64,000 nucleotides of DNA, from positions 39,041-103,040 of the forward strand of contig JAJFFJ010000003.1 in the NCBI GenBank assembly GCA_021776685.1, read 5' to 3'. The notes beneath the pieces were generated by a model that was not told where the DNA came from, ran no database searches, and saw only the letters and a list, made by a program, of their open reading frames with translations. The translations under genes were made by a program, and so were the position numbers. The stretch comes from Alphaproteobacteria bacterium (GTDB taxonomy: Bacteria; Pseudomonadota; Alphaproteobacteria; Bin65). Below, one piece after another: positions 1 through 64,000 of this stretch; the first letter of the stretch is position 1; every line of letters starts with the position of its first letter.

Positions 1-363
1 CCGCAAATTATCGCTGTCAATTCTGTGTGCTTCGGTCACCAGCGCCGCTGCTGCATCCGACCGTCGGCCGGTCACCTTTGATGATTGCAGCGCCCGGGCC
101 TGTTCCTCGAATGACGGCGGCGGCGCTCCCACCAAACGGTCACGAAACGGCGCCTTCAGCTGATCGAATCCGCCGAAGCCAAGAGTCTTTGCAAGACGGA
201 GCATGACCGCAGGCTGGACCCCTGCATCCTCTGCCAGTTGGCGCATCGACTTAAAGGCAACGTCATGGGGCTGGTCGAGAATGTGGCGCGCGGCCTGCTG
301 CAACCGCGGGCTCATCGTCGGAAATCTTTCGCGCAATACCTCTTCAACGGCCAGCAGCTGCAT
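1..363 (-). CDS. MurR/RpiR-family transcriptional regulator (N-terminal part, cut by window edge)
   Basis: The visible 121 residues begin with an ATG at 363 and read without interruption to the left edge, so only the N-terminal part is present. The sequence matches the N-terminal HTH_6 domain of RpiR regulators. A helix-turn-helix lies at about residues 37-66, with the segments SMRQLAEDAGVQ and MLRLAKTLGFGGFDQLK. The SIS sugar-phosphate-binding domain expected after it would lie outside the window. The gene is divergent from apt across 181 bases that hold an inverted repeat (419-455), which suggests autoregulation and possibly control of apt. The effector cannot be told from this fragment. 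Family assignment is firm; the regulon is inference. Confidence 0.85.
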   Translation of the reverse strand, partial: MQLLAVEEVLRERFPTMSPRLQQAARHILDQPHDVAFKSMRQLAEDAGVQPAVMLRLAKTLGFGGFDQLKAPFRDRLVGAPPPSFEEQARALQSSKVTGRRSDAAAALVTEAHRIDSDNLR

Positions 364-413
364 TCAGGGATCTCCACGACCAATTGATCCCAGGGTATCG
401 TGAAGTCAGCGCA

Positions 414-460
414 AGTCAACAATCGTTTCATATTGGGGGTAATTGAAACAATTGTATTAT
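414..460. promoter_or_regulatory. Inverted repeat in the rpiR/apt divergent region, candidate operator
   Basis: Two 12-base arms, 419-430 (ACAATCGTTTCA) and 444-455 (TGAAACAATTGT), are complementary at 11 of 12 positions across a 13-base spacer. RpiR proteins typically bind GAAA/TTTC-containing inverted repeats, and the adjacent regulator is RpiR-type. A weak sigma-70-like element on the minus strand (TTGACT at 419-414, TACCCT at 397-392, 16 bases apart) could serve the regulator. TATTAT at 455-460 could be the -10 element for apt, which would place the right arm inside that promoter. The repeat is seen directly; its role is inference. Confidence 0.5.
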
Positions 461-544
461 TTGGAGACCGCGACGGGGCTGCACTTGTGTTGATGCCGGA
501 GCTATGGAACCGTCACCAAAATCAGCCAGACCCAGTGGGGGCCC

Positions 545-1060
545 ATGGACCTGAAAGACCACATTCGCGGCGTACCGGATTTTCCAAAACCCGGCATCCT
601 GTTCTACGACATCTCAACGCTGCTCGCGCACAAGGATGCGTGGCAGGAAGCGATCACGCGCCTATCCGATCTTATCGGCCCTCATCGGCCGGACATGCTG
701 GCCGGGATAGAATCTCGCGGGTTTCTGGTGGCAGCGCCGCTTGCGCTACAACTAGGCTGCGGGTTTCTAATGATCCGGAAGGCAGGCAAGCTCCCGGGCG
801 AAACTGTTTCCCATACCTATGAATTGGAATACGGCAATGACACGATGGAAGTTCAGGCCGATGCCGTCACGGCCGGTCAGCGTATCGTGGTCCTGGACGA
901 TCTGCTGGCGACAGGCGGCACAATGGCTGCATCCATCGGTCTGCTAAGAAAGCTTGGCGCTGATGTGGTTGCAGCAGCAAGCCTGATTGAGCTTACGTTC
1001 CTGAATGGCCGGGATGCGATCGACGTCCCGTTCGATGCGCTGCTGGCCTATGACGACTAA
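545..1060 (+). CDS. apt: Adenine phosphoribosyltransferase
   Basis: This enzyme condenses adenine with PRPP to give AMP, the adenine salvage step in the cytoplasm. The protein is 171 residues, normal for Apt. It carries the PRPP-binding loop [12 protein letters not shown] at 115-126 and the adenine-pocket segment RKAGKLPG at 78-85, and it opens with the usual [19 protein letters not shown]. The ATG at 545 follows a GGGGG-type ribosome binding site. The gene stands alone on the plus strand, divergent from the RpiR regulator and convergent with the creatininase-family gene, 16 bases away. A short 5-bp hairpin at 1063-1076 lies between the two stop codons but lacks a good T-run. Confidence 0.97.
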
Positions 1061-1076
1061 TACCACCCTGAGGTGG

Positions 1077-1883
1077 CTATTTCAGGAATTCATCGGGATC
1101 GAGTTCCGCCAATTCTCCGAGAATCTCTAGAATCTTGCCGGCGGCGCTCTCGATCAAATCAGCCCCTGCCTGGGCGGTCGCAATTGTCGAATCTCCAGCG
1201 GCGCCGGCAGGATTCAGATCCTGCATTTGCCACCCAACCCCCACGGTCCGGCCATAGGGGCGAAGGTTTTCATAGCGGCGGCTCATATCCGCAGCGGTGT
1301 TTCCGAACTTCTCCAGCTTGTCGCGCCGCACCGATTCGGGCTTGGCGTGGAGCATGATGGATGTCTCCGCGGCACCACCGTGTATTCCGAAGGATGCCTC
1401 TTCATCGCCAAAAGCTGCCGCAACATCCCAATAGCGATATGCGTTTAAACTCGCCACCACCATCTGCTCGCTGACGCGCAGCTTCTGGGCAACAATATCC
1501 AGTATGTGTGATTGACCACCATGGGAATTGACCAGCGCCATTTTACGGATGCCCGAGCGAGCAACCGATGCGCCGATTTCTGATAGCATCGTTATCAGGG
1601 TCTCCGCCGAAATGGTCAGAGTTCCCGGAAAATCTGCGTGTTCCGGACTTAGGCCAATGTCAACGGGCGGCAGCACGAGAATCGGAAGATCCCCGGTTGC
1701 AATGTCCAGGACCCGATCCATCAGAATGCGGTTTATATCTGCATCGACGGACACCGGAAGGTGTGGTCCATGCTGTTCAGTTGCTCCCACCGGCAGGACG
1801 GCAATCAGGCGTCCCCGGTCTAGAGACGCGAATTCCTCGGTGGTCAGATCCGACCACCAATAAGATCTGAGTGCTCCTGACAC
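1077..1883 (-). CDS. Creatininase-family metal-dependent amidohydrolase
   Basis: The 268-residue protein has the creatininase fold signatures. GATEQHGPHLPVSVDAD carries likely metal ligands E36, H38 and D47. NSHGGQ carries H121, and a later Glu at 173 sits in GGAAETSIML. Known members hydrolyse creatinine, formamidopyrimidines, or act in peptide-cofactor maturation (MftE). No mycofactocin or creatine genes lie nearby, so the substrate is open. The apparent start is a GTG at 1883 with only a weak ribosome binding site, so the exact N-terminus is uncertain. It probably forms a single-gene unit, with 222 bases separating it from the OmpA-like gene upstream. Confidence 0.85.
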   Translation of the reverse strand: MSGALRSYWWSDLTTEEFASLDRGRLIAVLPVGATEQHGPHLPVSVDADINRILMDRVLDIATGDLPILVLPPVDIGLSPEHADFPGTLTISAETLITMLSEIGASVARSGIRKMALVNSHGGQSHILDIVAQKLRVSEQMVVASLNAYRYWDVAAAFGDEEASFGIHGGAAETSIMLHAKPESVRRDKLEKFGNTAADMSRRYENLRPYGRTVGVGWQMQDLNPAGAAGDSTIATAQAGADLIESAAGKILEILGELAELDPDEFLK

Positions 1884-2049
1884 TGGGATACCGTTCGTCG
1901 TGCGATTCTAGAGATGGACAGAGCAGTATCTTGTGACCGCAAACGCCCAAGGGGCATTTTCTCAATCACCCGCTACGCCGGCGCCTCCAAACCCGTATTT
2001 GGCTTGCACATACCTGGATTTCACTCGACGCACTGTCCGCGTTCCAAAA

Positions 2050-2081
2050 AACAATTGGGGGCGCCCCTAGAGGCGCCCCCA
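2050..2081 (-). terminator. Rho-independent terminator of the OmpA-domain gene
   Basis: A perfect 9-bp G+C stem (2057-2065 with 2072-2080) encloses a 6-base loop. Read on the minus strand it is followed by AATTG and a run of six T (the A-run at 2046-2051). It lies about 25 bases after the stop of the OmpA-domain gene. Confidence 0.8.
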
Positions 2082-2105
2082 TAGTCTGTTCCTGGTACTT
2101 GCGAA

Positions 2106-3026
2106 TTAGCGGATCGAGTAGGACACACGCCGGTTGCGGACATCCCGCTTCTGCGTGTTGACCTTAAGCTCGGTCTCACCGACACCGCGGAACTGAACGC
2201 GAGGCCCGCCAATGCCATTTTTCGAAAGCTCGTTGCGAATGAACATCGCACGACGCTCCGAAAGGCGTTGGTTGTAGGCGGAGCCGCCGACGGCGTCTGT
2301 GTGACCTTTCAGGATCACCCGGCTATTGCCTGACCGCATGGCGGTGATAAGACCGTCAAGGGTAGCGATGCCCGAAGGCGCAGAAGCACCCGACTGAGCT
2401 TCCGTTCCACCCGGCCACAGATCGCGGCGGCTGGCGGTACGGATGCTGCGCGGACGATCGAACCGGAAGTTGATGTCCTGAGCGTCACGAAGCAGCTCGG
2501 CATAGGCAGCGAGGAACGCGTTCTTACAGCGGGCGATATCTTCCGGCTGATAGACCGGCTTGCCCAGCTGACGAGTCCACACGTCTTCGTGCTCTTCTTC
2601 AACCCAGCAGTCCCACATCGCCTGCGCACGCGCGGCAACGGCCGGCTTGCGAGCGCGATTGTTGCGATAGTCCAGAGCTTTCAGAAGCTTCGGATACCAG
2701 CCATACAACTCATCGCGTGACCAACGTGGCAGCCACCAGCTGTGTGGATTGGTGGGCATGACGCGACGGCCGAGTGCCGAGTGATAGCCCTTGCGGGTAT
2801 ACCAGCGACCGTGCGGATGATCAGATTCCGCCAGCGCTTCTTCCGCCAGTGCTGAGTATTCTTTGTGAAGAGCGCCGTTGAACGCGCCACCCTTCGATGA
2901 CATTCCCTTGAGTTTGGCAAGGGCGGCACCTTCGTATGGTCCGAGGCCGGAGCCCCATCCAAGTGCAGCAGCGTTGCCAGCCATCGCCATGGAGGCTGCA
3001 ACAACCGCAAGTCCGAGTTTTTTCAT
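2106..3026 (-). CDS. OmpA-domain outer-membrane/peptidoglycan-associated protein
   Basis: The protein has 306 residues and a clear Sec signal peptide (MKKLGLAVVAASMAMAGNAAA). A tryptophan- and arginine-rich middle of unknown fold follows. The last 90 or so residues form an OmpA C-terminal domain, with motifs ILKGHTDAVGG, NQRLSERRA and GVGETELKVNTQ. The OmpA domain binds peptidoglycan non-covalently, so the protein probably tethers the outer membrane to the wall. There is no obvious beta-barrel. An in-frame ATG at 3032 abuts the AGAGGGG ribosome binding site, whereas the ATG at 3026 has 6-base spacing, so I chose 3026. Its minus-strand transcript ends at the strong terminator at 2050-2081. Confidence 0.88.
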   Translation of the reverse strand: MKKLGLAVVAASMAMAGNAAALGWGSGLGPYEGAALAKLKGMSSKGGAFNGALHKEYSALAEEALAESDHPHGRWYTRKGYHSALGRRVMPTNPHSWWLPRWSRDELYGWYPKLLKALDYRNNRARKPAVAARAQAMWDCWVEEEHEDVWTRQLGKPVYQPEDIARCKNAFLAAYAELLRDAQDINFRFDRPRSIRTASRRDLWPGGTEAQSGASAPSGIATLDGLITAMRSGNSRVILKGHTDAVGGSAYNQRLSERRAMFIRNELSKNGIGGPRVQFRGVGETELKVNTQKRDVRNRRVSYSIR

Positions 3027-3309
3027 GGTCATCCCCTCTTATTGGATCCGCTGTTTAAGAGTATCTATAGACCCACCAGAAACAGGTCAGTTTAAGCACA
3101 GATGCGCGAGATAGTACACGCATCAATGCTTACCGTGCTGCGCAGGGCCCATTTCTTTTTCTAGTGCACAAGCGGCAGAACCGCCCCCGCACAATGCCAA
3201 GGCCCTTTGCAAATCACGGACACCAACAGAAATTTGGTATCCGCCATTGCCACGGGCCTCAAATATGCGCCACATAGCGCTCGCTTTGCAAGATGGCAGT
3301 AAGATCTAA

Positions 3310-4101
3310 ATGATGGGTTTACGCAGCTTCCGTTGCACTTATGCAACAGGTTTAGGAACGGTAGCACTGATCATCGCTGCCTGCCAGCCAACCGGCGATT
3401 TTGTCCAGAAACCCTCGGCTTCTGCGATCACCTTCCCCTATCTAGATGGCACCGAAACCAAGGCGCTGCCCAAATACAGGCAACTCGCACACGGCATTTC
3501 CTCTAGCTACGTCAAACTGACGCTGCTTGCTCCGTCTGCTTCAGGCGATAGCGGAACATCAGGCGACCTCCATACAGGAAGCGGTATAATTCTCGATTCC
3601 AAGGGCCATATTCTGACTGCGGCCCATATTGCACGTGGCATGAAATATCGACTGCGGGTGGAATTACGGAGCGGCCAGCGCTTTATTGCACGGGTCATCC
3701 GGATCGATCCCCGCAAAGAACTGGCGCTCCTTCGTGCGCCGCCAATGCCAGGTTTGCAGCCAGTATCCTTTGCACCAGACCGCCCGCCAGCCAAAGGCGA
3801 CCCTGTGTTAGGCATCGGCAGTCCCAAGCGGACCTGGGGCGTCGCGACCTTGGGTATTGTTCGATCTCCCAATATCCGCGAACGATTGGACTATGGACCC
3901 TGGGGATTCGCCAATGCGATTGAAATTTCGATGCTGGTTCAATCCGGGCACTCTGGCGGCCCTGTTATCGATGCCGCCGGCCGGCTGGTGGGAATGATCG
4001 CAAGCTACGAACTCGGCGACACAACAAAGTGGCCCTATCGCTCACCAAGAATCACATATGTCGTACCGGTAGCCGACATTCGCCGCTGGCTGGCGAGATA
4101 G
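3310..4101 (+). CDS. Trypsin-like serine protease lipoprotein
   Basis: The 263-residue protein starts with a lipoprotein signal whose lipobox is IAAC (Cys25), so the mature form is probably lipid-anchored. The rest is a trypsin/Do-like protease domain without a PDZ domain. It has His106 in LTAAHIA and Ser215 in GHSGGP. The position of the catalytic Asp in the usual TDLAL motif reads KELALL (Glu137). Asp-to-Glu is unusual, so the triad may be altered, or another residue such as Asp133 may serve. ATG codons at 3310 and 3313 are both possible starts, and no strong ribosome binding site is seen. It is convergent with the SapC-family gene. The target is unknown. Confidence 0.8.
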   Translation: MMGLRSFRCTYATGLGTVALIIAACQPTGDFVQKPSASAITFPYLDGTETKALPKYRQLAHGISSSYVKLTLLAPSASGDSGTSGDLHTGSGIILDSKGHILTAAHIARGMKYRLRVELRSGQRFIARVIRIDPRKELALLRAPPMPGLQPVSFAPDRPPAKGDPVLGIGSPKRTWGVATLGIVRSPNIRERLDYGPWGFANAIEISMLVQSGHSGGPVIDAAGRLVGMIASYELGDTTKWPYRSPRITYVVPVADIRRWLAR

Positions 4102-4122
4102 GGCCGGCGCCTTTGCGCCGCA

Positions 4123-4962
4123 TTAGCCTTCGGTAAAGTCCCAATTCGACATTGAGGTCAGGTGAGCGTAGATCGCCGGCAGCCATCCCTTTGCCCGCCA
4201 TTCCAAAATGGTTGGATCGGGCAACGCGTCCAATGCATCTTTATCGACCGCGCGCACACCTTTTACCGTGAGCTTGCGGCCGCTTGATCGACTGAAGACC
4301 GGTGCATCAGGCGAAAAAATTCCCGCGACCGACAACGCACCAATAAAAGCGGCGGTTGATTCCGCCTCGCGTTCGTACGCCTGGCAGAAGGCCAATGCAT
4401 TTCTGGTGAGGTCAGTGGTATCGCCCTCGCTGAACAGCGGCTCACCTTCGTCACCAAAGCCGTCATAAGCTTCATCAATAGACAACACGTACCGATCTTC
4501 GGGCGCCGCCAAAAAGAGAAACGGGTATCGGCGCATATAGGCCGGCACGTAGGTCATTGACCGCCACGCGCCATCCTGGTCAACGAATGTATTGGTGCCG
4601 GACGTTCCCAGCACTGCAAGAGCGATGTTCCCTTGTGTCCCAAACACGATGGGGTAGTGACGCGACGCCAGCGGGAACTCAGCGGCATTCAGCGGCACCA
4701 GGGCTGCTGCGGCAGCAAAGCTGAAACTGCGATTCCCGCGCAGGCGCAGGGCGCGATGACTATCGCTGCTGAGCGGTACCGGGCGGTAATACAACGGCGG
4801 CAAGGTACCGGGTGCGTTGGAAGCAACGGTGTCACCCGCCGAAACGCCGTCCGTTGCCGCCGGCTGTGGCGCAAGCTCTGCCGCGACGCCAGGCGCATTG
4901 CTACCACCGGCAGCGGCCGCTGCCTTTGGCTTGTTCGGTTTGTCTTTCTTTCGACCGAACAT
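4123..4962 (-). CDS. SapC-family protein
   Basis: The 279-residue protein has a lysine- and alanine-rich N-terminus (MFGRKKDKPNKPKAAAAAGG). A SapC-like domain follows from about residue 55, with segments such as LYYRPVPLSSDSHRALRLRG and the C-terminal WDFTEG. SapC was named after a Campylobacter S-layer-associated protein, but in alphaproteobacteria these proteins occur alone and their role is not established. No signal peptide or membrane segment is evident, so a cytoplasmic location is likely. The start has a good GGAGAG ribosome binding site. It appears to be transcribed alone. Confidence 0.8.
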   Translation of the reverse strand: MFGRKKDKPNKPKAAAAAGGSNAPGVAAELAPQPAATDGVSAGDTVASNAPGTLPPLYYRPVPLSSDSHRALRLRGNRSFSFAAAAALVPLNAAEFPLASRHYPIVFGTQGNIALAVLGTSGTNTFVDQDGAWRSMTYVPAYMRRYPFLFLAAPEDRYVLSIDEAYDGFGDEGEPLFSEGDTTDLTRNALAFCQAYEREAESTAAFIGALSVAGIFSPDAPVFSRSSGRKLTVKGVRAVDKDALDALPDPTILEWRAKGWLPAIYAHLTSMSNWDFTEG

Positions 4963-5025
4963 TCTAGCTCTCCGATGTCCTTCTGCGTTTGTACGCGATC
5001 AGGACTGGCATCCGCCGACCCACCC

Positions 5026-6270
5026 TCAGGCTGTCTGGCGATTGGCTCTGGCGACGATGGCGTTCAGCAAAACCTGCGCACCCGCGGCACAGTCTTCCCT
5101 GGTCGCATTCTCAATCTCATTATGGCTGATCCCGCCCTCGCAGGGGATAAAGATCATGCCCGCCGGCGCGACACGCGCCAGATAGACGGCATCGTGCCCG
5201 GCGCCGCTGACGATATCCATCGCCTTATACCCGCCACGCTCTACGCCAGCCCGCACCGCATCAATACAGGCGTCGTCAAATGGTGTGGCCGGAAAATGCC
5301 AAAAGTCCTCAATCCGCAATTCGACGTTGAGTTCCGCAGCGATTTTCTGACATCGCTTGCGAAATGCAGCATCCATGTTGGCGAGCACTTCGTCCGATGG
5401 GTGCCGCAGGTCGACTGTAAAAAACACCTCGCCGGGAATTGTATTGCGGGAGTTGGGCTTCACTTCGACAAACCCACAGGTCGCACATGCATTGGGCAAA
5501 TGGTCGTGCCCCACTTTATTCACGGCATCAATCATCCGCGCGGAAGCAACCAACGCGTCCCGACGCAACGGCATGGGCGTCGGTCCAGCATGGGCTTCCT
5601 GGCCTGTGACGAACACCTCATACCAACGCTGTCCCTGGGCGCCGGTGACAACACCAATCATTTTCTCTGCATCCTCAAGGATCGGCCCCTGTTCGATATG
5701 CGCCTCAAAATAGGCCCCCACATCCCGGCCTCCGACATCTTGGGCGCCATCGTAACCGATGCGTTTCAACTCCCCGCCAACGGTCTCGCCGGTCACATTG
5801 TCGGGACGTTCCAGAATATAGCTTTCATCAAACACCTTGGCGAATGCACCGGACCCCATCATCGGCGGAGAGAAGCGGCTACCTTCCTCGTTGGTCCAGG
5901 CAACCACCTCCACAGGCGCATCGGTCTCCAAACCGGCATCGTTGAGCGCGCGTAAGACCTCAAGTCCGGCAAGTACGCCGTAGGCGCCATCAAATTTGCC
6001 GCCGGTCGGCTGGCTGTCCAGATGGCTGCCCGTCATGACAGGCGGCAGATTCTCATCCAATCCCGGTCGGCGGGCGAAAATATTGCCCACCCGGTCCACA
6101 CTCACCGTGCACCCGGCTTCCTCGCACCAGCGGATGAACAGGTCCCGACCTTCTTTGTCGAGATCGGTGAGCGCGAGCCGACAAACGCCACCCTTCTCTG
6201 TCGCGCCGATTCGCGCCAGCTCCATCAGGCTTTCCCAGAGCCTGTCGCCATCGATACGCAGATTGTCCAT
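5026..6270 (-). CDS. M20-family Zn-dependent amidohydrolase (N-carbamoyl-amino acid / allantoate amidohydrolase type)
   Basis: This 414-residue enzyme belongs to the hydantoinase/carbamoylase branch of peptidase M20. The likely dinuclear metal ligands are visible: H83 (GSHLDSQPTGG), D94 (KFDGAYG), E129 (TNEEGSRF), H191 (FEAHIEQG) and a C-terminal GAGHDAV. It hydrolyses N-carbamoyl amino acids, ureidoglycolate-type or allantoate-like compounds; the sequence alone does not fix the substrate. The open frame continues upstream to 6390, but the ATG at 6270 (MDNLRIDGDRLW) starts where family members start. The gene is divergent from the acyl-CoA ligase operon with a gap of 104 bases. Confidence 0.88.
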   Translation of the reverse strand: MDNLRIDGDRLWESLMELARIGATEKGGVCRLALTDLDKEGRDLFIRWCEEAGCTVSVDRVGNIFARRPGLDENLPPVMTGSHLDSQPTGGKFDGAYGVLAGLEVLRALNDAGLETDAPVEVVAWTNEEGSRFSPPMMGSGAFAKVFDESYILERPDNVTGETVGGELKRIGYDGAQDVGGRDVGAYFEAHIEQGPILEDAEKMIGVVTGAQGQRWYEVFVTGQEAHAGPTPMPLRRDALVASARMIDAVNKVGHDHLPNACATCGFVEVKPNSRNTIPGEVFFTVDLRHPSDEVLANMDAAFRKRCQKIAAELNVELRIEDFWHFPATPFDDACIDAVRAGVERGGYKAMDIVSGAGHDAVYLARVAPAGMIFIPCEGGISHNEIENATREDCAAGAQVLLNAIVARANRQTA

Positions 6271-6374
6271 GAAGCCGTTCTCCGTCGCGCAGAATGAGGG
6301 CAGGTTACAGAACCCCTTGCAATGCGCAAAGCGGGAAGGCATTTGCTGCGGGACACCATGAGGGAGGATTGGGT

Positions 6375-7916
6375 GTGAACCTGGCAGCAATGCTGGCGCG
6401 GGCGTCCCGCTTGCACGGCAACCGACCGGCCTTGGTACGAGGCGCGGCGGTAACCCATGACTATCGGCAGTTGTCCCAGGATGTGGCCGCGTTGGCGGGC
6501 TCGCTGCGGAACAGCTTGAATTTGGCTCCGGGCGACCGGGTGGCGATCGCCATGGCCAATTGCGCTGAACTGGCGATTGTCAAATGGGCGTGCTGGCACG
6601 CCGGGCTATGCGCCGTGCCAATCAACGCCAAGCTCCACCGCCGCGAATTTGAATACATTCTGGCCGATTCCGGCACACGGGTTTGCTTTACCGATGCAAA
6701 ACTTGAGAACACCGTTGGTGGACTCGACGACACCATCCCCAGCCTGGATCGGGTCATATCCGTATCGAGCAGAGAATGGTCCGCGCTATTGGCCGCTGAC
6801 CCCATGCCCCTGACCGATGTTGCGCCGGATGATAACGCCTGGTTGTTCTACACCAGTGGCACCACAGGCCAGCCCAAGGGCGCGACCCTGACCCACCGCA
6901 ATCTTGTCGCGCAGACCATGAATTTCTTCGCTGACGTGGATCAGGTGACACCCGAAAATGGGATCATCCATTCCGCGCCGATGACCCATGGCAGCGGCTG
7001 CTATGGCCTGCCTTACGTGGCCAAGGGTGGCTGCCAGATCATTCCGGAAAGCGGCGGCTTCGATCCCGCAGAAATGCTGGAATTGATTGGAAAAAACGGC
7101 GGTGGCGTATCCTTCTTCTTCGCGCCAACCATGATTGTGCGGCTCCTGGCGCATCCGGCACTGGGCGACGCGGATACCAGCAATCTGCGGACAATCATTT
7201 ATGGCGGCGGTCCAATGTATGTGGCGGACCTGCAGCGCGGGATCGAAATGCTGGGACAGAAGTTCGTCCAAATCTACGGCCAGGGCGAGGCGCCAATGAC
7301 AATTACCGGCCTGACCCGCGCCATGCATGTGGAAACCTCCCATCCGCGGTATCTTGAGCGCCTCGGCTCGGTCGGCGCGGCCCGTACGGATGTGGAAGTG
7401 AAGGTCTTCGATCAGGACGACAACGAATTGCCCACCGGTGAAATCGGCGAAGTTGTCCTTCGTGGCGACGTGGTGATGAAAGGCTACTGGAACAATCCGG
7501 ATGCGACCGCGAAGGCGATGTCCAGTGGCTGGCTGCATACGGGCGATATGGGCGCCTTTGACGAGGACGGCTTCCTCACGCTCAAGGACCGATCGAAAGA
7601 CATGATCATCTCTGGCGGAACCAACATTTATCCTCGGGAAATTGAAGAAGTGTTGCTGCGCCATACCGCCGTGGAGGAAGTATCGGTGATAGGCAAACCG
7701 CATGCGGATTGGGGCGAAGAAGTCATTGCATTTGTGGTCGCGAAGCCAGGTCAGGATGTGGATGCGCCAGAGCTCGATCAAATCTGCCTGGACAACATCG
7801 CCCGGTTCAAGCGGCCCAAGCAGTATCGGTTTGTCGACTCCCTGCCAAAGAACAACTACGGCAAGATCCTGAAAACCGAGTTACGAACGCAGATTGAAAA
7901 GGAGGATGCCCAATGA
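6375..7916 (+). CDS. AMP-forming acyl-CoA ligase / fatty-acid-CoA synthetase family
   Basis: This ANL-superfamily enzyme (513 residues) activates a carboxylic acid as acyl-AMP and then acyl-CoA. It has the P-loop TSGTTGQPKG at 160-169, the hinge region TGDMGAFDEDGFLTLKDRSKD, the motif GGTNIYPREIEE, and the C-terminal catalytic lysine K497 in NNYGKILKTE. The open frame extends upstream to 6294, but a GTG at 6375 follows an AGGGAGG site at ideal spacing and gives a family-typical N-terminus (MNLAAMLARAS). Its stop overlaps the next start by 4 bases, and a crotonase follows. This suggests an operon for CoA-dependent breakdown of an unidentified acid. Confidence 0.92.
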   Translation: MNLAAMLARASRLHGNRPALVRGAAVTHDYRQLSQDVAALAGSLRNSLNLAPGDRVAIAMANCAELAIVKWACWHAGLCAVPINAKLHRREFEYILADSGTRVCFTDAKLENTVGGLDDTIPSLDRVISVSSREWSALLAADPMPLTDVAPDDNAWLFYTSGTTGQPKGATLTHRNLVAQTMNFFADVDQVTPENGIIHSAPMTHGSGCYGLPYVAKGGCQIIPESGGFDPAEMLELIGKNGGGVSFFFAPTMIVRLLAHPALGDADTSNLRTIIYGGGPMYVADLQRGIEMLGQKFVQIYGQGEAPMTITGLTRAMHVETSHPRYLERLGSVGAARTDVEVKVFDQDDNELPTGEIGEVVLRGDVVMKGYWNNPDATAKAMSSGWLHTGDMGAFDEDGFLTLKDRSKDMIISGGTNIYPREIEEVLLRHTAVEEVSVIGKPHADWGEEVIAFVVAKPGQDVDAPELDQICLDNIARFKRPKQYRFVDSLPKNNYGKILKTELRTQIEKEDAQ

Positions 7917-8380
7917 CATTTCCTGAAATCCTGGAGCGCTTCGCGCGCGCTGTCGAAAACCATGACGGTGGCGCGCTGGCTGCCCTGTTCACGGAAGATG
8001 GGGTTTACGACGATATATTTTTTGGTGAGTTCAAAGGCCGCGAGCGGATTGCCTGGCTGCTGGATGAAAAATTCTATGAAGGCGGCAAGGACTTGCAGTG
8101 GGAGTTCCGCAATCCAGTAGACAACGGGAAGGCCGGGTATGCGTCGTGGCTATTCAGCTACACCTCAGTCTCGAAACATGCATCGGGAACGCGCGTCACC
8201 TTCGATGGCGTTGGCATCTATACGCTTCGCGACGGACTGATCGAGCGCTATGAGGATATGTGCAACGGCGCCTTGCCCCTTAAGCAAATGGGCACACCGC
8301 CGGAGGTCATCGACCGTATGCTCGACAAATGGCACAGCCATCTGAAAACGCGCGACGGCTACAACGCGCACCAGAGGTAG
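7913..8380 (+). CDS. NTF2/SnoaL-like fold protein
   Basis: The 155-residue protein has the SnoaL/NTF2-like pattern: an N-terminal helix (FPEILERFARAVENHDGGALAALFTEDGVYDD) and later strands, including a region around YTLRDGLIERYEDM. The fold forms a cone-shaped pocket found in isomerases, hydratases and polyketide cyclases. No specific catalytic set can be asserted here. It is translationally coupled to the acyl-CoA ligase (4-base overlap) and lies 3 bases before the crotonase, so it probably acts in the same pathway on a bound intermediate. Confidence 0.82.
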   Translation: MTFPEILERFARAVENHDGGALAALFTEDGVYDDIFFGEFKGRERIAWLLDEKFYEGGKDLQWEFRNPVDNGKAGYASWLFSYTSVSKHASGTRVTFDGVGIYTLRDGLIERYEDMCNGALPLKQMGTPPEVIDRMLDKWHSHLKTRDGYNAHQR

Positions 8381-8383
8381 GTC

Positions 8384-9181
8384 ATGGCAGACGACATTCT
8401 CTACGAGACCCACGACCACGTCCGACTGATCACAATCAACCGGCCGGACGTGATGAATTCTCTCAACTTTGAGGCCAACGACCGGCTGACCGATATGTGG
8501 GATGAATTCAATGCCGACGACGACGCCCGGGTCGCGGTCATCACCGGCACTGGGGAAAAGGCATTCTGCGCGGGCGCCGACCTCAAGAACTACACCATGA
8601 ATTTTGCCACCCGACCCGCACCAGAGTTTCGCGACCAATTCACCAATGGGCCGGGCTTCGGTGGTATTACCCGGCATATGGATATCTGGAAGCCGGTCAT
8701 CGCTGCGGTAAACGGATACGCCATGTCCGGCGGGCTGGAACTGGCGCTCGCCTGCGATATCCGTTTCGCCTCCCCCAACGCCACCTTCGCACTGCAGGAT
8801 GTGAAATGGGGATTCCACGCGTGCGATGGCGGGCTCATCCGCCTCCCGTGGATCGTCGGCCTGGGCAACACCATGGAAATTTTTCTATCCGGCGACCGCT
8901 TCGACGCTGAACATGGCCACCGTATTGGCCTGTGGAACCGGATCATCCCCCAGGAAGACCTGCTCGACGAAACGCTGGCTTATGCGCAGAAACTGGCTAG
9001 TCGTGCACCTCTGGCCCATCGGCTGGGCAAAGAGGTCATTATGCGCTCCCTTGGCCGCACGGTGGAGGATGGCGTCCGCTTTGAATCCCGCTCCTTCCAC
9101 GATCTTGGCCAGACCGCGGACTTGAAGGAAGGCACCGACAGCTTTCGCGAAAAGCGCGAAGCGGAATTCAAGGGACGATGA
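8384..9181 (+). CDS. Enoyl-CoA hydratase/isomerase (crotonase) family protein
   Basis: The 265-residue crotonase has the oxyanion-hole motifs CAGADLK (62-68) and YAMSGGLELALACD (112-125). The first catalytic glutamate of classical hydratases is present (E119). The position of the second is occupied by aspartate (D139, in FALQDVKWGF), so it may not be a standard 2-enoyl-CoA hydratase. Crotonases with other acid patterns act as isomerases, hydrolases or C-C lyases. It is the third gene of the ligase operon. The substrate is unknown. Confidence 0.9.
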   Translation: MADDILYETHDHVRLITINRPDVMNSLNFEANDRLTDMWDEFNADDDARVAVITGTGEKAFCAGADLKNYTMNFATRPAPEFRDQFTNGPGFGGITRHMDIWKPVIAAVNGYAMSGGLELALACDIRFASPNATFALQDVKWGFHACDGGLIRLPWIVGLGNTMEIFLSGDRFDAEHGHRIGLWNRIIPQEDLLDETLAYAQKLASRAPLAHRLGKEVIMRSLGRTVEDGVRFESRSFHDLGQTADLKEGTDSFREKREAEFKGR

Positions 9182-9207
9182 CCCGGCCAGCGCCGTAGAC
9201 TGCACAA

Positions 9208-9765
9208 ATGGGCGACAACACACCTACGCGCCGCCAGTTTGCACTGGGCCTTTCTGCAACCGTATTGCTGCCGTCCCCGGCGCTGGCCAGGAAGCCGCAG
9301 CCGAAAGCCCGCGCCCTCAAACTCTACAATCCCAATACAAAGGAGCGTTTCGACCGGGTCTTCCACGACGGCGGCCGGCTGCTTGCGGCCGCCCAGGACG
9401 AGTTGAACTGGTTCCTGCGTGACAACCACGAGCAGATTCAGACCAGCATGGACCCTGCTGTGTTCGATCTCATGTGGCGGCTGGCGGATTGGTATCGCCG
9501 GCGGGGCAAAGGGCGTGTGACGCTCAACGTGCACTCCGCCTACCGCACGAAGAAGACCAACGAGGCTCTCCGGCGGGAGGGCGCCGCGCACAACAGCCGC
9601 CATTTGAGCGGCCAGGCAGTCGACCTAACAGTACAAGGCTATGGCCGCGTATTCCTGGCCCGCGCTGCGCTCGCCGCCCGCCGTGGCGGCATGGGCCTCT
9701 ATGCCGGTGGCCGATGGGTCCATCTCGATACCGGCCCCAACCGCTATTGGTTCAGGCGGCGATAG
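9208..9765 (+). CDS. YcbK/DUF882-type M15 peptidase with Tat signal
   Basis: The 185-residue protein opens with a twin-arginine signal (TRRQFALGLSATVLLPSPALA). It continues into a DUF882/YcbK domain of the M15 peptidase group. Likely Zn ligands are H132 and D139 in RHLSGQAVDL and H172 in WVHLDTG. Family members are periplasmic and are thought to cut peptidoglycan peptide cross-links or stems; a known relative is MepK. It follows the crotonase gene by 26 bases, but its function suggests an independent role in the cell wall. Confidence 0.87.
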   Translation: MGDNTPTRRQFALGLSATVLLPSPALARKPQPKARALKLYNPNTKERFDRVFHDGGRLLAAAQDELNWFLRDNHEQIQTSMDPAVFDLMWRLADWYRRRGKGRVTLNVHSAYRTKKTNEALRREGAAHNSRHLSGQAVDLTVQGYGRVFLARAALAARRGGMGLYAGGRWVHLDTGPNRYWFRRR

Positions 9766-9768
9766 GGA

Positions 9769-10866
9769 CTATTCCATCCGGCCCTTCAGTACTTCCCAGG
9801 AAATATCATAGATACCATCGACGGTCGGGCCGAGCATGGCGATGCGCGGGTCGGCGGTGGTGCCACGGCAAAAGCGGGCGTAAATCTGCGCGAAGATGAC
9901 GCCAAGTTTGAAGGCGGTCAGGACCCGGTAAAAATGCAGATTGGAGAGATCGCGCCCGGTGACTTTGGCGTAATATTCGATCACGTCCGGCCGGCGCAGC
10001 CATGTGGGGTCCTTACCCGAAGGCATCTGGCCGTGTTCGTGCATGGCGGGCGGATCATCCGGATGGATCCAGTAGCTCAGGAGCGTCGCGAAATCGAATA
10101 GGGGATCGCCTCGGGTGCACATGTCCCAATCGAGCAGCGCGATCGGTCTCACCGGATTTTCACGGTCCAGGATGATGTTGTTGATCTTGTAGTCGTTGTG
10201 CAGCAGCGTCGTGTTGCTCGGCGGCACCGACTGCGCCTCTAGCCAGGCAATCACCTCCCGAGCCGAGTTGGGAATTTCCTTGTCCTTGTAGACATCGGCG
10301 GCGGCCACGTGGAAGCGTTTGATCCAGCCAGCCACCGCGCGGCCCAAAAAGCCATCCGGATTGCCCAGATCGTCCAAGTTCACCTGCGCCGGATCCACCT
10401 GCTGAAAGGTATTCAGCACGTCGATCAGCATCTGGCTTAGTTCAACGCCCCGGCCCTGAAGCACATCGGGGATCACATCGCGGATCACCAGGCCCGACCG
10501 GTATTCCATGATGAAGAACGGCGCGCCCAGTACCTCTGTATCGTCACAGAACGCAACCCCCTTTGGCGCCAGGGGAAAGCCCAGGTTGAGTCCGGAGACC
10601 ACTTTGAACTCCCGGCCCATATCGTTGGCGCCAGGCGGCAGAGGACCCAACGGCGGCCGGCGCAGCACGCATTCCATCCCGTCCACATTGACGAAGAAAT
10701 TCAGATTGCCGAAGCCACCAGTGAACTGGCGCGGCGGGGGGTCAGGCGAGAAGGCATGCCCCTGCCCTTCAAGCCACGCCGCCAGCTTGCCCCAGTCCTG
10801 AGCCTGCTGGTCAGTTGGATCGAAAAATTCGGCCGTGTCCGTGCCGGTGAATTGCGCGCCGCTCAT
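9769..10866 (-). CDS. APH-fold phosphotransferase family protein (ACAD10-like)
   Basis: The 365-residue protein has an aminoglycoside-phosphotransferase/choline-kinase fold. The catalytic loop LLHNDYKINN (HND at 223-225) and the metal-binding LLDWDMC (246-248) are visible. Its length and its PPPRQFTGGFGNLNFFV segment resemble the kinase domain found next to or fused with acyl-CoA dehydrogenases (ACAD10/11), which phosphorylates hydroxyacyl-CoA substrates. The neighbouring acyl-CoA genes fit such a role rather than antibiotic resistance. The assignment to that subgroup is inference. Confidence 0.85.
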   Translation of the reverse strand: MSGAQFTGTDTAEFFDPTDQQAQDWGKLAAWLEGQGHAFSPDPPPRQFTGGFGNLNFFVNVDGMECVLRRPPLGPLPPGANDMGREFKVVSGLNLGFPLAPKGVAFCDDTEVLGAPFFIMEYRSGLVIRDVIPDVLQGRGVELSQMLIDVLNTFQQVDPAQVNLDDLGNPDGFLGRAVAGWIKRFHVAAADVYKDKEIPNSAREVIAWLEAQSVPPSNTTLLHNDYKINNIILDRENPVRPIALLDWDMCTRGDPLFDFATLLSYWIHPDDPPAMHEHGQMPSGKDPTWLRRPDVIEYYAKVTGRDLSNLHFYRVLTAFKLGVIFAQIYARFCRGTTADPRIAMLGPTVDGIYDISWEVLKGRME

Positions 10867-10943
10867 GGCGCGGGACTATAGGGAGGCGGCGGCGCGACGC
10901 AACATCGATGAAGATCCACCGACCGATTGACGCGGCGGGTAGC

Positions 10944-11975
10944 CTATGCCGCCACCCTGATGCCCACTCGCTCATTCACCTTTGGCATGACTTTTTCTGC
11001 GAACAGGCGGATTGAGTTCTCCACACGTTCGCGGGGCATGTTGCCGAAGTTCGAGAGGCAGGCCACGTGGCGGATGCCCATTTCGTAGAGGCGCACCATC
11101 TTGTCAGCCACGGTCTCAACGCTGCCGAACAGGCAAATACCATTCTCCAGTATCTCGTCGTAGGTGTGCTCCTTCGCATAGAGGCGGGTGCGCACATAAA
11201 GGTCGTATGGGTCACGGGTTTCTGCGTCACATGCTTCATCAGAGTCGGCCACATGGCAATGAAGGGTGAAGACGTGATCGTCGTCATCTTGAGGTAGGCC
11301 AGCCTCCTGACGGCCGTTGCGGAACTCAGTCAGCATCGTGCCGATATCGTCAAAGCCTTCGCACGACGCATAGGGCACCGTGAACAACCAGTTGCCTTGC
11401 TTCCCAACATGGAATGCGCCTGGCCTGGCCAGCACGGCCACGTAGATCGGCGGCATGCGCCCTTCGTGCGGTAAGACATTCAAGGCCACGTTTTCGCTTT
11501 TGGTGAACTGCCCTTGATAGTTCAACCGTTCGCCGGCAAAGAGCTTCTTGATGATGTCCAGGTGCTCATTGAACTTGTCGCGCTTCTCCGCCGGGTCTTC
11601 GTCATAGCCTTCGAATTCATGCGCCAGATAACCGGAACCCACCCCGTAAACCAGACGCCCGCCGGACATCATGTCCACCATGGCGTAGCTTTCCGCCAAC
11701 CGCCGCGGATCGTGGAATGTCAGGATCGAGATGGCTGTGCCTAGCCTGATCTTGTTGGTCCGCTGCGCCAGCGCTGCAAGCATGACCGCCGGATCGGGCA
11801 CCACGCCGTATTCGTGAAAATGGTGCTCCGCGCAGAAGAAGGTGTCGTAGCCAAGATTCTCTGCAAGCACCGACTGCTCCAACACTTCGCTATAGAGCTG
11901 CGGTATTGTTCGCGCCATTGCGGGATGGTGATCGTTCACGGAAAAAATCGAGAATCGCATGGGGCTGGCTGACAT
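10944..11975 (-). CDS. LLM-class flavin-dependent oxidoreductase (luciferase-like)
   Basis: This 343-residue protein is a bacterial luciferase-like monooxygenase. Typical segments are RFSIFSVNDHHP, FFCAEHHFHEYGVVPDPAVMLAALAQRT, RLGTAISILTFHDPRRLAESYAMVDMMSGGR and YGVGSGYLAHEFEGY. Such enzymes use FMNH2 (or F420) to oxidise diverse substrates; the substrate is not evident. It is divergent from an IclR regulator over 90 A+T-rich bases, and the ATG at 11975 has a GGGAGA ribosome binding site. A second LLM gene of similar type lies at 25522-26598, also near an IclR gene. Confidence 0.9.
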   Translation of the reverse strand: MSASPMRFSIFSVNDHHPAMARTIPQLYSEVLEQSVLAENLGYDTFFCAEHHFHEYGVVPDPAVMLAALAQRTNKIRLGTAISILTFHDPRRLAESYAMVDMMSGGRLVYGVGSGYLAHEFEGYDEDPAEKRDKFNEHLDIIKKLFAGERLNYQGQFTKSENVALNVLPHEGRMPPIYVAVLARPGAFHVGKQGNWLFTVPYASCEGFDDIGTMLTEFRNGRQEAGLPQDDDDHVFTLHCHVADSDEACDAETRDPYDLYVRTRLYAKEHTYDEILENGICLFGSVETVADKMVRLYEMGIRHVACLSNFGNMPRERVENSIRLFAEKVMPKVNERVGIRVAA

Positions 11976-12065
11976 ATAAATTCTCCCTCGGCGCTTGATT
12001 ACGCATTAGGAAATAGATTACATAAAACATAATTTGAGAGTCAATTCTAGATTCAAGGCTAGGGC

Positions 12066-12839
12066 ATGGCGGATCAACAGGGCATCCAATCCATCGAGGT
12101 GGGTATGGCCCTATTGAAGGCGTTGGCAGCCGGCGGCCGGGCCACTCCGCTGAAAGACTTGGCGACCGCGGCCGCGATGGTGCCGGCAAAGGCCCACCGC
12201 TATCTGGTCAGCCTGATGCGTGCGGGGATGGTCGAACAGGACCCCAAAACCGGGCACTACCGGCTCGGCCCGCTGGCCTTGAACATCGGCCTTGCCGCAC
12301 TCAACAGGCTCGATGTGATGCGCTATGCGGGCGAGGCCCTGGATGACCTACAGTCAGCAACTGGTGAAACCGTTTTGCTGGCGGTATGGAGCGACCGGGG
12401 GCCAGTGGTCGTGCGCTGGGAAGATGGCCCCCACCCAATCGCCACCAATGTGCGGATGGGCTCCATGATGCCGTTGCTGAATTCATCGACAGGCCGGGTC
12501 TTCGCCGCATTCCTGCCAGACGAAAGAATTCAGCCGCTCCTGGAGATCGAAGCCGCCGCTGCTCCTGATCTCGCAGTAAAGTTTGCAGCGGTCAGGCGTC
12601 AGACCCGGAAACACCAAATCGGCCAGGTAGACGGCGATCTTCTACCCGGCATCGCCGCCCTCTCCGGGCCGGTTTTTGACAGGCAGGCTGATTTGATCGC
12701 CGTGATCACGGTTCTGGGGCATCGGCACAAACTGGACGTGAGCAAAGAAGGGCCCATTTGGCGCGCGGTCACCAACGCCTGCACAACGTTGTCAGGCCGC
12801 CTGGGGCACGTCAGCACCCAGAGTGCATCAGGCGTTTGA
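12066..12839 (+). CDS. IclR-family transcriptional regulator
   Basis: The 257-residue protein has an N-terminal winged helix-turn-helix (about residues 5-65, with SIEVGMALLKAL and TPLKDLATAAAMVPAKAHRYLVSLMRAGMV) and a C-terminal IclR effector-binding domain (about 75-250). It probably controls the divergent LLM gene; the shared leader is A+T-rich. It resembles the second IclR protein in the window (28114-28917) in the opening GI(Q/K)SIEVG and in YxLGPLALxxGLAAL. Its 3' end overlaps speE tail-to-tail by 29 bases. The effector is unknown. Confidence 0.92.
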   Translation: MADQQGIQSIEVGMALLKALAAGGRATPLKDLATAAAMVPAKAHRYLVSLMRAGMVEQDPKTGHYRLGPLALNIGLAALNRLDVMRYAGEALDDLQSATGETVLLAVWSDRGPVVVRWEDGPHPIATNVRMGSMMPLLNSSTGRVFAAFLPDERIQPLLEIEAAAAPDLAVKFAAVRRQTRKHQIGQVDGDLLPGIAALSGPVFDRQADLIAVITVLGHRHKLDVSKEGPIWRAVTNACTTLSGRLGHVSTQSASGV

Positions 12840-13704
12840 TGTCATTGGGCAAGGCAAAGGCCGCGGCAAAAATTTCAGGATTGAAATATCGCGTTGTGAG
12901 GCTGGCTTCATTGTATGCCGAGGCGATCTCGGCCACCGGGGTTTGCCTCAATTCAGCATTGTCGGTTGCCCACCCTAGCGCCATGAAGCCACCATTATAG
13001 GTCGGCACCGGCATTACATAGAATGCACCATCTCGGAATAGCTTTTTGAATTTGCGATAGCCCGCGGCTAGCTCATCACCCTGAAGAAAGGGCACGCCGT
13101 TCTGGGTGACGAGGACACCGCCTGCCGTCAGACACCGTTTGCAATCGCGATAGAATTGCTCGGTGAACAGCGCGGCTCCCGGGCCAATGGGATCAGTTGA
13201 ATCGATGATGATGACATCGAAGCGTTCGTCGATCTTCGCCACGAACTTTGCGCCATCAGAAATCACGATTGTTGCGCGCGCGTCATCGAATGCGCCCGCC
13301 GAATGGTTTGGTAAATGTTGCCGGCACAGATCGATCACGCCTTGATCGATTTCCACCATCGTCGCGCGCAGCCTTGCATGGCGCAGCACCTCGCGCAGAC
13401 AGCCGCCATCACCGCCGCCAACTATTAGCACATTCTCGCAGGCTCCTTTCGCGGCAACCTGTGCCAGAACCGGCGGATGGGCCAGCATCTCATGATAGAT
13501 ATATTCATCCGCCTCCGTGGTCTGGACCACACCGTCAAGCATCATCACACGCCCGAAGTCTGGATTCTCAAAGATCACCAAGTCCTGATGGTCGGTTTGT
13601 TCACGATGCAGGATGTTGTCAGCCCGCAAGGACTGGCGGATTCCAGGGTGGAGCGTTTCGTCCAGCCACACCGCGTCATTTCCTGGAAGTGCGGATGACC
13701 TCAA
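12811..13704 (-). CDS. speE: Spermidine synthase (polyamine aminopropyltransferase)
   Basis: SpeE transfers the aminopropyl group of decarboxylated AdoMet to putrescine to make spermidine. The 297-residue protein has the family signatures LVIFENPDFGRVMMLDGVVQ, the nucleotide loop GGGDGG at 96-101, MVEID, and IIDSTDPIGPG. It is coupled to speD by a 4-base overlap (ATGA). The pair makes spermidine in two steps: AdoMet decarboxylation, then aminopropyl transfer. The last 29 bases overlap the end of the convergent IclR gene. Confidence 0.96.
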   Translation of the reverse strand: MRSSALPGNDAVWLDETLHPGIRQSLRADNILHREQTDHQDLVIFENPDFGRVMMLDGVVQTTEADEYIYHEMLAHPPVLAQVAAKGACENVLIVGGGDGGCLREVLRHARLRATMVEIDQGVIDLCRQHLPNHSAGAFDDARATIVISDGAKFVAKIDERFDVIIIDSTDPIGPGAALFTEQFYRDCKRCLTAGGVLVTQNGVPFLQGDELAAGYRKFKKLFRDGAFYVMPVPTYNGGFMALGWATDNAELRQTPVAEIASAYNEASLTTRYFNPEIFAAAFALPNDIKRLMHSGC

Positions 13705-14198
13705 TCGATCAGGCCACGGAGATGCTCAGCCACCGAAATCCGGCCGGGCGCAAACGCCTCTTTCAAAACCGGCAGGGTATCCGCCGGATCGCAATCACCG
13801 CACATGAACACGTCGATCGCGGCGTATTCCTGTTCCGGCCAAGTATGGATCGAAATGTGGGATTCGGCCAGAACAACAACGCCCGATATGCCAAGCTCGG
13901 GTCCGAACGGATGAAAATAGCTGTGAAGGACCGTCGCGCCGGCGGCTCTGGCTGCCTCGACGAGCGCAGATTCAACGCGTGACAGGTCAGACAGGTTTCG
14001 CGCGTCCCAGAATTCGATCAGCAGATGGGTACCAGCGAATATGACGCCATCACGCTGAACGAAGTCGACCATTCGAGGCAGACTGATCGCTTCGGACGTG
14101 AAATCTGAGGCATAGGACAACGTGTTGGAGTTCGTCTCGGAAACCGACAGTGGCTGCAATTCCGAGACACCCGCCAACCGGGCAGCAGAGTCCGCCAT
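13701..14198 (-). CDS. speD: S-adenosylmethionine decarboxylase proenzyme
   Basis: SpeD is a pyruvoyl enzyme that decarboxylates AdoMet for spermidine synthesis. The 165-residue proenzyme has the self-cleavage site LAESHISIHTWPE. By comparison with the Thermotoga enzyme, Ser113 becomes the pyruvoyl group, and His118 and Cys133 are the processing and catalytic residues; all three are present. The ATG at 14198 has a GGGGGGAG ribosome binding site at good spacing, preferred over a GTG at 14243 with no such site. A possible pseudoknot lies just upstream in the leader (14221-14253). It forms an operon with speE. Confidence 0.96.
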   Translation of the reverse strand: MADSAARLAGVSELQPLSVSETNSNTLSYASDFTSEAISLPRMVDFVQRDGVIFAGTHLLIEFWDARNLSDLSRVESALVEAARAAGATVLHSYFHPFGPELGISGVVVLAESHISIHTWPEQEYAAIDVFMCGDCDPADTLPVLKEAFAPGRISVAEHLRGLID

Positions 14199-14220
14199 GG
14201 CGACTCCCCCCAAAGTCAGA

Positions 14221-14253
14221 AGGTGGATTGCTTCGCCCCCCACCTAAGCGAAG
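14221..14253 (-). promoter_or_regulatory. Possible H-type pseudoknot in the speD leader
   Basis: Read on the minus strand there are two interlocking 6-bp perfect complementarities. CTTCGC (14253-14248) pairs with GCGAAG (14236-14231), and AGGTGG (14245-14240) pairs with CCACCT (14226-14221). Intervening lengths are 2, 3 and 4 bases, sterically possible for an H-type pseudoknot. It ends about 14 bases before the speD ribosome binding site. The pairings are seen; folding and regulation are inference, and chance in G+C-rich DNA cannot be excluded. Confidence 0.35.
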
Positions 14254-14417
14254 ACGGGAAACGACGCGGGCTTTTGGGGCAAATCCACGGTCAGCGCAAG
14301 CAAAAAACACCCAAATTTTTCATGTTACCGCCAACCGCGACCAAGTGATCCCATTGAGGCTAAGGAATGATCCCGGACCAAGGCGCCTGCACGGCGCTGG
14401 ACAGTCTCCTCTCGGGC

Positions 14418-16208
14418 CTAGAACTGGTCCTCGGCAAGCATCATTACCGCGCTGCCACCGTCGGTGATCGCATCCAACAGACCGCCCGCCTGACTCATCA
14501 AATGATCTGAGAAAAAACGCGCAGTCTTGACCTTGGTCTCCAAAAAAGCGGCATCGCCATTCGCCGTCGCCCGTTGATTGTCCGCAGATACGGCGGATCG
14601 CGCGAGGAGCCAACCTCCAGTCGTATTCCCAAACAGATTCAAATAGGGCACCGCAGCGGTCGCCGCGAGGGAAATATCCTTCGGTCCAGTCTCAACCATC
14701 CAGTCGGTGGCCTTCTCCAGGCAATTGAGGCTTTCCTCAAGACGCCCCCGGATCGACACGAGATCAGCATCGTTGGACTGGCCTAACGGCTCCAGTGCCT
14801 GCCGCATTTCAGAAATAAACGCCTTTGCCGCATCGCCACCGTCCCGAAGTACTTTCCTGCCCATCAGGTCGTTGGCCTGAATACCGTTGGTACCCTCATA
14901 GATAGGATGGATGCGAGCGTCCCGTGAATGCTGCGCCGCGCCGGTTTCCTCAATGAAGCCCATCCCGCCATGTACCTGGACGCCGGTGTAGGCAACATCA
15001 CAGCCAAGATCTGTGCACCAGGATTTGGTGATTGGAATCAGCAGATCCAAAATACTTTTTGCCTGCTTGCGCGTGTCTTCATCGCTGTGGCGTTTAGCGA
15101 GGTCCATGCGCGAGGCAACATAGTAGATCAGTGCCCGCATGGCCTCCGTCCGTGCCTTCATGCCCAACAACATCCGGCGCACGTCCGGATGGTTGATGAT
15201 CGTTACCCCCTGTTCACCGGTGGACAAATCGCGGCCCTGCACCCGCTCCTTTGCGTAGGCGACGGCCTGCTGGTAGGCCCGCTCACCAGAGCCGAGTCCT
15301 GCCAGGCCGACATTCAGCCGGGCGTTGTTCATCATTGTGAACATGCAGGCCATGCCATCAAATTCATCGCCGATGAGATAGCCAACGGCTCCATCGTTCC
15401 CGCCAAATTCCATCACACAAGTCGGGCTGGCGTGGATGCCCAGCTTGTGTTCCAGCGACACGGGGCGCAGGTCATTCGGCTCGCCGAGAGACCCATCCGG
15501 ATTGACCAGCACCTTTGGCACCAGGAACAACGATATGCCCTTCACTCCCCCGGGGGCGCCTTCGGTGCGCGCCAGGACAAGATGGATAATGTTGTCCGTG
15601 TAATCGTGATCGCCATAGGTGATGAAAATTTTCTGGCCTTCGACCCGCCAGTGATCACCGTCCCGCCACGCCTTGCTGCGCAGTGCGCCCACATCCGATC
15701 CGGCCTGGGGCTCGGTCAGGTTCATGGTCCCCGTCCATTCCCCCGAAATCAGTTTTGGAAGATACAGCTGCTTCAGATCATCCGTGCCATGGGATGAGAT
15801 CGCCTCAATCGCACCCACAGTCAGCATCGGGCAAAGGTTGAATGCAGTATTCGACGAAGCCCACATCTCTGCGACAGCTACGTTCAGCGTCCATGGCAAA
15901 CCCTGCCCACCGAAATCCGGATTGAACGGCAGGCTATTCCACCCGCCTTCAACAAACTGGTGATAGGCTTCCTTGAAACCCGACGCAGTCTTCACGGCGC
16001 CATTCTCGATGCTAGCGCCCTCCTGATCCCCTGGACGGTTAAGTGGGCCGATCACACCATTGGCGAGTTTGCCCGCCTCTTCGAGCACGGCGTCGACCAG
16101 GTCAGAAGACACTTCTTCGTACCCCGGCAGGCCGCTCAAGGCGTCGATCCCAGCGATTTCGCTAAGCGCGAATCGCATATCTTTCAGCGGTGCGTTGTAG
16201 TCATGCAT
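14418..16208 (-). CDS. Acyl-CoA dehydrogenase, large (about 600-residue) type
   Basis: The 596-residue flavoenzyme oxidises an acyl-CoA to the 2-enoyl-CoA. It has an N-terminal helical part, the FAD/substrate motifs NLTEPQAGSDVGALRSKA and GQKIFITYGDHD, and the region YTGVQVHGGMGFIEE. The catalytic glutamate is in IYEGTNGIQANDLMGRK. A C-terminal extension of about 130 residues is typical of this long subgroup, often annotated for long-chain or 3-methylmercaptopropionyl-CoA (DmdC-like) substrates. The substrate cannot be decided from sequence. It is divergent from the Do-protease gene over 252 bases. Confidence 0.93.
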   Translation of the reverse strand: MHDYNAPLKDMRFALSEIAGIDALSGLPGYEEVSSDLVDAVLEEAGKLANGVIGPLNRPGDQEGASIENGAVKTASGFKEAYHQFVEGGWNSLPFNPDFGGQGLPWTLNVAVAEMWASSNTAFNLCPMLTVGAIEAISSHGTDDLKQLYLPKLISGEWTGTMNLTEPQAGSDVGALRSKAWRDGDHWRVEGQKIFITYGDHDYTDNIIHLVLARTEGAPGGVKGISLFLVPKVLVNPDGSLGEPNDLRPVSLEHKLGIHASPTCVMEFGGNDGAVGYLIGDEFDGMACMFTMMNNARLNVGLAGLGSGERAYQQAVAYAKERVQGRDLSTGEQGVTIINHPDVRRMLLGMKARTEAMRALIYYVASRMDLAKRHSDEDTRKQAKSILDLLIPITKSWCTDLGCDVAYTGVQVHGGMGFIEETGAAQHSRDARIHPIYEGTNGIQANDLMGRKVLRDGGDAAKAFISEMRQALEPLGQSNDADLVSIRGRLEESLNCLEKATDWMVETGPKDISLAATAAVPYLNLFGNTTGGWLLARSAVSADNQRATANGDAAFLETKVKTARFFSDHLMSQAGGLLDAITDGGSAVMMLAEDQF

Positions 16209-16460
16209 AACGGTTCTCGATTTCGAAGGACGCCATCTTTACCGGAAAATATAGCACGGGCTGAAGCGGCACCAAATATCCCACTTCACTGTTGCTCGCC
16301 AATCTGTCGCGACTTCCGGACATTCCTCGGGGCGTCGCCCTCAACATTAACAATAATTAATCTTGTGGACAGGGACAGCCGGCAGAAGCGCCCCATATAT
16401 AGCGGCAGTGCAGGCCGCGCCATCGGCGGCCCGCCTGGGAACACCAACCAGGGAAACAAC

Positions 16461-18029
16461 ATGTCAAACGCGCTTTTTGATCGGTGCAGGCTGCGCAGCC
16501 GCGCCGGAATTCGAATGGGCCAGAAATCTGGGAAAACCGCCGTCGTGACAGGCTTCGCCCTATTGATGGCAGCAGCCGCCACACCTGCTTCTGCCCGGCC
16601 GGCCCCTCGCAGCTTTGCCGACCTCGCGGCCAAGGTCTCGCCGGCGGTGGTGAATATTTCCGTGGAGCGGCAACGCAGGGTCGCCGGCTTCCGGACGCCG
16701 CAAAACTCGCCATTCCGCGATTTCTATCGCCGCTATTTCCCCAATCAGCCAGGGATTCCACGGGGTAATCCGCGGGGCAACCCACGTGGCAATCAACGTG
16801 GATTGCCCCGCGAAATGCCGCGAGGTTTCCCGCAACGGAATTACCGCAGCCGCGGCTTGGGCTCCGGATTCTTCATCGATCCGGCGGGATACGTGGTCAC
16901 CAACTATCACGTGATCCGAGGCGCCACGAAGATCAAGGTGACCATGAGCAATGGCAAAAGCTACACGGCCAAGCTCATCGGGTCCGACCCCAAGACCGAC
17001 CTGGCGCTGCTCAAAGTCACGGCTAAAGAACCATTTCCTTCTGTAGGCTGGGGTGACTCTGGTAAAGCCCGTGTTGGTGATTGGGTAATGGCTGTTGGCA
17101 ATCCATTCGGTCTCGGCGGCACAGTCACCGCTGGTATTATATCTGCCCGCGGCCGGAATATCGGTGGCAGGACGATCGTCGACTATCTTCAGATCGATGC
17201 GCCCATCAACCGGGGCAATTCCGGTGGACCGACATTCGACATGGACGGCAACGTGATCGGCGTCAATTCTGCGATTTACAGCCCAAATGGTGGTTCGGTT
17301 GGACTCGGCTTCGCAATACCGTCGAACATTGCAAAACAGGTCATTGGCCAACTCAAATCCAGCGGCAAAATTAATAGAGGCTGGCTGGGCGTGCAAATTC
17401 AGCCGGTGAATGCCCAAATTGCCAGCGCTCTCGGCTTGCCAGACCCGAATGGTGCTCTGGTGGCAATGGTCGTGCCGGGTAGCCCGGCTGCGCGGGCCGG
17501 CTTCCGCCCCGGAGATGTGATTCGAAAGTGGAATGGCGCCGCGGTCAAAAATGTACGCGATCTGGTGCGCAAGGTCGCCCAGACCAAGGCGGGCGCGGCC
17601 TCTCGTGCAGAAGTCTACCGCAACCGCAATTCACTGACCCTCACGGTAACGGTCGGCGACCTGAGCCGCGCGCGAACAGCCAGCGTCCGGCCAGGCAATC
17701 GCGGTCAAGGTAATGTCCCGGCACCAGCGCCGGCCCTTGAAAAGGTGGGGCTGACGGTTGCGCCCCTAACGCCGACGATGCGCCGGTCCCTGCGCGCAAA
17801 ACCGGAGATTCAGGGCGTCGCCATCGTTCGCGTGCGGCCAGACAGTGGGGCTGCCCGCGCCAATCTCCGTCGCGGTGACATCATTACCCGGGTGGGTGAT
17901 GTGCCAGTGACATCGGCCGGTGAACTGCAACAGGCCCTTGAGGCTGCCAGCCAGGCGGGCCGAAAGGCCGTGCTGGTCATGGTTCAGCGAAACGGCCGCC
18001 CTCAATTTGTCGGCCTTGCTCTTGGCTGA
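16461..18029 (+). CDS. Do/HtrA-family periplasmic serine protease with two PDZ domains
   Basis: The 522-residue protein has a long signal region (cleavage near ATPASARPA) and a trypsin-like domain with an intact triad: H150 (TNYHVI), D180 (KTDLALLKV) and S254 (RGNSGGP). PDZ1 (about 315-400) and PDZ2 (about 430-520) follow, as in DegP/DegQ. It degrades or refolds damaged envelope proteins. Residues 100-127, where DegP has its regulatory LA loop, contain a low-complexity run of Pro-Arg-Gly-Asn repeats. The open frame runs upstream to 15960, but the ATG at 16461 (AGGGAAACAAC spacing) gives the signal peptide. A strong terminator follows, then a two-component system. Confidence 0.94.
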   Translation: MSNALFDRCRLRSRAGIRMGQKSGKTAVVTGFALLMAAAATPASARPAPRSFADLAAKVSPAVVNISVERQRRVAGFRTPQNSPFRDFYRRYFPNQPGIPRGNPRGNPRGNQRGLPREMPRGFPQRNYRSRGLGSGFFIDPAGYVVTNYHVIRGATKIKVTMSNGKSYTAKLIGSDPKTDLALLKVTAKEPFPSVGWGDSGKARVGDWVMAVGNPFGLGGTVTAGIISARGRNIGGRTIVDYLQIDAPINRGNSGGPTFDMDGNVIGVNSAIYSPNGGSVGLGFAIPSNIAKQVIGQLKSSGKINRGWLGVQIQPVNAQIASALGLPDPNGALVAMVVPGSPAARAGFRPGDVIRKWNGAAVKNVRDLVRKVAQTKAGAASRAEVYRNRNSLTLTVTVGDLSRARTASVRPGNRGQGNVPAPAPALEKVGLTVAPLTPTMRRSLRAKPEIQGVAIVRVRPDSGAARANLRRGDIITRVGDVPVTSAGELQQALEAASQAGRKAVLVMVQRNGRPQFVGLALG

Positions 18030-18047
18030 TCCTTTCTCTCTCACCTC

Positions 18048-18086
18048 AATCCCCCGCGGCGGAAACCCCGCCCGGGGGATTTTTTC
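18048..18086 (+). terminator. Rho-independent terminator after the Do-protease gene
   Basis: Arms AATCCCCCG (18048-18056) and CGGGGGATT (18073-18081) form a 9-bp stem that runs into a T-tract (18080-18085). It sits 19 bases after the protease stop and separates it from the two-component genes. Confidence 0.85.
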
Positions 18087-18141
18087 TTGCCCCAGCCATC
18101 CTGTCGTGACGCCCGACACCCTTCGCCCTTATAGTTCCGCC

Positions 18142-18819
18142 ATGCGAATCCTAGTGGTGGAAGACGACCGAGAAACAGCCGGCTTTGTCGCCAGAGGTCT
18201 GCAAGAAGAAGGCCACTCGGTCGACTTGGCGGACAACGGGCGCGACGGGCTGGTGCGGGCCGTGGGGCAGGAATACGACGTCGCGATTGTCGACCGGATG
18301 CTGCCCGAGGTGGATGGCAAGTCGATCGTCGAAGCGATGCGCACAGCTGGGCGGCAGACGCCGGTGCTGTTTCTCAGCGCCATGGCCGAGGTACGCCACC
18401 GGGTGGAAGGTTTGAAAGCCGGGGCTGACGACTATCTGACAAAACCGTTCGCTTTTTCCGAACTTATTGCCCGCGTCGAGGCATTGGGCCGCCGGTCGAC
18501 CGACCTTCGCGCGGAAACATCGCTGCGGTTGGCAGATCTGGAAATGGATCTGGTGTCGCGAGAAGTCCGACGCAACGATACGCTGGTCGATCTTCAACCA
18601 CGGGAATTCAAGCTGTTGGAATTCCTGATGCGCCATTCGGGCCAAGTGGTCACCCGAACCATGCTGCTTGAGCATGTGTGGGATTATCACTTCGATCCGC
18701 AGACCAACGTGATCGACGTCCACATCAGCCGTCTGCGCCAAAAGATCGACAAGGATTTCGGCGCGCCGTTGCTGCTGACGGTCCGCGGCGCAGGATATAC
18801 GCTACGTGCCCCTGACTAG
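18142..18819 (+). CDS. OmpR-family response regulator
   Basis: The 225-residue regulator has a receiver domain (1-115) with acidic residues ED-D at 7-9, phospho-acceptor D51 (VDRMLPEVDG), S79 and K101 (TKPF). A C-terminal winged-helix OmpR DNA-binding domain (about 125-222) carries LQPREFKLLEFLMRHSGQVV and VDVHISRLRQKID. Its partner is the histidine kinase that starts 14 bases before its stop. The frame is open upstream to 17920, but the ATG at 18142 (MRILVVEDD) is the family start. Position after the Do protease suggests an envelope or metal signal; this is inference. Confidence 0.95.
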   Translation: MRILVVEDDRETAGFVARGLQEEGHSVDLADNGRDGLVRAVGQEYDVAIVDRMLPEVDGKSIVEAMRTAGRQTPVLFLSAMAEVRHRVEGLKAGADDYLTKPFAFSELIARVEALGRRSTDLRAETSLRLADLEMDLVSREVRRNDTLVDLQPREFKLLEFLMRHSGQVVTRTMLLEHVWDYHFDPQTNVIDVHISRLRQKIDKDFGAPLLLTVRGAGYTLRAPD

Positions 18820-20254
18820 CACCGGCGGGCGACTCCTCAGGTCGCGAGTCTTCCGACTGACCCTTGTGTCGGCGCTGGTCTTCAGCATCACCACCATCCT
18901 TCTGGTCGGCCTCATTTACTGGTCCGGCACCGGCGCGATTTCGCGCCAAATCGATGCGACCATCGACGCGGAGATCAAGGGTCTCTCAGAACAATACAGC
19001 CAGCGGGGAACGATTGGCCTCATCAGGGTGATTGAAACACGCTCGCGCACGGCCAGCCGGACGGGCGCGCTCTACCTGCTTGTCGGGTCGGATGGACGGC
19101 CCCTCGCCGGCAACTTGAGCCGTTGGCCCGAAATGCAGCCTGACGGACAGGGCCGCATCCGGTTTCCCCTGAGGTGGCGCCTGCAGGGCAAGGCCGTCGA
19201 AAGCACGGGGCGTGCGCGTATTTTCAATCTGCGCGGCGGCCTTCGCCTGCTGGTCGGTCAGGACCTGAGGGAACGGCAGTCCATTTCAGACCAGTTGGAT
19301 GCCGCCTTGATCTGGGGCGGGTTGGCCTTGGTCGGCCTTGCGCTGGCAATGGGCGCGCTGCTCAGCTGGATCATTCTTCGCCGCATCGACACCATTAGTT
19401 CCGCAAGCAACGAGATTATCGCAGGCGACTTGACCCGCCGTGTACCTGTAACTGGTAAGAGCGACGAGTTTGACCGACTTGCCACCAGCCTGAACACGAT
19501 GCTGGACCAGAATGAGCGCCTGTTCCATGGCCTTCAGGAGGTCGCCGAGAATATTGCCCACGATCTCCGCAGCCCTCTTGGCCGCCTACGTACCCGCCTG
19601 GAAACCCTCCAATCCGGCCATCTCGACCCAGAGGCGGGCGACGAAGCGATCACGCAGGCCATTGAGGACACCGACAGGCTGTTGCGCACTTTCAACGCCA
19701 TTCTGAAAATTGCCCAGGCTGAATCAGGTGCGCCCCGCCGTCACTTCGGGGCGGTGACGCTCAATCAGATGCTTGAGGATCTGCGCGAGCTATACGAACC
19801 GATTGTCGAGGCAGCCGGACTTCGACTGATGTGTGATCTGCCGCCATCGGTTATCGGTGTCCGCGGCGACCGCGACCTGCTGTTTCAGGCTGCTGTTAAC
19901 CTGATCGACAACGCGATTAAATATGCCGGTGAGGGCGCCCGTGTTGATATCTGTCTGACGTCCGAACACGGGCAGGCGGTGATCGAAGTTGCGGACAACG
20001 GTCCGGGCATCCCAGCCGAGGCCCTTAAGCGCGCGAAGGATCGCTTCTTCCGGGTTGATGAAAGCCGGACAACTCAGGGATCAGGACTGGGTCTCAGTTT
20101 AGTGGACGCCGTGGCTCGACTTCACGACGGCACATTCTCGTTGCAGAACCGGGAACCAGGACTTGCCGCCCGCCTCGCTCTACCCCTCGACACCGGCGTA
20201 CGAACCGCGCATAAGGCCGCGAGAATTGAAACAGCCGGGGAAGATGCTGAATGA
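18806..20254 (+). CDS. Membrane sensor histidine kinase
   Basis: The 482-residue kinase starts with GTG and overlaps the response regulator gene by 14 bases, so the pair is translationally coupled. A membrane helix lies near residues 17-40, a periplasmic sensor region up to about 165, and a second helix near 170-192, followed by a HAMP domain. The HisKA motif NIAHDLRSPLGR carries phospho-acceptor His252. The ATPase domain has the N box NLIDNAIKYAG, G1 DNGPGIP and G2 GSGLGLSL. The signal is unknown. The downstream ArsC-like gene overlaps its stop by 4 bases. Confidence 0.94.
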   Translation: MPLTSTGGRLLRSRVFRLTLVSALVFSITTILLVGLIYWSGTGAISRQIDATIDAEIKGLSEQYSQRGTIGLIRVIETRSRTASRTGALYLLVGSDGRPLAGNLSRWPEMQPDGQGRIRFPLRWRLQGKAVESTGRARIFNLRGGLRLLVGQDLRERQSISDQLDAALIWGGLALVGLALAMGALLSWIILRRIDTISSASNEIIAGDLTRRVPVTGKSDEFDRLATSLNTMLDQNERLFHGLQEVAENIAHDLRSPLGRLRTRLETLQSGHLDPEAGDEAITQAIEDTDRLLRTFNAILKIAQAESGAPRRHFGAVTLNQMLEDLRELYEPIVEAAGLRLMCDLPPSVIGVRGDRDLLFQAAVNLIDNAIKYAGEGARVDICLTSEHGQAVIEVADNGPGIPAEALKRAKDRFFRVDESRTTQGSGLGLSLVDAVARLHDGTFSLQNREPGLAARLALPLDTGVRTAHKAARIETAGEDAE

Positions 20255-20616
20255 TCACTGTTTTTGGCCTCAAAAATTGCGACACCTGTCGCGCCACCCG
20301 CACCTATTTGAACGAACGGGACTTCGTGCACGAATTTCGAGATCTGCGCGCGGACGGCTTTTCAGAGGAAGAGCTGGACCAATGGCTGGACGCCGTCGGC
20401 TGGGAAAAACTACTAAACAAGTCGAGCACCACATGGCGTGGTTTGGATGACAGCGACAAGGATGGGCTGGACGCGAGCCGCGCCCGCGCGCTGCTCCTGG
20501 CCAATCCAACCCTTATAAAGCGGCCCGTGATCAACACAGGCCGGCCACCGGAAGGGCCGCTCATCACCGTCGGCTTCGATAAGGACGTGCGCGATACCCT
20601 TCGGTCACTATTCTAG
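20251..20616 (+). CDS. ArsC/Spx-like reductase family protein (YffB type)
   Basis: The 121-residue protein starts MITVFGLKNCDTCRATRTYL. It has a thioredoxin-fold CxxC (C10, C13) and the ArsC-family tail IKRPVINTG. YffB-type members bind or reduce glutathione-linked substrates, and true arsenate reduction is not proven for them. No arsenic-resistance transporter lies nearby, so a general thiol role is more likely. Its ATG overlaps the histidine-kinase stop (ATGA), which places it in the same transcript. Confidence 0.88.
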   Translation: MITVFGLKNCDTCRATRTYLNERDFVHEFRDLRADGFSEEELDQWLDAVGWEKLLNKSSTTWRGLDDSDKDGLDASRARALLLANPTLIKRPVINTGRPPEGPLITVGFDKDVRDTLRSLF

Positions 20617-20627
20617 GGAACCGGTCG

Positions 20628-21263
20628 ATGACTAGCGGCAAGACCATCGACTTCTATTGGGAGACGGGCAGCACCAACACATATTTTGCCCTCCATCTGA
20701 TCCGCCCGATTGCCGCGCGCCACGGCGCCACCATCGTCTATCACCCCTTCAATCTCGGCTACGTATTTCGGAAGCATAATTATGTGCTGATGGAAGAACC
20801 CAGGGCCAAGATCGACAACCGGATTCGCGACCTGGCGCGCTGGGCCGAGCGGTATGGCCTCCCCTTTCGGTTCCCATCTGAATTCCCGATCAAGACCAGC
20901 CGTACCTTGCGCGGCGCTCTGGCCATGCGCGGATGGGGGCTTGAGGAAGCCTTCATAGACGCGATTTTCCACGCCTATTGGGAGCAGGACGACGCGTCCA
21001 TAGCGGACTATCCCGGCATGGCGCCGTTGGTGTCACAGCTGGGGATCGACCCTAATCAATTTCAGCAGGTGGCTGAGAGCGACGAGATACGCCAGGCCTT
21101 AGGCAAGAGCACCGACGACGGCCTGGATCGTGGCGTTTTCGGCTGTCCCAGCTTTTTCGTCGATGGTGAGCTTTATTGGGGGAAAGACCGCATGGAATTC
21201 ATCGAGGATGCGGTGGCTGGTAAGGTTGGTTCAAGGGTCAGAGAATCTTCCCCGGATTCATGA
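20628..21263 (+). CDS. 2-hydroxychromene-2-carboxylate isomerase-like protein (DsbA-fold GST kappa type)
   Basis: The 211-residue protein has the DsbA-like/GST-kappa fold of NahD-type isomerases. Supporting segments are TIDFYWETGSTNTYFALHLI, YVFRKHNYVLMEEPRAKI, ALAMRGWGLEEAFIDAIFHAYWEQD, and the C-terminal VFGCPSFFVDGELYWGKDRMEFIE. NahD uses glutathione to isomerise a chromene in naphthalene breakdown. No other naphthalene genes are here, so the substrate may differ. It follows the ArsC-like gene by 11 bases, and its end overlaps the convergent FAD oxidase by 26 bases. Confidence 0.88.
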   Translation: MTSGKTIDFYWETGSTNTYFALHLIRPIAARHGATIVYHPFNLGYVFRKHNYVLMEEPRAKIDNRIRDLARWAERYGLPFRFPSEFPIKTSRTLRGALAMRGWGLEEAFIDAIFHAYWEQDDASIADYPGMAPLVSQLGIDPNQFQQVAESDEIRQALGKSTDDGLDRGVFGCPSFFVDGELYWGKDRMEFIEDAVAGKVGSRVRESSPDS

Positions 21264-22671
21264 TCCCCTTGGGGTCGAGGGTCGCCTTCAGAGACCGCAT
21301 GAGGTCAAGCTCGATTTTGCTCTTGTAGCGGACCAGTTCCGCCTTTTTCAGGCGGCCGATTCCGTGCTCGGCGCTTATCGAACCGTCCAGAGAGTCAACA
21401 ATGTCGTGCACGATCCGGTTTATCGGTTCCCACTGATCGATGTAAGCATCCTTCTCCCATCCTTCCAGTGGCTGGGACAGGTTGAAATGGATGTTGCCGT
21501 CACCGAGATGGCCAAAGGCCACAACCCGGATGCCGGGCAGCGCTACCTCAACCGCACGACCAGCCTTTTCAAGAAAGGCAGGCACCATCGAAACCGGCAC
21601 GGAAACATCGTGCTTGATCGAGCCACCTTCGTGCTTTTGGGCCTCTGGCAATCCCTCGCGCAATGCCCAGAGCGCGCGCGCCTGACCTTCGCTCTCAGCA
21701 ATGACCGCATCGTGCACCAGACCGCGATCCAACGCGTCTGCCAATTGCCGCTCGAGCTCCCGGCGCAGACTGTCGTCCTCGTGCCCGGATGCAAGGTCGA
21801 GCAAGATGTAGTGGTCATATGACTGTTGCATCGGATCCCGGCATCCGGGCACATGGCGCAGTACCATGTCGACGCCGATCCGAGGCATGAGCTCGAAACT
21901 GGTAACGCTGTCGCTCGTGGCGTTGCGTAATGCGGTTAGCAAATCAAGCGCAGCGGCCGGATCCCGGACCGCAACAAATGCCGTTTCCTGGCGCCGCGGA
22001 CGAGGAAAAAGCTTCAGAACGGCGGCTGTGATCACGCCCAGTGTGCCTTCCGCGCCAATAAACAGCTGTTTCAGGTCGTAGCCGGTATTGTCCTTGCGCA
22101 ATCCGGTCAGGCCATCCCAAATCTGGCCATCAGGCAGCACCACTTCCAGTCCCAGCACCAGATCGCGCGTATTTCCATATCGAAGGACATTCACGCCGCC
22201 GGCGTTTGTTGAAATATTGCCGCCAATCAAACAGCTGCCTTCCGCGCCAAGACTAAGGGGAAACAGGCGATCTTCCTCTGCCGCTGCGCTTTGAACGTTC
22301 TCCAAGATACAGCCTGCTTCGACCGTCATCGTGAAGTTGGCCGCATCGACCTCGCGGATCGTGTTCAAGCGGCCCAGGCTGAGTACAAGGGCCGCCTCGC
22401 CTTCGAATGGAATTGATCCGCCCACCAGACTGGTATTTCCGGCCTGTGGCACCACCGGAATGCCGGCGGTGGCGCAGATGCCTATCACTTCTGCAACTTC
22501 CGCCGTTGACGCAGGCTTGGCGACTGCCGCGCAACTGCCTCGGAAGAGACCGCGCTCCTCGAACAGATACCGCTCCATACCGTCGGCATCATCCACCCAC
22601 CCGGCAGGGCCGAGCAGATCTCGGATCTGCGCCAACGCGCCAGCCTGTTCCATGTTCGGCAGGTCATTCAT
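21238..22671 (-). CDS. GlcD-like FAD-binding oxidoreductase (D-2-hydroxyacid dehydrogenase type)
   Basis: The 477-residue flavoprotein has an N-terminal PCMH FAD-binding domain (VVPQAGNTSLVGGSIP, LIGGNISTNAGGVNVLRYGNTRDLVLGLEVVL) and a C-terminal FAD-oxidase domain. The latter has FGHLGDGNIHFN and the end motif SISAEHGIGRLKKAEL with LDPKGIMNPGKIL. Such enzymes oxidise D-lactate, D-2-hydroxyglutarate or glycolate. Without GlcE/F partners next door, D-lactate or D-2-hydroxyglutarate dehydrogenase is more likely. The frame extends upstream to 22806 into sua5, but the ATG at 22671 avoids that overlap and fits the family. Confidence 0.9.
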   Translation of the reverse strand: MNDLPNMEQAGALAQIRDLLGPAGWVDDADGMERYLFEERGLFRGSCAAVAKPASTAEVAEVIGICATAGIPVVPQAGNTSLVGGSIPFEGEAALVLSLGRLNTIREVDAANFTMTVEAGCILENVQSAAAEEDRLFPLSLGAEGSCLIGGNISTNAGGVNVLRYGNTRDLVLGLEVVLPDGQIWDGLTGLRKDNTGYDLKQLFIGAEGTLGVITAAVLKLFPRPRRQETAFVAVRDPAAALDLLTALRNATSDSVTSFELMPRIGVDMVLRHVPGCRDPMQQSYDHYILLDLASGHEDDSLRRELERQLADALDRGLVHDAVIAESEGQARALWALREGLPEAQKHEGGSIKHDVSVPVSMVPAFLEKAGRAVEVALPGIRVVAFGHLGDGNIHFNLSQPLEGWEKDAYIDQWEPINRIVHDIVDSLDGSISAEHGIGRLKKAELVRYKSKIELDLMRSLKATLDPKGIMNPGKIL

Positions 22672-22714
22672 TGTCTGAGTGTAGGTTTGGACATAGGCCC
22701 CGGCAACGCGCGGT

Positions 22715-23680
22715 TCAATCGCGGGGGGCTGCGGCCCGGCGGAGCCGATCATTGATCGGCACGCCCAACCCGGTTTCCGGGATGGGCGCCACTGCAATCC
22801 CGACAACGCTTAATCGATCGAGATCATGCAGTACGGAAAACAAATTGGCCGCTGCTTCCCTAAGATCTCCCTTTGGCGAGAGGTTGCGCATCATCGCGCC
22901 GTCGTCTGAAAAGCCGGGGCCAAATCCCAACAACGCTTCCCCGGAATGCGGTTCGGTCGCATTCAAACGAACCGCTGCGTTAGGCGCGTAGTGGCTTGGC
23001 AGCATGCCCGGCGCCTGTATTTCGCCGGGGTCGGCAGGGTCGCCCACATCTCCTACAACAGCGGCCAAATCTTCCCGACCGATCAACCCAGACCGAAGCA
23101 AGACAGGAGTGTCACCTGATACGTCGATGATCGTGGATTCCAGTCCACCAGGGCACGCCCCACCATCCAGAATAATATCGACGCGATCGCCGAGCGACTC
23201 CGCCACATGGGCTGCCGTTGTGGGGCTGATTCTGCCAGAGCGGTTGGCGCTCGGTGCAGCGACAGGACAGCCTGCCTGTTGCAACAACGCCTGCGCAACG
23301 GGATGGCCCGGCACGCGAAGAGCCAGCGTATCCCCACCCGCGCTCACCAAGGGGGTGATGGTTGTGTCTGGCCGCTGAGCTACCACGATCGTCAGTGGCC
23401 CGGGCCAGAAAGCAGCGGCAAGTGCGATTGCCTTTTCTCCCAGGGCCCCTTGTCTAGCAGACGCCTCTGTCGAGGCCAGATGCACGATCAAGGGGTTGAA
23501 TTGCGGCCGGTCCTTGGCGTCGAAAATACGCGCCACCGCGTCGCCGGAGCAGGCGTCCGCCCCAAGGCCATAAACAGTTTCAGTAGGAAATGCGACCAGC
23601 CCGCCAGCGGCGAGACAGGCTGCTGCCTCGGCAATTCCTGCATCGTCGGCAGGGCGAATATTGGCGGAAGAGATTGGCAT
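22715..23680 (-). CDS. tsaC: Sua5-type threonylcarbamoyl-AMP synthase
   Basis: This enzyme makes threonylcarbamoyl-AMP from threonine, bicarbonate and ATP for the universal t6A37 modification of tRNAs. The 321-residue protein has the YrdC-domain motifs GLVAFPTETVYGLGADA and RPQFNPLIVHL and an SxN-type segment (APSANRSGR). It also has the extra C-terminal Sua5 domain that separates it from the short TsaC form. The gene lies 43 bases before the FAD oxidase on the same strand, and the ATG at 23680 gives the standard N-terminus. Confidence 0.95.
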   Translation of the reverse strand: MPISSANIRPADDAGIAEAAACLAAGGLVAFPTETVYGLGADACSGDAVARIFDAKDRPQFNPLIVHLASTEASARQGALGEKAIALAAAFWPGPLTIVVAQRPDTTITPLVSAGGDTLALRVPGHPVAQALLQQAGCPVAAPSANRSGRISPTTAAHVAESLGDRVDIILDGGACPGGLESTIIDVSGDTPVLLRSGLIGREDLAAVVGDVGDPADPGEIQAPGMLPSHYAPNAAVRLNATEPHSGEALLGFGPGFSDDGAMMRNLSPKGDLREAAANLFSVLHDLDRLSVVGIAVAPIPETGLGVPINDRLRRAAAPRD

Positions 23681-23709
23681 CGCTTGAGGATTAAGCCGAT
23701 AGCGCCCGC

Positions 23710-24465
23710 TTACCCGGCGGCAATGAAGCCGGGATTTAGGAAGCGGTCCTTACCATAGAGAAATGGCGTCTTGTCCAGCCGGACCACGCTGCCACCGGCG
23801 GCGTCCACGACCGCATGTCCTGCCGCCGTGTCCCATTCGGATGTTGGTCCCAGGCGCGGATACAGATCGGCTCGACCTTCCGCCACATAGCAAAACTTTA
23901 TGGCGCTGCCAGCGACCATGCGGTCGGCCACCTCATAGTCCACCAGGAAATCTGCGAGTTCGTCTTTGGACGCGTGGGAGCGACTGACGGCTATTGTCAT
24001 CCCCCGGGCCGGTGTCTTCCGGACCTGAAGTCGCTTTGACGTGCCCTCCCCATTAAGGCACACGGCCGTGCCAGGGCCATGCCCGGCATAGATCAGATCA
24101 GTTACCGGTATGCCCACCACACCGAACACCGGCACTCGATCCTCAACCAACGCAACATTTACCGTGAACTCATCCCGGTGATTGATGAACTCCTTGGTCC
24201 CATCAAGCGGGTCAACGAGCCAAAACCGATGCCCGGTCGGTGGCTGTCGTCGCTCTTCGGACACCACGGGAATATCTGGCGTAAGTTTTTCCAGCGCTGG
24301 CACGATAATCTCATCGGCAGCATGGTCTGCCTCGGTCACCGGGCTGTAGTCGTCTTTGCGTTCGATATTCAGGTCGGTTTTATAAAACTCCATAATCCGC
24401 ACGCCTGCGGCGCGGACAATTTCCACAACCGGGTCGAGCAAATGGTCATAAGGGCCGCCAGGCAT
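23710..24465 (-). CDS. cysQ: 3'(2'),5'-bisphosphate nucleotidase CysQ
   Basis: CysQ removes the 3' phosphate of adenosine 3',5'-bisphosphate, the by-product of sulfate assimilation and of CoA-related transfers. The 251-residue inositol-monophosphatase-fold protein has the metal-binding motifs SPVTEADHAADE, VSEER, WLVDPLDGTKEFINH and the C-terminal SEWDTAAGHAVVDAAGG. It is upstream of sua5 on the same strand with a 29-base gap and divergent from panB over 173 bases. Confidence 0.94.
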   Translation of the reverse strand: MPGGPYDHLLDPVVEIVRAAGVRIMEFYKTDLNIERKDDYSPVTEADHAADEIIVPALEKLTPDIPVVSEERRQPPTGHRFWLVDPLDGTKEFINHRDEFTVNVALVEDRVPVFGVVGIPVTDLIYAGHGPGTAVCLNGEGTSKRLQVRKTPARGMTIAVSRSHASKDELADFLVDYEVADRMVAGSAIKFCYVAEGRADLYPRLGPTSEWDTAAGHAVVDAAGGSVVRLDKTPFLYGKDRFLNPGFIAAG

Positions 24466-24638
24466 GGTGAATTCCGCCTTTTCGTCGATGGGCGTGCACT
24501 TGCGAGCGCAAATATCGCAGACATTTTGGCGCCCCGGTTATGGACCGCGCTTCGACGCCTGTGCAAGCTACAGCAGGAAATGCGGGCCAATTGGCCTCAC
24601 CGAATATGACATGGTGCGCGTGAAATGGGGAACCAGCG

Positions 24639-25505
24639 ATGACCGAAGCGACGGAAAAAAAAGTCCGCCTTTCAGTGCCTGATTTGGCCATGCGAAAGGC
24701 GGAAGGCAAAAAGATCGTCATGGCCTCCGTCTATGACTATCTGACCGCCCAGTGGGCGGAGCAGGGTGGCGTGGACATTGCCGCTGTCGGGGATAGCCTT
24801 GGCATGATCGCCTATGGCCATCCAAACACGCTGCCGATGACCGTCGATCAAATGATCCAGCACACCCAGGCGGTTAGGCGCGGGGCGCCCAATACGATGG
24901 TCATCACCGCCATGCCCTATGGCAGCTACGCGACCCCTGAAATAGCTGTGCTGAACGCATTCCGTCTGATGAAAGAAGGCGGCACGGATGCTGTAAAGAT
25001 GCAAGGGGGCCGGGAAAAATTCGACACCATAAAGGCGATCGCTGACGCAGGAATTCCCGTCATGAGCCACGTAGGCATGTGCCCGCATTTTGTTCACCAA
25101 TATGGCGGCTTTTTGCTTCAAGGAAGGACCGCCGAACAAGCACTTGAAATTATCGATAACGCCCGGGCTATCGAGGAAGCCGGCGCAATCGGACTGGAGA
25201 TCGAGGCTGTCCCACGCAATGTGGGCAAAGCGGTCGACGACGCCGTCAGCATCTTTACATTTGCGATTGGCGCGGGTTCAGCGGCGTGCGGCCAGCTCCT
25301 TATGGGCGCTGATCTGATGGGCTGTTTCACGGATTTCAAGCCGAAGTTCGCCAAACGGTATGGCACCGTCGCCGACCACGCAGTCGCGGCATTCAGGGCC
25401 TACGCCGCCGATGTCCACGACGGCACTTTTCCCGACGAGGAGCATTCCTACGGAATGAAGGCCGAGGAAAAAGAAAGGCTGGAAAAGCTACTTGCCCAGA
25501 GCTGA
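24639..25505 (+). CDS. panB: 3-methyl-2-oxobutanoate hydroxymethyltransferase (ketopantoate synthase)
   Basis: PanB transfers a hydroxymethyl group from methylene-tetrahydrofolate to 2-oxoisovalerate, the first committed step to pantothenate and CoA. The 288-residue protein has the TIM-barrel signatures MASVYDYLTAQWAEQGGVD, VGDSLGMIAYGH, VKMQGG, SHVGMCPHFVHQYGG and GLEIEAVP. The end of the reading frame is normal. No panC is adjacent. It converges with the LLM gene, and only 16 bases separate the two stops. Confidence 0.96.
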   Translation: MTEATEKKVRLSVPDLAMRKAEGKKIVMASVYDYLTAQWAEQGGVDIAAVGDSLGMIAYGHPNTLPMTVDQMIQHTQAVRRGAPNTMVITAMPYGSYATPEIAVLNAFRLMKEGGTDAVKMQGGREKFDTIKAIADAGIPVMSHVGMCPHFVHQYGGFLLQGRTAEQALEIIDNARAIEEAGAIGLEIEAVPRNVGKAVDDAVSIFTFAIGAGSAACGQLLMGADLMGCFTDFKPKFAKRYGTVADHAVAAFRAYAADVHDGTFPDEEHSYGMKAEEKERLEKLLAQS

Positions 25506-25521
25506 TCGAACCTGAGGTTTG

Positions 25522-26598
25522 CTATTCCGCGGCCTGTGCCTGACGGTCAGCGAAGTGCGGCATCACCTCCTGCGAGAACAGACGCATGGAAGCCAGTGCC
25601 TGGTCATGGCTCACCGTGTTAAAGTTTACCTGTAGAGAGGCGATCTCAAAGCCACCGGTGATTTCTTGATATTCCTCGATCTGTTTGATGATCGATTGCG
25701 GCGTCCCGATCCAGGCGGCGCCCTTTGCCACCTGGGTATCGAAGTTTTCCTGGGCCAGGCTTTCGATGATCTTGTCGTAGCCCGGATAGTCTTTCGAGCT
25801 TGATCCACCGGTCCAATCCGAAGCCGCCTCTACCAGCGAATTCAGGTAACGGTTCAACGGTTCACGGGCGATTTCACCCGCCGTGTCGGCATCTTCGTGG
25901 CATAGCATGTGGAATGCGAGCATGACCTTGCCGTCGCCCGGATGTCCGGCTTCGCGCCAGTTGTCCCTGTATAGCTGCAGCAGTTCCTTCATTTTGCCGC
26001 CGGCCATAGGTATCCCCATGAGCCGGTATCCGCGCTTGCCGGCATTGATAAAGCTCTCCGGTGTCGCTAGCGCAGCAACCCAAAAGGGCGGCCGCGGCTG
26101 CTGAACCGGCCGTGGCAACGAGGTCACATTCTCGAAGCTGTGAAATTCACCATTCACGGTTACATCTTCTTCTTCCAACAACCGCCTGACGGTTTCCATG
26201 CCCTCCTCGAACCGGGCGCGACTCTCATCCAGACTGACGTTGAAACGGTCAAATTCGTGGGGCAGGAACGCCCGGGCAAACCCGCATTCCATTCGCCCAC
26301 CCGAGATCGCATCCATCATGCCGATCTCACCGGCAATCTTCAGCGGATGGTTGAATGCGGGAAGCACCGCGCCGGTAATCAGACGCGCCTTCCTTGCCCG
26401 CATAGCGCCGGCAATCAGAAAAATATGCGGGTTCGGCGAATAGCCCCCATAGGGATGAAAATAATGCTCCACCGTCCGAAGATTGGTGTAGCCCAGATCA
26501 TCCATGTGATCGACCAGCCGCAGGGCTTCGTCCCAGTATTCCTGTCCGGATTGAACCTCCGGTCCAACGTCTGGAAAAAACTGAATGCCAAATTCCAT
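25522..26598 (-). CDS. LLM-class flavin-dependent oxidoreductase (second copy type)
   Basis: The 358-residue luciferase-like monooxygenase shows MEFGIQFFPDVGP, TNLRTVEHYFHPYGGYSPNPHIFLIAGAM, RLITGAVLPAFNHPLKIAGEIGMMDAISGGR and ARAFLPHEFDRF. It should use reduced flavin to oxygenate or cleave an organic substrate. The frame is open to 26628, but the ATG at 26598 follows GGGGGAGGAAC and matches family starts. It is divergent from a MarR regulator over 131 bases containing a good minus-strand promoter (26652-26681). The substrate is unknown. Confidence 0.9.
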   Translation of the reverse strand: MEFGIQFFPDVGPEVQSGQEYWDEALRLVDHMDDLGYTNLRTVEHYFHPYGGYSPNPHIFLIAGAMRARKARLITGAVLPAFNHPLKIAGEIGMMDAISGGRMECGFARAFLPHEFDRFNVSLDESRARFEEGMETVRRLLEEEDVTVNGEFHSFENVTSLPRPVQQPRPPFWVAALATPESFINAGKRGYRLMGIPMAGGKMKELLQLYRDNWREAGHPGDGKVMLAFHMLCHEDADTAGEIAREPLNRYLNSLVEAASDWTGGSSSKDYPGYDKIIESLAQENFDTQVAKGAAWIGTPQSIIKQIEEYQEITGGFEIASLQVNFNTVSHDQALASMRLFSQEVMPHFADRQAQAAE

Positions 26599-26651
26599 AA
26601 CTTGTTCCTCCCCCACGGACGGCCCCAAACGGCGTCCTGCACATGGCCCAA

Positions 26652-26681
26652 ATATTAATCCGTATACTGATCAATTGACAA
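26652..26681 (-). promoter_or_regulatory. Putative sigma-70 promoter for the LLM gene with overlapping palindrome
   Basis: On the minus strand TTGTCA (26681-26676) and TAATAT (26657-26652) are 18 bases apart, about 50 bases before the LLM start. The palindrome TCAATTGA (26671-26678) overlaps the -35 element, and TTGACA (26675-26680) on the plus strand could be a -35 for the divergent MarR gene. The arrangement suits repression of both genes by MarR. The motifs are seen; function is inference. Confidence 0.45.
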
Positions 26682-26729
26682 GCCAGATTGGAAGAATGAG
26701 GATGCGCAGCAGATACGTTAGGACAACCA

Positions 26730-27221
26730 ATGGCCGCCAACTCCAAAGCCGCCCTGCTTCGCCAGGAAAAGGCACAAGAACAATCCACACCGGCGGATAC
26801 AATCGATCTGCGCCAAACCCCGGGCCATTTGCTTCGCCGGGCGCAGCAGCGGGCAGTGGAGATATATCAGGAAGAAGTCGGCGAGGACGGACTGCGCCCA
26901 CCGCAATATGCCCTGCTTCTGACAATATTCCAAAATGCAGGCCTGAATCAGACCGAACTTGTCCAACAGACCGGAATTGATCGCAGCACGTTGGCGGATA
27001 TGATTGCCCGCTTGGAAAAGCGGGGGCTTTTGTTACGTCGTCCCGGCGCCGACCAGCGGTCGCGGCAATTGTGGATTACGGATGCGGGCGCTGCGGCGGT
27101 CGAAGCTAATGCCGTTGCGGGCCAGCGGGCACAGGAACGGATCATGGCGCCCATCGCAGATGACGAACGCATCAGATTTCTGGAAATTTTGGGACGAATA
27201 GCAGACCTGCCGCAATCTTGA
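26730..27221 (+). CDS. MarR-family transcriptional regulator
   Basis: The 163-residue winged-helix regulator has the MarR core at about residues 30-140. Segments include LRRAQQRAVEIYQEEVGEDGLRPPQYALLLTIF, the recognition region QTELVQQTGIDRSTLADMIARLEKRGLLLR, and the wing PGADQRSRQLWITDAG. MarR proteins often sense aromatic acids or CoA esters and repress catabolic genes. Its neighbours (LLM oxidoreductase, FAH hydrolase, cupin) fit that pattern. The FAH gene follows by 24 bases, so the two are probably co-transcribed. Confidence 0.93.
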   Translation: MAANSKAALLRQEKAQEQSTPADTIDLRQTPGHLLRRAQQRAVEIYQEEVGEDGLRPPQYALLLTIFQNAGLNQTELVQQTGIDRSTLADMIARLEKRGLLLRRPGADQRSRQLWITDAGAAAVEANAVAGQRAQERIMAPIADDERIRFLEILGRIADLPQS

Positions 27222-27245
27222 TTGCAGATGGTTGAGGAGAAACAC

Positions 27246-28103
27246 ATGCGACTTTGCCGATTTGACGACAACCGGCTGGGCCTGGTCGAGGGCGATCAGG
27301 TGATTGATGTGACAGGTGCGCTGGACGCAATCCCGGCGCAAACATGGCCATTACAGCCAGGCGACCCACTGGCCGCAAATCTGAGCGCTGTTTGCGCGCG
27401 CGTAACGGAGGTCAAGAGCGGCGCGACGGCTCATAGCCTAGCCGGGGTCAAGCTGCTGAGCCCAATTGCCACGCCCTCGAAGATCATTGGTGCGCCGGTG
27501 AACTATTCTGCCCATGCAGACGAGGCCAAGGCCGATCAGGGCGTCGCTCATGGCCAGACTATTTTGAGCATCGAGGAATACGGCCCCTTCCTGAAAGCGA
27601 GCAGTTCGCTTGTGGGACCCTCCGAAGGTGTGGGCCTGCGCCTCACTGACCGCCGGAATGACCATGAAGTTGAATTGGCCGCCATCATCGGAAAGGTGGC
27701 GGACCGGGTCCCAGAAGAAAACGCGCTCGACTATGTGTGCGCCTACTCCATTGGTCTCGACATGACCGTTCGCGGCAAGGAAGACCGCTCCATGCGCAAG
27801 AGCATCGACAGCTATTCGGTGATGGGCCCGTGGCTTGTGACAGCTGACGAGATTGACGACCCCAACAATCTGGATTTCTCCATCACCGTCGGAGATGAGG
27901 TTCGTCAAAAATCAAACACGTCCTACCTGATTTACAATGTGCAGAAGCTGGTCTCCTGGTGTTCCAGCTTTTATGCACTCTATCCGGGCGACATCATCAT
28001 GACCGGCACGCCGGAAGGCGTCGGACCTGTCACCGACGGCGACATCATGGTCTGCGAGATGGAAGGGATTGGACGGATGGACGTCGCCGTGCGGCACGCC
28101 TGA
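27246..28103 (+). CDS. Fumarylacetoacetate hydrolase (FAH)-family protein
   Basis: The 285-residue protein has an FAH-fold C-terminal domain with the metal-site pattern NDHEVELAAIIGK and the segments IGLDMTVRGKEDRSMRKS, YPGDIIMTGTPEGVGPV and DGDIMVCEMEGIGRM. Family members hydrolyse or decarboxylate acylpyruvates and products of aromatic ring cleavage. The ATG at 27246 has a GAGGA site at the right distance and is preferred over the in-frame ATG at 27222. Next to MarR, IclR and cupin genes, it probably acts on a ring-cleavage product; the exact reaction is not resolved. Confidence 0.92.
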   Translation: MRLCRFDDNRLGLVEGDQVIDVTGALDAIPAQTWPLQPGDPLAANLSAVCARVTEVKSGATAHSLAGVKLLSPIATPSKIIGAPVNYSAHADEAKADQGVAHGQTILSIEEYGPFLKASSSLVGPSEGVGLRLTDRRNDHEVELAAIIGKVADRVPEENALDYVCAYSIGLDMTVRGKEDRSMRKSIDSYSVMGPWLVTADEIDDPNNLDFSITVGDEVRQKSNTSYLIYNVQKLVSWCSSFYALYPGDIIMTGTPEGVGPVTDGDIMVCEMEGIGRMDVAVRHA

Positions 28104-28113
28104 GGTTCTACAG

Positions 28114-28917
28114 ATGGCGGGCAAGCCGGCCGACGTCCAAGGGATCAAGTCAATTGAAGTTGGCGGACGCATCCTCAATGCGATCGCGGAAGCGGGCGGT
28201 CCGGTGTCCCTGACAGAGATCGCCGCTGCTGCCGGCCTCCCGAACAGTAACGCCCGCCGCTACCTAATCAGCTTCGCCCGCATCGGGCTGGTTACCCAAA
28301 AAGACAATAATGGCCGGTATAGCCTAGGCCCGCTGGCATTGCGTCTGGGCCTCGCGGCCTTGGGCGAGCTGGATGTCGTTGACGTGGGCGGCGAGGTAAT
28401 CGCTGATCTGTCGAACGCGCTGAACCTAACGGTCGCGCTGATCGTTTGGGGCGACACAGGACCAACAGTCGTGCGGTTCAATCAAAGCCGCCACAATGTG
28501 GCCATTCATGTGCGCGTGGGCGCAGTCGTGCCATTGCTCACCTCTGCCGCCGGTCGTGTATTCCTGTCATTCCTGCCGGAGGACTCCACAGCCCGCCACG
28601 TTGCCACCGAGTTGTCCGCGTCGGATCCACGCCCAGCCGGCACCGCAGACTGGTTTGATGACCGAAAACGCCAACGACGCATGACCGAAGTTAAGAAAAA
28701 TCGCTTTGCCTCCGTTGATGGCGCGGTGGTGCCTGGCCTTCGCGCCGTCGCAGCGCCAGCGTTTGACTCGAACAATGAAATTTGCGCGGCGATTGTGGTG
28801 TATGGGCCTGCCGCCGCCATTGAACTATCTGCCGGAGATGTTGTCCTGGAGCCGCTCATGCGGGCGGCGGAAACGCTCTCAACGAGATTGGGGCACGGGG
28901 CCTTCCAGAAATCCTGA
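28114..28917 (+). CDS. IclR-family transcriptional regulator (second in window)
   Basis: The 267-residue protein has an N-terminal winged helix (about 8-68: IKSIEVGGRILNAIAEAGG, SLTEIAAAAGLPNSNARRYLISFARIGLV) and a C-terminal IclR effector domain. It closely parallels the IclR protein at 12066-12839, including YSLGPLALRLGLAAL. The ATG at 28114 lies 10 bases after the FAH stop, inside the MarR-FAH-IclR run; an upstream in-frame ATG at 28069 would overlap FAH. It may control the cupin gene, whose leader carries two direct repeats (28947-28980). Confidence 0.91.
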   Translation: MAGKPADVQGIKSIEVGGRILNAIAEAGGPVSLTEIAAAAGLPNSNARRYLISFARIGLVTQKDNNGRYSLGPLALRLGLAALGELDVVDVGGEVIADLSNALNLTVALIVWGDTGPTVVRFNQSRHNVAIHVRVGAVVPLLTSAAGRVFLSFLPEDSTARHVATELSASDPRPAGTADWFDDRKRQRRMTEVKKNRFASVDGAVVPGLRAVAAPAFDSNNEICAAIVVYGPAAAIELSAGDVVLEPLMRAAETLSTRLGHGAFQKS

Positions 28918-28946
28918 TGAATTTTGTGAGCCGGCACTTCTCCGTT

Positions 28947-28980
28947 ATTGAATATTGTGATACATATTGAACATTATGTA
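28947..28980 (+). promoter_or_regulatory. Direct repeats in the cupin-gene leader, candidate regulator site
   Basis: Two related sequences, ATTGAATATTGTGA (28947-28960) and ATTGAACATTATGTA (28966-28980), start 19 bases apart, close to two helical turns. They are in an A+T-rich patch between the IclR gene and the cupin gene. TTATGTAAT within this patch also occurs on the minus strand in the leader of the first LLM/IclR pair near 12015-12030. The repeat is seen; binding by IclR is inference. Confidence 0.35.
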
Positions 28981-29002
28981 ATTTCGGCTCGGGAGAGAAC
29001 CA

Positions 29003-29611
29003 ATGGCACCTGAAGGCGCACAACAGGTTGATGGCAATGACGACGGCGAAGTTGGCTTCGACAATGCGCGGGTCATCACTGCGGACGAATATTTTCAGCG
29101 GGTCCGTCATGGCGCCGTTCGAGGCTGCAAGTGGGACGGCGACGAGATGCTGGGCCTGCTGAATGAATTGGGCAAAGATCCGATTCGCCACGCCGAACGC
29201 CGCTTTGTGGCGTTGGTCAATGAAGATCACAGCGATCTTGCTGGCGCCTCCCCGGGCATCTTCATCGGCATTCAACTGATCCATCCGGGTGAACTGGTTC
29301 CCAACCACCGGCACAATTCAGTCGCGATCTATCACTACCTGCAGGGCAAGGGCTGGACCACCGTCGAAGGCGTCAAATACCCCTACAAAAAAGGTGACAC
29401 CATCGTCTGCCCTGCCTGGTCCTACCACGAGCATCAAGCTGACCCGGACCATGATGAAGACACCATCATGTATGTGGCCCAGGACATGCCGGAAATGGCG
29501 GCCAAACGGACCCTGTTCTTTGAAGAGCCGATGGGCCTCGAGAATGTCCGTCACATGGTGCAGGGCACATCCAAATCCTGGAGTGCAACCCGCGACCCGG
29601 ACGCAGAATAG
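29003..29611 (+). CDS. Cupin-domain protein (gentisate dioxygenase-like)
   Basis: The 202-residue protein has one cupin barrel. The metal-binding motif is in GELVPNHRHNSVAIYHYLQGKG and a second motif is in GDTIVCPAWSYHEHQADP. The layout resembles the cupins of gentisate 1,2-dioxygenase and related ring-cleavage enzymes, but those are longer (about 340 residues with two cupins), so this is a short relative. It follows the IclR gene by 85 bases. Together with the FAH protein it could form a ring-cleavage/hydrolysis pair; this is inference. Confidence 0.85.
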   Translation: MAPEGAQQVDGNDDGEVGFDNARVITADEYFQRVRHGAVRGCKWDGDEMLGLLNELGKDPIRHAERRFVALVNEDHSDLAGASPGIFIGIQLIHPGELVPNHRHNSVAIYHYLQGKGWTTVEGVKYPYKKGDTIVCPAWSYHEHQADPDHDEDTIMYVAQDMPEMAAKRTLFFEEPMGLENVRHMVQGTSKSWSATRDPDAE

Positions 29612-29622
29612 GAACAGCAGCG

Positions 29623-30066
29623 TCAGACGACGGCATTTACTGGGGTGAGCGTTACCGTCGCCAAAGCGCATTGTCCTTCAACTCCGTCCGACACGGCATA
29701 GACCCGAGAGGTGACAACGCAAATATTGCGCCCAACCCTTTCGACTTGCGCGCGGGCGACAATCCGGTCGCCTGTAGCAGGCTCCAGGAAATTGATCTTC
29801 AGCTCGATCGTGACTGCGATCTGATCTGCTGGATATAGGCTGGTCGCAGCGCCGCCCGCGGCATGATCCGCCAACGCGCTCACTACCCCGCCGTGAAGGG
29901 CACCTGTAAATTGAAATAGGTTGGCGGTCGGTGTCAGCGCAATCTCCACCGTGCCAGGCCCCACATCCAGCAATTCCGTGCCAATGGATTTCGTGAATCC
30001 TTGGGCCGCCATCACCCGCCCAACTTTTGCAGCGTAATCGGGATCTTTTGGCTCAAATCCTGGCAT
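29623..30066 (-). CDS. PaaI-type hotdog thioesterase
   Basis: The 147-residue hotdog-fold protein has the PaaI-family motif FTGALHGGVVSALADHAAGGAA and a C-terminal strand with VVTSRVYAVSDGVEGQCALATVTL. Such enzymes hydrolyse aromatic or medium-chain acyl-CoA thioesters and rescue CoA from dead-end products. It is convergent with the cupin gene and divergent from the hsp20 leader. The substrate is unknown. Confidence 0.9.
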   Translation of the reverse strand: MPGFEPKDPDYAAKVGRVMAAQGFTKSIGTELLDVGPGTVEIALTPTANLFQFTGALHGGVVSALADHAAGGAATSLYPADQIAVTIELKINFLEPATGDRIVARAQVERVGRNICVVTSRVYAVSDGVEGQCALATVTLTPVNAVV

Positions 30067-30138
30067 TTTGATACAATCCTGTCTGCGGTACCGCTAAATC
30101 CAAATGCTTCTATTCGTGTGGGATATCAATTGGTTATA

Positions 30139-30276
30139 GGGGGTTGAATCGAAAAATTCGATCCCCACATAAGTCATGTACCAGGCGCCGCATGTCGGGC
30201 CCGGGCACTGTACCAGAATGGAATACCGTCCCAATGGAGGTATTCCCCAACATTGCTCTAACGGAGGATGTGTCTG
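30139..30276 (+). promoter_or_regulatory. ROSE-type RNA thermometer in the small heat-shock gene leader
   Basis: The leader carries three hairpins. The first has arms ATCGAA (30148-30153) and TTCGAT (30157-30162), flanked by GGGG and CCCC. The second has arms 30220-30227 and 30239-30246 (8 bp). The last hides the ribosome binding site. In it C51-G70, A52-U69, U53-A68, U54-G67, C56-G66, U57-A65, C58-G64 and U59-G63 pair (numbers plus 30200), with G55 bulged and loop AAC. UUGCU paired to GGAGG with one bulged G is the hallmark of ROSE elements, which melt at heat-shock temperature. Pairing is read from sequence; melting is inferred. Confidence 0.8.
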
Positions 30277-30732
30277 ATGAACACAATCGATCTGTCTCCC
30301 CTATTTCGTTCCACCATCGGCTTCGACCGGGTTTCGCGCCTGCTCGATTCCGCCCTTAGCGGCGGAGAGGCGCCGTCCTATCCGCCCTACAACATCGAGA
30401 AAGTCGAGGACAACCGGTATCGCATCGTGTTTGCAGTTGCCGGATTTGGCGAGAATGACCTGACTGTCACGGTGAAAGAGAACACCCTGCTGGTATCCGG
30501 CAAAGTGGAAGGCGACGGCGAGAATGTCCGTTACCTGCACCGTGGGATCGCCGGCCGTGCCTTCGAGCGCCGCTTCGAACTGGCGGACCATATCCAGGTG
30601 GACGCCGGCCGGTTGGAAAACGGCCTGCTGATTATCGACCTGACGCGGGAAGTGCCGGAGGCCCTCAAGCCTCGCAGTATTCCGATTGCGGCGGGATCCG
30701 CCAAGGTGATCGAGCAGAAGGTCGCCGCATAA
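30277..30732 (+). CDS. Small heat-shock protein, Hsp20/alpha-crystallin family (IbpA-like)
   Basis: This ATP-independent holdase keeps unfolded proteins soluble for DnaK/ClpB. The 151-residue protein has an N-terminal arm (LSPLFRSTIGFDRVSRLLDSAL), an alpha-crystallin domain at about 35-125 (PPYNIEKVEDNRYRIVFAVAGFGENDLTVTV through GLLIIDLTREVPE), and a short tail with the I-x-I-like segment RSIPIAA. An ATG at 30268 abuts the GGAGG, so the ATG at 30277 (MNTIDLSP) with 9-base spacing is preferred. Translation is probably heat-controlled by the ROSE-type leader. A strong terminator follows. Confidence 0.94.
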   Translation: MNTIDLSPLFRSTIGFDRVSRLLDSALSGGEAPSYPPYNIEKVEDNRYRIVFAVAGFGENDLTVTVKENTLLVSGKVEGDGENVRYLHRGIAGRAFERRFELADHIQVDAGRLENGLLIIDLTREVPEALKPRSIPIAAGSAKVIEQKVAA

Positions 30733-30755
30733 ACCACAGTAACATCAAATAAATT

Positions 30756-30786
30756 GGCCGGCTGTCTCTGGACAGCCGGCCTTTTT
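30756..30786 (+). terminator. Rho-independent terminator after the hsp20 gene
   Basis: A perfect 11-bp stem GGCCGGCTGTC / GACAGCCGGCC (30756-30766, 30771-30781) with loop TCTG is followed by five T. It lies 23 bases after the stop. Confidence 0.92.
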
Positions 30787-30811
30787 CATTTCGATACCCG
30801 TGAATATGAGG

Positions 30812-31180
30812 CTAGCCACCGCCCTCGGTGCGTTCACGCTCAGCCAGCGCGATAGCTTCCATTTTTGCCCATTGATATTCCCTGGACGCCAGAAACACGA
30901 CATAGATCGACAACATCAGTATCACGGCGCAAGGCAAGGCATTGCCCCAAAAAAACCGATCCCAGCTATCAAGGTTCACGCCCACGCCAGCGCCTGGCCT
31001 CACCAGCTGTTTGGTGAAGATCTGCAGCGGGATCGTGACAATGACCACAAAGAAGATCATACCGATGAACCACATGAAGCTGCGCCGCCAGACCGCACCG
31101 ATGATAGCGGCAATCAGAGCTGCAGACCCTGATGCAAAGACCGCGCTGTAGAAACGGTGGGCAATTATGTCTTCCAACAT
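30812..31180 (-). CDS. Small membrane protein of unknown function
   Basis: The 122-residue protein has three likely membrane helices, at about residues 8-28, 34-55 and 82-102. A charged C-terminal tail (YQWAKMEAIALAERERTEGGG) follows. I do not recognise a specific family. It lies alone on the minus strand, downstream of the hsp20 terminator in the opposite orientation and 103 bases after malonyl-CoA decarboxylase in reading order. The start is an ATG at 31180; the sequence composition and membrane pattern support a real gene over the overlapping plus-strand frame. Confidence 0.65.
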   Translation of the reverse strand: MLEDIIAHRFYSAVFASGSAALIAAIIGAVWRRSFMWFIGMIFFVVIVTIPLQIFTKQLVRPGAGVGVNLDSWDRFFWGNALPCAVILMLSIYVVFLASREYQWAKMEAIALAERERTEGGG

Positions 31181-31283
31181 CTATTCGTCTTTCATCGGCC
31201 AATCTTAGGGCGACACCCTGTGTAAGCAGCAGCTTAGGCGGAACGTCGGGTTGCCGCAATTGGCGTGGCCGCCCCAAGCCAAT

Positions 31284-32711
31284 TCAGGATTTCTTCGCCA
31301 GACTGCGCACACTGCTGCCTGCGACGACCTTCCCTGATTCAGAATAGGCCTCATGATTGGCCTCGATGCTGTCCCGCTTGTAGAGATAGTTGACCATCAT
31401 CCCCGCAGACTGACGGAGGCCTTTTCCCGACAGGTCCGCCTTCCAGTTTATGCGTTCCAGACGCGCGCCGTTGGAAAGGTGGAAATTCGCAACAGAGTCC
31501 AGTGCGGCGCCTGACTCCCGCTTCCCATGAACCAGATAGCGCGCAAGAATTCGCTGAAATGCGGGCTTGGCCGCGGCATCGTCCAAACTCTCAAGCCAGT
31601 CTCCGGACGATAGCAGCTTCACGAGACCTGGCCCCGGTGGGTTACCGTTAAACAACGCCTTGGTCTCTGCGGCGGTGAACAGGGTTTCCGGATCCTGCTG
31701 GCCAACCCATCGTTTGAAGCCAGGTACGGGCGACAGGGTCGCAAATGTCTTGAGCGACGGCACCTCCTGCACCAGCACATCGACCACCCGTTTAATCAGA
31801 AATCCGCCGAAACTGATGCCGTGAAGTCCTGCCTGAGCATTCGAAATCGAGTAGAAGATGGCGGTGTCAGCCTGGTCGGGGTCCACCGCCGGCGCGCCTG
31901 TGTCGAGCAAGACGCCCACATTGTCGGCCATGCCGTTGGTGAGTGCGACTTCTACAAAGATCAACGGCTCGTCCGGCATGCCAGGATGGAAATATGCAAA
32001 ACACCGCCGGTCTGACGCCAGGCGGTTCTTGAGATCGTCCCAGCTAGAAATTGCATGCACGGCCTCATAGGCGATGAGCTTTTCCAGAAGGTTGGCGGGG
32101 GCTTCCCAAGTTATCTGGCGTAGTTCAAGAAAACCGATATCAAACCACCGCCGGAGAATATCCTTGAGGTCCGCCAGAAAGCCGAAAAATCTCGGATCAG
32201 CCGCCGCGAATTCCAGGAGCCGGGCGCGCATATCAACAAGAAACTTCACCCCCTCGGGCAAAGCGTTGAACTGAGTCAGAAGACGAACCCGCGGCGATTC
32301 CAGTGCTTCCCGTAATTCCTCTTCCGCCAAGTATTTTGAATTTTCCGATGCCGCGGTCAGATAGCGCTCTGCGGCACCGGCGATCTCCTCCTCCATTGGC
32401 CCGAATTCGTCGGCAAGCAGACCCAGAAAATCTTGCTGCCCCTCGTCGTTGAGTCCCAGATATTCATGGCCGAGCGCAGCGGCGCGCGCGCGGGCGGAGG
32501 CTTCACCGCCTTTCGCGTCGAGACAGGCGAGCACCTGTTCACGGATGCGTTTTATGTCCACATCGGACAGCGCGCCCGGCTCGCGGCGCGAGGTGTCGCT
32601 GCCCGCTATCCCACGCCAGATGTCCCTGAGATTGGAGACAGCGCGGTCAATCAATCCCGGCTCGCTGCCGGTCTGCCGGCCTTCGTCTTCAGGCGAAGGG
32701 GTCTCCGTCAC
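31284..32711 (-). CDS. Malonyl-CoA decarboxylase
   Basis: MCD converts malonyl-CoA to acetyl-CoA and CO2. The 475-residue protein has an N-terminal helical domain and a C-terminal GNAT-like catalytic domain. Family segments include LPEGVKFLVDMRARLLEF, RWFDIGFLELRQITWEAPANLLEKLIAYEAVHAI, CFAYFHPGMPDEPLIFVEVALT, IFYSISNAQAGLHGISFGGFLIKRV, and LVHGKRESGAALDSVANFHLSNGARLERINW. Its start overlaps the upstream alpha/beta hydrolase stop by 4 bases, so the genes are coupled. It probably serves disposal of malonyl-CoA or malonate-derived carbon. Confidence 0.94.
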   Translation of the reverse strand: MTETPSPEDEGRQTGSEPGLIDRAVSNLRDIWRGIAGSDTSRREPGALSDVDIKRIREQVLACLDAKGGEASARARAAALGHEYLGLNDEGQQDFLGLLADEFGPMEEEIAGAAERYLTAASENSKYLAEEELREALESPRVRLLTQFNALPEGVKFLVDMRARLLEFAAADPRFFGFLADLKDILRRWFDIGFLELRQITWEAPANLLEKLIAYEAVHAISSWDDLKNRLASDRRCFAYFHPGMPDEPLIFVEVALTNGMADNVGVLLDTGAPAVDPDQADTAIFYSISNAQAGLHGISFGGFLIKRVVDVLVQEVPSLKTFATLSPVPGFKRWVGQQDPETLFTAAETKALFNGNPPGPGLVKLLSSGDWLESLDDAAAKPAFQRILARYLVHGKRESGAALDSVANFHLSNGARLERINWKADLSGKGLRQSAGMMVNYLYKRDSIEANHEAYSESGKVVAGSSVRSLAKKS

Positions 32712-33496
32712 ATTATGCGCCGTAGGGCATCCAGCGTCTGATCTGGCATTTCAACCATCATCATGTGACCGCACTCTGGAATGATCTCCACCTGCGCGTC
32801 TTTGATAGCATCCACCAGCGGCCCCGCAGCCTTTACACTGGTCATACGGTCCTTCTCGCCAAGCACAAATATTGTCGGGCAGGCGACCTTGGTGGCGACT
32901 TCCAGAGCATCGCCATAATCGTTGGCAGCTGCAAGATCGACGCCCAGCGCCTCAGCCTTGCCAAGCTCCAGAATTCGCTGACCGCCCCGCAGCATCCAGT
33001 AGCCGGGCGCCTTGTGGCCACCAAGGTGAGCCCGCCGGTCGAACCCCCATGAGGTCACCATATCGACGGCCTGCTGCTCACCGGCCTGGGCCGATTTCAA
33101 CAAATTGGGATGAACCGGCATTTTTGCCGCCGTCGCACATAGGCCGATCGCCGTCACCTGATCCGGGAACCGGACTGCAGCCTCGATGGCGATAAATGTG
33201 CCCAGGGAATGTCCAACCACGGCTGCAGTCTTGAGCCCAGCGGCGGCGATGACCGCACCCGTCCAGTCCGCCATGGCTTCTATGCTTGTCAGCGCAGGGC
33301 CTTCCGACCGTCCATGTCCCGGTAGATCGAGTGCCAGTACTGCGCGGCCATGCCAGGCAAAATAGCGAGTCTGGAGCTGCCACGCCGTGTGATCCATGCC
33401 CGAGCCATGGATGAAAATGACACCCGGAAGCGTTGGGTCAAACTCCCGTCCCCCGGTGGCAGCGTAAACCGTCTTGCCGTCAACATTCAGTTCCAT
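32708..33496 (-). CDS. Alpha/beta-hydrolase
   Basis: The 262-residue alpha/beta-hydrolase has the oxyanion motif IFIHGSGMDHTAW, the nucleophile elbow VVGHSLG (Ser near residue 97), and a C-terminal catalytic histidine in ECGHMMMVEMPD. The acidic member is likely the Asp in LGEKDRMTS. The substrate is open: esters, lactones or CoA-derived ring-cleavage products are typical. It sits 4 bases after metY and overlaps malonyl-CoA decarboxylase by 4 bases, so the three genes form one operon. Confidence 0.9.
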   Translation of the reverse strand: MELNVDGKTVYAATGGREFDPTLPGVIFIHGSGMDHTAWQLQTRYFAWHGRAVLALDLPGHGRSEGPALTSIEAMADWTGAVIAAAGLKTAAVVGHSLGTFIAIEAAVRFPDQVTAIGLCATAAKMPVHPNLLKSAQAGEQQAVDMVTSWGFDRRAHLGGHKAPGYWMLRGGQRILELGKAEALGVDLAAANDYGDALEVATKVACPTIFVLGEKDRMTSVKAAGPLVDAIKDAQVEIIPECGHMMMVEMPDQTLDALRRIM

Positions 33497-33500
33497 ATCG

Positions 33501-34808
33501 CTACTCCACTGCCAGACGCTTTTGTGAGGCGTGCAGCGCCCGGCCCAGATCCGAAATCAGATCATCCGCATCTTCCATACCGACAGACAGGCGAACCAGA
33601 TCCTCGCCAATTCCCGCAGCCTTGAGCGACTCGGCATCCATTTGCTGATGAGTCGTACTTGCCGGATGGATGACCAAGGACTTTGCATCGCCAACATTGG
33701 CCAGGTGGGAGAACAGGTCGAGATTTTCGATGAACGACCGTCCCGCTTCCCGACCACCAACGATACCGAAGCTGAAGATCGCACCGCAGCCCTTGGGCAG
33801 CAATTCCGCCGCGCGGGCCTTGTCCGGATGGGAGTCGAGCTCCGGATAGCTAACCCAGTCCACGGCTGGGTGTTCGTCAAGAAACGCTACCACCTTGCGG
33901 GCGTTATCTACATGACGCTGCATACGCACCGGCAAGGTCTCGACACCTTGCAAAAGATAGAACGCGTTTGCCGGCGACATACATGCGCCGAAGTCACGTA
34001 AACCTTCCGCCCGTGCACGCATCACAAAGGCCGCGGGCCCAAATTCTTCGGCAAAATCGAGACCGTGATAGCCGGCATAAGGCTCGGTCAGCGTGGGAAA
34101 TTTTCCAGACCCTTCCCAGTCGAATGTCCCGCCATCAACGATTGCACCACCGATCGCAACGCCGTGCCCACCGAGAAATTTGGTGACGGAATGCATGACG
34201 AGATCGACGCCATGCTCAATGGGGCGGAACAGGTATGGCGTGGCGAAAGTATTGTCGATCATGAAAGGAATGCCGGCCTCATGTGCGATATCCGCGACCG
34301 CCGGCATGTCCATGATCTCAAGTCCGGGATTTCCCAAGGTCTCACCAAACACCAGGCGCGTGTCCGGGGTGATGGCCTTCCGGAACCCCTCGGTGTTGCG
34401 CGGATCAACAAATGTCGTGGTAATGCCAAACCGGGGCAATGTGTGCATGAACATGTTGTGGCTGCCGCCGTAGATCGAGGCGGACGACACGATATGGCCG
34501 CCCTGCCCCATCAGCGTGGCGATGGCCAGGTGCAGTGCAGCCTGTCCGCTTGACGTGCAGACAGCACCGATGCCGCCCTCCAGTGCCGCCAGACGCTCCT
34601 CTAGCACCGCCACGGTGGGGTTGGAAATGCGCGAATAAATGTGACCGGCGCGTTCCAGGTTGAACAGCGAAGCCGCATATTCCGTATCTGGAAAAACAAA
34701 GGAGGTGCTTTGGTAAATGGGGACTGCCCGGGCACCCGTTGCCGGGTCCGGATGTTGGCCCGCATGCAGGCTTAACGTATCGAAATTCAGGAACATGGAG
34801 TCGGCCAT
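33501..34808 (-). CDS. metY: O-acetylhomoserine aminocarboxypropyltransferase (sulfhydrylase)
   Basis: MetY makes homocysteine from O-acetylhomoserine and sulfide with pyridoxal phosphate. The 435-residue protein has family motifs [29 protein letters not shown], the substrate loop YSRISNPT, and the PLP lysine in [11 protein letters not shown] role in O-succinylhomoserine use (MetZ) is less likely, given the AxAVPIYQxTSF start and the length. The frame is open to 34886, but the ATG at 34808 has an AGGTGG site. It leads the metY/hydrolase/malonyl-CoA decarboxylase operon. A leader stretch resembling a SAM-II riboswitch did not meet its consensus. Confidence 0.9.
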
Positions 34809-34912
34809 CGGTCGCCACCTGTTAGATGATGCGAGGCCGAAACCCTGACGTGCCGTCTTCGGGATTGCAACGGTCAGATTGCCCAAATTACCGGACCGGC
34901 CGCCAATCCTGA

Positions 34913-34949
34913 ATGAAAAAAGAAAAGGACCGCGGACGAGTCCGCGGTC
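34913..34949 (-). terminator. Rho-independent terminator, minus strand
   Basis: A 9-bp stem GACCGCGGA / TCCGCGGTC (34928-34936, 34941-34949) with loop CGAG is followed on the minus strand by TTTTCTTTTTTC (34925-34914). It terminates transcription from the secreted-protein gene at 35074-35649 and insulates metY. Confidence 0.8.
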
Positions 34950-35042
34950 TAAGTGGAGCGAATGTCAGGGAAGTAACACTTCAAGCACCTCAAGAGAGGC
35001 AACTTGGAAGCGCTGTCCACCCGCAGGTTACGAGGCAATGTG

Positions 35043-35057
35043 TTAACGAGACGTTAA
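35043..35057. promoter_or_regulatory. TTAA-N7-TTAA palindrome, CtrA-like site
   Basis: TTAACG-AGA-CGTTAA is a perfect inverted repeat and also fits the CtrA consensus TTAA-N7-TTAA of alphaproteobacteria. It lies just after the stop of the secreted-protein gene and before a terminator, so it is not in a clear promoter position. The match is seen; binding is speculative. Confidence 0.25.
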
Positions 35058-35073
35058 GAAATCTGGCGATAAG

Positions 35074-35649
35074 TCAGCCTGATGCCGGAAATGTTGCATG
35101 TCCGATGGTTCTGCTGCCTTTTCGCAGGCGAATTTGCCACCGCCTCATATCTTTGCTGCTGGCGCAGTTGTTGCCGACACCCAGGACGATAAGGGATACG
35201 CGGGCAGCTTTTGCACCGAAAAGCTTGGCAAGATCGCCAGAAATCGTCGCCTGGCCGAGGGCGCTGTAGGTCTTGAGCAGTTTTGCCCCACCGGCACCGC
35301 CGCGGCCTGCTGCGAACGTAATGTCCAGCACCCGCAGAACCGCCGATTTGGACGGTTTCAGCACAATCCGACCCTTGGCAGATGCGAGCACAATCTGACC
35401 GCCCGTCGCGGAGATCAGACGAATCTTCCGAGCCTCTTCAGGCTCATAACGCGATCCCGGGCCGCCCACCGCAGCCACACCACGCCGCTGGTTGGTTGCC
35501 CGCAAAGCCGCCATCACCTTATCGGACGTCACGATCGATACGCGCCAAGCGCCCTGCTCGGCACAACAAGCACACGCGTAAGCCGTGGTTGTGGGACTGG
35601 CGGTGAACGCCGCGAGGGGCACAAATGCCGCCATCAGCATCTTACGCAT
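35074..35649 (-). CDS. Secreted protein with Cys-Ala-Cys-Cys motif, unknown function
   Basis: The 191-residue protein has a signal peptide (MRKMLMAAFVPLAAFTASPTTTAYA) and an immediate CACCAEQGAW motif at the mature N-terminus. A valine-, glycine- and lysine-rich body with no recognised domain follows. The cysteine cluster could bind a metal or form disulfides; that is inference. The ATG at 35649 has an AAGGAA ribosome binding site. A plus-strand frame of similar length overlaps it but has no signal peptide or ribosome binding site, so I take the minus strand as coding. A terminator follows at 34913-34949. Confidence 0.7.
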   Translation of the reverse strand: MRKMLMAAFVPLAAFTASPTTTAYACACCAEQGAWRVSIVTSDKVMAALRATNQRRGVAAVGGPGSRYEPEEARKIRLISATGGQIVLASAKGRIVLKPSKSAVLRVLDITFAAGRGGAGGAKLLKTYSALGQATISGDLAKLFGAKAARVSLIVLGVGNNCASSKDMRRWQIRLRKGSRTIGHATFPASG

Positions 35650-35700
35650 AACCTGTTCCTTTATTGCGACATACGTTGACAGCGCGCGAAACGCAGATGC

Positions 35701-36183
35701 TCAGGTATCGTTCCGTGGCCAGGGCAAACTGCCAAATGGCACACCTTCTTCCAGCAACTCTTCCGCTTCTTCCGGCGTGGTCTCACCATAGATCCCCCGC
35801 TCGTCGGTTTCGCCGTGGTGAATCTTGCGCGCTTCGTCCGCGAACCGATCCCCCACATAATCCGAATTCTTTTCGACGTAGCGGCGCAACATATGGAGCG
35901 CTTCCCGCACCTGGCCAGCGAGCGCGACTTCTTTCGTCGGGGCCGAGGAAACAACGCTGGTTTCCCCAGCATCAGGAGGCGGCATATCATCAACAGCCGG
36001 CGCGGTACGCCGCTTTTTCGAACCTGCGATGGCCGGCGCCATGGGCGCCTTGATCACGGTCGAATCATTGCAGTCCACGCACGCGACGAGCCCCGCCGAC
36101 ATTTGGTCGTCACAGCTCTCACTGTTGCCAAACCAAGCGTCGAATCGATGGCCGCTGCTGCATTGAAGCGTGTATTTGATCAT
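35701..36183 (-). CDS. DUF1178-family protein
   Basis: The 160-residue protein begins MIKYTLQCSSGHRFDAWFGNSESCDDQ, typical of DUF1178, with a zinc-ribbon-like CVDC (C35, C38) and the APMAPAI segment. The family has no experimentally established function. In alphaproteobacteria it usually sits beside grxC, nitrilase and comF genes. Here those genes are about 4-6 kb away (39.6-42.3 kb), with peroxiredoxin, methyltransferase and SDR genes between. The gene appears to be transcribed alone. Confidence 0.88.
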   Translation of the reverse strand: MIKYTLQCSSGHRFDAWFGNSESCDDQMSAGLVACVDCNDSTVIKAPMAPAIAGSKKRRTAPAVDDMPPPDAGETSVVSSAPTKEVALAGQVREALHMLRRYVEKNSDYVGDRFADEARKIHHGETDERGIYGETTPEEAEELLEEGVPFGSLPWPRNDT

Positions 36184-36346
36184 GAGCGAGGCTTATCAGT
36201 ACCTGTTGCTAAGGGCCAGACGTCAAATTGTCGGCGGCCTGACCAATTCGGGATTTAGGTGCGGTTTGCAGGCTTTCAATAAGGCCATCACCAGGATTGA
36301 CAAGGGTCACGACCGAGCGAGGGACCGATAAAATGCGGTCGCCATA

Positions 36347-36382
36347 TTGCCAAAATCGTCTGGCACACTATTAATCATAGTG
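36347..36382 (+). promoter_or_regulatory. Putative peroxiredoxin promoter with palindrome
   Basis: TTGCCA (36347-36352) and TATTAA (36369-36374) are 16 bases apart, suiting a sigma-70 promoter about 85 bases before the peroxiredoxin start. The perfect inverted repeat CACTAT-N5-ATAGTG (36366-36382) overlaps the -10 element. Its CTAT/ATAG half-sites recall OxyR, although the spacing is 5 rather than 7. The regulator is unknown. Confidence 0.45.
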
Positions 36383-36460
36383 ACAATAAAAGGTCTGGAT
36401 GGTGGCTTCGCCGTACCGGTGAAGCGGGAAACAGACACACTCACTTTTTGGGAGAAGCTT

Positions 36461-37120
36461 ATGGCTCTGACAATTGGCGATACCGCCCCCGATTTCACCG
36501 CCGACACTACTGCCGGCAATATCAGTTTCCACGACTTCGTTGGTGATGGCTGGTGCGTGCTGTTTTCGCATCCGAAAGACTTCACGCCGGTCTGCACAAC
36601 CGAGCTCGGCTATATGGCAGGGCTGACCCCTGAATTCACAAAACGCAACTGCAAGATTGTCGGCCTCAGTGTCGACACCGTCGCCGATCACAATGCCTGG
36701 TCCAAGGATATCGAGGAAAGCCAGGGCCACGCCGTGAAATACCCGATGATCGGCGATTCCGACCTCAAGGTCGCGAAGCTCTATGGCATGCTGCCGTCAG
36801 ACGCTGGCGATAGTTCGGAAGGCCGCACCGCCGCCGACAACGCGACCGTTCGTTCGGTGTTCATCATCGGTCCCGACAAGAAGGTCAAGGCGACGATCAC
36901 ATATCCCATGAGCACCGGCCGCAACTTCGACGAAGTGTTGCGCCTGGTCGACTCCTGCCAGCTGACCGCGAACCACCAGGTCGCAACGCCGGTCAATTGG
37001 CAACAGGGTGAAGACGTCATCATTGTCCCCGCGATCTCTGACGAGCAGGCCAAGGAAAAGTATCCGGACGGATGGCGCGCACCGAAGCCGTATCTGCGTT
37101 TCGTGCCGCAACCTCAATAG
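36461..37120 (+). CDS. 1-Cys peroxiredoxin (Prx6 type)
   Basis: The 219-residue enzyme reduces hydrogen and organic peroxides. It has the peroxidatic cysteine C45 in HPKDFTPVCTTELG and the Prx6-type C-terminal region (RSVFIIGPDKKVKATITYPMSTGRNFDEVLR, CQLTANHQVATPVNWQQGEDVIIVP). No second conserved resolving cysteine typical of 2-Cys enzymes is seen. The open frame starts at 36347, but the ATG at 36461 (MALTIGDTAPDF) is the family start. A promoter with a palindrome lies upstream and a strong terminator downstream, so the gene is an independently regulated unit. Confidence 0.95.
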   Translation: MALTIGDTAPDFTADTTAGNISFHDFVGDGWCVLFSHPKDFTPVCTTELGYMAGLTPEFTKRNCKIVGLSVDTVADHNAWSKDIEESQGHAVKYPMIGDSDLKVAKLYGMLPSDAGDSSEGRTAADNATVRSVFIIGPDKKVKATITYPMSTGRNFDEVLRLVDSCQLTANHQVATPVNWQQGEDVIIVPAISDEQAKEKYPDGWRAPKPYLRFVPQPQ

Positions 37121-37140
37121 GCACGCAACGGTCCACAAGA

Positions 37141-37173
37141 AGCCCGGCCATATCAGTTGGCCGGGCTTTTTTT
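37141..37173 (+). terminator. Rho-independent terminator after the peroxiredoxin gene
   Basis: AGCCCGGCCA (37141-37150) and TGGCCGGGCT (37158-37167) form a 10-bp stem followed by seven T. It lies 20 bases after the stop. Confidence 0.92.
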
Positions 37174-37226
37174 GGCCCTCCCAATATGCAAAGTTGCGCC
37201 ACCATTGACTGTCCGGCGACCGTCCC

Positions 37227-37700
37227 ATGTGGAAAAGAAAAAAAGCCAAAGACAATGACCGGGTGGAGCCCCAGGTGACCCAGCCGGCGCCCCCGCTGGA
37301 TGAAGCGCCGACCCAGCCGGCTCCACGGCTGGAACCGGACGATGCAACGGTGTGGCAAGGTCAGCCAGTTGCGGACCAGCCTTCGGACACTCCAGATGAA
37401 AATTCAGGGCGACCGGATGCACCTCATCCCGCTGACGCTGATGCGCCTACAGTGGCGATTGCACCTGAATATGAGCGCAAGCTGCCAGATGCACCGAGCG
37501 TGAACGAAAGCGTCGAGGAAACACCGCAACACTCGCCATCGCATGGGGGTGAGGAAACGGTCCAAGTGGGCCGCCGACCGCCGTTGGACCCTACAGAACC
37601 GCCAGCGCTGCGAGCTCCTCCGGCGACCGATGCCGGTGACGAAGATGGATCCGCATCAGATCTGGACCCGACAATTCCGATGGGCCGCCGTCGGAGCTGA
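37227..37700 (+). CDS. Proline/acid-rich disordered protein with repeated T(V/I)xx(G/A) motifs
   Basis: The 157-residue protein has a basic N-terminus (MWKRKKAK) and is otherwise rich in Pro, Asp, Glu and Ala, predicted to be disordered. Short motifs recur about every 35 residues: ATVWQG, PTVAIA, ETVQVGRR and PTIPMGRR. These resemble threonine-centred sites bound by FHA domains or phosphorylated by Ser/Thr kinases, but no such gene is visible here. It has no recognised domain. It is convergent with the methyltransferase gene, just 3 bases from its end. I think it is a real gene but am not certain. Confidence 0.55.
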   Translation: MWKRKKAKDNDRVEPQVTQPAPPLDEAPTQPAPRLEPDDATVWQGQPVADQPSDTPDENSGRPDAPHPADADAPTVAIAPEYERKLPDAPSVNESVEETPQHSPSHGGEETVQVGRRPPLDPTEPPALRAPPATDAGDEDGSASDLDPTIPMGRRRS

Positions 37701-37703
37701 CAC

Positions 37704-38624
37704 CTAGCTCGTTTGCGGGTCTTGCTCTGTTGCTCCCAGTGCATCAGCAAGCCTGCTGGTGGCCGACCCTGGCAACATCGGTCGCGGCTGGCCCGGCGCG
37801 GGCGCCCAGCCGGTCAGGTAGACAATGTCGAATGTTGCGTGCAAGCGGCCCGCCTTGTCAGTAAATTGATCAAGATATTTTTCCGCCATCGTCAGGAAAG
37901 TTTGACGGCGGGAAAAGGTCCGGCGTCGGCCCATCAGTGCGTTGGTTTCCCCCATCCGCCGCAGATCGTGCATCAGGGCGAATGCGTGCTCGTAGGTGAC
38001 CGTAATCGTGTCCCGGTCCACAACGGGCAAGGCAAAGCCCGCGCGTTGCAAGAGGGCGCCCGCGTCGCGCACGTCCGTAAAAGGTGCGATCCTCGGACCC
38101 AGACCACCCTCAACTTCAACCTCAGCTTCCGTGATGGCCTGGCGCAGTTCCGTCAACGTGTTCCCACCAAGGATGGCTGCGAGGAACAGGCCATCCGGGC
38201 GTATCGCGCGGCATATCTGGATCAGTGCGCCTGGCAGGTCGTTGACGCAATGCAAGCCCAGACACGAAATCACGAGATCAACCGACTCGTCAGCCAGCGG
38301 GAGGCATTCGTCGTCCGCGACGACTGCCGGGACAAACCGATTGGCATGCCGCGCGTCCCGGGCGAATTTTTCGGAAAGATCGAACTGATAGGCGCGCGCG
38401 AGGCCTGGATGAGCGAGCAATCGGCGCGTCAGTTGTCCCCGCCGGGCAGAGATGTCCACGGCGACAGGAAATTCCCGGCGAACATCGCCAAGGCGGTCCA
38501 GCAGTCGGTCCGCGACTTCCTCGAACAGGAACTCACCATTCCGGTCAGCATCCCATAATCTGGCCGCACGATCCCGGTTCTTGCGTACCGCGCTACGATC
38601 GAACAGGCGCGCACCATCTGTCAT
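37704..38624 (-). CDS. SAM-dependent methyltransferase, BioC/NDUFAF5-like
   Basis: The 306-residue protein begins with the NDUFAF5/BioC-type segment LFDRSAVRKNRDRAARLW. It continues with a class-I methyltransferase core: VAVDISARRGQLTRRLL, FVPAVVADDECLPLADESVDLVISCLGLHCVNDLPGALIQICRAIRPDGLFLAAILGG. A C-terminal segment with LRRMGETNALMGRRRTFSRR is typical of the NDUFAF5 group. The mitochondrial relative hydroxylates an arginine of complex I, while BioC acts in biotin synthesis. No other bio genes are nearby, so the NDUFAF5-like role is favoured. It lies 45 bases downstream of the SDR gene. Confidence 0.87.
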   Translation of the reverse strand: MTDGARLFDRSAVRKNRDRAARLWDADRNGEFLFEEVADRLLDRLGDVRREFPVAVDISARRGQLTRRLLAHPGLARAYQFDLSEKFARDARHANRFVPAVVADDECLPLADESVDLVISCLGLHCVNDLPGALIQICRAIRPDGLFLAAILGGNTLTELRQAITEAEVEVEGGLGPRIAPFTDVRDAGALLQRAGFALPVVDRDTITVTYEHAFALMHDLRRMGETNALMGRRRTFSRRQTFLTMAEKYLDQFTDKAGRLHATFDIVYLTGWAPAPGQPRPMLPGSATSRLADALGATEQDPQTS

Positions 38625-38669
38625 CCATTCAGCGCCTTCGCCCGGCCCAGGAACGGGCCACGGGGAGCG

Positions 38670-39425
38670 CTAAAGGAAAGTGGTTCCGCCATCGACCATG
38701 ATCGTCTGGCCGGTAACGAACTTACTAGCGTCGCTGGCCAAATACAGGATGGTACCCACAAGATCTTCTGGCTCGAGGTTGGCCTGAAGCGCCTGCCCCG
38801 CCTTCACCACCTGGAGCGCTTTGTCCTTCTTGTCGCCAAAGAATTGCTCGGTGCCAGGCGTCACGACCGCACTGGGGCCAACGGCATTGACGCGAATCCA
38901 GTCCCGGCCCAGTTCACGGGCCATGGCCCGCGTCATGCCGATAACCGCTGCCTTCGATGCGGAATAGTGGAGGGCAAAGGGCAGCCCATAAACGGCTGCC
39001 AAAGACGAAATATTGATGATACTGCCACCGCCGCCAGTCCGCATGTGGGGGATTACGGCGCGCGATGTATTCCAGATGCCTTTGACGTTAACGTTCATGC
39101 AGGCATCCCATTGGTCGCTGTCGATATCCTCAATGCGCCCGCCCTTGAGCGTGCCATAGAGCGCCGCATTGTTTACCAACACATCGACCCCGCCATATTC
39201 CTCGACGGTTTTTGCGACCACCTTTTCAACCTGTTCAAAGTCGGTCACATCCATTTCCGCCGCGAAAGCCTTTCCAGGACCGTACATGGCGTCGACAGTT
39301 TCATCGCAACTGGACACATCTGCTGCGACGACATTCATGCCCATTTCGTACATTCGCCGCGCATATTGCTGGCCAATACCCTGGGCCGCGCCCGTCACAA
39401 TTGCTGTCTTGCCAATAAGGTTCAC
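38670..39425 (-). CDS. Short-chain dehydrogenase/reductase
   Basis: The 251-residue SDR has the NAD(P)-binding motif TGAAQGIGQQ near the N-terminus, the structural motif NNAALYG, the catalytic Ser in IINISSLAAVYG, and the YxxxK motif in HYSASKAAV. The end MVDGGTTFL is typical. The acidic residue in VVAADVSS favours NAD. The substrate is not resolved: alcohols, 3-oxoacyl or steroid-like compounds are possible. The frame is open up to 39575, but the GTG at 39425 has a GGGGAGA site and starts at MNLIGKTAIVTG. It is divergent from comF (148 bases). Confidence 0.92.
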   Translation of the reverse strand: MNLIGKTAIVTGAAQGIGQQYARRMYEMGMNVVAADVSSCDETVDAMYGPGKAFAAEMDVTDFEQVEKVVAKTVEEYGGVDVLVNNAALYGTLKGGRIEDIDSDQWDACMNVNVKGIWNTSRAVIPHMRTGGGGSIINISSLAAVYGLPFALHYSASKAAVIGMTRAMARELGRDWIRVNAVGPSAVVTPGTEQFFGDKKDKALQVVKAGQALQANLEPEDLVGTILYLASDASKFVTGQTIMVDGGTTFL

Positions 39426-39573
39426 TGGATTTCTCCCCGGATGTCCCGTGTTTCCGTTGCCTTCGATATGGCAGGAGTCGGCTGCCCCCACAAGCGGTGG
39501 AGCATTGACTCGGACAATCTGCCTACCAAAAATTGCGCCGCACGAAGCGATCCAATAACTCGCCCTCAAACAC

Positions 39574-40326
39574 ATGCCAATGCCGATAGCAAATCTGCGG
39601 CAATATCTGCGTAACGGACTCGATCTGTTGCTGCCACCTCAGTGCCTTTCGTGCGGTACGATTGTCGTCGGGGACGCGGGCTTGTGTAGCGACTGTTGGG
39701 ACAACATTGCCTTTTTGGGGCCACCACAATGTCCGCGTTGCGGGTTCCCGTTTGAATTTGAAATGGGAGAGGACGTGTTGTGCGGCGCATGCCTGAGGGC
39801 GCCGCCGGCGTTTGACCGATGCCGCGCCGCCTTCCGGTATCATGAAGAATCCCGGAAACTGATTCTCGACTTCAAGCATGGGGACCGAACCTACCTGGCG
39901 CCGGCACTGGCTCGCTTGCTCTATCAGGCGGGGCGGGATTTGGTGAACAGTGCAAACGTCATCGTGCCTGTACCTCTGCACCGATGGAGACTGGCAAGGC
40001 GGCGATTCAATCAGTCCGGCCTTCTCGCGATAGAACTTGGCAAGTTGTCTGGCAGACCGGTGCTCAGCGATGCCGTTTTGCGCCACAGGGCCACCCAATC
40101 CCAGGGTGGCCTGAACCGGCGGGCACGAAACCGCAATGTTCGGGGCGCCTTCCGAATACGGGCTTCGGCCCGGGAAAAACTTCGGGGCAAAAGGGTGCTA
40201 TTGATCGATGACGTGTTCACAACGGGTGCCACAGTCAACGCGGCAACCCGCTGCCTGTTGCGCGGCGGCGCAGCCGCGGTGGATATACTTACACTCGCCC
40301 GCGTTGTCCGGCCCGCCCACGTATAG
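39574..40326 (+). CDS. comF: ComF-family phosphoribosyltransferase-like protein
   Basis: The 250-residue protein has an N-terminal zinc-binding region with four CxxC pairs (CLSCG, CSDCW, CPRCG, CGACL). A PRTase domain follows, with VPVPLHRWRLARRRFNQS and the PRPP loop VLLIDDVFTTGAT. ComF relatives take part in DNA uptake and in DNA repair or transformation-linked processes, but in alphaproteobacteria the role is not settled. It is usually beside grxC and a nitrilase; here a Crp/Fnr gene sits between comF and grxC. No clear ribosome binding site is seen at either in-frame ATG (39574 or 39580). Confidence 0.92.
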   Translation: MPMPIANLRQYLRNGLDLLLPPQCLSCGTIVVGDAGLCSDCWDNIAFLGPPQCPRCGFPFEFEMGEDVLCGACLRAPPAFDRCRAAFRYHEESRKLILDFKHGDRTYLAPALARLLYQAGRDLVNSANVIVPVPLHRWRLARRRFNQSGLLAIELGKLSGRPVLSDAVLRHRATQSQGGLNRRARNRNVRGAFRIRASAREKLRGKRVLLIDDVFTTGATVNAATRCLLRGGAAAVDILTLARVVRPAHV

Positions 40327-40425
40327 CACGCAATTCACACTGACGTTCAGCGCCGCTGATGTGATAGAGATATCGGAAATCGGCTCACTCGCCGCAAAGA
40401 AGCGACGCCACAAAAAGAGGGAACC

Positions 40426-41127
40426 ATGGCATCTGAAGGCCACACACTGGCGAGTGCTGCGCTCATCGGCAGTCTACCCGATGAAGAGCGCCTTTCATTC
40501 GAGCAACAATGCGCCTGGCAGGAGTATAAGGCCGGCTCGCAAATCATTGATCGGGACAGCGACACCCGCCAGGTCTATTTCGTGACGACCGGTACGGTTC
40601 GCGTCGTCAACTATTCCATGTCCGGCCGTGAGGTCAGCTACGACGACATTCACGCTGGCGGATTCTTCGGAGAGTTGGCGGCAATCGACGGCAAACCCCG
40701 ATCAGCCAATGTCGTGGCAATCAAAAAATCCGTGATCGCCTCCGTAAGCGGCGAGGTATTCCTCCGATTTGTCACGTCGAACCCCGACATGGCGATGGGC
40801 TTGCTGGATCGACTGGTTATGATTATCCGGGGCGGCACCGACCGCATCATGGATTTGACCACCCTTGGCGCCTATCATCGGGTTTATGCAGAATTGCTTC
40901 GGCTCGCTCGCGATGCCGGCGGCATGGGCGACGACGGTAGTGGTGTCATCCGAGAGTTACCAACCCACTCCTCACTTGCCAGCCGGGTGGGCACGACGCG
41001 GGAAACGGTCGCCAGGGCGATCGGCGAGCTTACGCGCCGTGAAGTCGCTGAAAAGCGCGGTAAGGGTTTGTTTTTCTCGGATTATGAGGAGCTGGAAGAC
41101 ATCGTCGAAGGCGGCGAGGTCGACTGA
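40426..41127 (+). CDS. Crp/Fnr-family transcriptional regulator
   Basis: The 233-residue regulator has a cyclic-nucleotide-binding-type sensor domain (about 15-135, with GTVRVVNYSMSGREVSYDDIHAGGFFGELAAIDGKPRSANVVAI) and a C-terminal helix-turn-helix (about 180-215: THSSLASRVGTTRETVARAIGELTRREV). Only one cysteine is present in the N-terminal part, so an Fnr-type iron-sulfur cluster is unlikely. The phosphate-binding pattern GELAAIDGKPRSA resembles true cAMP-type pockets. It lies between comF and grxC, an uncommon insertion in this conserved cluster. The effector and targets are unknown. Confidence 0.92.
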   Translation: MASEGHTLASAALIGSLPDEERLSFEQQCAWQEYKAGSQIIDRDSDTRQVYFVTTGTVRVVNYSMSGREVSYDDIHAGGFFGELAAIDGKPRSANVVAIKKSVIASVSGEVFLRFVTSNPDMAMGLLDRLVMIIRGGTDRIMDLTTLGAYHRVYAELLRLARDAGGMGDDGSGVIRELPTHSSLASRVGTTRETVARAIGELTRREVAEKRGKGLFFSDYEELEDIVEGGEVD

Positions 41128-41205
41128 CGGGGCTCGACATCTGGATCGGGCCTCCTAAATCAATGGAATGGCTCGCATTGCTTCCAAAAGGCGCGTTTGC
41201 AAACC

Positions 41206-41463
41206 ATGGCGAAAATTGAACTCTATACTGGAGCGCTCTGTCCATACTGTTCCATGGCTAGGAAACTTCTGAAAAAGAAGGGCGTCGATTTCCAGGAAGT
41301 TGACGTGACATTCAAACCCAAGCTGCGCAAGGAAATGTCGGCACGCGCCGGCAGGTCGTCCGTGCCGCAGATCTGGATCGACGACCAGCATGTAGGCGGC
41401 TGCGACGAGCTCTACGCCTTGGACAATTCTGGCGAGCTCGACAAACTTCTCGCACAAGGCTGA
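41206..41463 (+). CDS. grxC: Glutaredoxin 3
   Basis: The 85-residue glutaredoxin has the dithiol active site CPYC (C12, C15) and the glutathione-binding pieces SVPQIWIDDQHVGGCDEL. It reduces mixed disulfides with glutathione. The ATG at 41206 (MAKIELYTGALCPYC) is the family start; an in-frame ATG at 41197 adds only three residues. Its stop shares bases with the start of the nitrilase gene (1-base overlap), so the two are translationally coupled. Confidence 0.96.
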   Translation: MAKIELYTGALCPYCSMARKLLKKKGVDFQEVDVTFKPKLRKEMSARAGRSSVPQIWIDDQHVGGCDELYALDNSGELDKLLAQG

Positions 41464-42317
41464 TGGCCGGCACCTTCAAAGTCGCGTGCGTCCAGCTTAC
41501 GGCTGACCGCGAATTTGCTCCCAACATCGACAAGATCGTCCGCATGGCCCAGCGCGCCGCCGACGAAGGGGCGAGCATGATCGCCCTACCTGAAAACTGC
41601 ACGATGATCGAGCCAGTTCAGGCAGCGGCCTTGCGTAAGGCTGTATCAGAGGCAGAGCACCCTGCGTTGCCTGCGTTTGCAGAGGTAGCCCGCGAAGCCG
41701 GCGTCTGGATTTTGATCGGCTCGCTATCCATCAAGCGCGACGATGGCCGCATCGCCAACCGGTCGATGTTAATGAACGGCCTAGGCGAAATAGTTGCGCG
41801 CTATGACAAAATCCATTTGTTCGACGTCCAGCTGGCCAACGGCGAGACCTATCGGGAATCCGACTATGTTGCTCCTGGCGACAAGGCGGTCCTGGCTCCA
41901 ACCCCCTGGGGGTGCCTGGGCATGACCGTGTGCTATGACCTGCGCTTCCCAAACCTCTATCGCGACCTTGCCCACGCCGGCGCGTCTTTTTTGGCCATCC
42001 CCTCAGCCTTTACCCGCACAACTGGGAATGCCCATTGGCACACGCTGCTACGCGCCCGGGCCATTGAGACGGGCTGCTATGTCATCGCAGCGGCTCAATG
42101 GGGCCGGCATGCGGAGGGCCGGGAGACCTTTGGCCATTCGTTGGTGGTCGATCCGTGGGGTGAGGTGATCGCTGACGGAGAAGCCGGGGAAAACCTAGTG
42201 CTGGCGACGATTGACCCCGCACAGGTAGACACAGCCCGGCAACGCCTGCCGTCCCTGAGCCATGATCGGGAATACACGGTCGAAGATTTGACCCAGGGCG
42301 TCCGAGCGGCGGAATAA
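41463..42317 (+). CDS. Carbon-nitrogen hydrolase (deaminated-glutathione amidase type)
   Basis: The 284-residue nitrilase-superfamily enzyme has the catalytic triad E44 (LPENC), K116 (YDKIHLFD) and C157 (VCYDLRFP). Its position immediately after grxC and its length fit Nit1/Nit2-like omega-amidases that hydrolyse deaminated glutathione, a toxic by-product of transaminases. This substrate assignment follows from close orthologues and is inference here. It is cotranslated with grxC and lies just before the convergent MaoC-family gene. Confidence 0.92.
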   Translation: MAGTFKVACVQLTADREFAPNIDKIVRMAQRAADEGASMIALPENCTMIEPVQAAALRKAVSEAEHPALPAFAEVAREAGVWILIGSLSIKRDDGRIANRSMLMNGLGEIVARYDKIHLFDVQLANGETYRESDYVAPGDKAVLAPTPWGCLGMTVCYDLRFPNLYRDLAHAGASFLAIPSAFTRTTGNAHWHTLLRARAIETGCYVIAAAQWGRHAEGRETFGHSLVVDPWGEVIADGEAGENLVLATIDPAQVDTARQRLPSLSHDREYTVEDLTQGVRAAE

Positions 42318-42325
42318 CCTGCCGG

Positions 42326-43186
42326 TTACCCCTGGCTGCGCAAAGTACCTTCCGCCTTCATTGCCAGGTATCCCTCATTGTCGAGCGCCCAGGCAGAAAT
42401 CGCATTGCCTTCCAGTTTGCCAGCAACATCAAATGGTCCGTTTGCAAACACCGGCCGCATCGCGCGGAACCCGAATGTTTCGATCGACTCGTCAAAATTC
42501 GGAATGCTTTTCCGCAGCAGGTCAATCATCAGTGTTGAGAGCAGGGGGCCATGCACCACGAGGCCCGGATAAGCCTCTTCCTGGGTAACATATGGATAGT
42601 CATAGTGAATCCGGTGACCATTGAATGTGAGGGCTGAAAACCGGAACAGCAGAACCGGATCAGGCTCGATCGTTCGCGTCCACTGCGCGCCTTCCGGTGC
42701 CGGTTGCGGCGGCGGCGCCACATCTTCCGGATTAGGATCCGGGCGGTAGACAATATCCTGCTCTTCCGTCAGCGCCAGACCATCTGCCCCGGAAATCCGA
42801 ATTTTCACACCCACGAACACCAGGCGGCCGTTGCGACCATCCTTTTCGGCGACGCTAGAAATCTCCGCCTCCCGCGAGATTTTCTCACCCAGCCTCAGCG
42901 GTTGATGGAAGGTCATGCGCGCCCCCGCAAACATGCGTCGGGGCAATCCGACCGGCGGCCAGAAATCGCCCAGCATCGCATGGCCGTCATGCTGAATTTG
43001 GCGCGCTAGCGGCATGGGATTGAAATAGACCCAATGCCATCCGGGCGGTACCGGATCGCCGTCGGCTGGCACCGGATCTTCCCGGTCCAGGGTTGCGGAC
43101 ATTTTCGCAACCGGCGAGATCGCGGAATAATCAGCCAGCGTTTCCGAGCGCCCGATCCAGGCGGTCAACTTCACTGCATCATTCAT
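42326..43186 (-). CDS. MaoC-type dehydratase (mesaconyl/itaconyl-CoA hydratase-like, double hotdog)
   Basis: The 286-residue protein has two hotdog units. The first (about 50-140) has PPGWHWVYFNPMPLARQIQHDGHAM and FHQPLRLGEKISREAEISSV; the second has FRFSALTFNGHRIHYDYPYVTQEEAYPGLVVHGPLLSTLMIDLL. The latter matches the catalytic MaoC region FSALTFNxHRIHYD...HGPL. Family members hydrate mesaconyl-C4-CoA, itaconyl-CoA or long 2-enoyl-CoA. The substrate is undetermined. It is the last gene on the minus strand next to the membrane-protein gene and may be independent of it. Confidence 0.87.
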   Translation of the reverse strand: MNDAVKLTAWIGRSETLADYSAISPVAKMSATLDREDPVPADGDPVPPGWHWVYFNPMPLARQIQHDGHAMLGDFWPPVGLPRRMFAGARMTFHQPLRLGEKISREAEISSVAEKDGRNGRLVFVGVKIRISGADGLALTEEQDIVYRPDPNPEDVAPPPQPAPEGAQWTRTIEPDPVLLFRFSALTFNGHRIHYDYPYVTQEEAYPGLVVHGPLLSTLMIDLLRKSIPNFDESIETFGFRAMRPVFANGPFDVAGKLEGNAISAWALDNEGYLAMKAEGTLRSQG

Positions 43187-44044
43187 CTAGTCTTCCTCCC
43201 CCCAGGGCTGTGCCAAATGGCTTGCCGCTGAATTGCCCTTCAACGCCCGATACATCAATGCGACGGCTGCCACCTGCGCCGCCATAGCGAAGAGCATGTA
43301 GATGTTGGTCAATATGAGCGTTGCGATCAATGACGCGTTTGCCATGCCGGTTGTCGATATTGCAGGCCGGCCAAGCGCCCCGCTGACAATGCTGACCAGC
43401 ACTGCGAGAACAAAGACGCCGATGAGGGCAAACAGCATCGCGATGAACACCAGCACCCAAAAAATCTTCAGATGATGGTTGGCGGACAGGATCCAGCTGC
43501 CGGCGAGACCGAGCCGATCCCCAGTTGCTGATGCCGGAAATACGAAGATCAGCCGAAGCCAGACGGCCAACACCAAAAGCAGGAACCCGACCTCCAGAAG
43601 ACTTGCCCGAATTCCAGCGGCACCTGCGCCTGCTGTGTTCGACAGCGTCAACCAGAACCGGATCACCTCCGGACCAAGGTCACCGAACACGACATTTCCT
43701 GCCACGAAACTGGTGAGGAGAGCGGCCGCAAATCCGGCTGTATAGGCGTAGAACGGGAAGTCCGAACGGCGGATACGATATCTAAGGGGGGTCGGCGCCA
43801 GTGGCGACAACACATAACGGTACCATGCTACAAGGAAGGGAGCTGCCGCCAGCCATTCGAATACGCCAAATCCCAACCGCCGCCAGCCAAAACCCAGCCA
43901 TGAAAATAGCTGACTGTTCGCAACAAGCTGGACGGCAGTCATCAAAATCACAGGTATGAGGATAGCCCTGAAAATAGGGCCCGTTTTTCCAAATACCACT
44001 CGTGGCGCCTGCCGGAAAATTTCGAAAACGTAAAACTTGTTCAT
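43187..44044 (-). CDS. Polytopic membrane protein, unknown function
   Basis: The 285-residue protein has about six membrane segments, including around residues 22-45, 55-72, 100-125, 148-170, 188-212 and 245-270. I do not recognise a named domain. It starts at an ATG (44044) that overlaps the stop of the GT39 glycosyltransferase by 4 bases, so it is coupled with that gene. Its MaoC neighbour begins immediately after its stop. Tight coupling to the ArnT-like gene suggests a role in sugar-lipid transfer or in partnering the transferase. Confidence 0.75.
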   Translation of the reverse strand: MNKFYVFEIFRQAPRVVFGKTGPIFRAILIPVILMTAVQLVANSQLFSWLGFGWRRLGFGVFEWLAAAPFLVAWYRYVLSPLAPTPLRYRIRRSDFPFYAYTAGFAAALLTSFVAGNVVFGDLGPEVIRFWLTLSNTAGAGAAGIRASLLEVGFLLLVLAVWLRLIFVFPASATGDRLGLAGSWILSANHHLKIFWVLVFIAMLFALIGVFVLAVLVSIVSGALGRPAISTTGMANASLIATLILTNIYMLFAMAAQVAAVALMYRALKGNSAASHLAQPWGEED

Positions 44045-45696
44045 TTTGCGGGCATTTTCGCGCCGGTCGGACCATAGAGGGTCAAGTTCACGTCCCGACC
44101 CTTGGTATAGTTGTAGCCACGTACTGTTCCCAGTTTCCTCGGCGCCTTGCCCTGCGCCACCATGGCGGCAATAAATTTCTCGCGGCCGCCTGGCGAAATA
44201 TAGGCACGCCAGTCCTTCATCGCCACCAGTCGCCGTGCCAGCGCTGCCGGGTCGGCAAAGACCGTTGCAGTACCGTGATAGAAGATAAAGCTCGGCTCGG
44301 TATATCCGCTTGAGCCCACCAGTGTTCCAGAACCGGCGCCAGAGGCTGCTGTCATCTGCGCCGCTGCGCGGCTGGGCCAGATACGATCGGCGGCCGGCAT
44401 TCCCCACTGCAGCACAGGCGCGAAGAACAAGGGCGACGCGACCGCGGCCAAGGTTAGCGAAGCCCGAAGGTTTGTCTTCCAAGCCAGCCGGACACAGATG
44501 GGTGCGATCACCAGAACGCCAACCACTGTAACCAGAAGCGTCCATACCGGACCGTCGCCCAGCGCCATCGGCATCCAAAACATCACTGCCGCAGCGCCAA
44601 TCATCAGACCTAGCCACAACAGATAGTAGGCGCGCGTCAGCCAATGCCGCATCAGCCGGACAAGACCGGCTTCAGATGCTTCCACTGCTTGCACGACCAA
44701 CAGAATAACTGCGGGATACAAGGGCAACACATAGTGCAGAAGTTTGGTTGGCAGAACTTCCAGCAGGATCCAGTAGGGTACCAGCCATGCGAGGGTAAAC
44801 AGCACGGCGGGCTGCTTGCGGGCCCGGTAGGACCACACCAGAGATGTCCAGACAAACAGGGCGGCAGGCCCCAATGTGAGCGTCATGGCCAACAGATAGA
44901 AGCCCGGTGGGAAGCCATGCTTCTCCTGGGCGCCGATGACCTTGCCCATGAAATCATGGCCGGCGGATTCCGCCAGGAATGTGGGGTCGAGAAGGATGAT
45001 CGCCACATACCAGGGCGCCGCAATCGCGAGGGCGACAGGCACCCCTATTAGAGGGCGAAGATGCGGCCACAGCCGGGTATGCCGATCCATCAGCTTTAAG
45101 CCCAGCACCGTGAAGCCCAAAGTCGCCGGTGCAATCGGGCCCTTGATCAGAATGCCGATGGCCAGCCCCAGCCAGAGGCAAATCGGTGTCGTCCAGTCGG
45201 GTGGTTCATCCTCTCGCGCCCTGAACCAGGCCCGCGCCAGGCCATATTGCGCCAGCATGATCGTTGCCAACAGAACCGCATCTGTTTTGGCAATGTTGGC
45301 CTCAACCACCACCAGGACACTGGACCCAAGCAGCGCCGCCGCGAGAAAGGCTGTTCGCCGCCTCACAAAAAACTGCGCCAGCAGAAACATGAGGTAGACC
45401 GAGCCAAACGATGCGAGGACAGATGGCACCCGGTAGGGCCACCGCTCTATGCTGTCCGTTGACGAAAACACCACGACCGACGCGGATTGCAGCCAGTGGA
45501 TACCCGCTGGCTTCTTGTTGCGTGCGGTCACGTGAAAGCGAATGCGAATCAGATCGCCGGTTTCAACCATCTGGCGGGACGCCTGCATGAACCGGCTTTC
45601 GTCACGGTCGATCGCCGGCAAAGGCACCATGCCCGGCAGATACAGGGCGGCGCACAACAGGGTGAGCCAAAACCAGGCCCGATAGCCTTTCAGCAC
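44041..45696 (-). CDS. GT39-family membrane glycosyltransferase (ArnT-like)
   Basis: The 551-residue integral membrane protein has the GT39/PMT pattern: a first-loop acidic motif in DRDESRFMQASRQMVETGD, RFHVTARNKKPAGIHWLQS, and about ten or more hydrophobic segments, ending in a soluble periplasmic region. ArnT-type enzymes transfer a sugar from undecaprenyl phosphate to lipid A or other envelope targets. The frame is open to 45810, but the GTG at 45696 follows GGAAGGA at 7 bases and gives a family-like start. A GT2 and a LAB_N gene are divergent next to it. The sugar and acceptor are inferred, not shown. Confidence 0.9.
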   Translation of the reverse strand: MLKGYRAWFWLTLLCAALYLPGMVPLPAIDRDESRFMQASRQMVETGDLIRIRFHVTARNKKPAGIHWLQSASVVVFSSTDSIERWPYRVPSVLASFGSVYLMFLLAQFFVRRRTAFLAAALLGSSVLVVVEANIAKTDAVLLATIMLAQYGLARAWFRAREDEPPDWTTPICLWLGLAIGILIKGPIAPATLGFTVLGLKLMDRHTRLWPHLRPLIGVPVALAIAAPWYVAIILLDPTFLAESAGHDFMGKVIGAQEKHGFPPGFYLLAMTLTLGPAALFVWTSLVWSYRARKQPAVLFTLAWLVPYWILLEVLPTKLLHYVLPLYPAVILLVVQAVEASEAGLVRLMRHWLTRAYYLLWLGLMIGAAAVMFWMPMALGDGPVWTLLVTVVGVLVIAPICVRLAWKTNLRASLTLAAVASPLFFAPVLQWGMPAADRIWPSRAAAQMTAASGAGSGTLVGSSGYTEPSFIFYHGTATVFADPAALARRLVAMKDWRAYISPGGREKFIAAMVAQGKAPRKLGTVRGYNYTKGRDVNLTLYGPTGAKMPAK

Positions 45697-45769
45697 TTCC
45701 AGATCCTTCCAAATCGGCGCGCTGATGCGGCGCTTATTGGGGTGGCCGATATAGCCACTGCATGTTATT

Positions 45770-45806
45770 CGGCGATGCTTTCCCCTGCTCACTAGGGGAA
45801 GCGCCG
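45770..45806. repeat. Hairpin in the divergent leader of the glycosyltransferase genes
   Basis: Nested arms CGGC, GCTT and CCCCT (45770-45786) pair with AGGGG, AAGC and GCCG (45794-45806) with small bulges. No T-run follows on either strand, so it is not a terminator. It may sit in the 5' leader of the GT2 gene that begins at 45854. Purpose unknown. Confidence 0.4.
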
Positions 45807-45853
45807 GCAAAGGTCAAATTGCACCGCCCTATGGCGCTAGATGGCGAGACACA

Positions 45854-46576
45854 ATGGATCTGACGGTAGTCATTCCCGTGCGCGACGAAGCCGGCAATCT
45901 GGAGCCGCTGGTCGGTGAAATTCATACCGCATTGGACGGTGTGATGGATTTCGAAGTGATTTTCATCGACGACGGCAGCAGTGACGGTACGCGCGACGAA
46001 GCCGCCGCGATCGCAAAAAGCGATTCCCGGATACGACTGCTTGTCCATGAGAAAGGCAGCGGTAAGACCCGGGCGCTTATCAATGGGATCAAGGTCGCCC
46101 GGGGCCCGGTAATCGTCACAATCGACGGCGACCGTCAGGATGACCCAATGGACATCCGGAATTTCTGGGCGAAGATGACCGCGGCCGGTGCGCCTGATTT
46201 GAATCTTGCGATCAGCGGATGGCGGACAAAGAGAAAAGACAGTCGGTGGAAATGGCTGATCTCGCGTTTTGCCAATCGTATCCGCGCCACACTTTTAGGC
46301 GACGATACGCCCGATTCGGGCTGCGGCTTCAAGATGTTTCCCCGCGATGCCTTCCTGGAATTGCCGCGTTTCGACAACATGCATCGCTTCCTGCCGGCGC
46401 TGTTCAGGAAATACGGATGCAGGCTCGACGTCCAGGAGGTCAACCACCGGCCCAGGGCTGAAGGCCGTTCAAAATACGGCACCATTGACCGCGCCTGGGC
46501 GAGTCTTTGGGACCTTATGGGCGTGATTTGGCTGCAGCGACGCACCCGCTACCCGAAAGCGACGGAAAAAGAGTAG
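45854..46576 (+). CDS. GT2-family glycosyltransferase (dolichyl-phosphate-mannose-synthase/ArnC-like)
   Basis: The 240-residue transferase has the GT-A motifs VIPVRDEAGNLEPLV, IDDGSSDGT (D39, D40) and DGDRQDDP, plus SGCGFKMFPRDAFLELP and the end segment HRPRAEGRSKYG. It lacks the C-terminal membrane helices of ArnC. Such enzymes make polyprenyl-phosphate sugars, which a GT39 transferase can use; the GT39 gene is divergent 157 bases away. A joint role in envelope glycosylation is likely by context. The sugar is unknown. Confidence 0.9.
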   Translation: MDLTVVIPVRDEAGNLEPLVGEIHTALDGVMDFEVIFIDDGSSDGTRDEAAAIAKSDSRIRLLVHEKGSGKTRALINGIKVARGPVIVTIDGDRQDDPMDIRNFWAKMTAAGAPDLNLAISGWRTKRKDSRWKWLISRFANRIRATLLGDDTPDSGCGFKMFPRDAFLELPRFDNMHRFLPALFRKYGCRLDVQEVNHRPRAEGRSKYGTIDRAWASLWDLMGVIWLQRRTRYPKATEKE

Positions 46577-46714
46577 CGCGCCGCCTATTCGTCGCGGTCA
46601 CCCTGCCTGCCCAGAATGCTATTCAACCGCGCGACCAGGAAGAAAAAGCCGCAAACCGGTCGAGCGTAGCCCCGGGAGCAGCGCGCCGTAGGGTCCGGTA
46701 ATGAAGGAAATGAA

Positions 46715-47077
46715 ATGTTTGACTGGCTAATCGAAGGGATAAACGGCTACTTCGCCTCCCGATCCACCACCGACCTGATCTGGGAGGCGGTGGGTGTCGG
46801 CGCCCAGCTCCTTTTCGCCTCTCGCTGGCTTGTCCAATGGATTCACAGCGAGCGTGCCGCGCGCAGCATCGTGCCAATCCAGTTCTGGTTTATCAGCATC
46901 ACAGGCGGCGTCATTCTGCTTGCCTACGGCGTCTATCACGTCAGCATTGCAATCATCATCGGTCAGCTTGGCGGGCTCGCGGTCTACACCCGCAATGTGT
47001 TCCTGATCTACAAACGCCGGCGCATCGACGCGGAAGGTGAAGTCCCGGTCGAGGATCAGGTTCACCAGCACGACTGA
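46715..47077 (+). CDS. LAB_N-domain small membrane protein (lipid A biosynthesis N-terminal-like)
   Basis: The 120-residue protein has the LAB_N domain pattern: WEAVGVGAQLLFASRWLVQWIHSERAARSIVPIQFWFISITGGVILLAYGVYH, then a third helix IAIIIGQLGGLAVYTRNVFLIY and a charged tail. About three membrane helices are present. LAB_N domains are found in proteins tied to lipid A modification, often beside GT2 and GT39 genes as here. The biochemical role is not known. It follows the GT2 gene by 138 bases on the same strand. Confidence 0.9.
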   Translation: MFDWLIEGINGYFASRSTTDLIWEAVGVGAQLLFASRWLVQWIHSERAARSIVPIQFWFISITGGVILLAYGVYHVSIAIIIGQLGGLAVYTRNVFLIYKRRRIDAEGEVPVEDQVHQHD

Positions 47078-47200
47078 ACAGACCGGCGTCGGGTTTACCC
47101 GGATCCGCAAAGGCATACCTCACTACGGAACGCGGCTATCACCGGAGCGGGCGCCATTCGCACCACATCCAGACGTTTTTTGTTTTTTGGACTACCCTAA

Positions 47201-48559
47201 ATGAGCGGTGTTGGAACGGTCAGTCATGGCCGGGTGCTGCGTCTCGCCGTACCCGTCATTCTGTCCAACCTGTCCGTACCGTTGCTGGGCGCCGTCGATA
47301 TCTGGGTGCTGCGCGACATGCCGGATGCCGCCTATCTGGGCGGCATCGCCGTCGGCGCCGTCATTTTCAGTTTTGTCTATTGGGGCTTTGGCTTCCTCCG
47401 CATGGGCACAACCGGTTTCGTCGCCCAGGCCAACGGGGCCGGCGACGACCAGGCCATTCGCGATATCACTGTTCGCGCCAGCGCACTGGCATTGGCCCTG
47501 GGTGTGCTGGTGGTTGCCCTGCAAGTACCAATCCGCTGGGCCGCTTTTGAGATTCTTGAAGGCGACCCAAAGGTCGAGCAGCTTGGCGATCTTTATGTGG
47601 CGATTCGAATCTGGAGCGCCCCGGCAGCGTTGATGATCTATGTGGTCAACGGCTGGTTGATGGGAATCCAGCGGATGACGTCGGTGATGGTGCTGGTCAT
47701 CACGATGAACGGTATCAACATCGCGCTGGACATTCTATTTGTGCAGGGCTTCGGCTGGGGCGTAGAAGGCGTCGCCTGGGCCACATTGATTGCAGAGGTC
47801 GGAACCGCCGTCGCCGCGCTTGTCCTCATGGTCCGTGGGCAACGGTCGCTTGGCGGCCGATGGAACTTCTCCGCAATTCTGAACGCCACTGGCGTTCGCG
47901 CAATGCTCAAGGTCAACGGCGATATTTTCTTGCGCACTTTATGCCTGATTACGGCATTCGCCTGGTTCACGGCGGAAGGCGCCGCCCAGGACAAAACCGT
48001 ACTTGCCGCCAATGCAGTCCTGCTGAACTTTTTAATGTTTGTCGCTCATGGCCTGGATGGGTTCGCCCATGCGGCGGAAACCCTTGTGGGCGCGTCGATC
48101 GGCGCACGAAACCGCCGCGGGCTGTCCCAGGCTGTCCGCATCACCACGGCGTGGGCGGGGCTCATCGCGATCGTCTTCAGCGCATTCTATCTTCTCTTCG
48201 GCAACGCCGTGATTGCAGAGTTGACCCGAATTACGGATGTTCGTCTCGCAGCCTCAGACTACATCTGGTGGGCGGCAGCGCTGCCGCTCCTCAGCGTCTG
48301 GTGCTTCCAGTTGGATGGCATTTTCATCGGCGCAACGCGCACGGCCGAGATGCGCAACGGCATGGTCCTCTCCCTCGCTGCAATGTGGCTGACCGGTTAT
48401 CTGGCGCGGCCCGAGCTTGGCAATCATGGCCTGTGGTTGGCGCTCGCAGTTTTCTTCGTCGCGCGCGCGCTGACGCTTCTTTACTGGTATCCGCGTGTCC
48501 TTCGCGATGCTGGTGCGCTAGCAGAAAAAGTCGGGACTGCGGATGATCAAGCAACCTGA
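47201..48559 (+). CDS. MATE-family efflux transporter (DinF type)
   Basis: The 452-residue protein has twelve hydrophobic segments and the MATE sequence pattern. Supporting segments are HGRVLRLAVPVILSNLSVPLLGAVDI in helix 1, GTTGFVAQANGAGDDQ and VNGWLMGIQRMTSVMVLVITMNGINIALDILFVQGFGWGVEGVAWATL. It resembles DinF-type members with LPxLGxVDxWxL at the start. MATE pumps export cationic drugs, organic acids or dyes using sodium or proton gradients. No clear ribosome binding site precedes 47201. Its end overlaps the CbiX-like gene by 17 bases. Confidence 0.9.
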   Translation: MSGVGTVSHGRVLRLAVPVILSNLSVPLLGAVDIWVLRDMPDAAYLGGIAVGAVIFSFVYWGFGFLRMGTTGFVAQANGAGDDQAIRDITVRASALALALGVLVVALQVPIRWAAFEILEGDPKVEQLGDLYVAIRIWSAPAALMIYVVNGWLMGIQRMTSVMVLVITMNGINIALDILFVQGFGWGVEGVAWATLIAEVGTAVAALVLMVRGQRSLGGRWNFSAILNATGVRAMLKVNGDIFLRTLCLITAFAWFTAEGAAQDKTVLAANAVLLNFLMFVAHGLDGFAHAAETLVGASIGARNRRGLSQAVRITTAWAGLIAIVFSAFYLLFGNAVIAELTRITDVRLAASDYIWWAAALPLLSVWCFQLDGIFIGATRTAEMRNGMVLSLAAMWLTGYLARPELGNHGLWLALAVFFVARALTLLYWYPRVLRDAGALAEKVGTADDQAT

Positions 48560-49337
48560 CCCCGCATGGCGCCAAGCGGGCGTATTGATTGTCGCGCATG
48601 GTGCCAGGAACGCGCCTCAGGCTGAGATTGATACCCGGGCACACGCTGACCGTCTTCGCGCAACCGGTCATTTTGGCCAGGTGGAAGCGGCCTTTCTGGC
48701 GGGCGGCCCACCGCCAAAAGAAATTTTGGCAAGCCTGATAACCCGGCAGGTGTATGTGCTGCCCCATTTCATGGGCGAAGGTTATTTCGTCAAAACAGCC
48801 CTTCCTGAAGCTCTCGGCATCACCGGCGACGTGACCCGCCGGCGAGAGCAATCAATCTTCCTGTGTCGGCCGCCGTCAATGCACGCTGACTTTCCAGCAC
48901 GGGTCGAAGCTCTGGCGGTGGAAGCAGCGCAGACAGCAGGCCTACAGGCGGGGCAGTGCAATCTCGTACTCGCAGCCCATGGCTCAGAATCGAATACAGC
49001 CTCCGCCATACACACCGAATGGGTCGGCCAGCGGATTTCCAGGTTCAAGTCGGTGCGCCCAGGATTTCTGGAACAGGTGCCCGAATTGGCGGAAGTGTTG
49101 GCATCGTCGGAAGCGCCAACACTGGTCGCGGGTCTTTTTGCCGCCAATGGAGCTCACGCAACAGAGGACGTTCTGGCGGCGATATCACTCCAAGGCACAA
49201 GACTCTACAAGGAGACGGACCACCTCCCCTGGATCTACACCGGGGCCTCGGGCGCCTCAGCCATACTGACGCCCCTTTTTGCTGACCAGATCGCGGAATT
49301 CGACCATCGTCAGGGCCCGCTTGCGACAAGCACCTGA
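48543..49337 (+). CDS. CbiX/sirohydrochlorin chelatase-like protein
   Basis: The 264-residue protein has two CbiX-type chelatase repeats. The first opens GVLIVAHGARNAPQAEIDTRAHADRLR and includes VYVLPHFMGEGYF. The second opens LVLAAHGSESNTASAIHTEW. The histidines in AHG and PHFM fit metal or tetrapyrrole binding, but the two-repeat arrangement and the lack of cobalamin genes nearby leave the substrate open; sirohydrochlorin chelatase or an unknown chelatase are options. It overlaps the MATE gene by 17 bases and ends before a terminator. Confidence 0.82.
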   Translation: MIKQPDPAWRQAGVLIVAHGARNAPQAEIDTRAHADRLRATGHFGQVEAAFLAGGPPPKEILASLITRQVYVLPHFMGEGYFVKTALPEALGITGDVTRRREQSIFLCRPPSMHADFPARVEALAVEAAQTAGLQAGQCNLVLAAHGSESNTASAIHTEWVGQRISRFKSVRPGFLEQVPELAEVLASSEAPTLVAGLFAANGAHATEDVLAAISLQGTRLYKETDHLPWIYTGASGASAILTPLFADQIAEFDHRQGPLATST

Positions 49338-49359
49338 AATGACTATGTATTGGATTGGT

Positions 49360-49386
49360 CCGCCCTTTTGGGGCGGCTTTTCTTTA
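49360..49386 (+). terminator. Rho-independent terminator after the CbiX-like gene
   Basis: CCGCCC (49360-49365) and GGGCGG (49371-49376) form a 6-bp G+C stem with a 5-base loop, followed by CTTTTCTTT. It lies 23 bases after the stop and 30 bases before the ABC gene. Confidence 0.75.
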
Positions 49387-49406
49387 CATGCACAATCGGC
49401 GTAACC

Positions 49407-50363
49407 ATGGAAGAGATGATCTCGGTCCAAGCTCTGACCAAGACGTTCGGCCCTATTCAGGCCGTGCGGCAGATATCGTTTTCGGTCAGCAAAGGCGAAG
49501 TTCTTGGTTTTCTCGGGCCGAACGGCGCGGGGAAATCGACGACAATGAAGATGATTACGGGTTTTCTGACGCCAACGTCAGGAACCGCTGTGGTCTGCGG
49601 ATGCGATATTCAGCGGTCGCCGATAATGGCAAAGCGCCATATCGGCTATCTGCCCGAAGGAGCGCCGCTCTACACCGACATGTCGGCCCGCGGATTTCTG
49701 CGATTTGCAGCGGCCACCCGCGGCCTGAGAGGCACGGCACGGCAGAAGGCGGTCGACCGGGCTGTCGAACTGGCGCAGCTGCAAAGCGTCATTGACCAGC
49801 CGATTGAAACGCTGTCCAAAGGATTCACGCGCCGGGTTGGCCTCGCCCAGGCGCTGATCCACGATCCGGACGTGCTGATTCTGGATGAGCCGACAGACGG
49901 CCTCGACCCCAATCAGAAACACGACGTTCGCAAAATCATCACTGACATGGCGCCGGAAAAAGCCATCATCATCTCCACCCATATTCTGGAAGAGGTAGAG
50001 GCGGTTTGTTCGCGGGCATTGATCATCGCCCAAGGAGAAGTCGTTGCCGACGGCACGCCCGAAGCGTTGATGGAAAAATCTTCTGAGCACAACGCCGTCT
50101 CGGTTCGCTTCGCAAGTACCATACCGGCGACCGCCCGGGACGAATTGCTGGCGCTGCCAGCGGTGGAAGCGGCCGATATTCGCGATGTGCAACCGCATCC
50201 CTATATTTTGGTCCATCCTACCGACGGCGCGCCCATAGCAGAGGCCGTGGGCGAACTGGTTCGCGAAAAAAAGTGGAACCTGGTCGAATTCGGCACGGAA
50301 CGCGGCAATCTTGAGGAAGTCTTCCGCACGTTGACCAATCCGCCAAAGGACGACGTGGCATGA
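49407..50363 (+). CDS. ABC transporter ATP-binding protein (GldA-type)
   Basis: The 318-residue ATPase has Walker A GPNGAGKST (37-45), a signature LSKGFTRRVGLAQAL starting at residue 136 (LSKGF in place of LSGGQ, common in this subgroup), and Walker B VLILDEPTDG with D160/E161. The H-loop is in ISTHILEEVEAV. A C-terminal extension of about 100 residues is usual for GldA/NatA-like proteins. With the permease, GldG-like and DUF4340 genes it forms one operon. Its stop overlaps the permease start by 4 bases. The start at 49407 was chosen over 49350 because the latter begins inside the terminator region. Confidence 0.93.
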   Translation: MEEMISVQALTKTFGPIQAVRQISFSVSKGEVLGFLGPNGAGKSTTMKMITGFLTPTSGTAVVCGCDIQRSPIMAKRHIGYLPEGAPLYTDMSARGFLRFAAATRGLRGTARQKAVDRAVELAQLQSVIDQPIETLSKGFTRRVGLAQALIHDPDVLILDEPTDGLDPNQKHDVRKIITDMAPEKAIIISTHILEEVEAVCSRALIIAQGEVVADGTPEALMEKSSEHNAVSVRFASTIPATARDELLALPAVEAADIRDVQPHPYILVHPTDGAPIAEAVGELVREKKWNLVEFGTERGNLEEVFRTLTNPPKDDVA

Positions 50364-51112
50364 CTTTGACCCAAAGCTTCAGCAATGTACGGGTGATCTT
50401 TCTCCGCGAATTCCTGGGCTATTTCATGACCCCGGTCGCCTATGTATTTTTGGCGGTTTTCCTGGCCCTTGCCGGCGCACTGACCTTCTATATCGGTCAG
50501 TTTTTCGGTCGAAATCAGGCTGATCTCAGCGCGTTCTTTACCTTCCACCCTTGGCTCTTCCTGTTCCTGATGCCCGCGTTGGCAATGCGCCTTTGGGCCG
50601 AGGAACGCAAGAGTGGCACGATCGAGCTGCTCCTGACCTTGCCGATCTCGATCGGGGACGCCGTCGTTGGCAAATTTTTGGCCGCCTGGCTGTTTGCGCT
50701 GGTCGCGCTCGCCTTGACCTTCCCGATGGTCATCATGGTCAACACTCTGGGTAGCCCGGACAATGGCGTCATTATCGCCAGCTATATCGCCAGCGTTCTG
50801 GTCGCGGGCGGGTACCTTGCGATTGGCTCCTTCATTTCCGCCATGACCAAAAATCAGGTCGTCGCCTTTATCATCGCGGCGGCGGTGTGCTTCGTCTTTA
50901 CGCTGGGCGGCTCAAACCTGGTGCTCGGATTCTTCCGCAGTTTCCTGTCTGACGGCCTGGTTGAGGTTGTGGCCTCATTCAGCTTTCTGAATCATTTCAA
51001 TGAAATGCGGAAAGGCATCATTGGCCTCGGCGACATCGTATTTTTCGGTTCGGTGATTGTTGTCTTTCTAATGGCGACGGCGATCGTGCTGGACCTGAAA
51101 AAGGGAGAGTAG
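50360..51112 (+). CDS. ABC-2-type permease (GldF-like)
   Basis: The 250-residue protein has about six membrane helices (near residues 20-45, 58-75, 100-125, 137-165, 168-185, 222-245). It shows the ABC-2 permease pattern VIFLREFLGYFMTPVAYVFLAVFLAL and LAMRLWAEERKSGTIELLLTLPISIGDAVVGKF. Its ATG overlaps the ATPase stop by 4 bases, so the ATPase and permease are translationally coupled. In gliding bacteria the related GldF works with GldA and GldG, but no gliding machinery is visible here. Confidence 0.93.
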   Translation: MTLTQSFSNVRVIFLREFLGYFMTPVAYVFLAVFLALAGALTFYIGQFFGRNQADLSAFFTFHPWLFLFLMPALAMRLWAEERKSGTIELLLTLPISIGDAVVGKFLAAWLFALVALALTFPMVIMVNTLGSPDNGVIIASYIASVLVAGGYLAIGSFISAMTKNQVVAFIIAAAVCFVFTLGGSNLVLGFFRSFLSDGLVEVVASFSFLNHFNEMRKGIIGLGDIVFFGSVIVVFLMATAIVLDLKKGE

Positions 51113-51116
51113 CGAC

Positions 51117-53096
51117 ATGTCCTGGCTGAACAATAGGCGGGCGTTGGCATACACGACCCTCGTGGTGGCATTCATTTTCCTCCTCGGGATCAACGCCCTG
51201 TCGAACAATGTTTTTCGCAGCGCGTCAGTCGATCTGACAGAGGACCGCCTCTACAGCCTGTCATCCGGAACCCACAAGGTTCTGACGGAGATGGATGAGC
51301 CGGTTACACTAAGATTCTTCCTGTCGCCAAAGCTGGCACAGGTCGTCCCGGCCTATGCCGTCTATGCAGCCCGGGTGCGCAATGTTTTGCGGCGCTTCGC
51401 CAAGCTGTCTAACGGCAAGATCCGGCTGGAAGAATACCAACCAGTCGCCTTCTCAGTGGAGGAAGACCGCGCGGTGGCCTACGGCCTGCGCGGCGTACCG
51501 GTAGACCAGTCCGGCGAGCTTGTCTTCTTCGGCCTGGCCGGAACCAACACAACCGACGATCAGAAGACGGTCGCGTTCTTTCACCCCAGCCGCGAACGGT
51601 TCATTGAGTTCGACCTGACCCGTTTGATCCGCTCGCTCTCGACACCGAAAAAGAAAATTGTCGGGCTAATCAGTTCATTGCCAATCCAGGGCCGCTTCAG
51701 CATGCGCGGCATGGTCAGGCCCTGGGCGGTATATACCCAGATCCGCGATCAATTTGACGTCCGCCCATTGACTGCACCGAAGAGGATTCCCAAGGACATT
51801 GACGTCCTGATGATCGTGCACCCTTTCGCCCTGCCAGATCCGACGCTCTATGCGATCGACCAATTCGTGCTCAAGGGCGGTAAGCTCATCGTCCTGGTCG
51901 ATCCGGTGCCGGAGGCGGCGCCGCGTCGGCGGACAATGTTTGGCCAGGGCCCCATCCCGCCGGGCTCTGACATGCCCAAGCTGTTCAAGACATGGGGCAT
52001 CGAACTCGTCGGCCGCAAAGTGGTCGGCGACATTGAGAGCGCAGTGCGGGTGCGGACGCAATTCCAGGGGCGGTCAGTGGTTGCCCCCTATGTAGTGTGG
52101 ATCGACCTGGGCGCGACGTCGCTCAATCGCCAAGACAAGGTCACGAAGGGATTGCGCCGGACGATCCTTGCCACAGCCGGCGCGCTGCGAAAGCTGAAAG
52201 GCGCCACCACGAAGTTGACGCCGCTGATCTGGACCCGGAAGCACGCGTCGCTCATTGACATCAACAAAGTGCGCTTCCGGCCGGATGTGGTGAAGCTGTA
52301 CCAATCCTACCGCACAGACCGGCGGGCCTATGTGGTTGCTGCGCGCGTTACCGGCCAGGCCACCACGGCGTTTCCAAAGGGCAATCCGGTAAAACCCAAA
52401 AAGAAGGCTGAAAAGAAATCCGGCAAGAAGGCGGATGGCGATGCCAAAAAGAAAGCCGCTACAGCCAGCAAGAAAACCGGAAAAAGGAAAGCGAAAGAGC
52501 CTGAAAAACCCGTCCACCTGATGAAAGCCACCAAGCCCATCGACGTGATCGTGGTGGCGGACGTGGACTGGCTGACCCAGGGCTATTGGCAGTCGACCAC
52601 CAACTTCTTCGGCGAACGGATCACAGTACCTACATCGGACAACGCCAATTTCATCATGAATGCGCTGGATACCATGAGCGGCGTCGAAGCCTTCACGGGC
52701 CTTCGCGCCAAAGGAACTGCCCAGCGCCCGTTCACGAAAATTGAGGCTCTCAAGAAAAAGGCGGAAGAAAAGCAGCGCGCCACCCGAGGGGAACTGGTCA
52801 AGGAACTCGCGAAAACCCGCAAGGAACTCAAAGACGCGCGGACGCGGTCGAAGGGCGGAAAACTGGTTTTGACCGCCGATGAGCAAAAGAAGATCGAAGA
52901 ATTCCGGCGCAAACTGCTGCGAATCCGGCGAGACCTTCGATTGGTCAAATTTGAAGAGCAGAAAGACATTGAGCGGGAACAGACCCGATGGATGCGAATT
53001 AATATCGGCCTGATGCCGCTGATGATTTGCGCCATTGCCCTGGTTGTGGTTGTGGCACGGCAACGCCGCCGCCGCCGCAAGATCGTTCAGTCCTAA
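51117..53096 (+). CDS. GldG-like ABC-associated membrane protein
   Basis: The 659-residue protein has an N-terminal membrane helix (about 10-31) and a long extracytoplasmic region with the GldG/DUF4350-like core, for example VDLTEDRLYSLSSGTHKVLTEM, FALPDPTLYAIDQFVLKGGKLIVLVDP and FMGRKV-type segments. A lysine-rich stretch lies at residues 427-465. A charged, probably coiled-coil region follows (about 540-620), then a C-terminal membrane helix and a basic end. It follows the permease by 4 bases. The lysine-rich insertion is not usual for the family. The partner or cargo is unknown. Confidence 0.88.
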   Translation: MSWLNNRRALAYTTLVVAFIFLLGINALSNNVFRSASVDLTEDRLYSLSSGTHKVLTEMDEPVTLRFFLSPKLAQVVPAYAVYAARVRNVLRRFAKLSNGKIRLEEYQPVAFSVEEDRAVAYGLRGVPVDQSGELVFFGLAGTNTTDDQKTVAFFHPSRERFIEFDLTRLIRSLSTPKKKIVGLISSLPIQGRFSMRGMVRPWAVYTQIRDQFDVRPLTAPKRIPKDIDVLMIVHPFALPDPTLYAIDQFVLKGGKLIVLVDPVPEAAPRRRTMFGQGPIPPGSDMPKLFKTWGIELVGRKVVGDIESAVRVRTQFQGRSVVAPYVVWIDLGATSLNRQDKVTKGLRRTILATAGALRKLKGATTKLTPLIWTRKHASLIDINKVRFRPDVVKLYQSYRTDRRAYVVAARVTGQATTAFPKGNPVKPKKKAEKKSGKKADGDAKKKAATASKKTGKRKAKEPEKPVHLMKATKPIDVIVVADVDWLTQGYWQSTTNFFGERITVPTSDNANFIMNALDTMSGVEAFTGLRAKGTAQRPFTKIEALKKKAEEKQRATRGELVKELAKTRKELKDARTRSKGGKLVLTADEQKKIEEFRRKLLRIRRDLRLVKFEEQKDIEREQTRWMRINIGLMPLMICAIALVVVVARQRRRRRKIVQS

Positions 53097-53121
53097 TTTT
53101 GCCCGTGAGAGACACCCCGCG

Positions 53122-54339
53122 ATGACCCGAACATCATTTCTCGTTTTCACCGGACTGACCGCGCTTGTGGTGGTCGGCGCTTTCTTGACCACGCCCGGCG
53201 GCGGGCTTTCCCGTCCGGAAGTAGGCGCGCCCTTCTACCCAAATCTGGATGCGAAAAATATTGATCGCGCGGCAAAGATAGAAATCTGGGTTAATGGCCG
53301 ATCCTTCACGATCTATCGCAAGGATAAACAGTGGGTCGTCAAACAGTTGAAGGATTATCCTGCAGACCTCGGTCCGATCCGAAAGACCCTGAATTCCCTC
53401 GCCGCGATCCGGCCTTTCGAGAAAAAAACATCGGATCCCAAACGCTTGGGCAAGCTTGACCTGGAAGATCCGAGCAAAAAAGGCGCGTCGTCTAAACGTG
53501 TTCGGATCACAGACACCAAGGGAGTCGTGCTTGCCGACCTAGTCATCGGCAAAGCCAATGCAAATAGCGCCATTATCGGCCAGGACATGGTCTATGTCCG
53601 CAAGATGAAACAAAACCAAGCATGGCTGGCCGTTGGTGACCCGCAGATTCAGAAAGACAAGCTCGACTGGACCCACAAGCGCATTGTCGACGTAGATCCC
53701 GCGCGCGTTCGCCGGGTGCTGATCATGGGCCCGAAGGAAAAAATCGAAATCGCCAAAGCAAAGCCTGCCGACAAGGAATTCAAGCTGGTCAACCTGCCTG
53801 AGGGTAGAAAGCCCAAGGGCGCGGCAAACCGGCGCCAGGTTGCTGAACTCGGCAACGATATCGATATCTACGACGTTCAGCCCCTGTCGAAGGTGGATTT
53901 CTCAAAGAGTCAGAAAACCGTCCGGGTGGAGACATTCGACGGGTTAATCGTTCAAATGAAGCTGGTCGCGGTCAAGAAAAAGGTCTGGGTGCAGTACACG
54001 GTAACGATTGACGAAAAATCTCTGCAGTCAGGCAAATTGCCGAAAGACTCCAAGCTCAAAACAGCGGCGGATGTGCGCAAGGAAGCGAAAGAAATGGCTG
54101 CGCGTCTGAAAGGCTGGGCCTATCTGCCGCCTGTCTGGGCCCGGCGGACGATGAACTGGAAACTCGAAGACCTGCTGATCAAGCAGAAAAAGCCGAAAAA
54201 GGCGCCTGCGAAGAAGTCGGAAAAAGCCCCCCCCGCCAACGTAAAAAAAGCGGTGGAAAAGAAGCCGGCTACCAAGGACGACACAAAACCTGCGAAAGCC
54301 CCAGCGACTGACAAGAAGAAGCCGGAAGACAAGAACTAG
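53122..54339 (+). CDS. DUF4340-domain protein with lysine-rich tail
   Basis: The 405-residue protein has an N-terminal membrane helix (about 4-24) and a DUF4340 domain of periplasmic beta-rich segments (for example FYPNLDAKNIDRAAKIEIW and WVVKQLKDYPADLGPIRKTLNSLAAIRPFEKK). The last 50 residues or so (353-405) are very rich in lysine, proline and alanine. DUF4340 proteins accompany GldG-like genes in ABC operons; their activity is unknown. The frame is open to 53035 within the GldG-like gene, but the ATG at 53122 (MTRTSFLVF) is more plausible. It is the last gene of the ABC operon. Confidence 0.87.
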   Translation: MTRTSFLVFTGLTALVVVGAFLTTPGGGLSRPEVGAPFYPNLDAKNIDRAAKIEIWVNGRSFTIYRKDKQWVVKQLKDYPADLGPIRKTLNSLAAIRPFEKKTSDPKRLGKLDLEDPSKKGASSKRVRITDTKGVVLADLVIGKANANSAIIGQDMVYVRKMKQNQAWLAVGDPQIQKDKLDWTHKRIVDVDPARVRRVLIMGPKEKIEIAKAKPADKEFKLVNLPEGRKPKGAANRRQVAELGNDIDIYDVQPLSKVDFSKSQKTVRVETFDGLIVQMKLVAVKKKVWVQYTVTIDEKSLQSGKLPKDSKLKTAADVRKEAKEMAARLKGWAYLPPVWARRTMNWKLEDLLIKQKKPKKAPAKKSEKAPPANVKKAVEKKPATKDDTKPAKAPATDKKKPEDKN

Positions 54340-54467
54340 ACGGCTGGGGATTAAATCGGCAACGGGGACACACCCTCCCCCTTTCTCCGTAATACAACTA
54401 TAGTGGGTGTGCGGCACCAACGGTCGCCGCTCACATATTGTAACGCGCACTGCTATGGGGGAATGCC

Positions 54468-55049
54468 ATGACCGCACTTTGGGTCATTATCGCCATCGTC
54501 GTCCTGGTGCTGATCGTCGGCTACATGTGGTACGCCGGTTTGATCAGCAAGCGGAACAAGGCAAAAGAGTCCTTGTCAGGCATCGATGTCCAGCTTCGCA
54601 AACGCTTCGATCTGATCCCCAATATTCTGAAGATCGCCACGCGCTTCATGGAGCACGAGAAGGAGTTGTTGACCAACATCACCGATCTTCGTGCCAAAGC
54701 TATGCAGGACTACAATCCCGGTGACCCGGACGCGGTAAAAGGCCACCTAAACGCAGCAGGCGCCTTGCAGCCGGCGATGATGAAACTGTTCGCTGTGTCC
54801 GAGAACTATCCTGACTTGAAATCAGACACCACCATGGTGCGTGCCCAGGATACCTATACAGAGGTGGAAGGCCATATCGCAGCCGCCCGTCGCGCCTACA
54901 ACGCATCGGTCACCAGCCTGAACAATTCGGTAGAGATCTTTCCAGGCAGCATGATCGCGCGTATGGCAAATGTGCAGTCCATGCCCTTCTACGAAGAGAC
55001 GGAAGAGGCCGCGCGCCAACCTGTCGACGCCAGCGATTTCCTGAACTAG
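54468..55049 (+). CDS. lemA: LemA-family protein
   Basis: The 193-residue protein has an N-terminal membrane helix (about 5-25) and a LemA helical body with LISKRNKAKESLSGIDVQLRKRFDLIPNILKIATRFMEHEKELL and YNASVTSLNNSVEIFPGSMIARMANVQSMPFYEETEEAA. The protein is probably anchored in the inner membrane. LemA proteins have no firm function but are widespread and are often next to DUF3137 or TPM-domain genes. The DUF3137 gene follows by 19 bases. It lies 128 bases after the ABC operon. Confidence 0.93.
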   Translation: MTALWVIIAIVVLVLIVGYMWYAGLISKRNKAKESLSGIDVQLRKRFDLIPNILKIATRFMEHEKELLTNITDLRAKAMQDYNPGDPDAVKGHLNAAGALQPAMMKLFAVSENYPDLKSDTTMVRAQDTYTEVEGHIAAARRAYNASVTSLNNSVEIFPGSMIARMANVQSMPFYEETEEAARQPVDASDFLN

Positions 55050-55068
55050 GCCGCTAAGGAGACCGCCG

Positions 55069-56043
55069 ATGAGTGCTGACGCCGCCGTTCTGAACATCGA
55101 CGAAACCCGCAGCGAACTCCAAGGCTTTCGGTCCTTCTATCAGAAGGAAATCGAGCCTTGGATGAGCGAACAGCAGGGTAAGCAGGCAAATGCCCGCCGC
55201 ATGGCCATATTCGTTGGAATTCCCGGACTGATTGGCCTGCCAATTGCCATCTGGATCTCCTTCTTTCTCCTGAAATGGGAGACCTGGGCCTTCATTGTTG
55301 TAGCGCTGTACGTTGTGGGCGTTGGTGCTCTTGCGGCATGGCCGCTTATGAAGCTGCAGGGTGAGATCAAGGCATTCCTGGTCGATAAGGTTTGTAACTA
55401 TTTCGGGTTTACCTTTAGCGAATCCGCGTCTGGCAGCGGCTTTGACCAATTCGAGAACTCGGGCCTGTTGCCAAGCTACGACAAGCGCAAGCTTGAAGAT
55501 GAAATCAAGGGCGAACATAGCGGCGTGCCCTTTGACCTGGTGGAATGCCGGCTTGAAGACAAGCAGCGGGACAGCAAGGGCAACACCCGCTATGTCGAGA
55601 TCTATCACGGCATTCTGTTTCGCTTCAATTTCCCCAAGGACTTTAACGGCCAAACGCTGGTCACCAAGGACAGCGGGCGCATCGGTAATTTTTTCAAGGG
55701 AATGAAGAAGACCGGCGAGCGCGTCAAACTGGAAGACCCCCGTTTTGAGAAGCAGTTCGAGGTTTGGGGAACGGATCAGATCGAGGCCCGCTATCTGCTG
55801 ACGCCGACCTTTATGGAACGTGTTGTGGAACTGGCAGCGTCCATGGGCGAGAAAAAGGTCGAGCTATGTTTCAACGGCAATCGCCTTCTGATCTCAGTAC
55901 ATGTTGGTAAGGATCACTTTGAAGGCGGCGGTATCTTCACGAGCGTCACCGACCGGCGGCGGGTCGAAGGACTGGTCAATGAGATATGCAAAATTTTTGA
56001 CATCATCGACTCGCTGAAACTGACGCTGCAAAGCAAAATCTAG
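55069..56043 (+). CDS. DUF3137-domain membrane protein
   Basis: The 324-residue protein has two adjacent membrane helices (about 44-66 and 70-90) and a large soluble domain after about residue 100 (VDKVCNYFGFTF, KSDKRKLEDEIKGE-type charged stretch, DLVECRLEDKQRDSKGNTRYVEIYHGILFRFNFPK). DUF3137 proteins usually pair with LemA, as here. Their function is unknown, possibly in membrane or stress homeostasis. It is probably co-transcribed with lemA. Confidence 0.9.
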   Translation: MSADAAVLNIDETRSELQGFRSFYQKEIEPWMSEQQGKQANARRMAIFVGIPGLIGLPIAIWISFFLLKWETWAFIVVALYVVGVGALAAWPLMKLQGEIKAFLVDKVCNYFGFTFSESASGSGFDQFENSGLLPSYDKRKLEDEIKGEHSGVPFDLVECRLEDKQRDSKGNTRYVEIYHGILFRFNFPKDFNGQTLVTKDSGRIGNFFKGMKKTGERVKLEDPRFEKQFEVWGTDQIEARYLLTPTFMERVVELAASMGEKKVELCFNGNRLLISVHVGKDHFEGGGIFTSVTDRRRVEGLVNEICKIFDIIDSLKLTLQSKI

Positions 56044-56181
56044 GGGCGCCATAAACCATATCCAGCAAATGGGCTGGCGTTGTCGCAATTTCGCCCTACC
56101 TATTAGGGTAGGATTTACTCACTAGATCCGGCTGCCAACTGGCATCAGCCGAAAGCCACGGACTCACCCAAGGAGCCGCAC

Positions 56182-56721
56182 ATGCGCATTGCGCTGGCCG
56201 CACTCACCATCTGCGCAACGACCCTAGCGCTGACTCCACCCGCTATAGCCGGAGACCCAATCGATCCGTTCGTCGGAAAGTATAAGGGCAAGGCCACATC
56301 CAAACTTGATGGAAAACTCACCGACCGTGACCTGAATTTCGAGATTAAGAAACACAGCGGCGGATTCAGCGTCCGCTGGGTGACCGTGATCCCGCGTGGA
56401 AATGGCACTACAAAACGCACCAGCTACCGCATCAGGTTCGACAAGACCCGCAAGATCATGCTGTTCTCGGCGGCCATGCGCCGCAATGCCTTCGGCGCGC
56501 CTGTGCCACTCGATCCGCTGAAAGGTGACCCCTACATGTGGGCGAGCATCCAAGGCAAGACGCTTGGTATCTATGGCGTCCACGTGACTTCAAATGGTGG
56601 ATACGAACTGCAGGTCTATGAACGCACACTTACCACGGGCGGCATGAAGCTCATGTTCAAGAGAATTCGGAATGGCAAGCCCTTGAAAGAGATATCCGGC
56701 TTCGCCAAGCGCGAGAAATAA
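56182..56721 (+). CDS. Secreted protein of unknown function
   Basis: The 179-residue protein has a Sec signal peptide (MRIALAALTICATTLALTPPAIAG). A basic, beta-rich mature part follows (GKYKGKATSKLDGKLTDRDLNFEIKKHSGGFSVRWVTVIPRG). No domain is recognised. The mature region repeats short DLxFxI and YxLxVYERT-like strands suggestive of a small beta-barrel or lipocalin-like fold, but that is a guess. It follows DUF3137 by 138 bases and stands before the cyclophilin. Confidence 0.7.
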   Translation: MRIALAALTICATTLALTPPAIAGDPIDPFVGKYKGKATSKLDGKLTDRDLNFEIKKHSGGFSVRWVTVIPRGNGTTKRTSYRIRFDKTRKIMLFSAAMRRNAFGAPVPLDPLKGDPYMWASIQGKTLGIYGVHVTSNGGYELQVYERTLTTGGMKLMFKRIRNGKPLKEISGFAKREK

Positions 56722-56804
56722 GCGCAATCACCGGCTGGTGCTGGCGGTGGCGGTAATTCAACGCTAGAAATCATCTGCGAAATTAATCTGACGAGGCTTC
56801 CGGT

Positions 56805-57371
56805 ATGAGGGTGAGGCACTTGCGTTTTGCTGTGCGCTGCATGGCTCTCTTTCTGTTCGTCGCGTCGGCCGGTGTCGCCGAAGCCAAAACGAAGAAGAAG
56901 GATCTGGAGAACATGCTGTACATGGAACTGAAGTCCGGTCGGGTGACGATCAAACTGCGTCCCGACCTGGCGCCGAATCACGTAGAACGCGTCAAGGAAT
57001 TGGTGCGTGCAAAGTTTTATGACGGAATCGTATTTCATCGGGTGATTCCAGGGTTCATGGCGCAGACCGGTGACCCGACCGGCACAGGTACCGGCGGATC
57101 CGACAAACCCGACCTGAAAGCGGAATTCTCCAAGGAACCGTTCAAGCGTGGAACGATCGGTGCTGCCCGGTCAGCAAGTCCTGACAGTGCCAACAGCCAG
57201 TGGTTCATCTGTTTTGAACCTGCATCGCACTTGAACAGCCAGTACACGGTCTGGGGCGAAATTGTCGAAGGCATGGAGCTTGTTGACAAGATTGCGCCAG
57301 GCGAACCACCGGCCACTCCGGACAAAATTGTCACTTTGCGGGTTGCCGCGGACGTCGAGGACGAGAGATAG
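56805..57371 (+). CDS. Cyclophilin-type peptidyl-prolyl isomerase, exported
   Basis: The 188-residue protein has a signal peptide (MRVRHLRFAVRCMALFLFVASAGVAEA) and a cyclophilin domain at about 38-185. Motifs include FYDGIVFHRVIPGFMAQTGDPTGTGTGG, FKRGTIGAARSASPDSANSQWFICFEPASHLNSQYTVWG and EIVEGMELVDKI. It catalyses proline isomerisation in the periplasm and helps folding. It lies 9 bases before the reductive-dehalogenase-like gene, so they are probably one operon. Confidence 0.95.
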   Translation: MRVRHLRFAVRCMALFLFVASAGVAEAKTKKKDLENMLYMELKSGRVTIKLRPDLAPNHVERVKELVRAKFYDGIVFHRVIPGFMAQTGDPTGTGTGGSDKPDLKAEFSKEPFKRGTIGAARSASPDSANSQWFICFEPASHLNSQYTVWGEIVEGMELVDKIAPGEPPATPDKIVTLRVAADVEDER

Positions 57372-57380
57372 GAGCGGCCC

Positions 57381-58358
57381 ATGACGGCAAAAGGTGAGAC
57401 GCCCTGGACCCCGCCGCCGGATATCGCCGCCAAAATGCCTGCGGACCTCTCCGGCAATACCGTCAATGGCTTGGGCGAGGCCGACCGGCGGTCTCCCTCC
57501 CCCATCATGTGGCATCAACCAAAGCGCGTCCCTGAATTCGCGGCGATCCAGCAGCACGTAAACGACAGGTATGAGTGCGAACCGCTGTTGACCGGGGTCT
57601 TCAATACGCCGGACCGTCGCGATCCACCGGTGCCCATCGCGGATGTATCGGAAGAAGACAGCGCTGAATCGTGGACAGCACGGGTCAAGGAATTTGCTCT
57701 GGCCAACGAAGCTGATCTTGTCGGCATTGCGCCTGTCGACCAGCACAATGTCTTCGAGGGCTTCACCGTCTCCAATCCCTGGGTCATCGTCCTGGGCGTC
57801 TATATGGACCACGACGAACTCTCCAAGGCGCCTGAGGCTGAGGCGGCCGCGGAAGTCGCCAAGCAGTATAACCGCGGCAACCGCGCGGCCAAAACGCTGC
57901 AGAACTGGATTCGCGGGCTCGGCCACGACGCCCATGGCCACGGCGGACCGGGCGCCGGGCCGATCCAGTTGGTCCCCTCTGCGCTTCGTGCCGGCTTCGG
58001 TGAATTGGGCAAGCATGGATCGATCATCAATCGGCAACTCGGCTCGTCGTTGCGCCTTGCCGGTGTCACTACCGACTTGCCTCTGATTCCCGACCAACAG
58101 GATGTGTTCGGCGCAGATGACTTCTGCACATCTTGCCAAATCTGCACGAATGCCTGCCCGCCGGACGCTATCTTTCGGGACAAGCAAACCGTACGAGGCG
58201 TCGACAAATGGTTCGTGAATTTCGATAAGTGCATGCCGTATTTTGCGCAGCAATGGGGTTGCGGCATCTGCATCGCAGTCTGTCCTTGGAGCCGTCCCGG
58301 CACTGCCCCGAAGCTGGCGGAAAAGATGACCCGCCGCCGCGAGCGGACGGCAGCCTGA
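57381..58358 (+). CDS. Reductive-dehalogenase-like 4Fe-4S protein (short)
   Basis: The 325-residue protein ends with two [4Fe-4S] motifs: CTSCQICTNAC (Cys 249, 252, 255, 259) and a second set at Cys 284, 294, 297 and 301 (MPYFAQQWGCGICIAVCPW). Upstream segments such as GFGELGKHGSIINRQLGSSLRL and ANEADLVGIAP resemble corrinoid reductive dehalogenases (RdhA); QueG is a related enzyme. It is shorter than RdhA (usually 450 or more) and lacks a Tat signal, so it is soluble. The substrate is unknown; dehalogenation is not shown. Corrinoid ligation cannot be judged from sequence alone. Confidence 0.75.
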   Translation: MTAKGETPWTPPPDIAAKMPADLSGNTVNGLGEADRRSPSPIMWHQPKRVPEFAAIQQHVNDRYECEPLLTGVFNTPDRRDPPVPIADVSEEDSAESWTARVKEFALANEADLVGIAPVDQHNVFEGFTVSNPWVIVLGVYMDHDELSKAPEAEAAAEVAKQYNRGNRAAKTLQNWIRGLGHDAHGHGGPGAGPIQLVPSALRAGFGELGKHGSIINRQLGSSLRLAGVTTDLPLIPDQQDVFGADDFCTSCQICTNACPPDAIFRDKQTVRGVDKWFVNFDKCMPYFAQQWGCGICIAVCPWSRPGTAPKLAEKMTRRRERTAA

Positions 58359-58370
58359 GATCAGCGGTCC

Positions 58371-58787
58371 ATGACATTCGAGTTGCATCCGCAATTGGAC
58401 GCTGACACGGCGGAAGTCACCCGGCTGGAGCTGTGCCGTGTTCAACTCATGGACGACACGACCTGGCCATGGCTGATCCTGGTGCCACAGATTGCGGGGC
58501 TGAAAGACCTCCACGACCTCGCGCCGGGCGACGACGCGGTGGCGATGGCGGAGATCCGACAGGCGAGCCGAGCGCTGCAGGCGCTCCACCGGCCAGACAA
58601 GATCAATGTCGCAGCACTGGGCAATCAGGTGCCGCAGTTGCATATCCATATTATCGCCCGGCATGTGGGCGATCCGGCCTGGCCAGGACCTGTCTGGGGT
58701 GCAGCGGCGCGGCAGCCCTACGACCGTGACGCCCGCGACGCGGCACTCGTGTCGATGCGCCAGGCCCTAACTAACGCTGCCACCTGA
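58371..58787 (+). CDS. HIT-domain protein
   Basis: The 138-residue protein has a HIT domain with the motif PQLHIHIIARH, in which the first histidine of the HxHxHxx triad is glutamine (QLHIHII). The core LHDLAPGDDAVAMAEIRQASRAL and the nucleotide-pocket region are present. HIT proteins hydrolyse nucleotide phosphoramidates or dinucleotide polyphosphates, but the Gln-for-His form is common in this small subgroup and its substrate is unclear. It follows the Fe-S protein by 12 bases and is probably cotranscribed with it. Confidence 0.9.
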   Translation: MTFELHPQLDADTAEVTRLELCRVQLMDDTTWPWLILVPQIAGLKDLHDLAPGDDAVAMAEIRQASRALQALHRPDKINVAALGNQVPQLHIHIIARHVGDPAWPGPVWGAAARQPYDRDARDAALVSMRQALTNAAT

Positions 58788-58800
58788 TAAGGCTCCTGCC

Positions 58801-59883
58801 ATGTCCGCCATCATCCAGTCCGCCAGCGCCGAATTTCTGCTCTATCCGCTGCCGGGCGCCGTCGGCGGTTCCGGTGTCACGGCCGTGGATGTTGTCGCCG
58901 TGGACCTCACCGATGCCGACGGCCAGACCGGCACCGGCTTCACCTACGGTCTGCGGGGCGGCGGGGCGGTCATCCGCGCGGCGGCTCAGGACTTGCTCGA
59001 TCGGCTGATTGTTGGCCAACCAGCGGATTCACCGATCGCGCTTTGGCGGCAGATGGATGCGTCGCTCAACCGATTGGGCCAAGGCGCCTATTACATTGCC
59101 ATAGCCGCCATCGATCTCGCCATCTGGGACCTGCACGCCAAGCAGCGGGCGGTCACCCTGGGCGAGGCGCTGGGTGGCAGACCGCGTACTGTGCCGGTCT
59201 ATGGATCAGGCGGCTATCGCCCCAACCAGACGCCAGAGGAGGCCGCAGCGCAGGCCGTCAGGCAGGCCAAAGCTGGCTTCCCGCTGGTCAAGTTGCGACT
59301 GGCCGGGGACCGCACCGACATCGCCCGCATGGCCGCCGTGCGCGACGCCCTGCCCGCCAATGTCGACATGGCCGTCGATACCAACGAAAAGTGCGATCTG
59401 AACCGCGCCCAGTGGCTGGCACGGGAATGCGCCGAGCTGTCTGTCCTTTGGTTCGAGGAGCCGCTGGCCGCAACCGACTTTGAAGCCCATGCGGCGCTGG
59501 CCCGTACGTCACCCGTGCCTATCGCCACCGGTGAGCATCTACAAGGTGCGGTCGAATGCATGCCGCTTTTCCGCGACAGATCCTGCAGCATTATTCAGCC
59601 CGACCTGGCGGCAATCGGCGGCATTACCGAGGCCCTTCGGGTAACCCACCTGGCGGAGCATTTCGGCATCTCCTGCGCCCCGCATTTCCTGCCTGCGCTG
59701 TTTATTCACCTGGCGGCAGCCTGCCCCAGCCTGACCTGGCTGGAGGACTTTCCGCTGCTGGAACCGCTGTTCGATATCGATATTGAGATCGACGACCATC
59801 AACGGATGACACCGGGTAGCCGGCCTGGCCACGGCCTGCTGTGGGCGGACGGTGCGCGGGAGGCCTACCGCGTCGTGGAATAA
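58801..59883 (+). CDS. Enolase-superfamily mandelate racemase/muconate lactonizing enzyme-type protein
   Basis: The 360-residue enzyme has the N-terminal capping domain and the (beta/alpha)7-beta barrel of the MR/MLE group. By the numbering that matches mandelate racemase, metal ligands are D193, E219 (WFEEP) and E245 (TGEHLQ). H295 (CAPHF) is the likely second base. The catalytic lysine pair KxK is K164-L-R166, so the second lysine is arginine. Enzymes of the group dehydrate or racemise sugar acids and similar carboxylates. The substrate is open. It follows the HIT gene by 13 bases. Confidence 0.9.
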   Translation: MSAIIQSASAEFLLYPLPGAVGGSGVTAVDVVAVDLTDADGQTGTGFTYGLRGGGAVIRAAAQDLLDRLIVGQPADSPIALWRQMDASLNRLGQGAYYIAIAAIDLAIWDLHAKQRAVTLGEALGGRPRTVPVYGSGGYRPNQTPEEAAAQAVRQAKAGFPLVKLRLAGDRTDIARMAAVRDALPANVDMAVDTNEKCDLNRAQWLARECAELSVLWFEEPLAATDFEAHAALARTSPVPIATGEHLQGAVECMPLFRDRSCSIIQPDLAAIGGITEALRVTHLAEHFGISCAPHFLPALFIHLAAACPSLTWLEDFPLLEPLFDIDIEIDDHQRMTPGSRPGHGLLWADGAREAYRVVE

Positions 59884-59886
59884 TGC

Positions 59887-60357
59887 CTAGGCCACAGCGT
59901 CGAGCGAGCCGTTGACCGCATAGTTCAAAAGCTGGACCACCTGCGCCGGGTCTTCCGCCACGGCCATCGCCGCGGCATCCACTTCCTTGAGCGCGTGGGT
60001 CAGGGCCGGGTCGTGTAATACGATCATCGGCTTGCCGAGCGCCGCCGCATAGCCAGCGTCAAAAGCGGCGTTCCATTGTTTGTATTTGTCGCCGAAGCGC
60101 ACCACCACGATGTCCGACTTGTCCATCAGGGTCCGCGTGCGGATGGCGTTGACCTTGGCGCCCTTGTGATCGTGCCAGAAAGGATTGTCCTCGCCGCCGA
60201 GGATGTTGACGCCACAATCGTCGCTGGCGCCATGATCGGTCACCGGCGCCACCAGGGTCACCGGCAAGCCTGCCTGGGTGACGCCTGCCTGGATCCGCTC
60301 GCGCCAGTCGCTGTGAATTTCGCCTGACAGATAAACAGTCCAATTCTGCTGTGCCAT
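59887..60357 (-). CDS. YtoQ-family protein
   Basis: The 156-residue protein begins MAQQNWTVYLSGEIHSDWRERIQAG and contains the conserved segments ILGGEDNPFWHDHKGAKVNAIRTRTLMDKSDIVVVRFGDKYKQWNAAFDAGYAAALGKPMIVLHDPAL. This matches the YtoQ family, small soluble proteins of unknown activity with nucleoside-deoxyribosyltransferase-like motifs. The frame is open up to 60603, but the ATG at 60357 gives the family N-terminus. It converges with the enolase-superfamily gene and lies directly after the molybdoenzyme subunit in reading order. Confidence 0.88.
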   Translation of the reverse strand: MAQQNWTVYLSGEIHSDWRERIQAGVTQAGLPVTLVAPVTDHGASDDCGVNILGGEDNPFWHDHKGAKVNAIRTRTLMDKSDIVVVRFGDKYKQWNAAFDAGYAAALGKPMIVLHDPALTHALKEVDAAAMAVAEDPAQVVQLLNYAVNGSLDAVA

Positions 60358-60379
60358 TTCTCGATCTCCTGTTTGGCGC

Positions 60380-62131
60380 CTACTCGGCGGCCTGCATCTC
60401 TGCCGGGCGACCGGCAAAGCCTTCCAGGCGTGGTGGCGCCGCACGACTGCCGGAGCCACGGCCCGGCACCATGGGCATGGCGAAGCCCTGCTGATAGCTC
60501 GCGCGCACGATCGCCGTAAATTTCCAAAGGAAGCCGCCGGCAATAGCTGCCAGACCACCGACCAGAAAGCCCATGAGCGCGGGTGCGAACAGGCCCACGG
60601 CAAATCCGAGGATCACCAGAACATGGCCAATCAAGTGCAATGGCAGGCTGACACCATTCAGCACATTGCGGCTAAGAGGTGGAATGCCGCGGCTTTTCGC
60701 GGTGGTCCGGTAAAGATGCCAGAGCACCGCATTGACAAGCGCCAACACGATTCCGGCGGCCGCGGCCCATTGGATCCCGCCAACGGTTGCCGCAAGTAAC
60801 AGAAGGTTGCCGGCTTCTCCTCCGAGGATGACCCATATCGTCACCGCGCCGGCGGCGCAGATCAGCCCTGCTCCTTCGAGCAAGCCAGTGGCAATGATCA
60901 TCCATGGCATCAGGGGCACCCGCCAGTTGGGAATCCCGCGCGCTTTGAAGAGAATCATCGCCTGACAGAAAAGGAATGCCAGCGCCGCAATACCGGCCAC
61001 CGCAAACGCCACGGCATGATGGGTGAAAAGCCCCGCCAGCACGCCGGCGCCAAAGATTGGCACGACATAGAGCTCGCGGGTCATCCAACTGGTCTGGAAG
61101 CGCGTGATCGCCCGCCAGAAGCGCATCTTGCGGCCGATCTTGAGGAACACGAAAAACAAGCCGACGCACATCAACGCGCCCGCCCCGAAATTGAACCAGG
61201 CCAACGCCGGCGCTGGCAGATCGGCTGCGAGATAGAGCACCCACGCCAGGAAGGCCGCGCCTGACGCCAAGCCACCAAAACACCAGTTCATCGCCGCCCG
61301 CCAGTCCCAGAAGGTTTGGCGTTTGCCCACCAACGGGTTGACCGGATCAGCCATTTCTTCTTCGCTGACAGCGTTGGCGACGACGGCGGTTTCACCTTCG
61401 CGCCCCGGCACAGCAGGCGTCGTATAGAGATATTTGATCTGCGGATTGGTGCCCAGCTCTTCATGCATCTGGAAGAACTGGCTATCGTTGGTCAGCTTGG
61501 AGACCTCGCTGTTCGGGTCTTTGTAGTCGCCGAATTTGATCGCCTGGGCGATGCAAGCGGCCGAACAGGCGGGCGTTGCAGCTTCGTCGATACCCGGGGT
61601 CAAACCCTGGGCGAGGCCGTCGTCGACCCGGTCTACGCAAAACGTGCATTTCTGGGCAACACCGAGTCGGTCCTTATCGAAGACCGCCTCTTCCTGCACA
61701 GTCAGGTCATGGCCATCATAGTAACCGTGGATGTCATGGGCGATGGTCCGCGCCTGATAGGGGCAGGACACCGCGCAATAGCCGCAGCCGATGCAGACGT
61801 CGTAATCCATCGTGACCAACCCATCGGCGCGCTGTTTGGTGGCGCCGGTGGGGCAAACAGGGACGCAGGGCGGCTCCTCGCAGTGCTGGCAGCCGACCAC
61901 CAGAAACTGGCGCTGAACGTTGGGATATTCACCCTGCTCGATATCGATCACACGCCGCCACTGTATATCCGGCAGGGTGCTGTTCCAGTGCTTGCACGCA
62001 ATGGTGCATGTCTGGCAGCCGACGCAGCGATTCACGTCAATCGTCATTCCCCAACGCGGGGTATGATTGGGATCGTGGCACAAAGCCTCAGTGGGAGACT
62101 GCGGCTGCGTCTCGGTAGAACCTTCACTCAT
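60380..62131 (-). CDS. Fused 4Fe-4S electron-transfer and membrane-anchor subunit of a molybdopterin oxidoreductase
   Basis: The 583-residue protein joins a DmsB/PhsB-type ferredoxin domain (about 1-260) to a membrane-anchor domain with about eight helices (about 285-560, NrfD/DmsC-like). The Fe-S part has four cluster motifs: CVGCQTCTIAC, CQHCEEPPCVPVC, CIGCGYCAVSC, and CTFC with PACSAAC. The two parts are usually separate genes, so this is a fusion. Starting at 62131 (MSEGSTETQP) it follows the catalytic subunit by 8 bases. The frame extends to 62584 inside that gene but the extension is not family-like. The pair resembles PadBCD-type enzymes; the substrate is not proven. Confidence 0.85.
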   Translation of the reverse strand: MSEGSTETQPQSPTEALCHDPNHTPRWGMTIDVNRCVGCQTCTIACKHWNSTLPDIQWRRVIDIEQGEYPNVQRQFLVVGCQHCEEPPCVPVCPTGATKQRADGLVTMDYDVCIGCGYCAVSCPYQARTIAHDIHGYYDGHDLTVQEEAVFDKDRLGVAQKCTFCVDRVDDGLAQGLTPGIDEAATPACSAACIAQAIKFGDYKDPNSEVSKLTNDSQFFQMHEELGTNPQIKYLYTTPAVPGREGETAVVANAVSEEEMADPVNPLVGKRQTFWDWRAAMNWCFGGLASGAAFLAWVLYLAADLPAPALAWFNFGAGALMCVGLFFVFLKIGRKMRFWRAITRFQTSWMTRELYVVPIFGAGVLAGLFTHHAVAFAVAGIAALAFLFCQAMILFKARGIPNWRVPLMPWMIIATGLLEGAGLICAAGAVTIWVILGGEAGNLLLLAATVGGIQWAAAAGIVLALVNAVLWHLYRTTAKSRGIPPLSRNVLNGVSLPLHLIGHVLVILGFAVGLFAPALMGFLVGGLAAIAGGFLWKFTAIVRASYQQGFAMPMVPGRGSGSRAAPPRLEGFAGRPAEMQAAE

Positions 62132-62139
62132 GTCAACAC

Positions 62140-64000
62140 TCACTCTGCGGCTTGGGCGAAGGAGATATCGGCAATGCCGGTATCTTTTGCCGAGCCGAGT
62201 TCGTCCACTGCCAGCGGTTTTTGCAGGTGCCGCTCGGACGCCTTGTAGATTTTCACACAGGTGATATCCGACCCACTGCCCGTACTGTCTGTCAGCTTGA
62301 GCGAGATATCGGTGACCGAGTTCAGGCTTGGCCGGTTGAGGTCCTTCGCATAGGGCGTCTTCCAATGATCGAACTGGCCGATCATCAGCACCGTGTCCGG
62401 GCGGATGCCCTCGCGCAGCACGGCTGGGCCCTCGGTACGACCCGTGACCGATTCGATGACCACCTGATCGTCTTCTTCGATGCCAAGCTCCCGTGCTCGG
62501 CCCTTGTTGATGACCACGCCTTTGTGACCAGCGATATTCTCCGCCATCTCGTTGATCAGCGGCAGGCCGACGTTGGCGCCCCAAGCATACTGGAAGGAAC
62601 GCGCCGTCAATGCCCAGAAGGGATACTCCTCCGGCTCACGGTTGAAGTCCTTCACATAGTCTGTCCAGATTTTCGGAAAGGACTCATAGGTCGGCATGAA
62701 TTCGTATTCGCGCAGCTGGGTTTCCCACCAATCGACGCCGATCTCGCTCAGGCGCACCGCCAACTCGCGGCCGTGCCGGGTCAAACGCTCCTGATAGGGC
62801 AGCTCGTAACGCAGTCCCTTGGCCTTCATCGCCGGGTGGATGTACCAATCAATCTGGTTGAAATCCTTGAGCATGTAGCCGTGCTCTCGGAACCAGTCGA
62901 GGTCATGCACTTCCTTGCCCTGGGTCATATCCCAGGACACCGCCTTGCACATGTTGTCCCAGACCTGTTCGGATACCGGCGGCTCGCCCATTGGCAGCGA
63001 GTAGTCATACTTGTCCTCGCGCGCCAGCCGTGAACCGGCAGCGCCATCGTTGATCTTCTCGATGTATTCATCGAGGATCCCCGCCTCCTGGGCAAACCGG
63101 GTGATGATGTCCGACATGTCCATCGTGTCGCCTACCGGGTCAATGGCCTTCGCCCGAATTGTCCAACCTTCGTGATGCCAGAAATTTTCCTGGAACTTGG
63201 TACCGCCCAGACGAATCAGCTGGGTCGATTCCAGGTCCGTGCTCTCCGGCAACAGCACGTCTGCGAAGTGGTTGGTCTCGTCCATTGTGTAGGTGAACGC
63301 GATGATGAACGGGAATTCGGCCAGCCGGTTGGCCACTTCCGGCGCGTTCCACGAGCTGATCGACGGATTGGTGCGATAACACATCCAGATGTCCGGCGGG
63401 TCGTGGCGCGGCCAGTTATTCGGTTGGTGCTTCTGGAATAGCCAAGGCAGATGCGCCGGTCCGAGCGCCGCGGACCAGGGGCTGTCGGATACCAGAGGCA
63501 CCAGCGTCTTGTACGCATTGCGGATGTGCGGCTCACGGTTCCAGGCATTGGACGACGTGGCGTTGAACTGATAGCGCATAAAGCCGTCTTCGCCCGGAAT
63601 GACGGAGCCAACGCGGGACGCGGCAGGACGAACAAGTTTGACCGCCGTACCCAGTGTACCGCCCGGCACCTCAAGCGCGCCCATCAACACGGCCAACATG
63701 GTCCGAGCCCAACAGGTGTGATAGCCGCCCCAGCCGTTATTGACGCTCTTACCCAGCAGGATGGCCACCGGCCGGAATGGCAGGGTTTGCCCTTCGATCT
63801 CGATGGTTTCGCCGACGCAGGCATGTGCGATGTATTCATCGGCGACACGGCGGATTGTATCAGCCGGCACCTCGCTTTCGGCTTCCGCCCATTCCGGCGT
63901 GTATTGCGCCATATGCTCCAGCAGCAACTGGAAAGACGGCTTTACGTCAATGTCCTCGTGCTCCCAACGATGGTTGTCAGGGCCAAGTTCGTATCCGGAA
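62140..64000 (-). CDS. Molybdopterin-dependent oxidoreductase catalytic subunit (truncated by window edge)
   Basis: The visible 620 residues run to the right edge, so the N-terminus with the Fe-S site and signal is missing. The sequence has DMSO-reductase-family traits, such as HTCWARTMLAVLMGALEVPGGTLG, FADVLLPESTDLES, and a C-terminal molybdopterin dinucleotide-binding domain with FQYAWGANVGLPLINEMAENIAG and RARELGIEEDDQVVIES. The closest named comparison by memory is the catalytic subunit PadB of phenylacetyl-CoA:acceptor oxidoreductase, but perhydroxylation or other substrates are possible. It is followed by the fused electron-transfer/membrane subunit. Confidence 0.87.
   Translation of the reverse strand, partial: SGYELGPDNHRWEHEDIDVKPSFQLLLEHMAQYTPEWAEAESEVPADTIRRVADEYIAHACVGETIEIEGQTLPFRPVAILLGKSVNNGWGGYHTCWARTMLAVLMGALEVPGGTLGTAVKLVRPAASRVGSVIPGEDGFMRYQFNATSSNAWNREPHIRNAYKTLVPLVSDSPWSAALGPAHLPWLFQKHQPNNWPRHDPPDIWMCYRTNPSISSWNAPEVANRLAEFPFIIAFTYTMDETNHFADVLLPESTDLESTQLIRLGGTKFQENFWHHEGWTIRAKAIDPVGDTMDMSDIITRFAQEAGILDEYIEKINDGAAGSRLAREDKYDYSLPMGEPPVSEQVWDNMCKAVSWDMTQGKEVHDLDWFREHGYMLKDFNQIDWYIHPAMKAKGLRYELPYQERLTRHGRELAVRLSEIGVDWWETQLREYEFMPTYESFPKIWTDYVKDFNREPEEYPFWALTARSFQYAWGANVGLPLINEMAENIAGHKGVVINKGRARELGIEEDDQVVIESVTGRTEGPAVLREGIRPDTVLMIGQFDHWKTPYAKDLNRPSLNSVTDISLKLTDSTGSGSDITCVKIYKASERHLQKPLAVDELGSAKDTGIADISFAQAAE

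Follow-up and report, generated by a model that had tools for sequence, protein, structure and literature searches.

A probable ROSE-type RNA thermometer in the leader of an alphaproteobacterial ibpA-like hsp20 gene

The analysed window, a stretch of 64,000 nucleotides of alphaproteobacterial DNA, contains an ibpA-like hsp20 gene with a leader of ~100 nt that very probably includes a ROSE-type RNA thermometer; the gene would be transcribed from a sigma-32-type promoter. Comparison with related sequences supports the proposed structure and promoter of the leader, and opening of its hairpin on heating may be expected by analogy with studied ROSE elements. The original prediction of a ROSE element proved right in its essentials, given a hairpin with a bulged G at the Shine-Dalgarno (SD) sequence, a small heat-shock gene downstream, ROSE as the only matching Rfam family and strongly conserved, covarying homologous leaders, with changes to the extent of the leader.

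ROSE elements occupy leaders of small heat-shock genes, and the 151-residue product of the gene starting with the ATG at 30277 matches PF00011 (Hsp20) with an E-value of 3.3e-18. The nearest NCBIfam model for this Hsp20 protein is that of IbpA (NF008013, E-value 1.2e-45), the match being below the equivalog cut-off. The features assigned are collected in the table.

Features assigned in and around the hsp20 leader (positions are those of the window)
Feature	Position	Strand	Basis
Sigma-32 (RpoH)-type promoter: -35 TTGAAT (30144-30149), N13, -10 CCCCACAT (30163-30170)	30144-30170	+	Pattern search, relatives
Probable 5' leader, ~100 nt	30177-30276	+	Start inferred from promoter position, plus/minus a few nt
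ROSE hairpin I (approximate), CCAGGCGCC...GGGCCCGG	30181-30208	+	RF00435 alignment; partly paired in MFE and centroid folds
ROSE hairpin II, GGAAUACC-G-UCC-CAAU-GGA-GGUAUUCC	30219-30245 (approximate)	+	MFE and centroid fold
ROSE hairpin III, ACAUUGCUCU AAC GGAGGAUGU, written ACAUU[G]CUCU-AAC-GGAGGAUGU	30250-30271	+	Folds, conservation, covariation
Shine-Dalgarno GGAGG, 9 nt 5' of ATG	30263-30267	+	Sequence
Hsp20/IbpA-like small heat-shock protein gene, 151 aa	30277-30732	+	PF00011, NF008013

The SD-masking hairpin

The proposal that the last hairpin hides the GGAGG around a single bulged G30255 is borne out by the sequence and by the folds. Within the ACAUUGCUCU stretch (30250-30259), UUGCUCU (30253-30259) pairs with the GGAGG at 30263-30267, leaving one unpaired G, 30255, and the folded stem reads ACAUU-[G]-CUCU / GGAG-GAUGU. 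A feature of ROSE elements is a U(U/C)GCU in the 3'-most hairpin that is paired to the SD around a conserved bulged G opposite the latter; the corresponding segment here is UUGCU (30253-30257), with G30255 lying between paired columns and invariant in an alignment of 36 sequences. The MFE fold of 30139-30290 includes hairpin III and the centroid includes its core, and when the leader is folded alone at 37 C, the ROSE pair probabilities range from 0.62 to 0.97. The + strand of the 64-kb window has one such T(T/C)GCT...GGAGG arrangement, searched as T(T/C)GCT-N-(A/G)GAGG.

The UCUCC of the early codons (within 30277-30306) can also pair with the SD, and folding programs favour this pairing over the conserved ROSE hairpin. 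It might be argued that the SD is hidden mainly by this early coding sequence (CUCC, ~30296-30300), in which case a hairpin between leader and coding region, not a ROSE element, would limit translation; when the fold includes 30 nt of coding sequence, four of the five SD bases are indeed predicted to pair with it at a probability of at least ~0.9 over 25-37 C, and the ROSE pairs drop to 0.05 or less. However, across 88 homologous leaders SD:coding pairing is at least 0.5 in just six (the present leader among those listed) and has a median of 0.01, whereas the ROSE core pairing has a median of 0.88, and the UCUCCC stretch encodes Ser-Pro of the conserved protein start. As the main lock, the SD:coding pairing predicted by folding was therefore rejected as not conserved, and this reading is considered very unlikely. 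A two-state switch, with the SD alternating between the ROSE hairpin and early-codon pairing, is regarded as exceedingly improbable; if true, it would give the thermometer a further lock peculiar to this lineage.

Promoter, upstream hairpins and leader extent

The consensus for sigma-32 promoters is CTTGAA-N(13-18)-CNCCATAT (PMC3669281), and upstream of the hsp20 gene a similar -35/-10 arrangement, TTGAAT-N13-CCCCACAT, is present, the deviations being G for C before TTGAA and C for T at one -10 position. The pattern TTGAA-N13-16-CCCCAYAT is found at three places in the 4.54-Mb genome, two of them before its two hsp20 genes, and the reversed pattern, used as a control, has zero occurrences in the genome. 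The third match, in a cytochrome c oxidase region, was taken as chance. Genomes of the same family have CTTGAAG/T-N-CCCCA at the corresponding place, and a looser promoter pattern is present at -180 to -90 in 52 of 102 homologous leaders, compared with 20 of 426 others. Transcription from the putative promoter at 30144-30170 would be expected to depend on RpoH.

The position of the promoter bears on the extent of the leader, which had been predicted to comprise 138 bases from 30139. Because the promoter occupies 30144-30170, transcription probably starts near 30177, giving a leader of ~100 nt; this value agrees with the start of the RF00435 match at 30181 and with the estimated median leader length of 98.5 nt in homologues with a promoter match. 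The hairpin at 30139-30166 was rejected as part of the thermometer, in that it spans the promoter and is not conserved in family members. Since the latter keep the promoter and not the hairpin, 30139-30166 in all likelihood precedes the transcription start and is not part of the RNA.

Two upstream ROSE hairpins, as originally predicted, do exist, at ~30181-30208 and ~30219-30245, but the 30139-30166 segment is not one of them. Together with 30250-30271, and leaving aside that segment, they give a number of stem-loops within the two to four that are characteristic of ROSE elements. In homologues the helix that matches hairpin II has 92% pairing, and each of the five pairs counted shows changes on both sides.

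Homologous leaders and covariance searches

The deciding evidence comes from leaders other than the one in the window. Among 103 hsp20 leaders, selected by protein alone, U(U/C)GCU is present at -30 to -17 in 99, the figure for leaders that precede other reading frames being 16 of 500. When 36 alphaproteobacterial leaders are aligned without the window sequence, the same hairpin is obtained, with the C-G and U-A core pairs in 36/36, the bulged G invariant and a lower stem that has changes on both sides. Conserved structure with compensatory changes, as expected of a ROSE element, is likewise found in 71 leaders, where 93.2% of cells are paired versus 38.8-52% with the partner slid, and 116 cells have double changes versus 36.8 in shuffles; fitting of this alignment to the model somewhat favours these figures. 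In five homologous leaders U(U/C)GCU is kept and the SD is shorter (AAGGAU, AAGGAC), which suggests that these are ROSE variants with weaker SDs.

These comparisons also bear on whether the hairpin could have arisen by chance, i.e. from a run of pyrimidines resembling an anti-SD, upstream of an ordinary gene that is under RpoH alone. Two observations would fit such a reading: the whole fold exceeds those of shuffles in stability by a modest margin (z -1.97), and the Rfam score lies within the noise of the genome. Against it, the same hairpin is conserved and covaries in the 71 homologous leaders, and the motif is enriched in hsp20 leaders over those of other reading frames. A chance origin appears extremely unlikely.

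Covariance models built without the window point the same way as the alignments in favour of a ROSE-type element. The first model (R1) ranks the leader first in the 4.5-Mb genome with 21.9 bits, the next place having 21.0, and after one iteration the second (R2) again places it first, with 24.4 bits, the next having 17.0; with these held-out models the E-value is 0.0034 within the window and, genome-wide, a modest 0.245. Two other R1 matches in the genome that were examined lie among long reading frames and not before hsp20, and were taken as chance.

At the gathering threshold no Rfam model matches the window. Once the threshold is relaxed, the leader matches a single one of 4227 Rfam models, RF00435 (ROSE), which aligns over its full length (1-94) to 30181-30281, with a score of 20.2 bits that falls short of the gathering score of 45 bits; the leader is hence filed as ROSE-type and not as an RF00435 match. 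No place in the genome scores higher with RF00435 than the hsp20 leader, but the score alone proves little, because other genome places score nearly equally (19.3-19.4 bits). The search with ROSE models that the original prediction proposed gives matches in both the present and homologous leaders, all of them below the Rfam cut-off. At the threshold, RF00435 is found in none of 61 genomes (the window's own and 60 relatives), and the threshold is therefore narrow for these lineages. Sub-threshold ROSE matches of 21.5-30.8 bits are present in 13 of the 61; all 14 of the listed ROSE-model matches in relatives directly adjoin the start of the orthologous hsp20 gene, and two more homologues score 41-43 bits with the ROSE model.

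Temperature response and relation to known thermometers

Established work on ROSE elements describes a 3' hairpin that covers the SD in the cold and becomes looser with warming, with RpoH raising transcription (PMC3669281, PMC4166951). By analogy, at low temperature hairpin III would pair UUGCUCU with the SD around the bulged G30255, so blocking ribosome binding. On heat shock RpoH would raise transcription from the 30144-30170 promoter, and the weak, bulged helix would loosen, enabling translation to start. In ViennaRNA folds the hairpin does not clearly open from 25 to 42 C (SD pairing of ~0.81 versus ~0.82), and this calculation was not used as support. The flat computed response is judged to be partly expected, because ROSE elements sense temperature via non-canonical pairs (PMC4166951), which the program does not model. 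In silico deletion of G30255 raises SD pairing from 0.81 to ~0.95, which agrees with the deletion experiment that the original prediction suggested.

The second hsp20 gene of the genome is also preceded (region around 64450-64713 of C67, minus strand) by a sigma-32-type promoter, TTGAA-N15-CCCCATAT, and by a leader whose 3' hairpin, CUC-G-CUC/GAG-GAG, masks the SD and has a bulged G. This leader is detected by none of the Rfam ROSE models; its hairpin motif recurs in three genomes of the same family, the exact pattern not being found in six others. It is a probable second ROSE-like element, and both hsp20 genes are probably regulated through a sigma-32-type promoter together with a hairpin of the ROSE-like kind.

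Among ROSE-type thermometers, a known kind, the leader in the window counts as a new but ordinary case, with its boundaries corrected. It extends the known ROSE range by one alphaproteobacterial lineage, and RF00435 at its curated threshold misses all such leaders in 61 genomes; in other respects the biology is as expected. With RF00435 ROSE elements, of the ROSE1 type of Bradyrhizobium japonicum hspA, also from the alphaproteobacteria, the leader shares three hairpins, a length of ~100 nt and hsp20 downstream, as well as a bulged G amid the pairs between U(U/C)GCU and the SD. It differs in its score (20.2 bits, i.e. below 45) and in the sequences of hairpins I and II, which have diverged. With the ROSE-like ibpA thermometers of Pseudomonas, for which the mechanism has been shown experimentally (PMC3669281), it has in common an ibpA-like gene, a sigma-32 promoter and an SD-masking U(U/C)GCU hairpin. 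However, the Pseudomonas leaders are 61-62 nt long with two hairpins (PMC3669281), whereas the present leader has ~100 nt and three.

Follow-up and report, generated by a model that had tools for sequence, protein, structure and literature searches.

A short protein predicted to be a cytosolic RdhA-type cobalamin reductase, from a widespread and apparently uncharacterised subfamily

The window, a 64,000-nucleotide stretch of alphaproteobacterial DNA, contains an open reading frame (ORF) whose product resembles reductive dehalogenases (RdhA) and is only 325 amino acids in length. The question raised by this locus is whether the protein is an orphan RdhA relative, as the original prediction described it, a QueG-type tRNA epoxyqueuosine reductase, or a related reductase acting on other substrates. 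In the ORF listing, the gene starts with ATG and its boundaries are exactly 57381-58358 on the plus strand. It is tightly packed, lying 9 bp after a cyclophilin gene and 12 bp before a HIT gene. The gene and its neighbours are as follows.

56805..57371, plus strand, cyclophilin-type peptidyl-prolyl isomerase (Pfam PF00160, 1.7e-40), the upstream neighbour, conserved in 3 of 3 ortholog loci
57381..58358, plus strand, predicted short RdhA-type cobalamin/2x[4Fe-4S] reductase, 325 aa (ORF, NCBIfam, PDB sequence match, AlphaFold2 model, VIA-align)
58371..58787, plus strand, HIT-domain protein (Pfam PF01230, 3.2e-13), present in 2 of 3 ortholog loci
58801..59883, plus strand, enolase-superfamily (MR/MLE) enzyme (Pfam PF13378, MR_MLE_C, 6.5e-50), found in 0 of 3 ortholog loci

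These Pfam matches agree with the neighbours named in the original prediction. The cyclophilin is probably exported, judging by eye from its signal-like N-terminus. Farther along the window (60380-64000, minus strand) is a molybdopterin oxidoreductase cluster with PhsA/TtrB/DsrO-like members, all below curated cut-offs. The start of its 734-amino-acid ORF at 60380-62584 was probably called too far upstream.

The protein had been described as short and lacking both a Tat signal and an adjacent anchor partner, and the motif scan, the hydropathy scan and Pfam analysis of the neighbours bear this out. The Tat motif RRx[FLMI] is absent from residues 1-70. There is no hydrophobic helix, the best 19-residue Kyte-Doolittle mean being 1.25 overall and 0.07 within the first 60 residues. 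No RdhB-type anchor gene is adjacent, the flanking genes being those for the cyclophilin and the HIT protein. A respiratory RdhA was rejected on these three grounds. No electron-donor domain is fused to the protein, and no halogen-specific marker is present among the genes adjoining it.

Comparison with the RdhA and QueG profiles places the protein nearer to RdhA. Its best NCBIfam match is the RDH model TIGR02486 (2.1e-33, 116.5 bits; cut-off 160.35), while the QueG model TIGR00276 gives 1.4e-16 and 60.5 bits (cut-off 200), so that both scores fall below their cut-offs. Pfam detects only 4Fe-4S domains, with Fer4_7 at the first motif. The closest solved relatives by sequence are NpRdhA (1.7e-27) and PceA (2.8e-23), against 4.3e-10 for QueG, and the family profile matches the same structures at 5.4e-45, 1.3e-41, and 1.6e-11, respectively. 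At the sequence level, matches to RdhAs of solved structure run from 1.7e-27 to 3.4e-23, values that put the homology well outside chance.

The family alignment (A3) has 79 rows, consisting of the window protein, 68 of 80 loci from a genome collection, and 10 ORFs from genomes of the same order. Twelve near-duplicate loci were left out (L082, L083, L089, L102, L111, L120, L128, L135, L136, L138, L140, and L145), and the 68 locus rows are matched segments, some of them partial proteins. All 79 members match TIGR02486 at 1e-10, with a best E-value of 2e-36, and all 79 match TIGR00276 at the same threshold. Because that best E-value is only slightly below the 2.1e-33 of the window protein, it appears that no member reaches the TIGR02486 cut-off, a reading taken from the best E-value and not from row-by-row scores. 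PF13486 is matched by 0 of 79 rows at 1e-3. The eight Fe-S cysteines, the tyrosine, a basic residue at the 488 position, and the core fold of the RdhA superfamily are all present. Since the TIGR02486 and PF13486 thresholds are not reached, the family is treated as a subfamily of its own, RdhA-type in its core, and not as a member under either model.

The AlphaFold2 model, computed from the 79-row alignment, has a pLDDT of 95.3 and a pTM of 0.93. VIA-align superimposes model residues 35-322 on NpRdhA 280-591 (6zxx) with a Z of 28.4 over 285 residues at 2.7 A. The membrane-bound RDH 8q4h follows with a Z of 28.2, and PceA with a Z of 27.5 (model residues 31-319). QueG has a Z of 16.0 over 194 residues (model 94-308), and MMACHC (7.3) and CblD rank after it, at Z 6 to 7.3. 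Foldseek gives the same order, with PceA at 8.3e-19, NpRdhA at 1.5e-16, and QueG at 1.0e-9. The N-terminal segment, approximately residues 31-93 of the model, aligns with the RdhAs and not with QueG. The original prediction had proposed looking for a cobalamin pocket in a structure model. The fold does match cobalamin-containing RdhAs, and the pocket itself is one that we infer from the fold and the alignment.

The motifs and active-site residues within the gene are listed below.

57450..57479, plus strand, family N-terminal motif SGNxxNGLGE, residues 24-33 (N26 in 76 and G30 in 77 of 79 rows)
57867..57869, plus strand, Tyr163 codon, equivalent to NpRdhA Tyr426 and PceA Tyr246, presumed proton donor (phmmer alignment to 4ras; Y in 78 of 79 rows)
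57993..58022, plus strand, GFGELGKHGS, residues 205-214, presumed corrinoid-binding loop (aligned with RdhA and QueG rows)
58053..58055, plus strand, Arg225 codon, at the position of NpRdhA Lys488 (alignment to 4ras; R in 79 of 79 rows)
58125..58157, plus strand, first 4Fe-4S motif, Cys249/252/255/259 (Cys in 79 of 79 rows; Pfam Fer4_7)
58230..58283, plus strand, second 4Fe-4S motif, Cys284/294/297/301 (Cys in 79 of 79 rows)

The protein contains GFGELGKHGSII and, as the original prediction said, both Fe-S motifs (C249-C259 and C284-C301), and all eight cysteines are kept throughout the family. The GFGELGKHGSxI region, previously called typical of RdhA, turned out otherwise; in the same alignment, the loop resembles GLGWTGKHS of QueG more than it does GLGEYGRHG and its like in the RdhA rows. 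The rows were gathered with the patterns [AS]GxG[EQ]LGKHG and VRGxxKW[YF]V[DN], so conservation inside both motifs, GFGELGKHGS included, is partly by construction. Residues Y163 and R225 lie outside these patterns. The sole exception at Y163 is a paralog of the same genome (G000_C8), which has Ile. Arg225 also falls at what we take to be the position of PceA Arg305. This placement agrees with the spacing from Tyr246 and Asn272, which are named in PMC4646009.

Two sets of substitutions set the protein apart from solved relatives. Phe288, present in 79 of 79 rows, occupies the position of NpRdhA Arg552; the key substrate-binding and catalytic residues of NpRdhA include Tyr426, Lys488, and R552 (PMC10463259, in part), and the substrate is therefore probably other than halophenols. 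The conserved residues of QueG include a D100-Y101-H102 motif and D130 (PMC4646009, in part). D100, H102, and D130 are missing from the window protein, which has Q162-Y163-N164 and Gly191 at the Asp130 position, the latter read manually from the E. coli QueG and window sequences against the published QueG residues. In the MAFFT row, the catalytic region of E. coli QueG is shifted by about five residues from D-Y-H, and the published motif was used instead.

At least 590 pattern matches were found in the genome collection, and at least 549 of these encode a relative at tblastn E <= 1e-3, a set that may extend beyond the short family. Among the best 80 of the at least 549, 77 are titled metagenome-assembled genomes (MAGs), mostly of Alphaproteobacteria, Gammaproteobacteria, and Acidimicrobiia, and a few carry a Betaproteobacteria or Burkholderiales, Chloroflexi, or Saprospiraceae label. 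The remaining three come from Luminiphilus syltensis NOR5-1B, Pseudomaricurvus alkylphenolicus KCTC 32386, and Kordiimonadales bacterium IMCC3096. Luminiphilus lies within the aerobic OM60/NOR5 clade (PMC3679898, in part). Relatives occur in all 11 genomes of the order, the host included, and in each genome the best E-value is at most 8.3e-84. In the class sample, 21 of 289 genomes reach 1e-45 against the family profile, and 19 of these score more than 240 bits; the best matches of the other two (G122 and G288) are below 190 bits and may be another RdhA type. Plasmid carriage was considered and rejected; protein matches occur in 36 plasmid records, none over 80% of the query. No paper on this exact family is among the PMC full-text matches listed, judged by title and the start of the abstract. 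The subfamily is distinct and widespread and, judging by these searches, uncharacterised.

In the tree, the window protein groups with its three orthologs (support 100/88). The forks separating the short family from RdhA proper have moderate support (86/85 and 94/81). The 86/85 fork holds 90 short-family rows and is drawn open, and eight short rows of the C67/C135 type branch apart; the tree does not show all short proteins as a single clade. QueG and PceA are on long branches that make their placement unsure, and the tree was used only for the grouping of the window protein with its orthologs.

The protein is not an orphan, either in the genome collection or at home. In the host genome (4.54 Mb, 98.85% complete), TIGR02486 gives 18 matches at 1e-3, including twelve RdhA-like ORFs at E <= 1.5e-28. 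Five of the twelve are above the TIGR02486 cut-off (C136, C97, two on C45, and C91), and seven are below it (C135, the window, C157, two on C140, C67, and C8). Of these seven, six share the short type of the window protein, and its five counterparts are 41-47% identical to it. The seventh, on C157, is a second short type with 34% identity. PF13486 identifies four proteins of the genome above its cut-off, and the window protein is absent from this set. A true QueG is encoded by a separate gene on C132 (TIGR00276, 451.4 bits).

Several of these paralogs have settings of their own. The further short paralogs on C8, C140, C67, and C135 are loci L047-L050. The C140 pair is in tandem; a cupin gene flanks it on one side, and a CoA-ligase gene lies one gene further out on the other. 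The second short type (L051:1682-2746, beginning MDGISKFRSP...) lies beside DSBA-fold, flavodoxin-fold, and phytanoyl-CoA dioxygenase-like genes, of which the flavodoxin-fold one may supply an electron donor. The five above-cut-off RdhAs (L052, L053, L054, and L055) lack any Tat-like motif. Adjacent ORF pairs at C96:299562-301143 and C50:10277-11598 have weak, short-stretch matches to QueG/RDH models.

The original prediction also placed the protein in an aerobe-like context. The host genome has two COX1-family genes (PF00115), which suggests, and does not prove, aerobic life; PF00115 also takes in nitric oxide reductases. Two cobalamin riboswitches were found. A search of the genome for cobyric acid synthase (TIGR00313) gave no match, so the cofactor may need importing. 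Together these features would fit an organism that uses oxygen and takes up corrinoid from outside.

Three further genomes from the host's taxonomic family carry close orthologs, 61-73% identical. The cyclophilin gene adjoins the ortholog in all three and the HIT gene is found in two; this linkage, confined to close orthologs, is probably uninformative on substrate. Two of the three ortholog loci also have a match to the small secreted-type gene at 56182, at a greater distance. A gene of the CoA-ligase cluster adjoins the RdhA-like gene in two of the three loci, one of them Pfam-checked. A functional link to the enolase-superfamily gene is unsupported, this gene being found in none of the ortholog loci and having one distant match (29%) in L107.

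A wider scan by Pfam covered 118 operonic neighbours (118 of 122 listed, with the four window genes left out and neighbours of the host's non-family RdhAs included). Gene calls at the relatives' loci came from a codon-score caller and are rough. Between them, the 118 neighbours hit 120 Pfam families, and no single shared catabolic neighbour was found. AMP-binding CoA ligases are commonest (8 of 118), followed by short-chain dehydrogenases (5 of 118). The four cyclophilins in the scan are those of the window and the three orthologs. A tryptophan halogenase gene (L062:5577-7163; PF04820, 1.3e-138) lies approximately 3 kb from a short-type paralog in G008, with two gene calls between. In two Gammaproteobacteria/Woeseia MAGs, PrnB-type genes, of a PrnB cluster and a pyridoxal-decarboxylase cluster (L127:1797-4582 and L131:5225-7936), are upstream of RdhA-like genes, directly in L131 and with one gene between in L127; the L127 pair only was singly Pfam-checked.

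On the model, the window protein is a minimal, predicted cytosolic class III cobalamin reductase of the RdhA type. The reading we think most likely, at somewhat better than even odds, is that it works like a cytosolic catabolic reductive dehalogenase, acting on a presumed halogenated substrate. Counted for this reading are the RDH model as best NCBIfam match, the RdhA fold, Y163 and R225, the separate QueG, the clear RdhA paralogs, and the two riboswitches. Counted against it are Phe288, the varied neighbours, the absence of a fused donor, the failure to find TIGR00313, the sub-cut-off scores, and the moderate tree forks.

For dehalogenation we infer the following scheme, including its cofactor content, electron donor, halogenated substrate, and dimer. 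A donor encoded elsewhere (a ferredoxin, flavodoxin, or NAD(P)H oxidoreductase) would reduce the distal [4Fe-4S] cluster, with the putative ligands C249, C252, C255, and C301 assigned by QueG ligand order. From there, electrons would travel through the proximal cluster (C259, C284, C294, and C297) to cobalamin in the base-off state, bound between the ferredoxin module and the 184-231 region. The reduced cobalamin would strip a halogen from the substrate, a small organohalide; Tyr163 would donate the proton, with Arg225 in a stabilising role. The dehalogenated product would go on into general catabolism, and in some relatives the neighbouring AMP-dependent CoA ligase may activate an acid. The protein is perhaps a PceA-like dimer.

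The main rival, which has a real but smaller chance of being right, is that the same RdhA-fold cobalamin/Fe-S reductase acts on a non-organohalide substrate, for example by reductively removing another leaving group, or by reducing a CoA thioester or an epoxide, as part of aromatic or terpenoid catabolism. It would fit the invariant Phe at the NpRdhA R552 position and the lead of CoA ligases and short-chain dehydrogenases among the neighbours, and QueG provides a case of non-dehalogenating chemistry with the same redox core (PMC4646009, in part). Against it are the tyrosine and basic residue, a fold that is RdhA-like over nearly its whole length, and the clear RdhA paralogs in the genome.

A catalytically inactive corrinoid-binding protein, such as a B12 carrier or processing protein of the related MMACHC fold, is improbable. 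In the structural ranking, MMACHC and CblD come directly after QueG, and the paralog on C8, with its catalytic Tyr replaced by Ile, could be such a case. However, the eight cysteines, R225, and F288 are invariant and Y163 nearly so, and MMACHC is without a ferredoxin module (PMC4646009, in part). QueG orthology, which the original prediction had named as the alternative to check, is rejected as very improbable even for a paralog; the family-wide TIGR00276 matches and the QueG-like GKH(G)S loop are outweighed by a score of 60.5 against 200 bits, the separate QueG gene, the loss of D100, H102, and D130, a Z of 16.0 to QueG against 28.4 to NpRdhA, and a protein end at residue 325 that leaves no room for the C-terminal helical-repeat domain.

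Four known systems come nearest to the protein. The protein shares with PceA, a respiratory tetrachloroethene RDase, the core fold, the Tyr246 position, and presumably the Arg305 position, but it lacks a Tat motif and an adjacent anchor gene and is approximately 140 residues shorter than the 464-residue PDB chain. With QueG it shares the class III redox core, the catalytic Tyr, and the GKHS-like loop, but not the D-Y-H motif, D130, or the C-terminal repeat domain. In NpRdhA, BhbA, and JtRdhA the cobalamin domain is duplicated, with one copy vestigial, and a reductase domain is usually fused as well (PMC10463259, in part). Like them, the window protein has no Tat motif, two predicted [4Fe-4S] clusters, the Tyr426 and basic 488 positions, and the core fold over model residues 35-322; unlike them, it is a single 325-amino-acid core covering NpRdhA 280-591, without the duplicated domain, and has Arg for Lys488 and Phe for Arg552. 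The cytosolic RDases Ros_A3X954 of Roseobacter and A0A2T7UTL8 of Pararhodobacter similarly have no Tat signal and come from a predominantly aerobic host group (PMC13101508, in part). Ros_A3X954 carries PF13486, whereas the window family does not. In its Fe-S motifs it looks closer to the host's C45 pair, whose motifs (CNICQKCADACP and CAICMRVCP) hardly differ from the ones given in print for the active Roseobacter debrominase, a likeness read from the printed motifs (PMC13101508, in part).

Cytosolic RDases are already known, and the new part is a compact, unannotated, widespread subfamily. It may, tentatively, be a large unrecognised family of minimal soluble RdhA-type B12 reductases that carries out a hidden cytosolic dehalogenation of natural organohalides in Alphaproteobacteria, Gammaproteobacteria, and Acidimicrobiia. 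Many of the hosts would be uncultured and some cultured, with aerobes among them, and the host genome would hold six members. The substrates would possibly be acids or CoA thioesters from the adjacent CoA ligases of some relatives. Such a family would have escaped notice by falling below PF13486 and TIGR02486. A recent study aimed at finding new RDases drew its sequence network from PF13486, and members without that domain would be missing there (PMC13101508, in part).

The cultured hosts of relatives (Luminiphilus, Pseudomaricurvus, and Kordiimonadales IMCC3096) make the question testable, and a small, helix-free protein should be easier to produce than respiratory RdhAs. Should the family not dehalogenate, it would form a large group of class III B12 enzymes with other chemistry. 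If it does, reductive dehalogenation beyond organohalide-respiring anaerobes would be wider than PF13486 surveys can show, with a bearing on the natural halogen cycle and on bioremediation.
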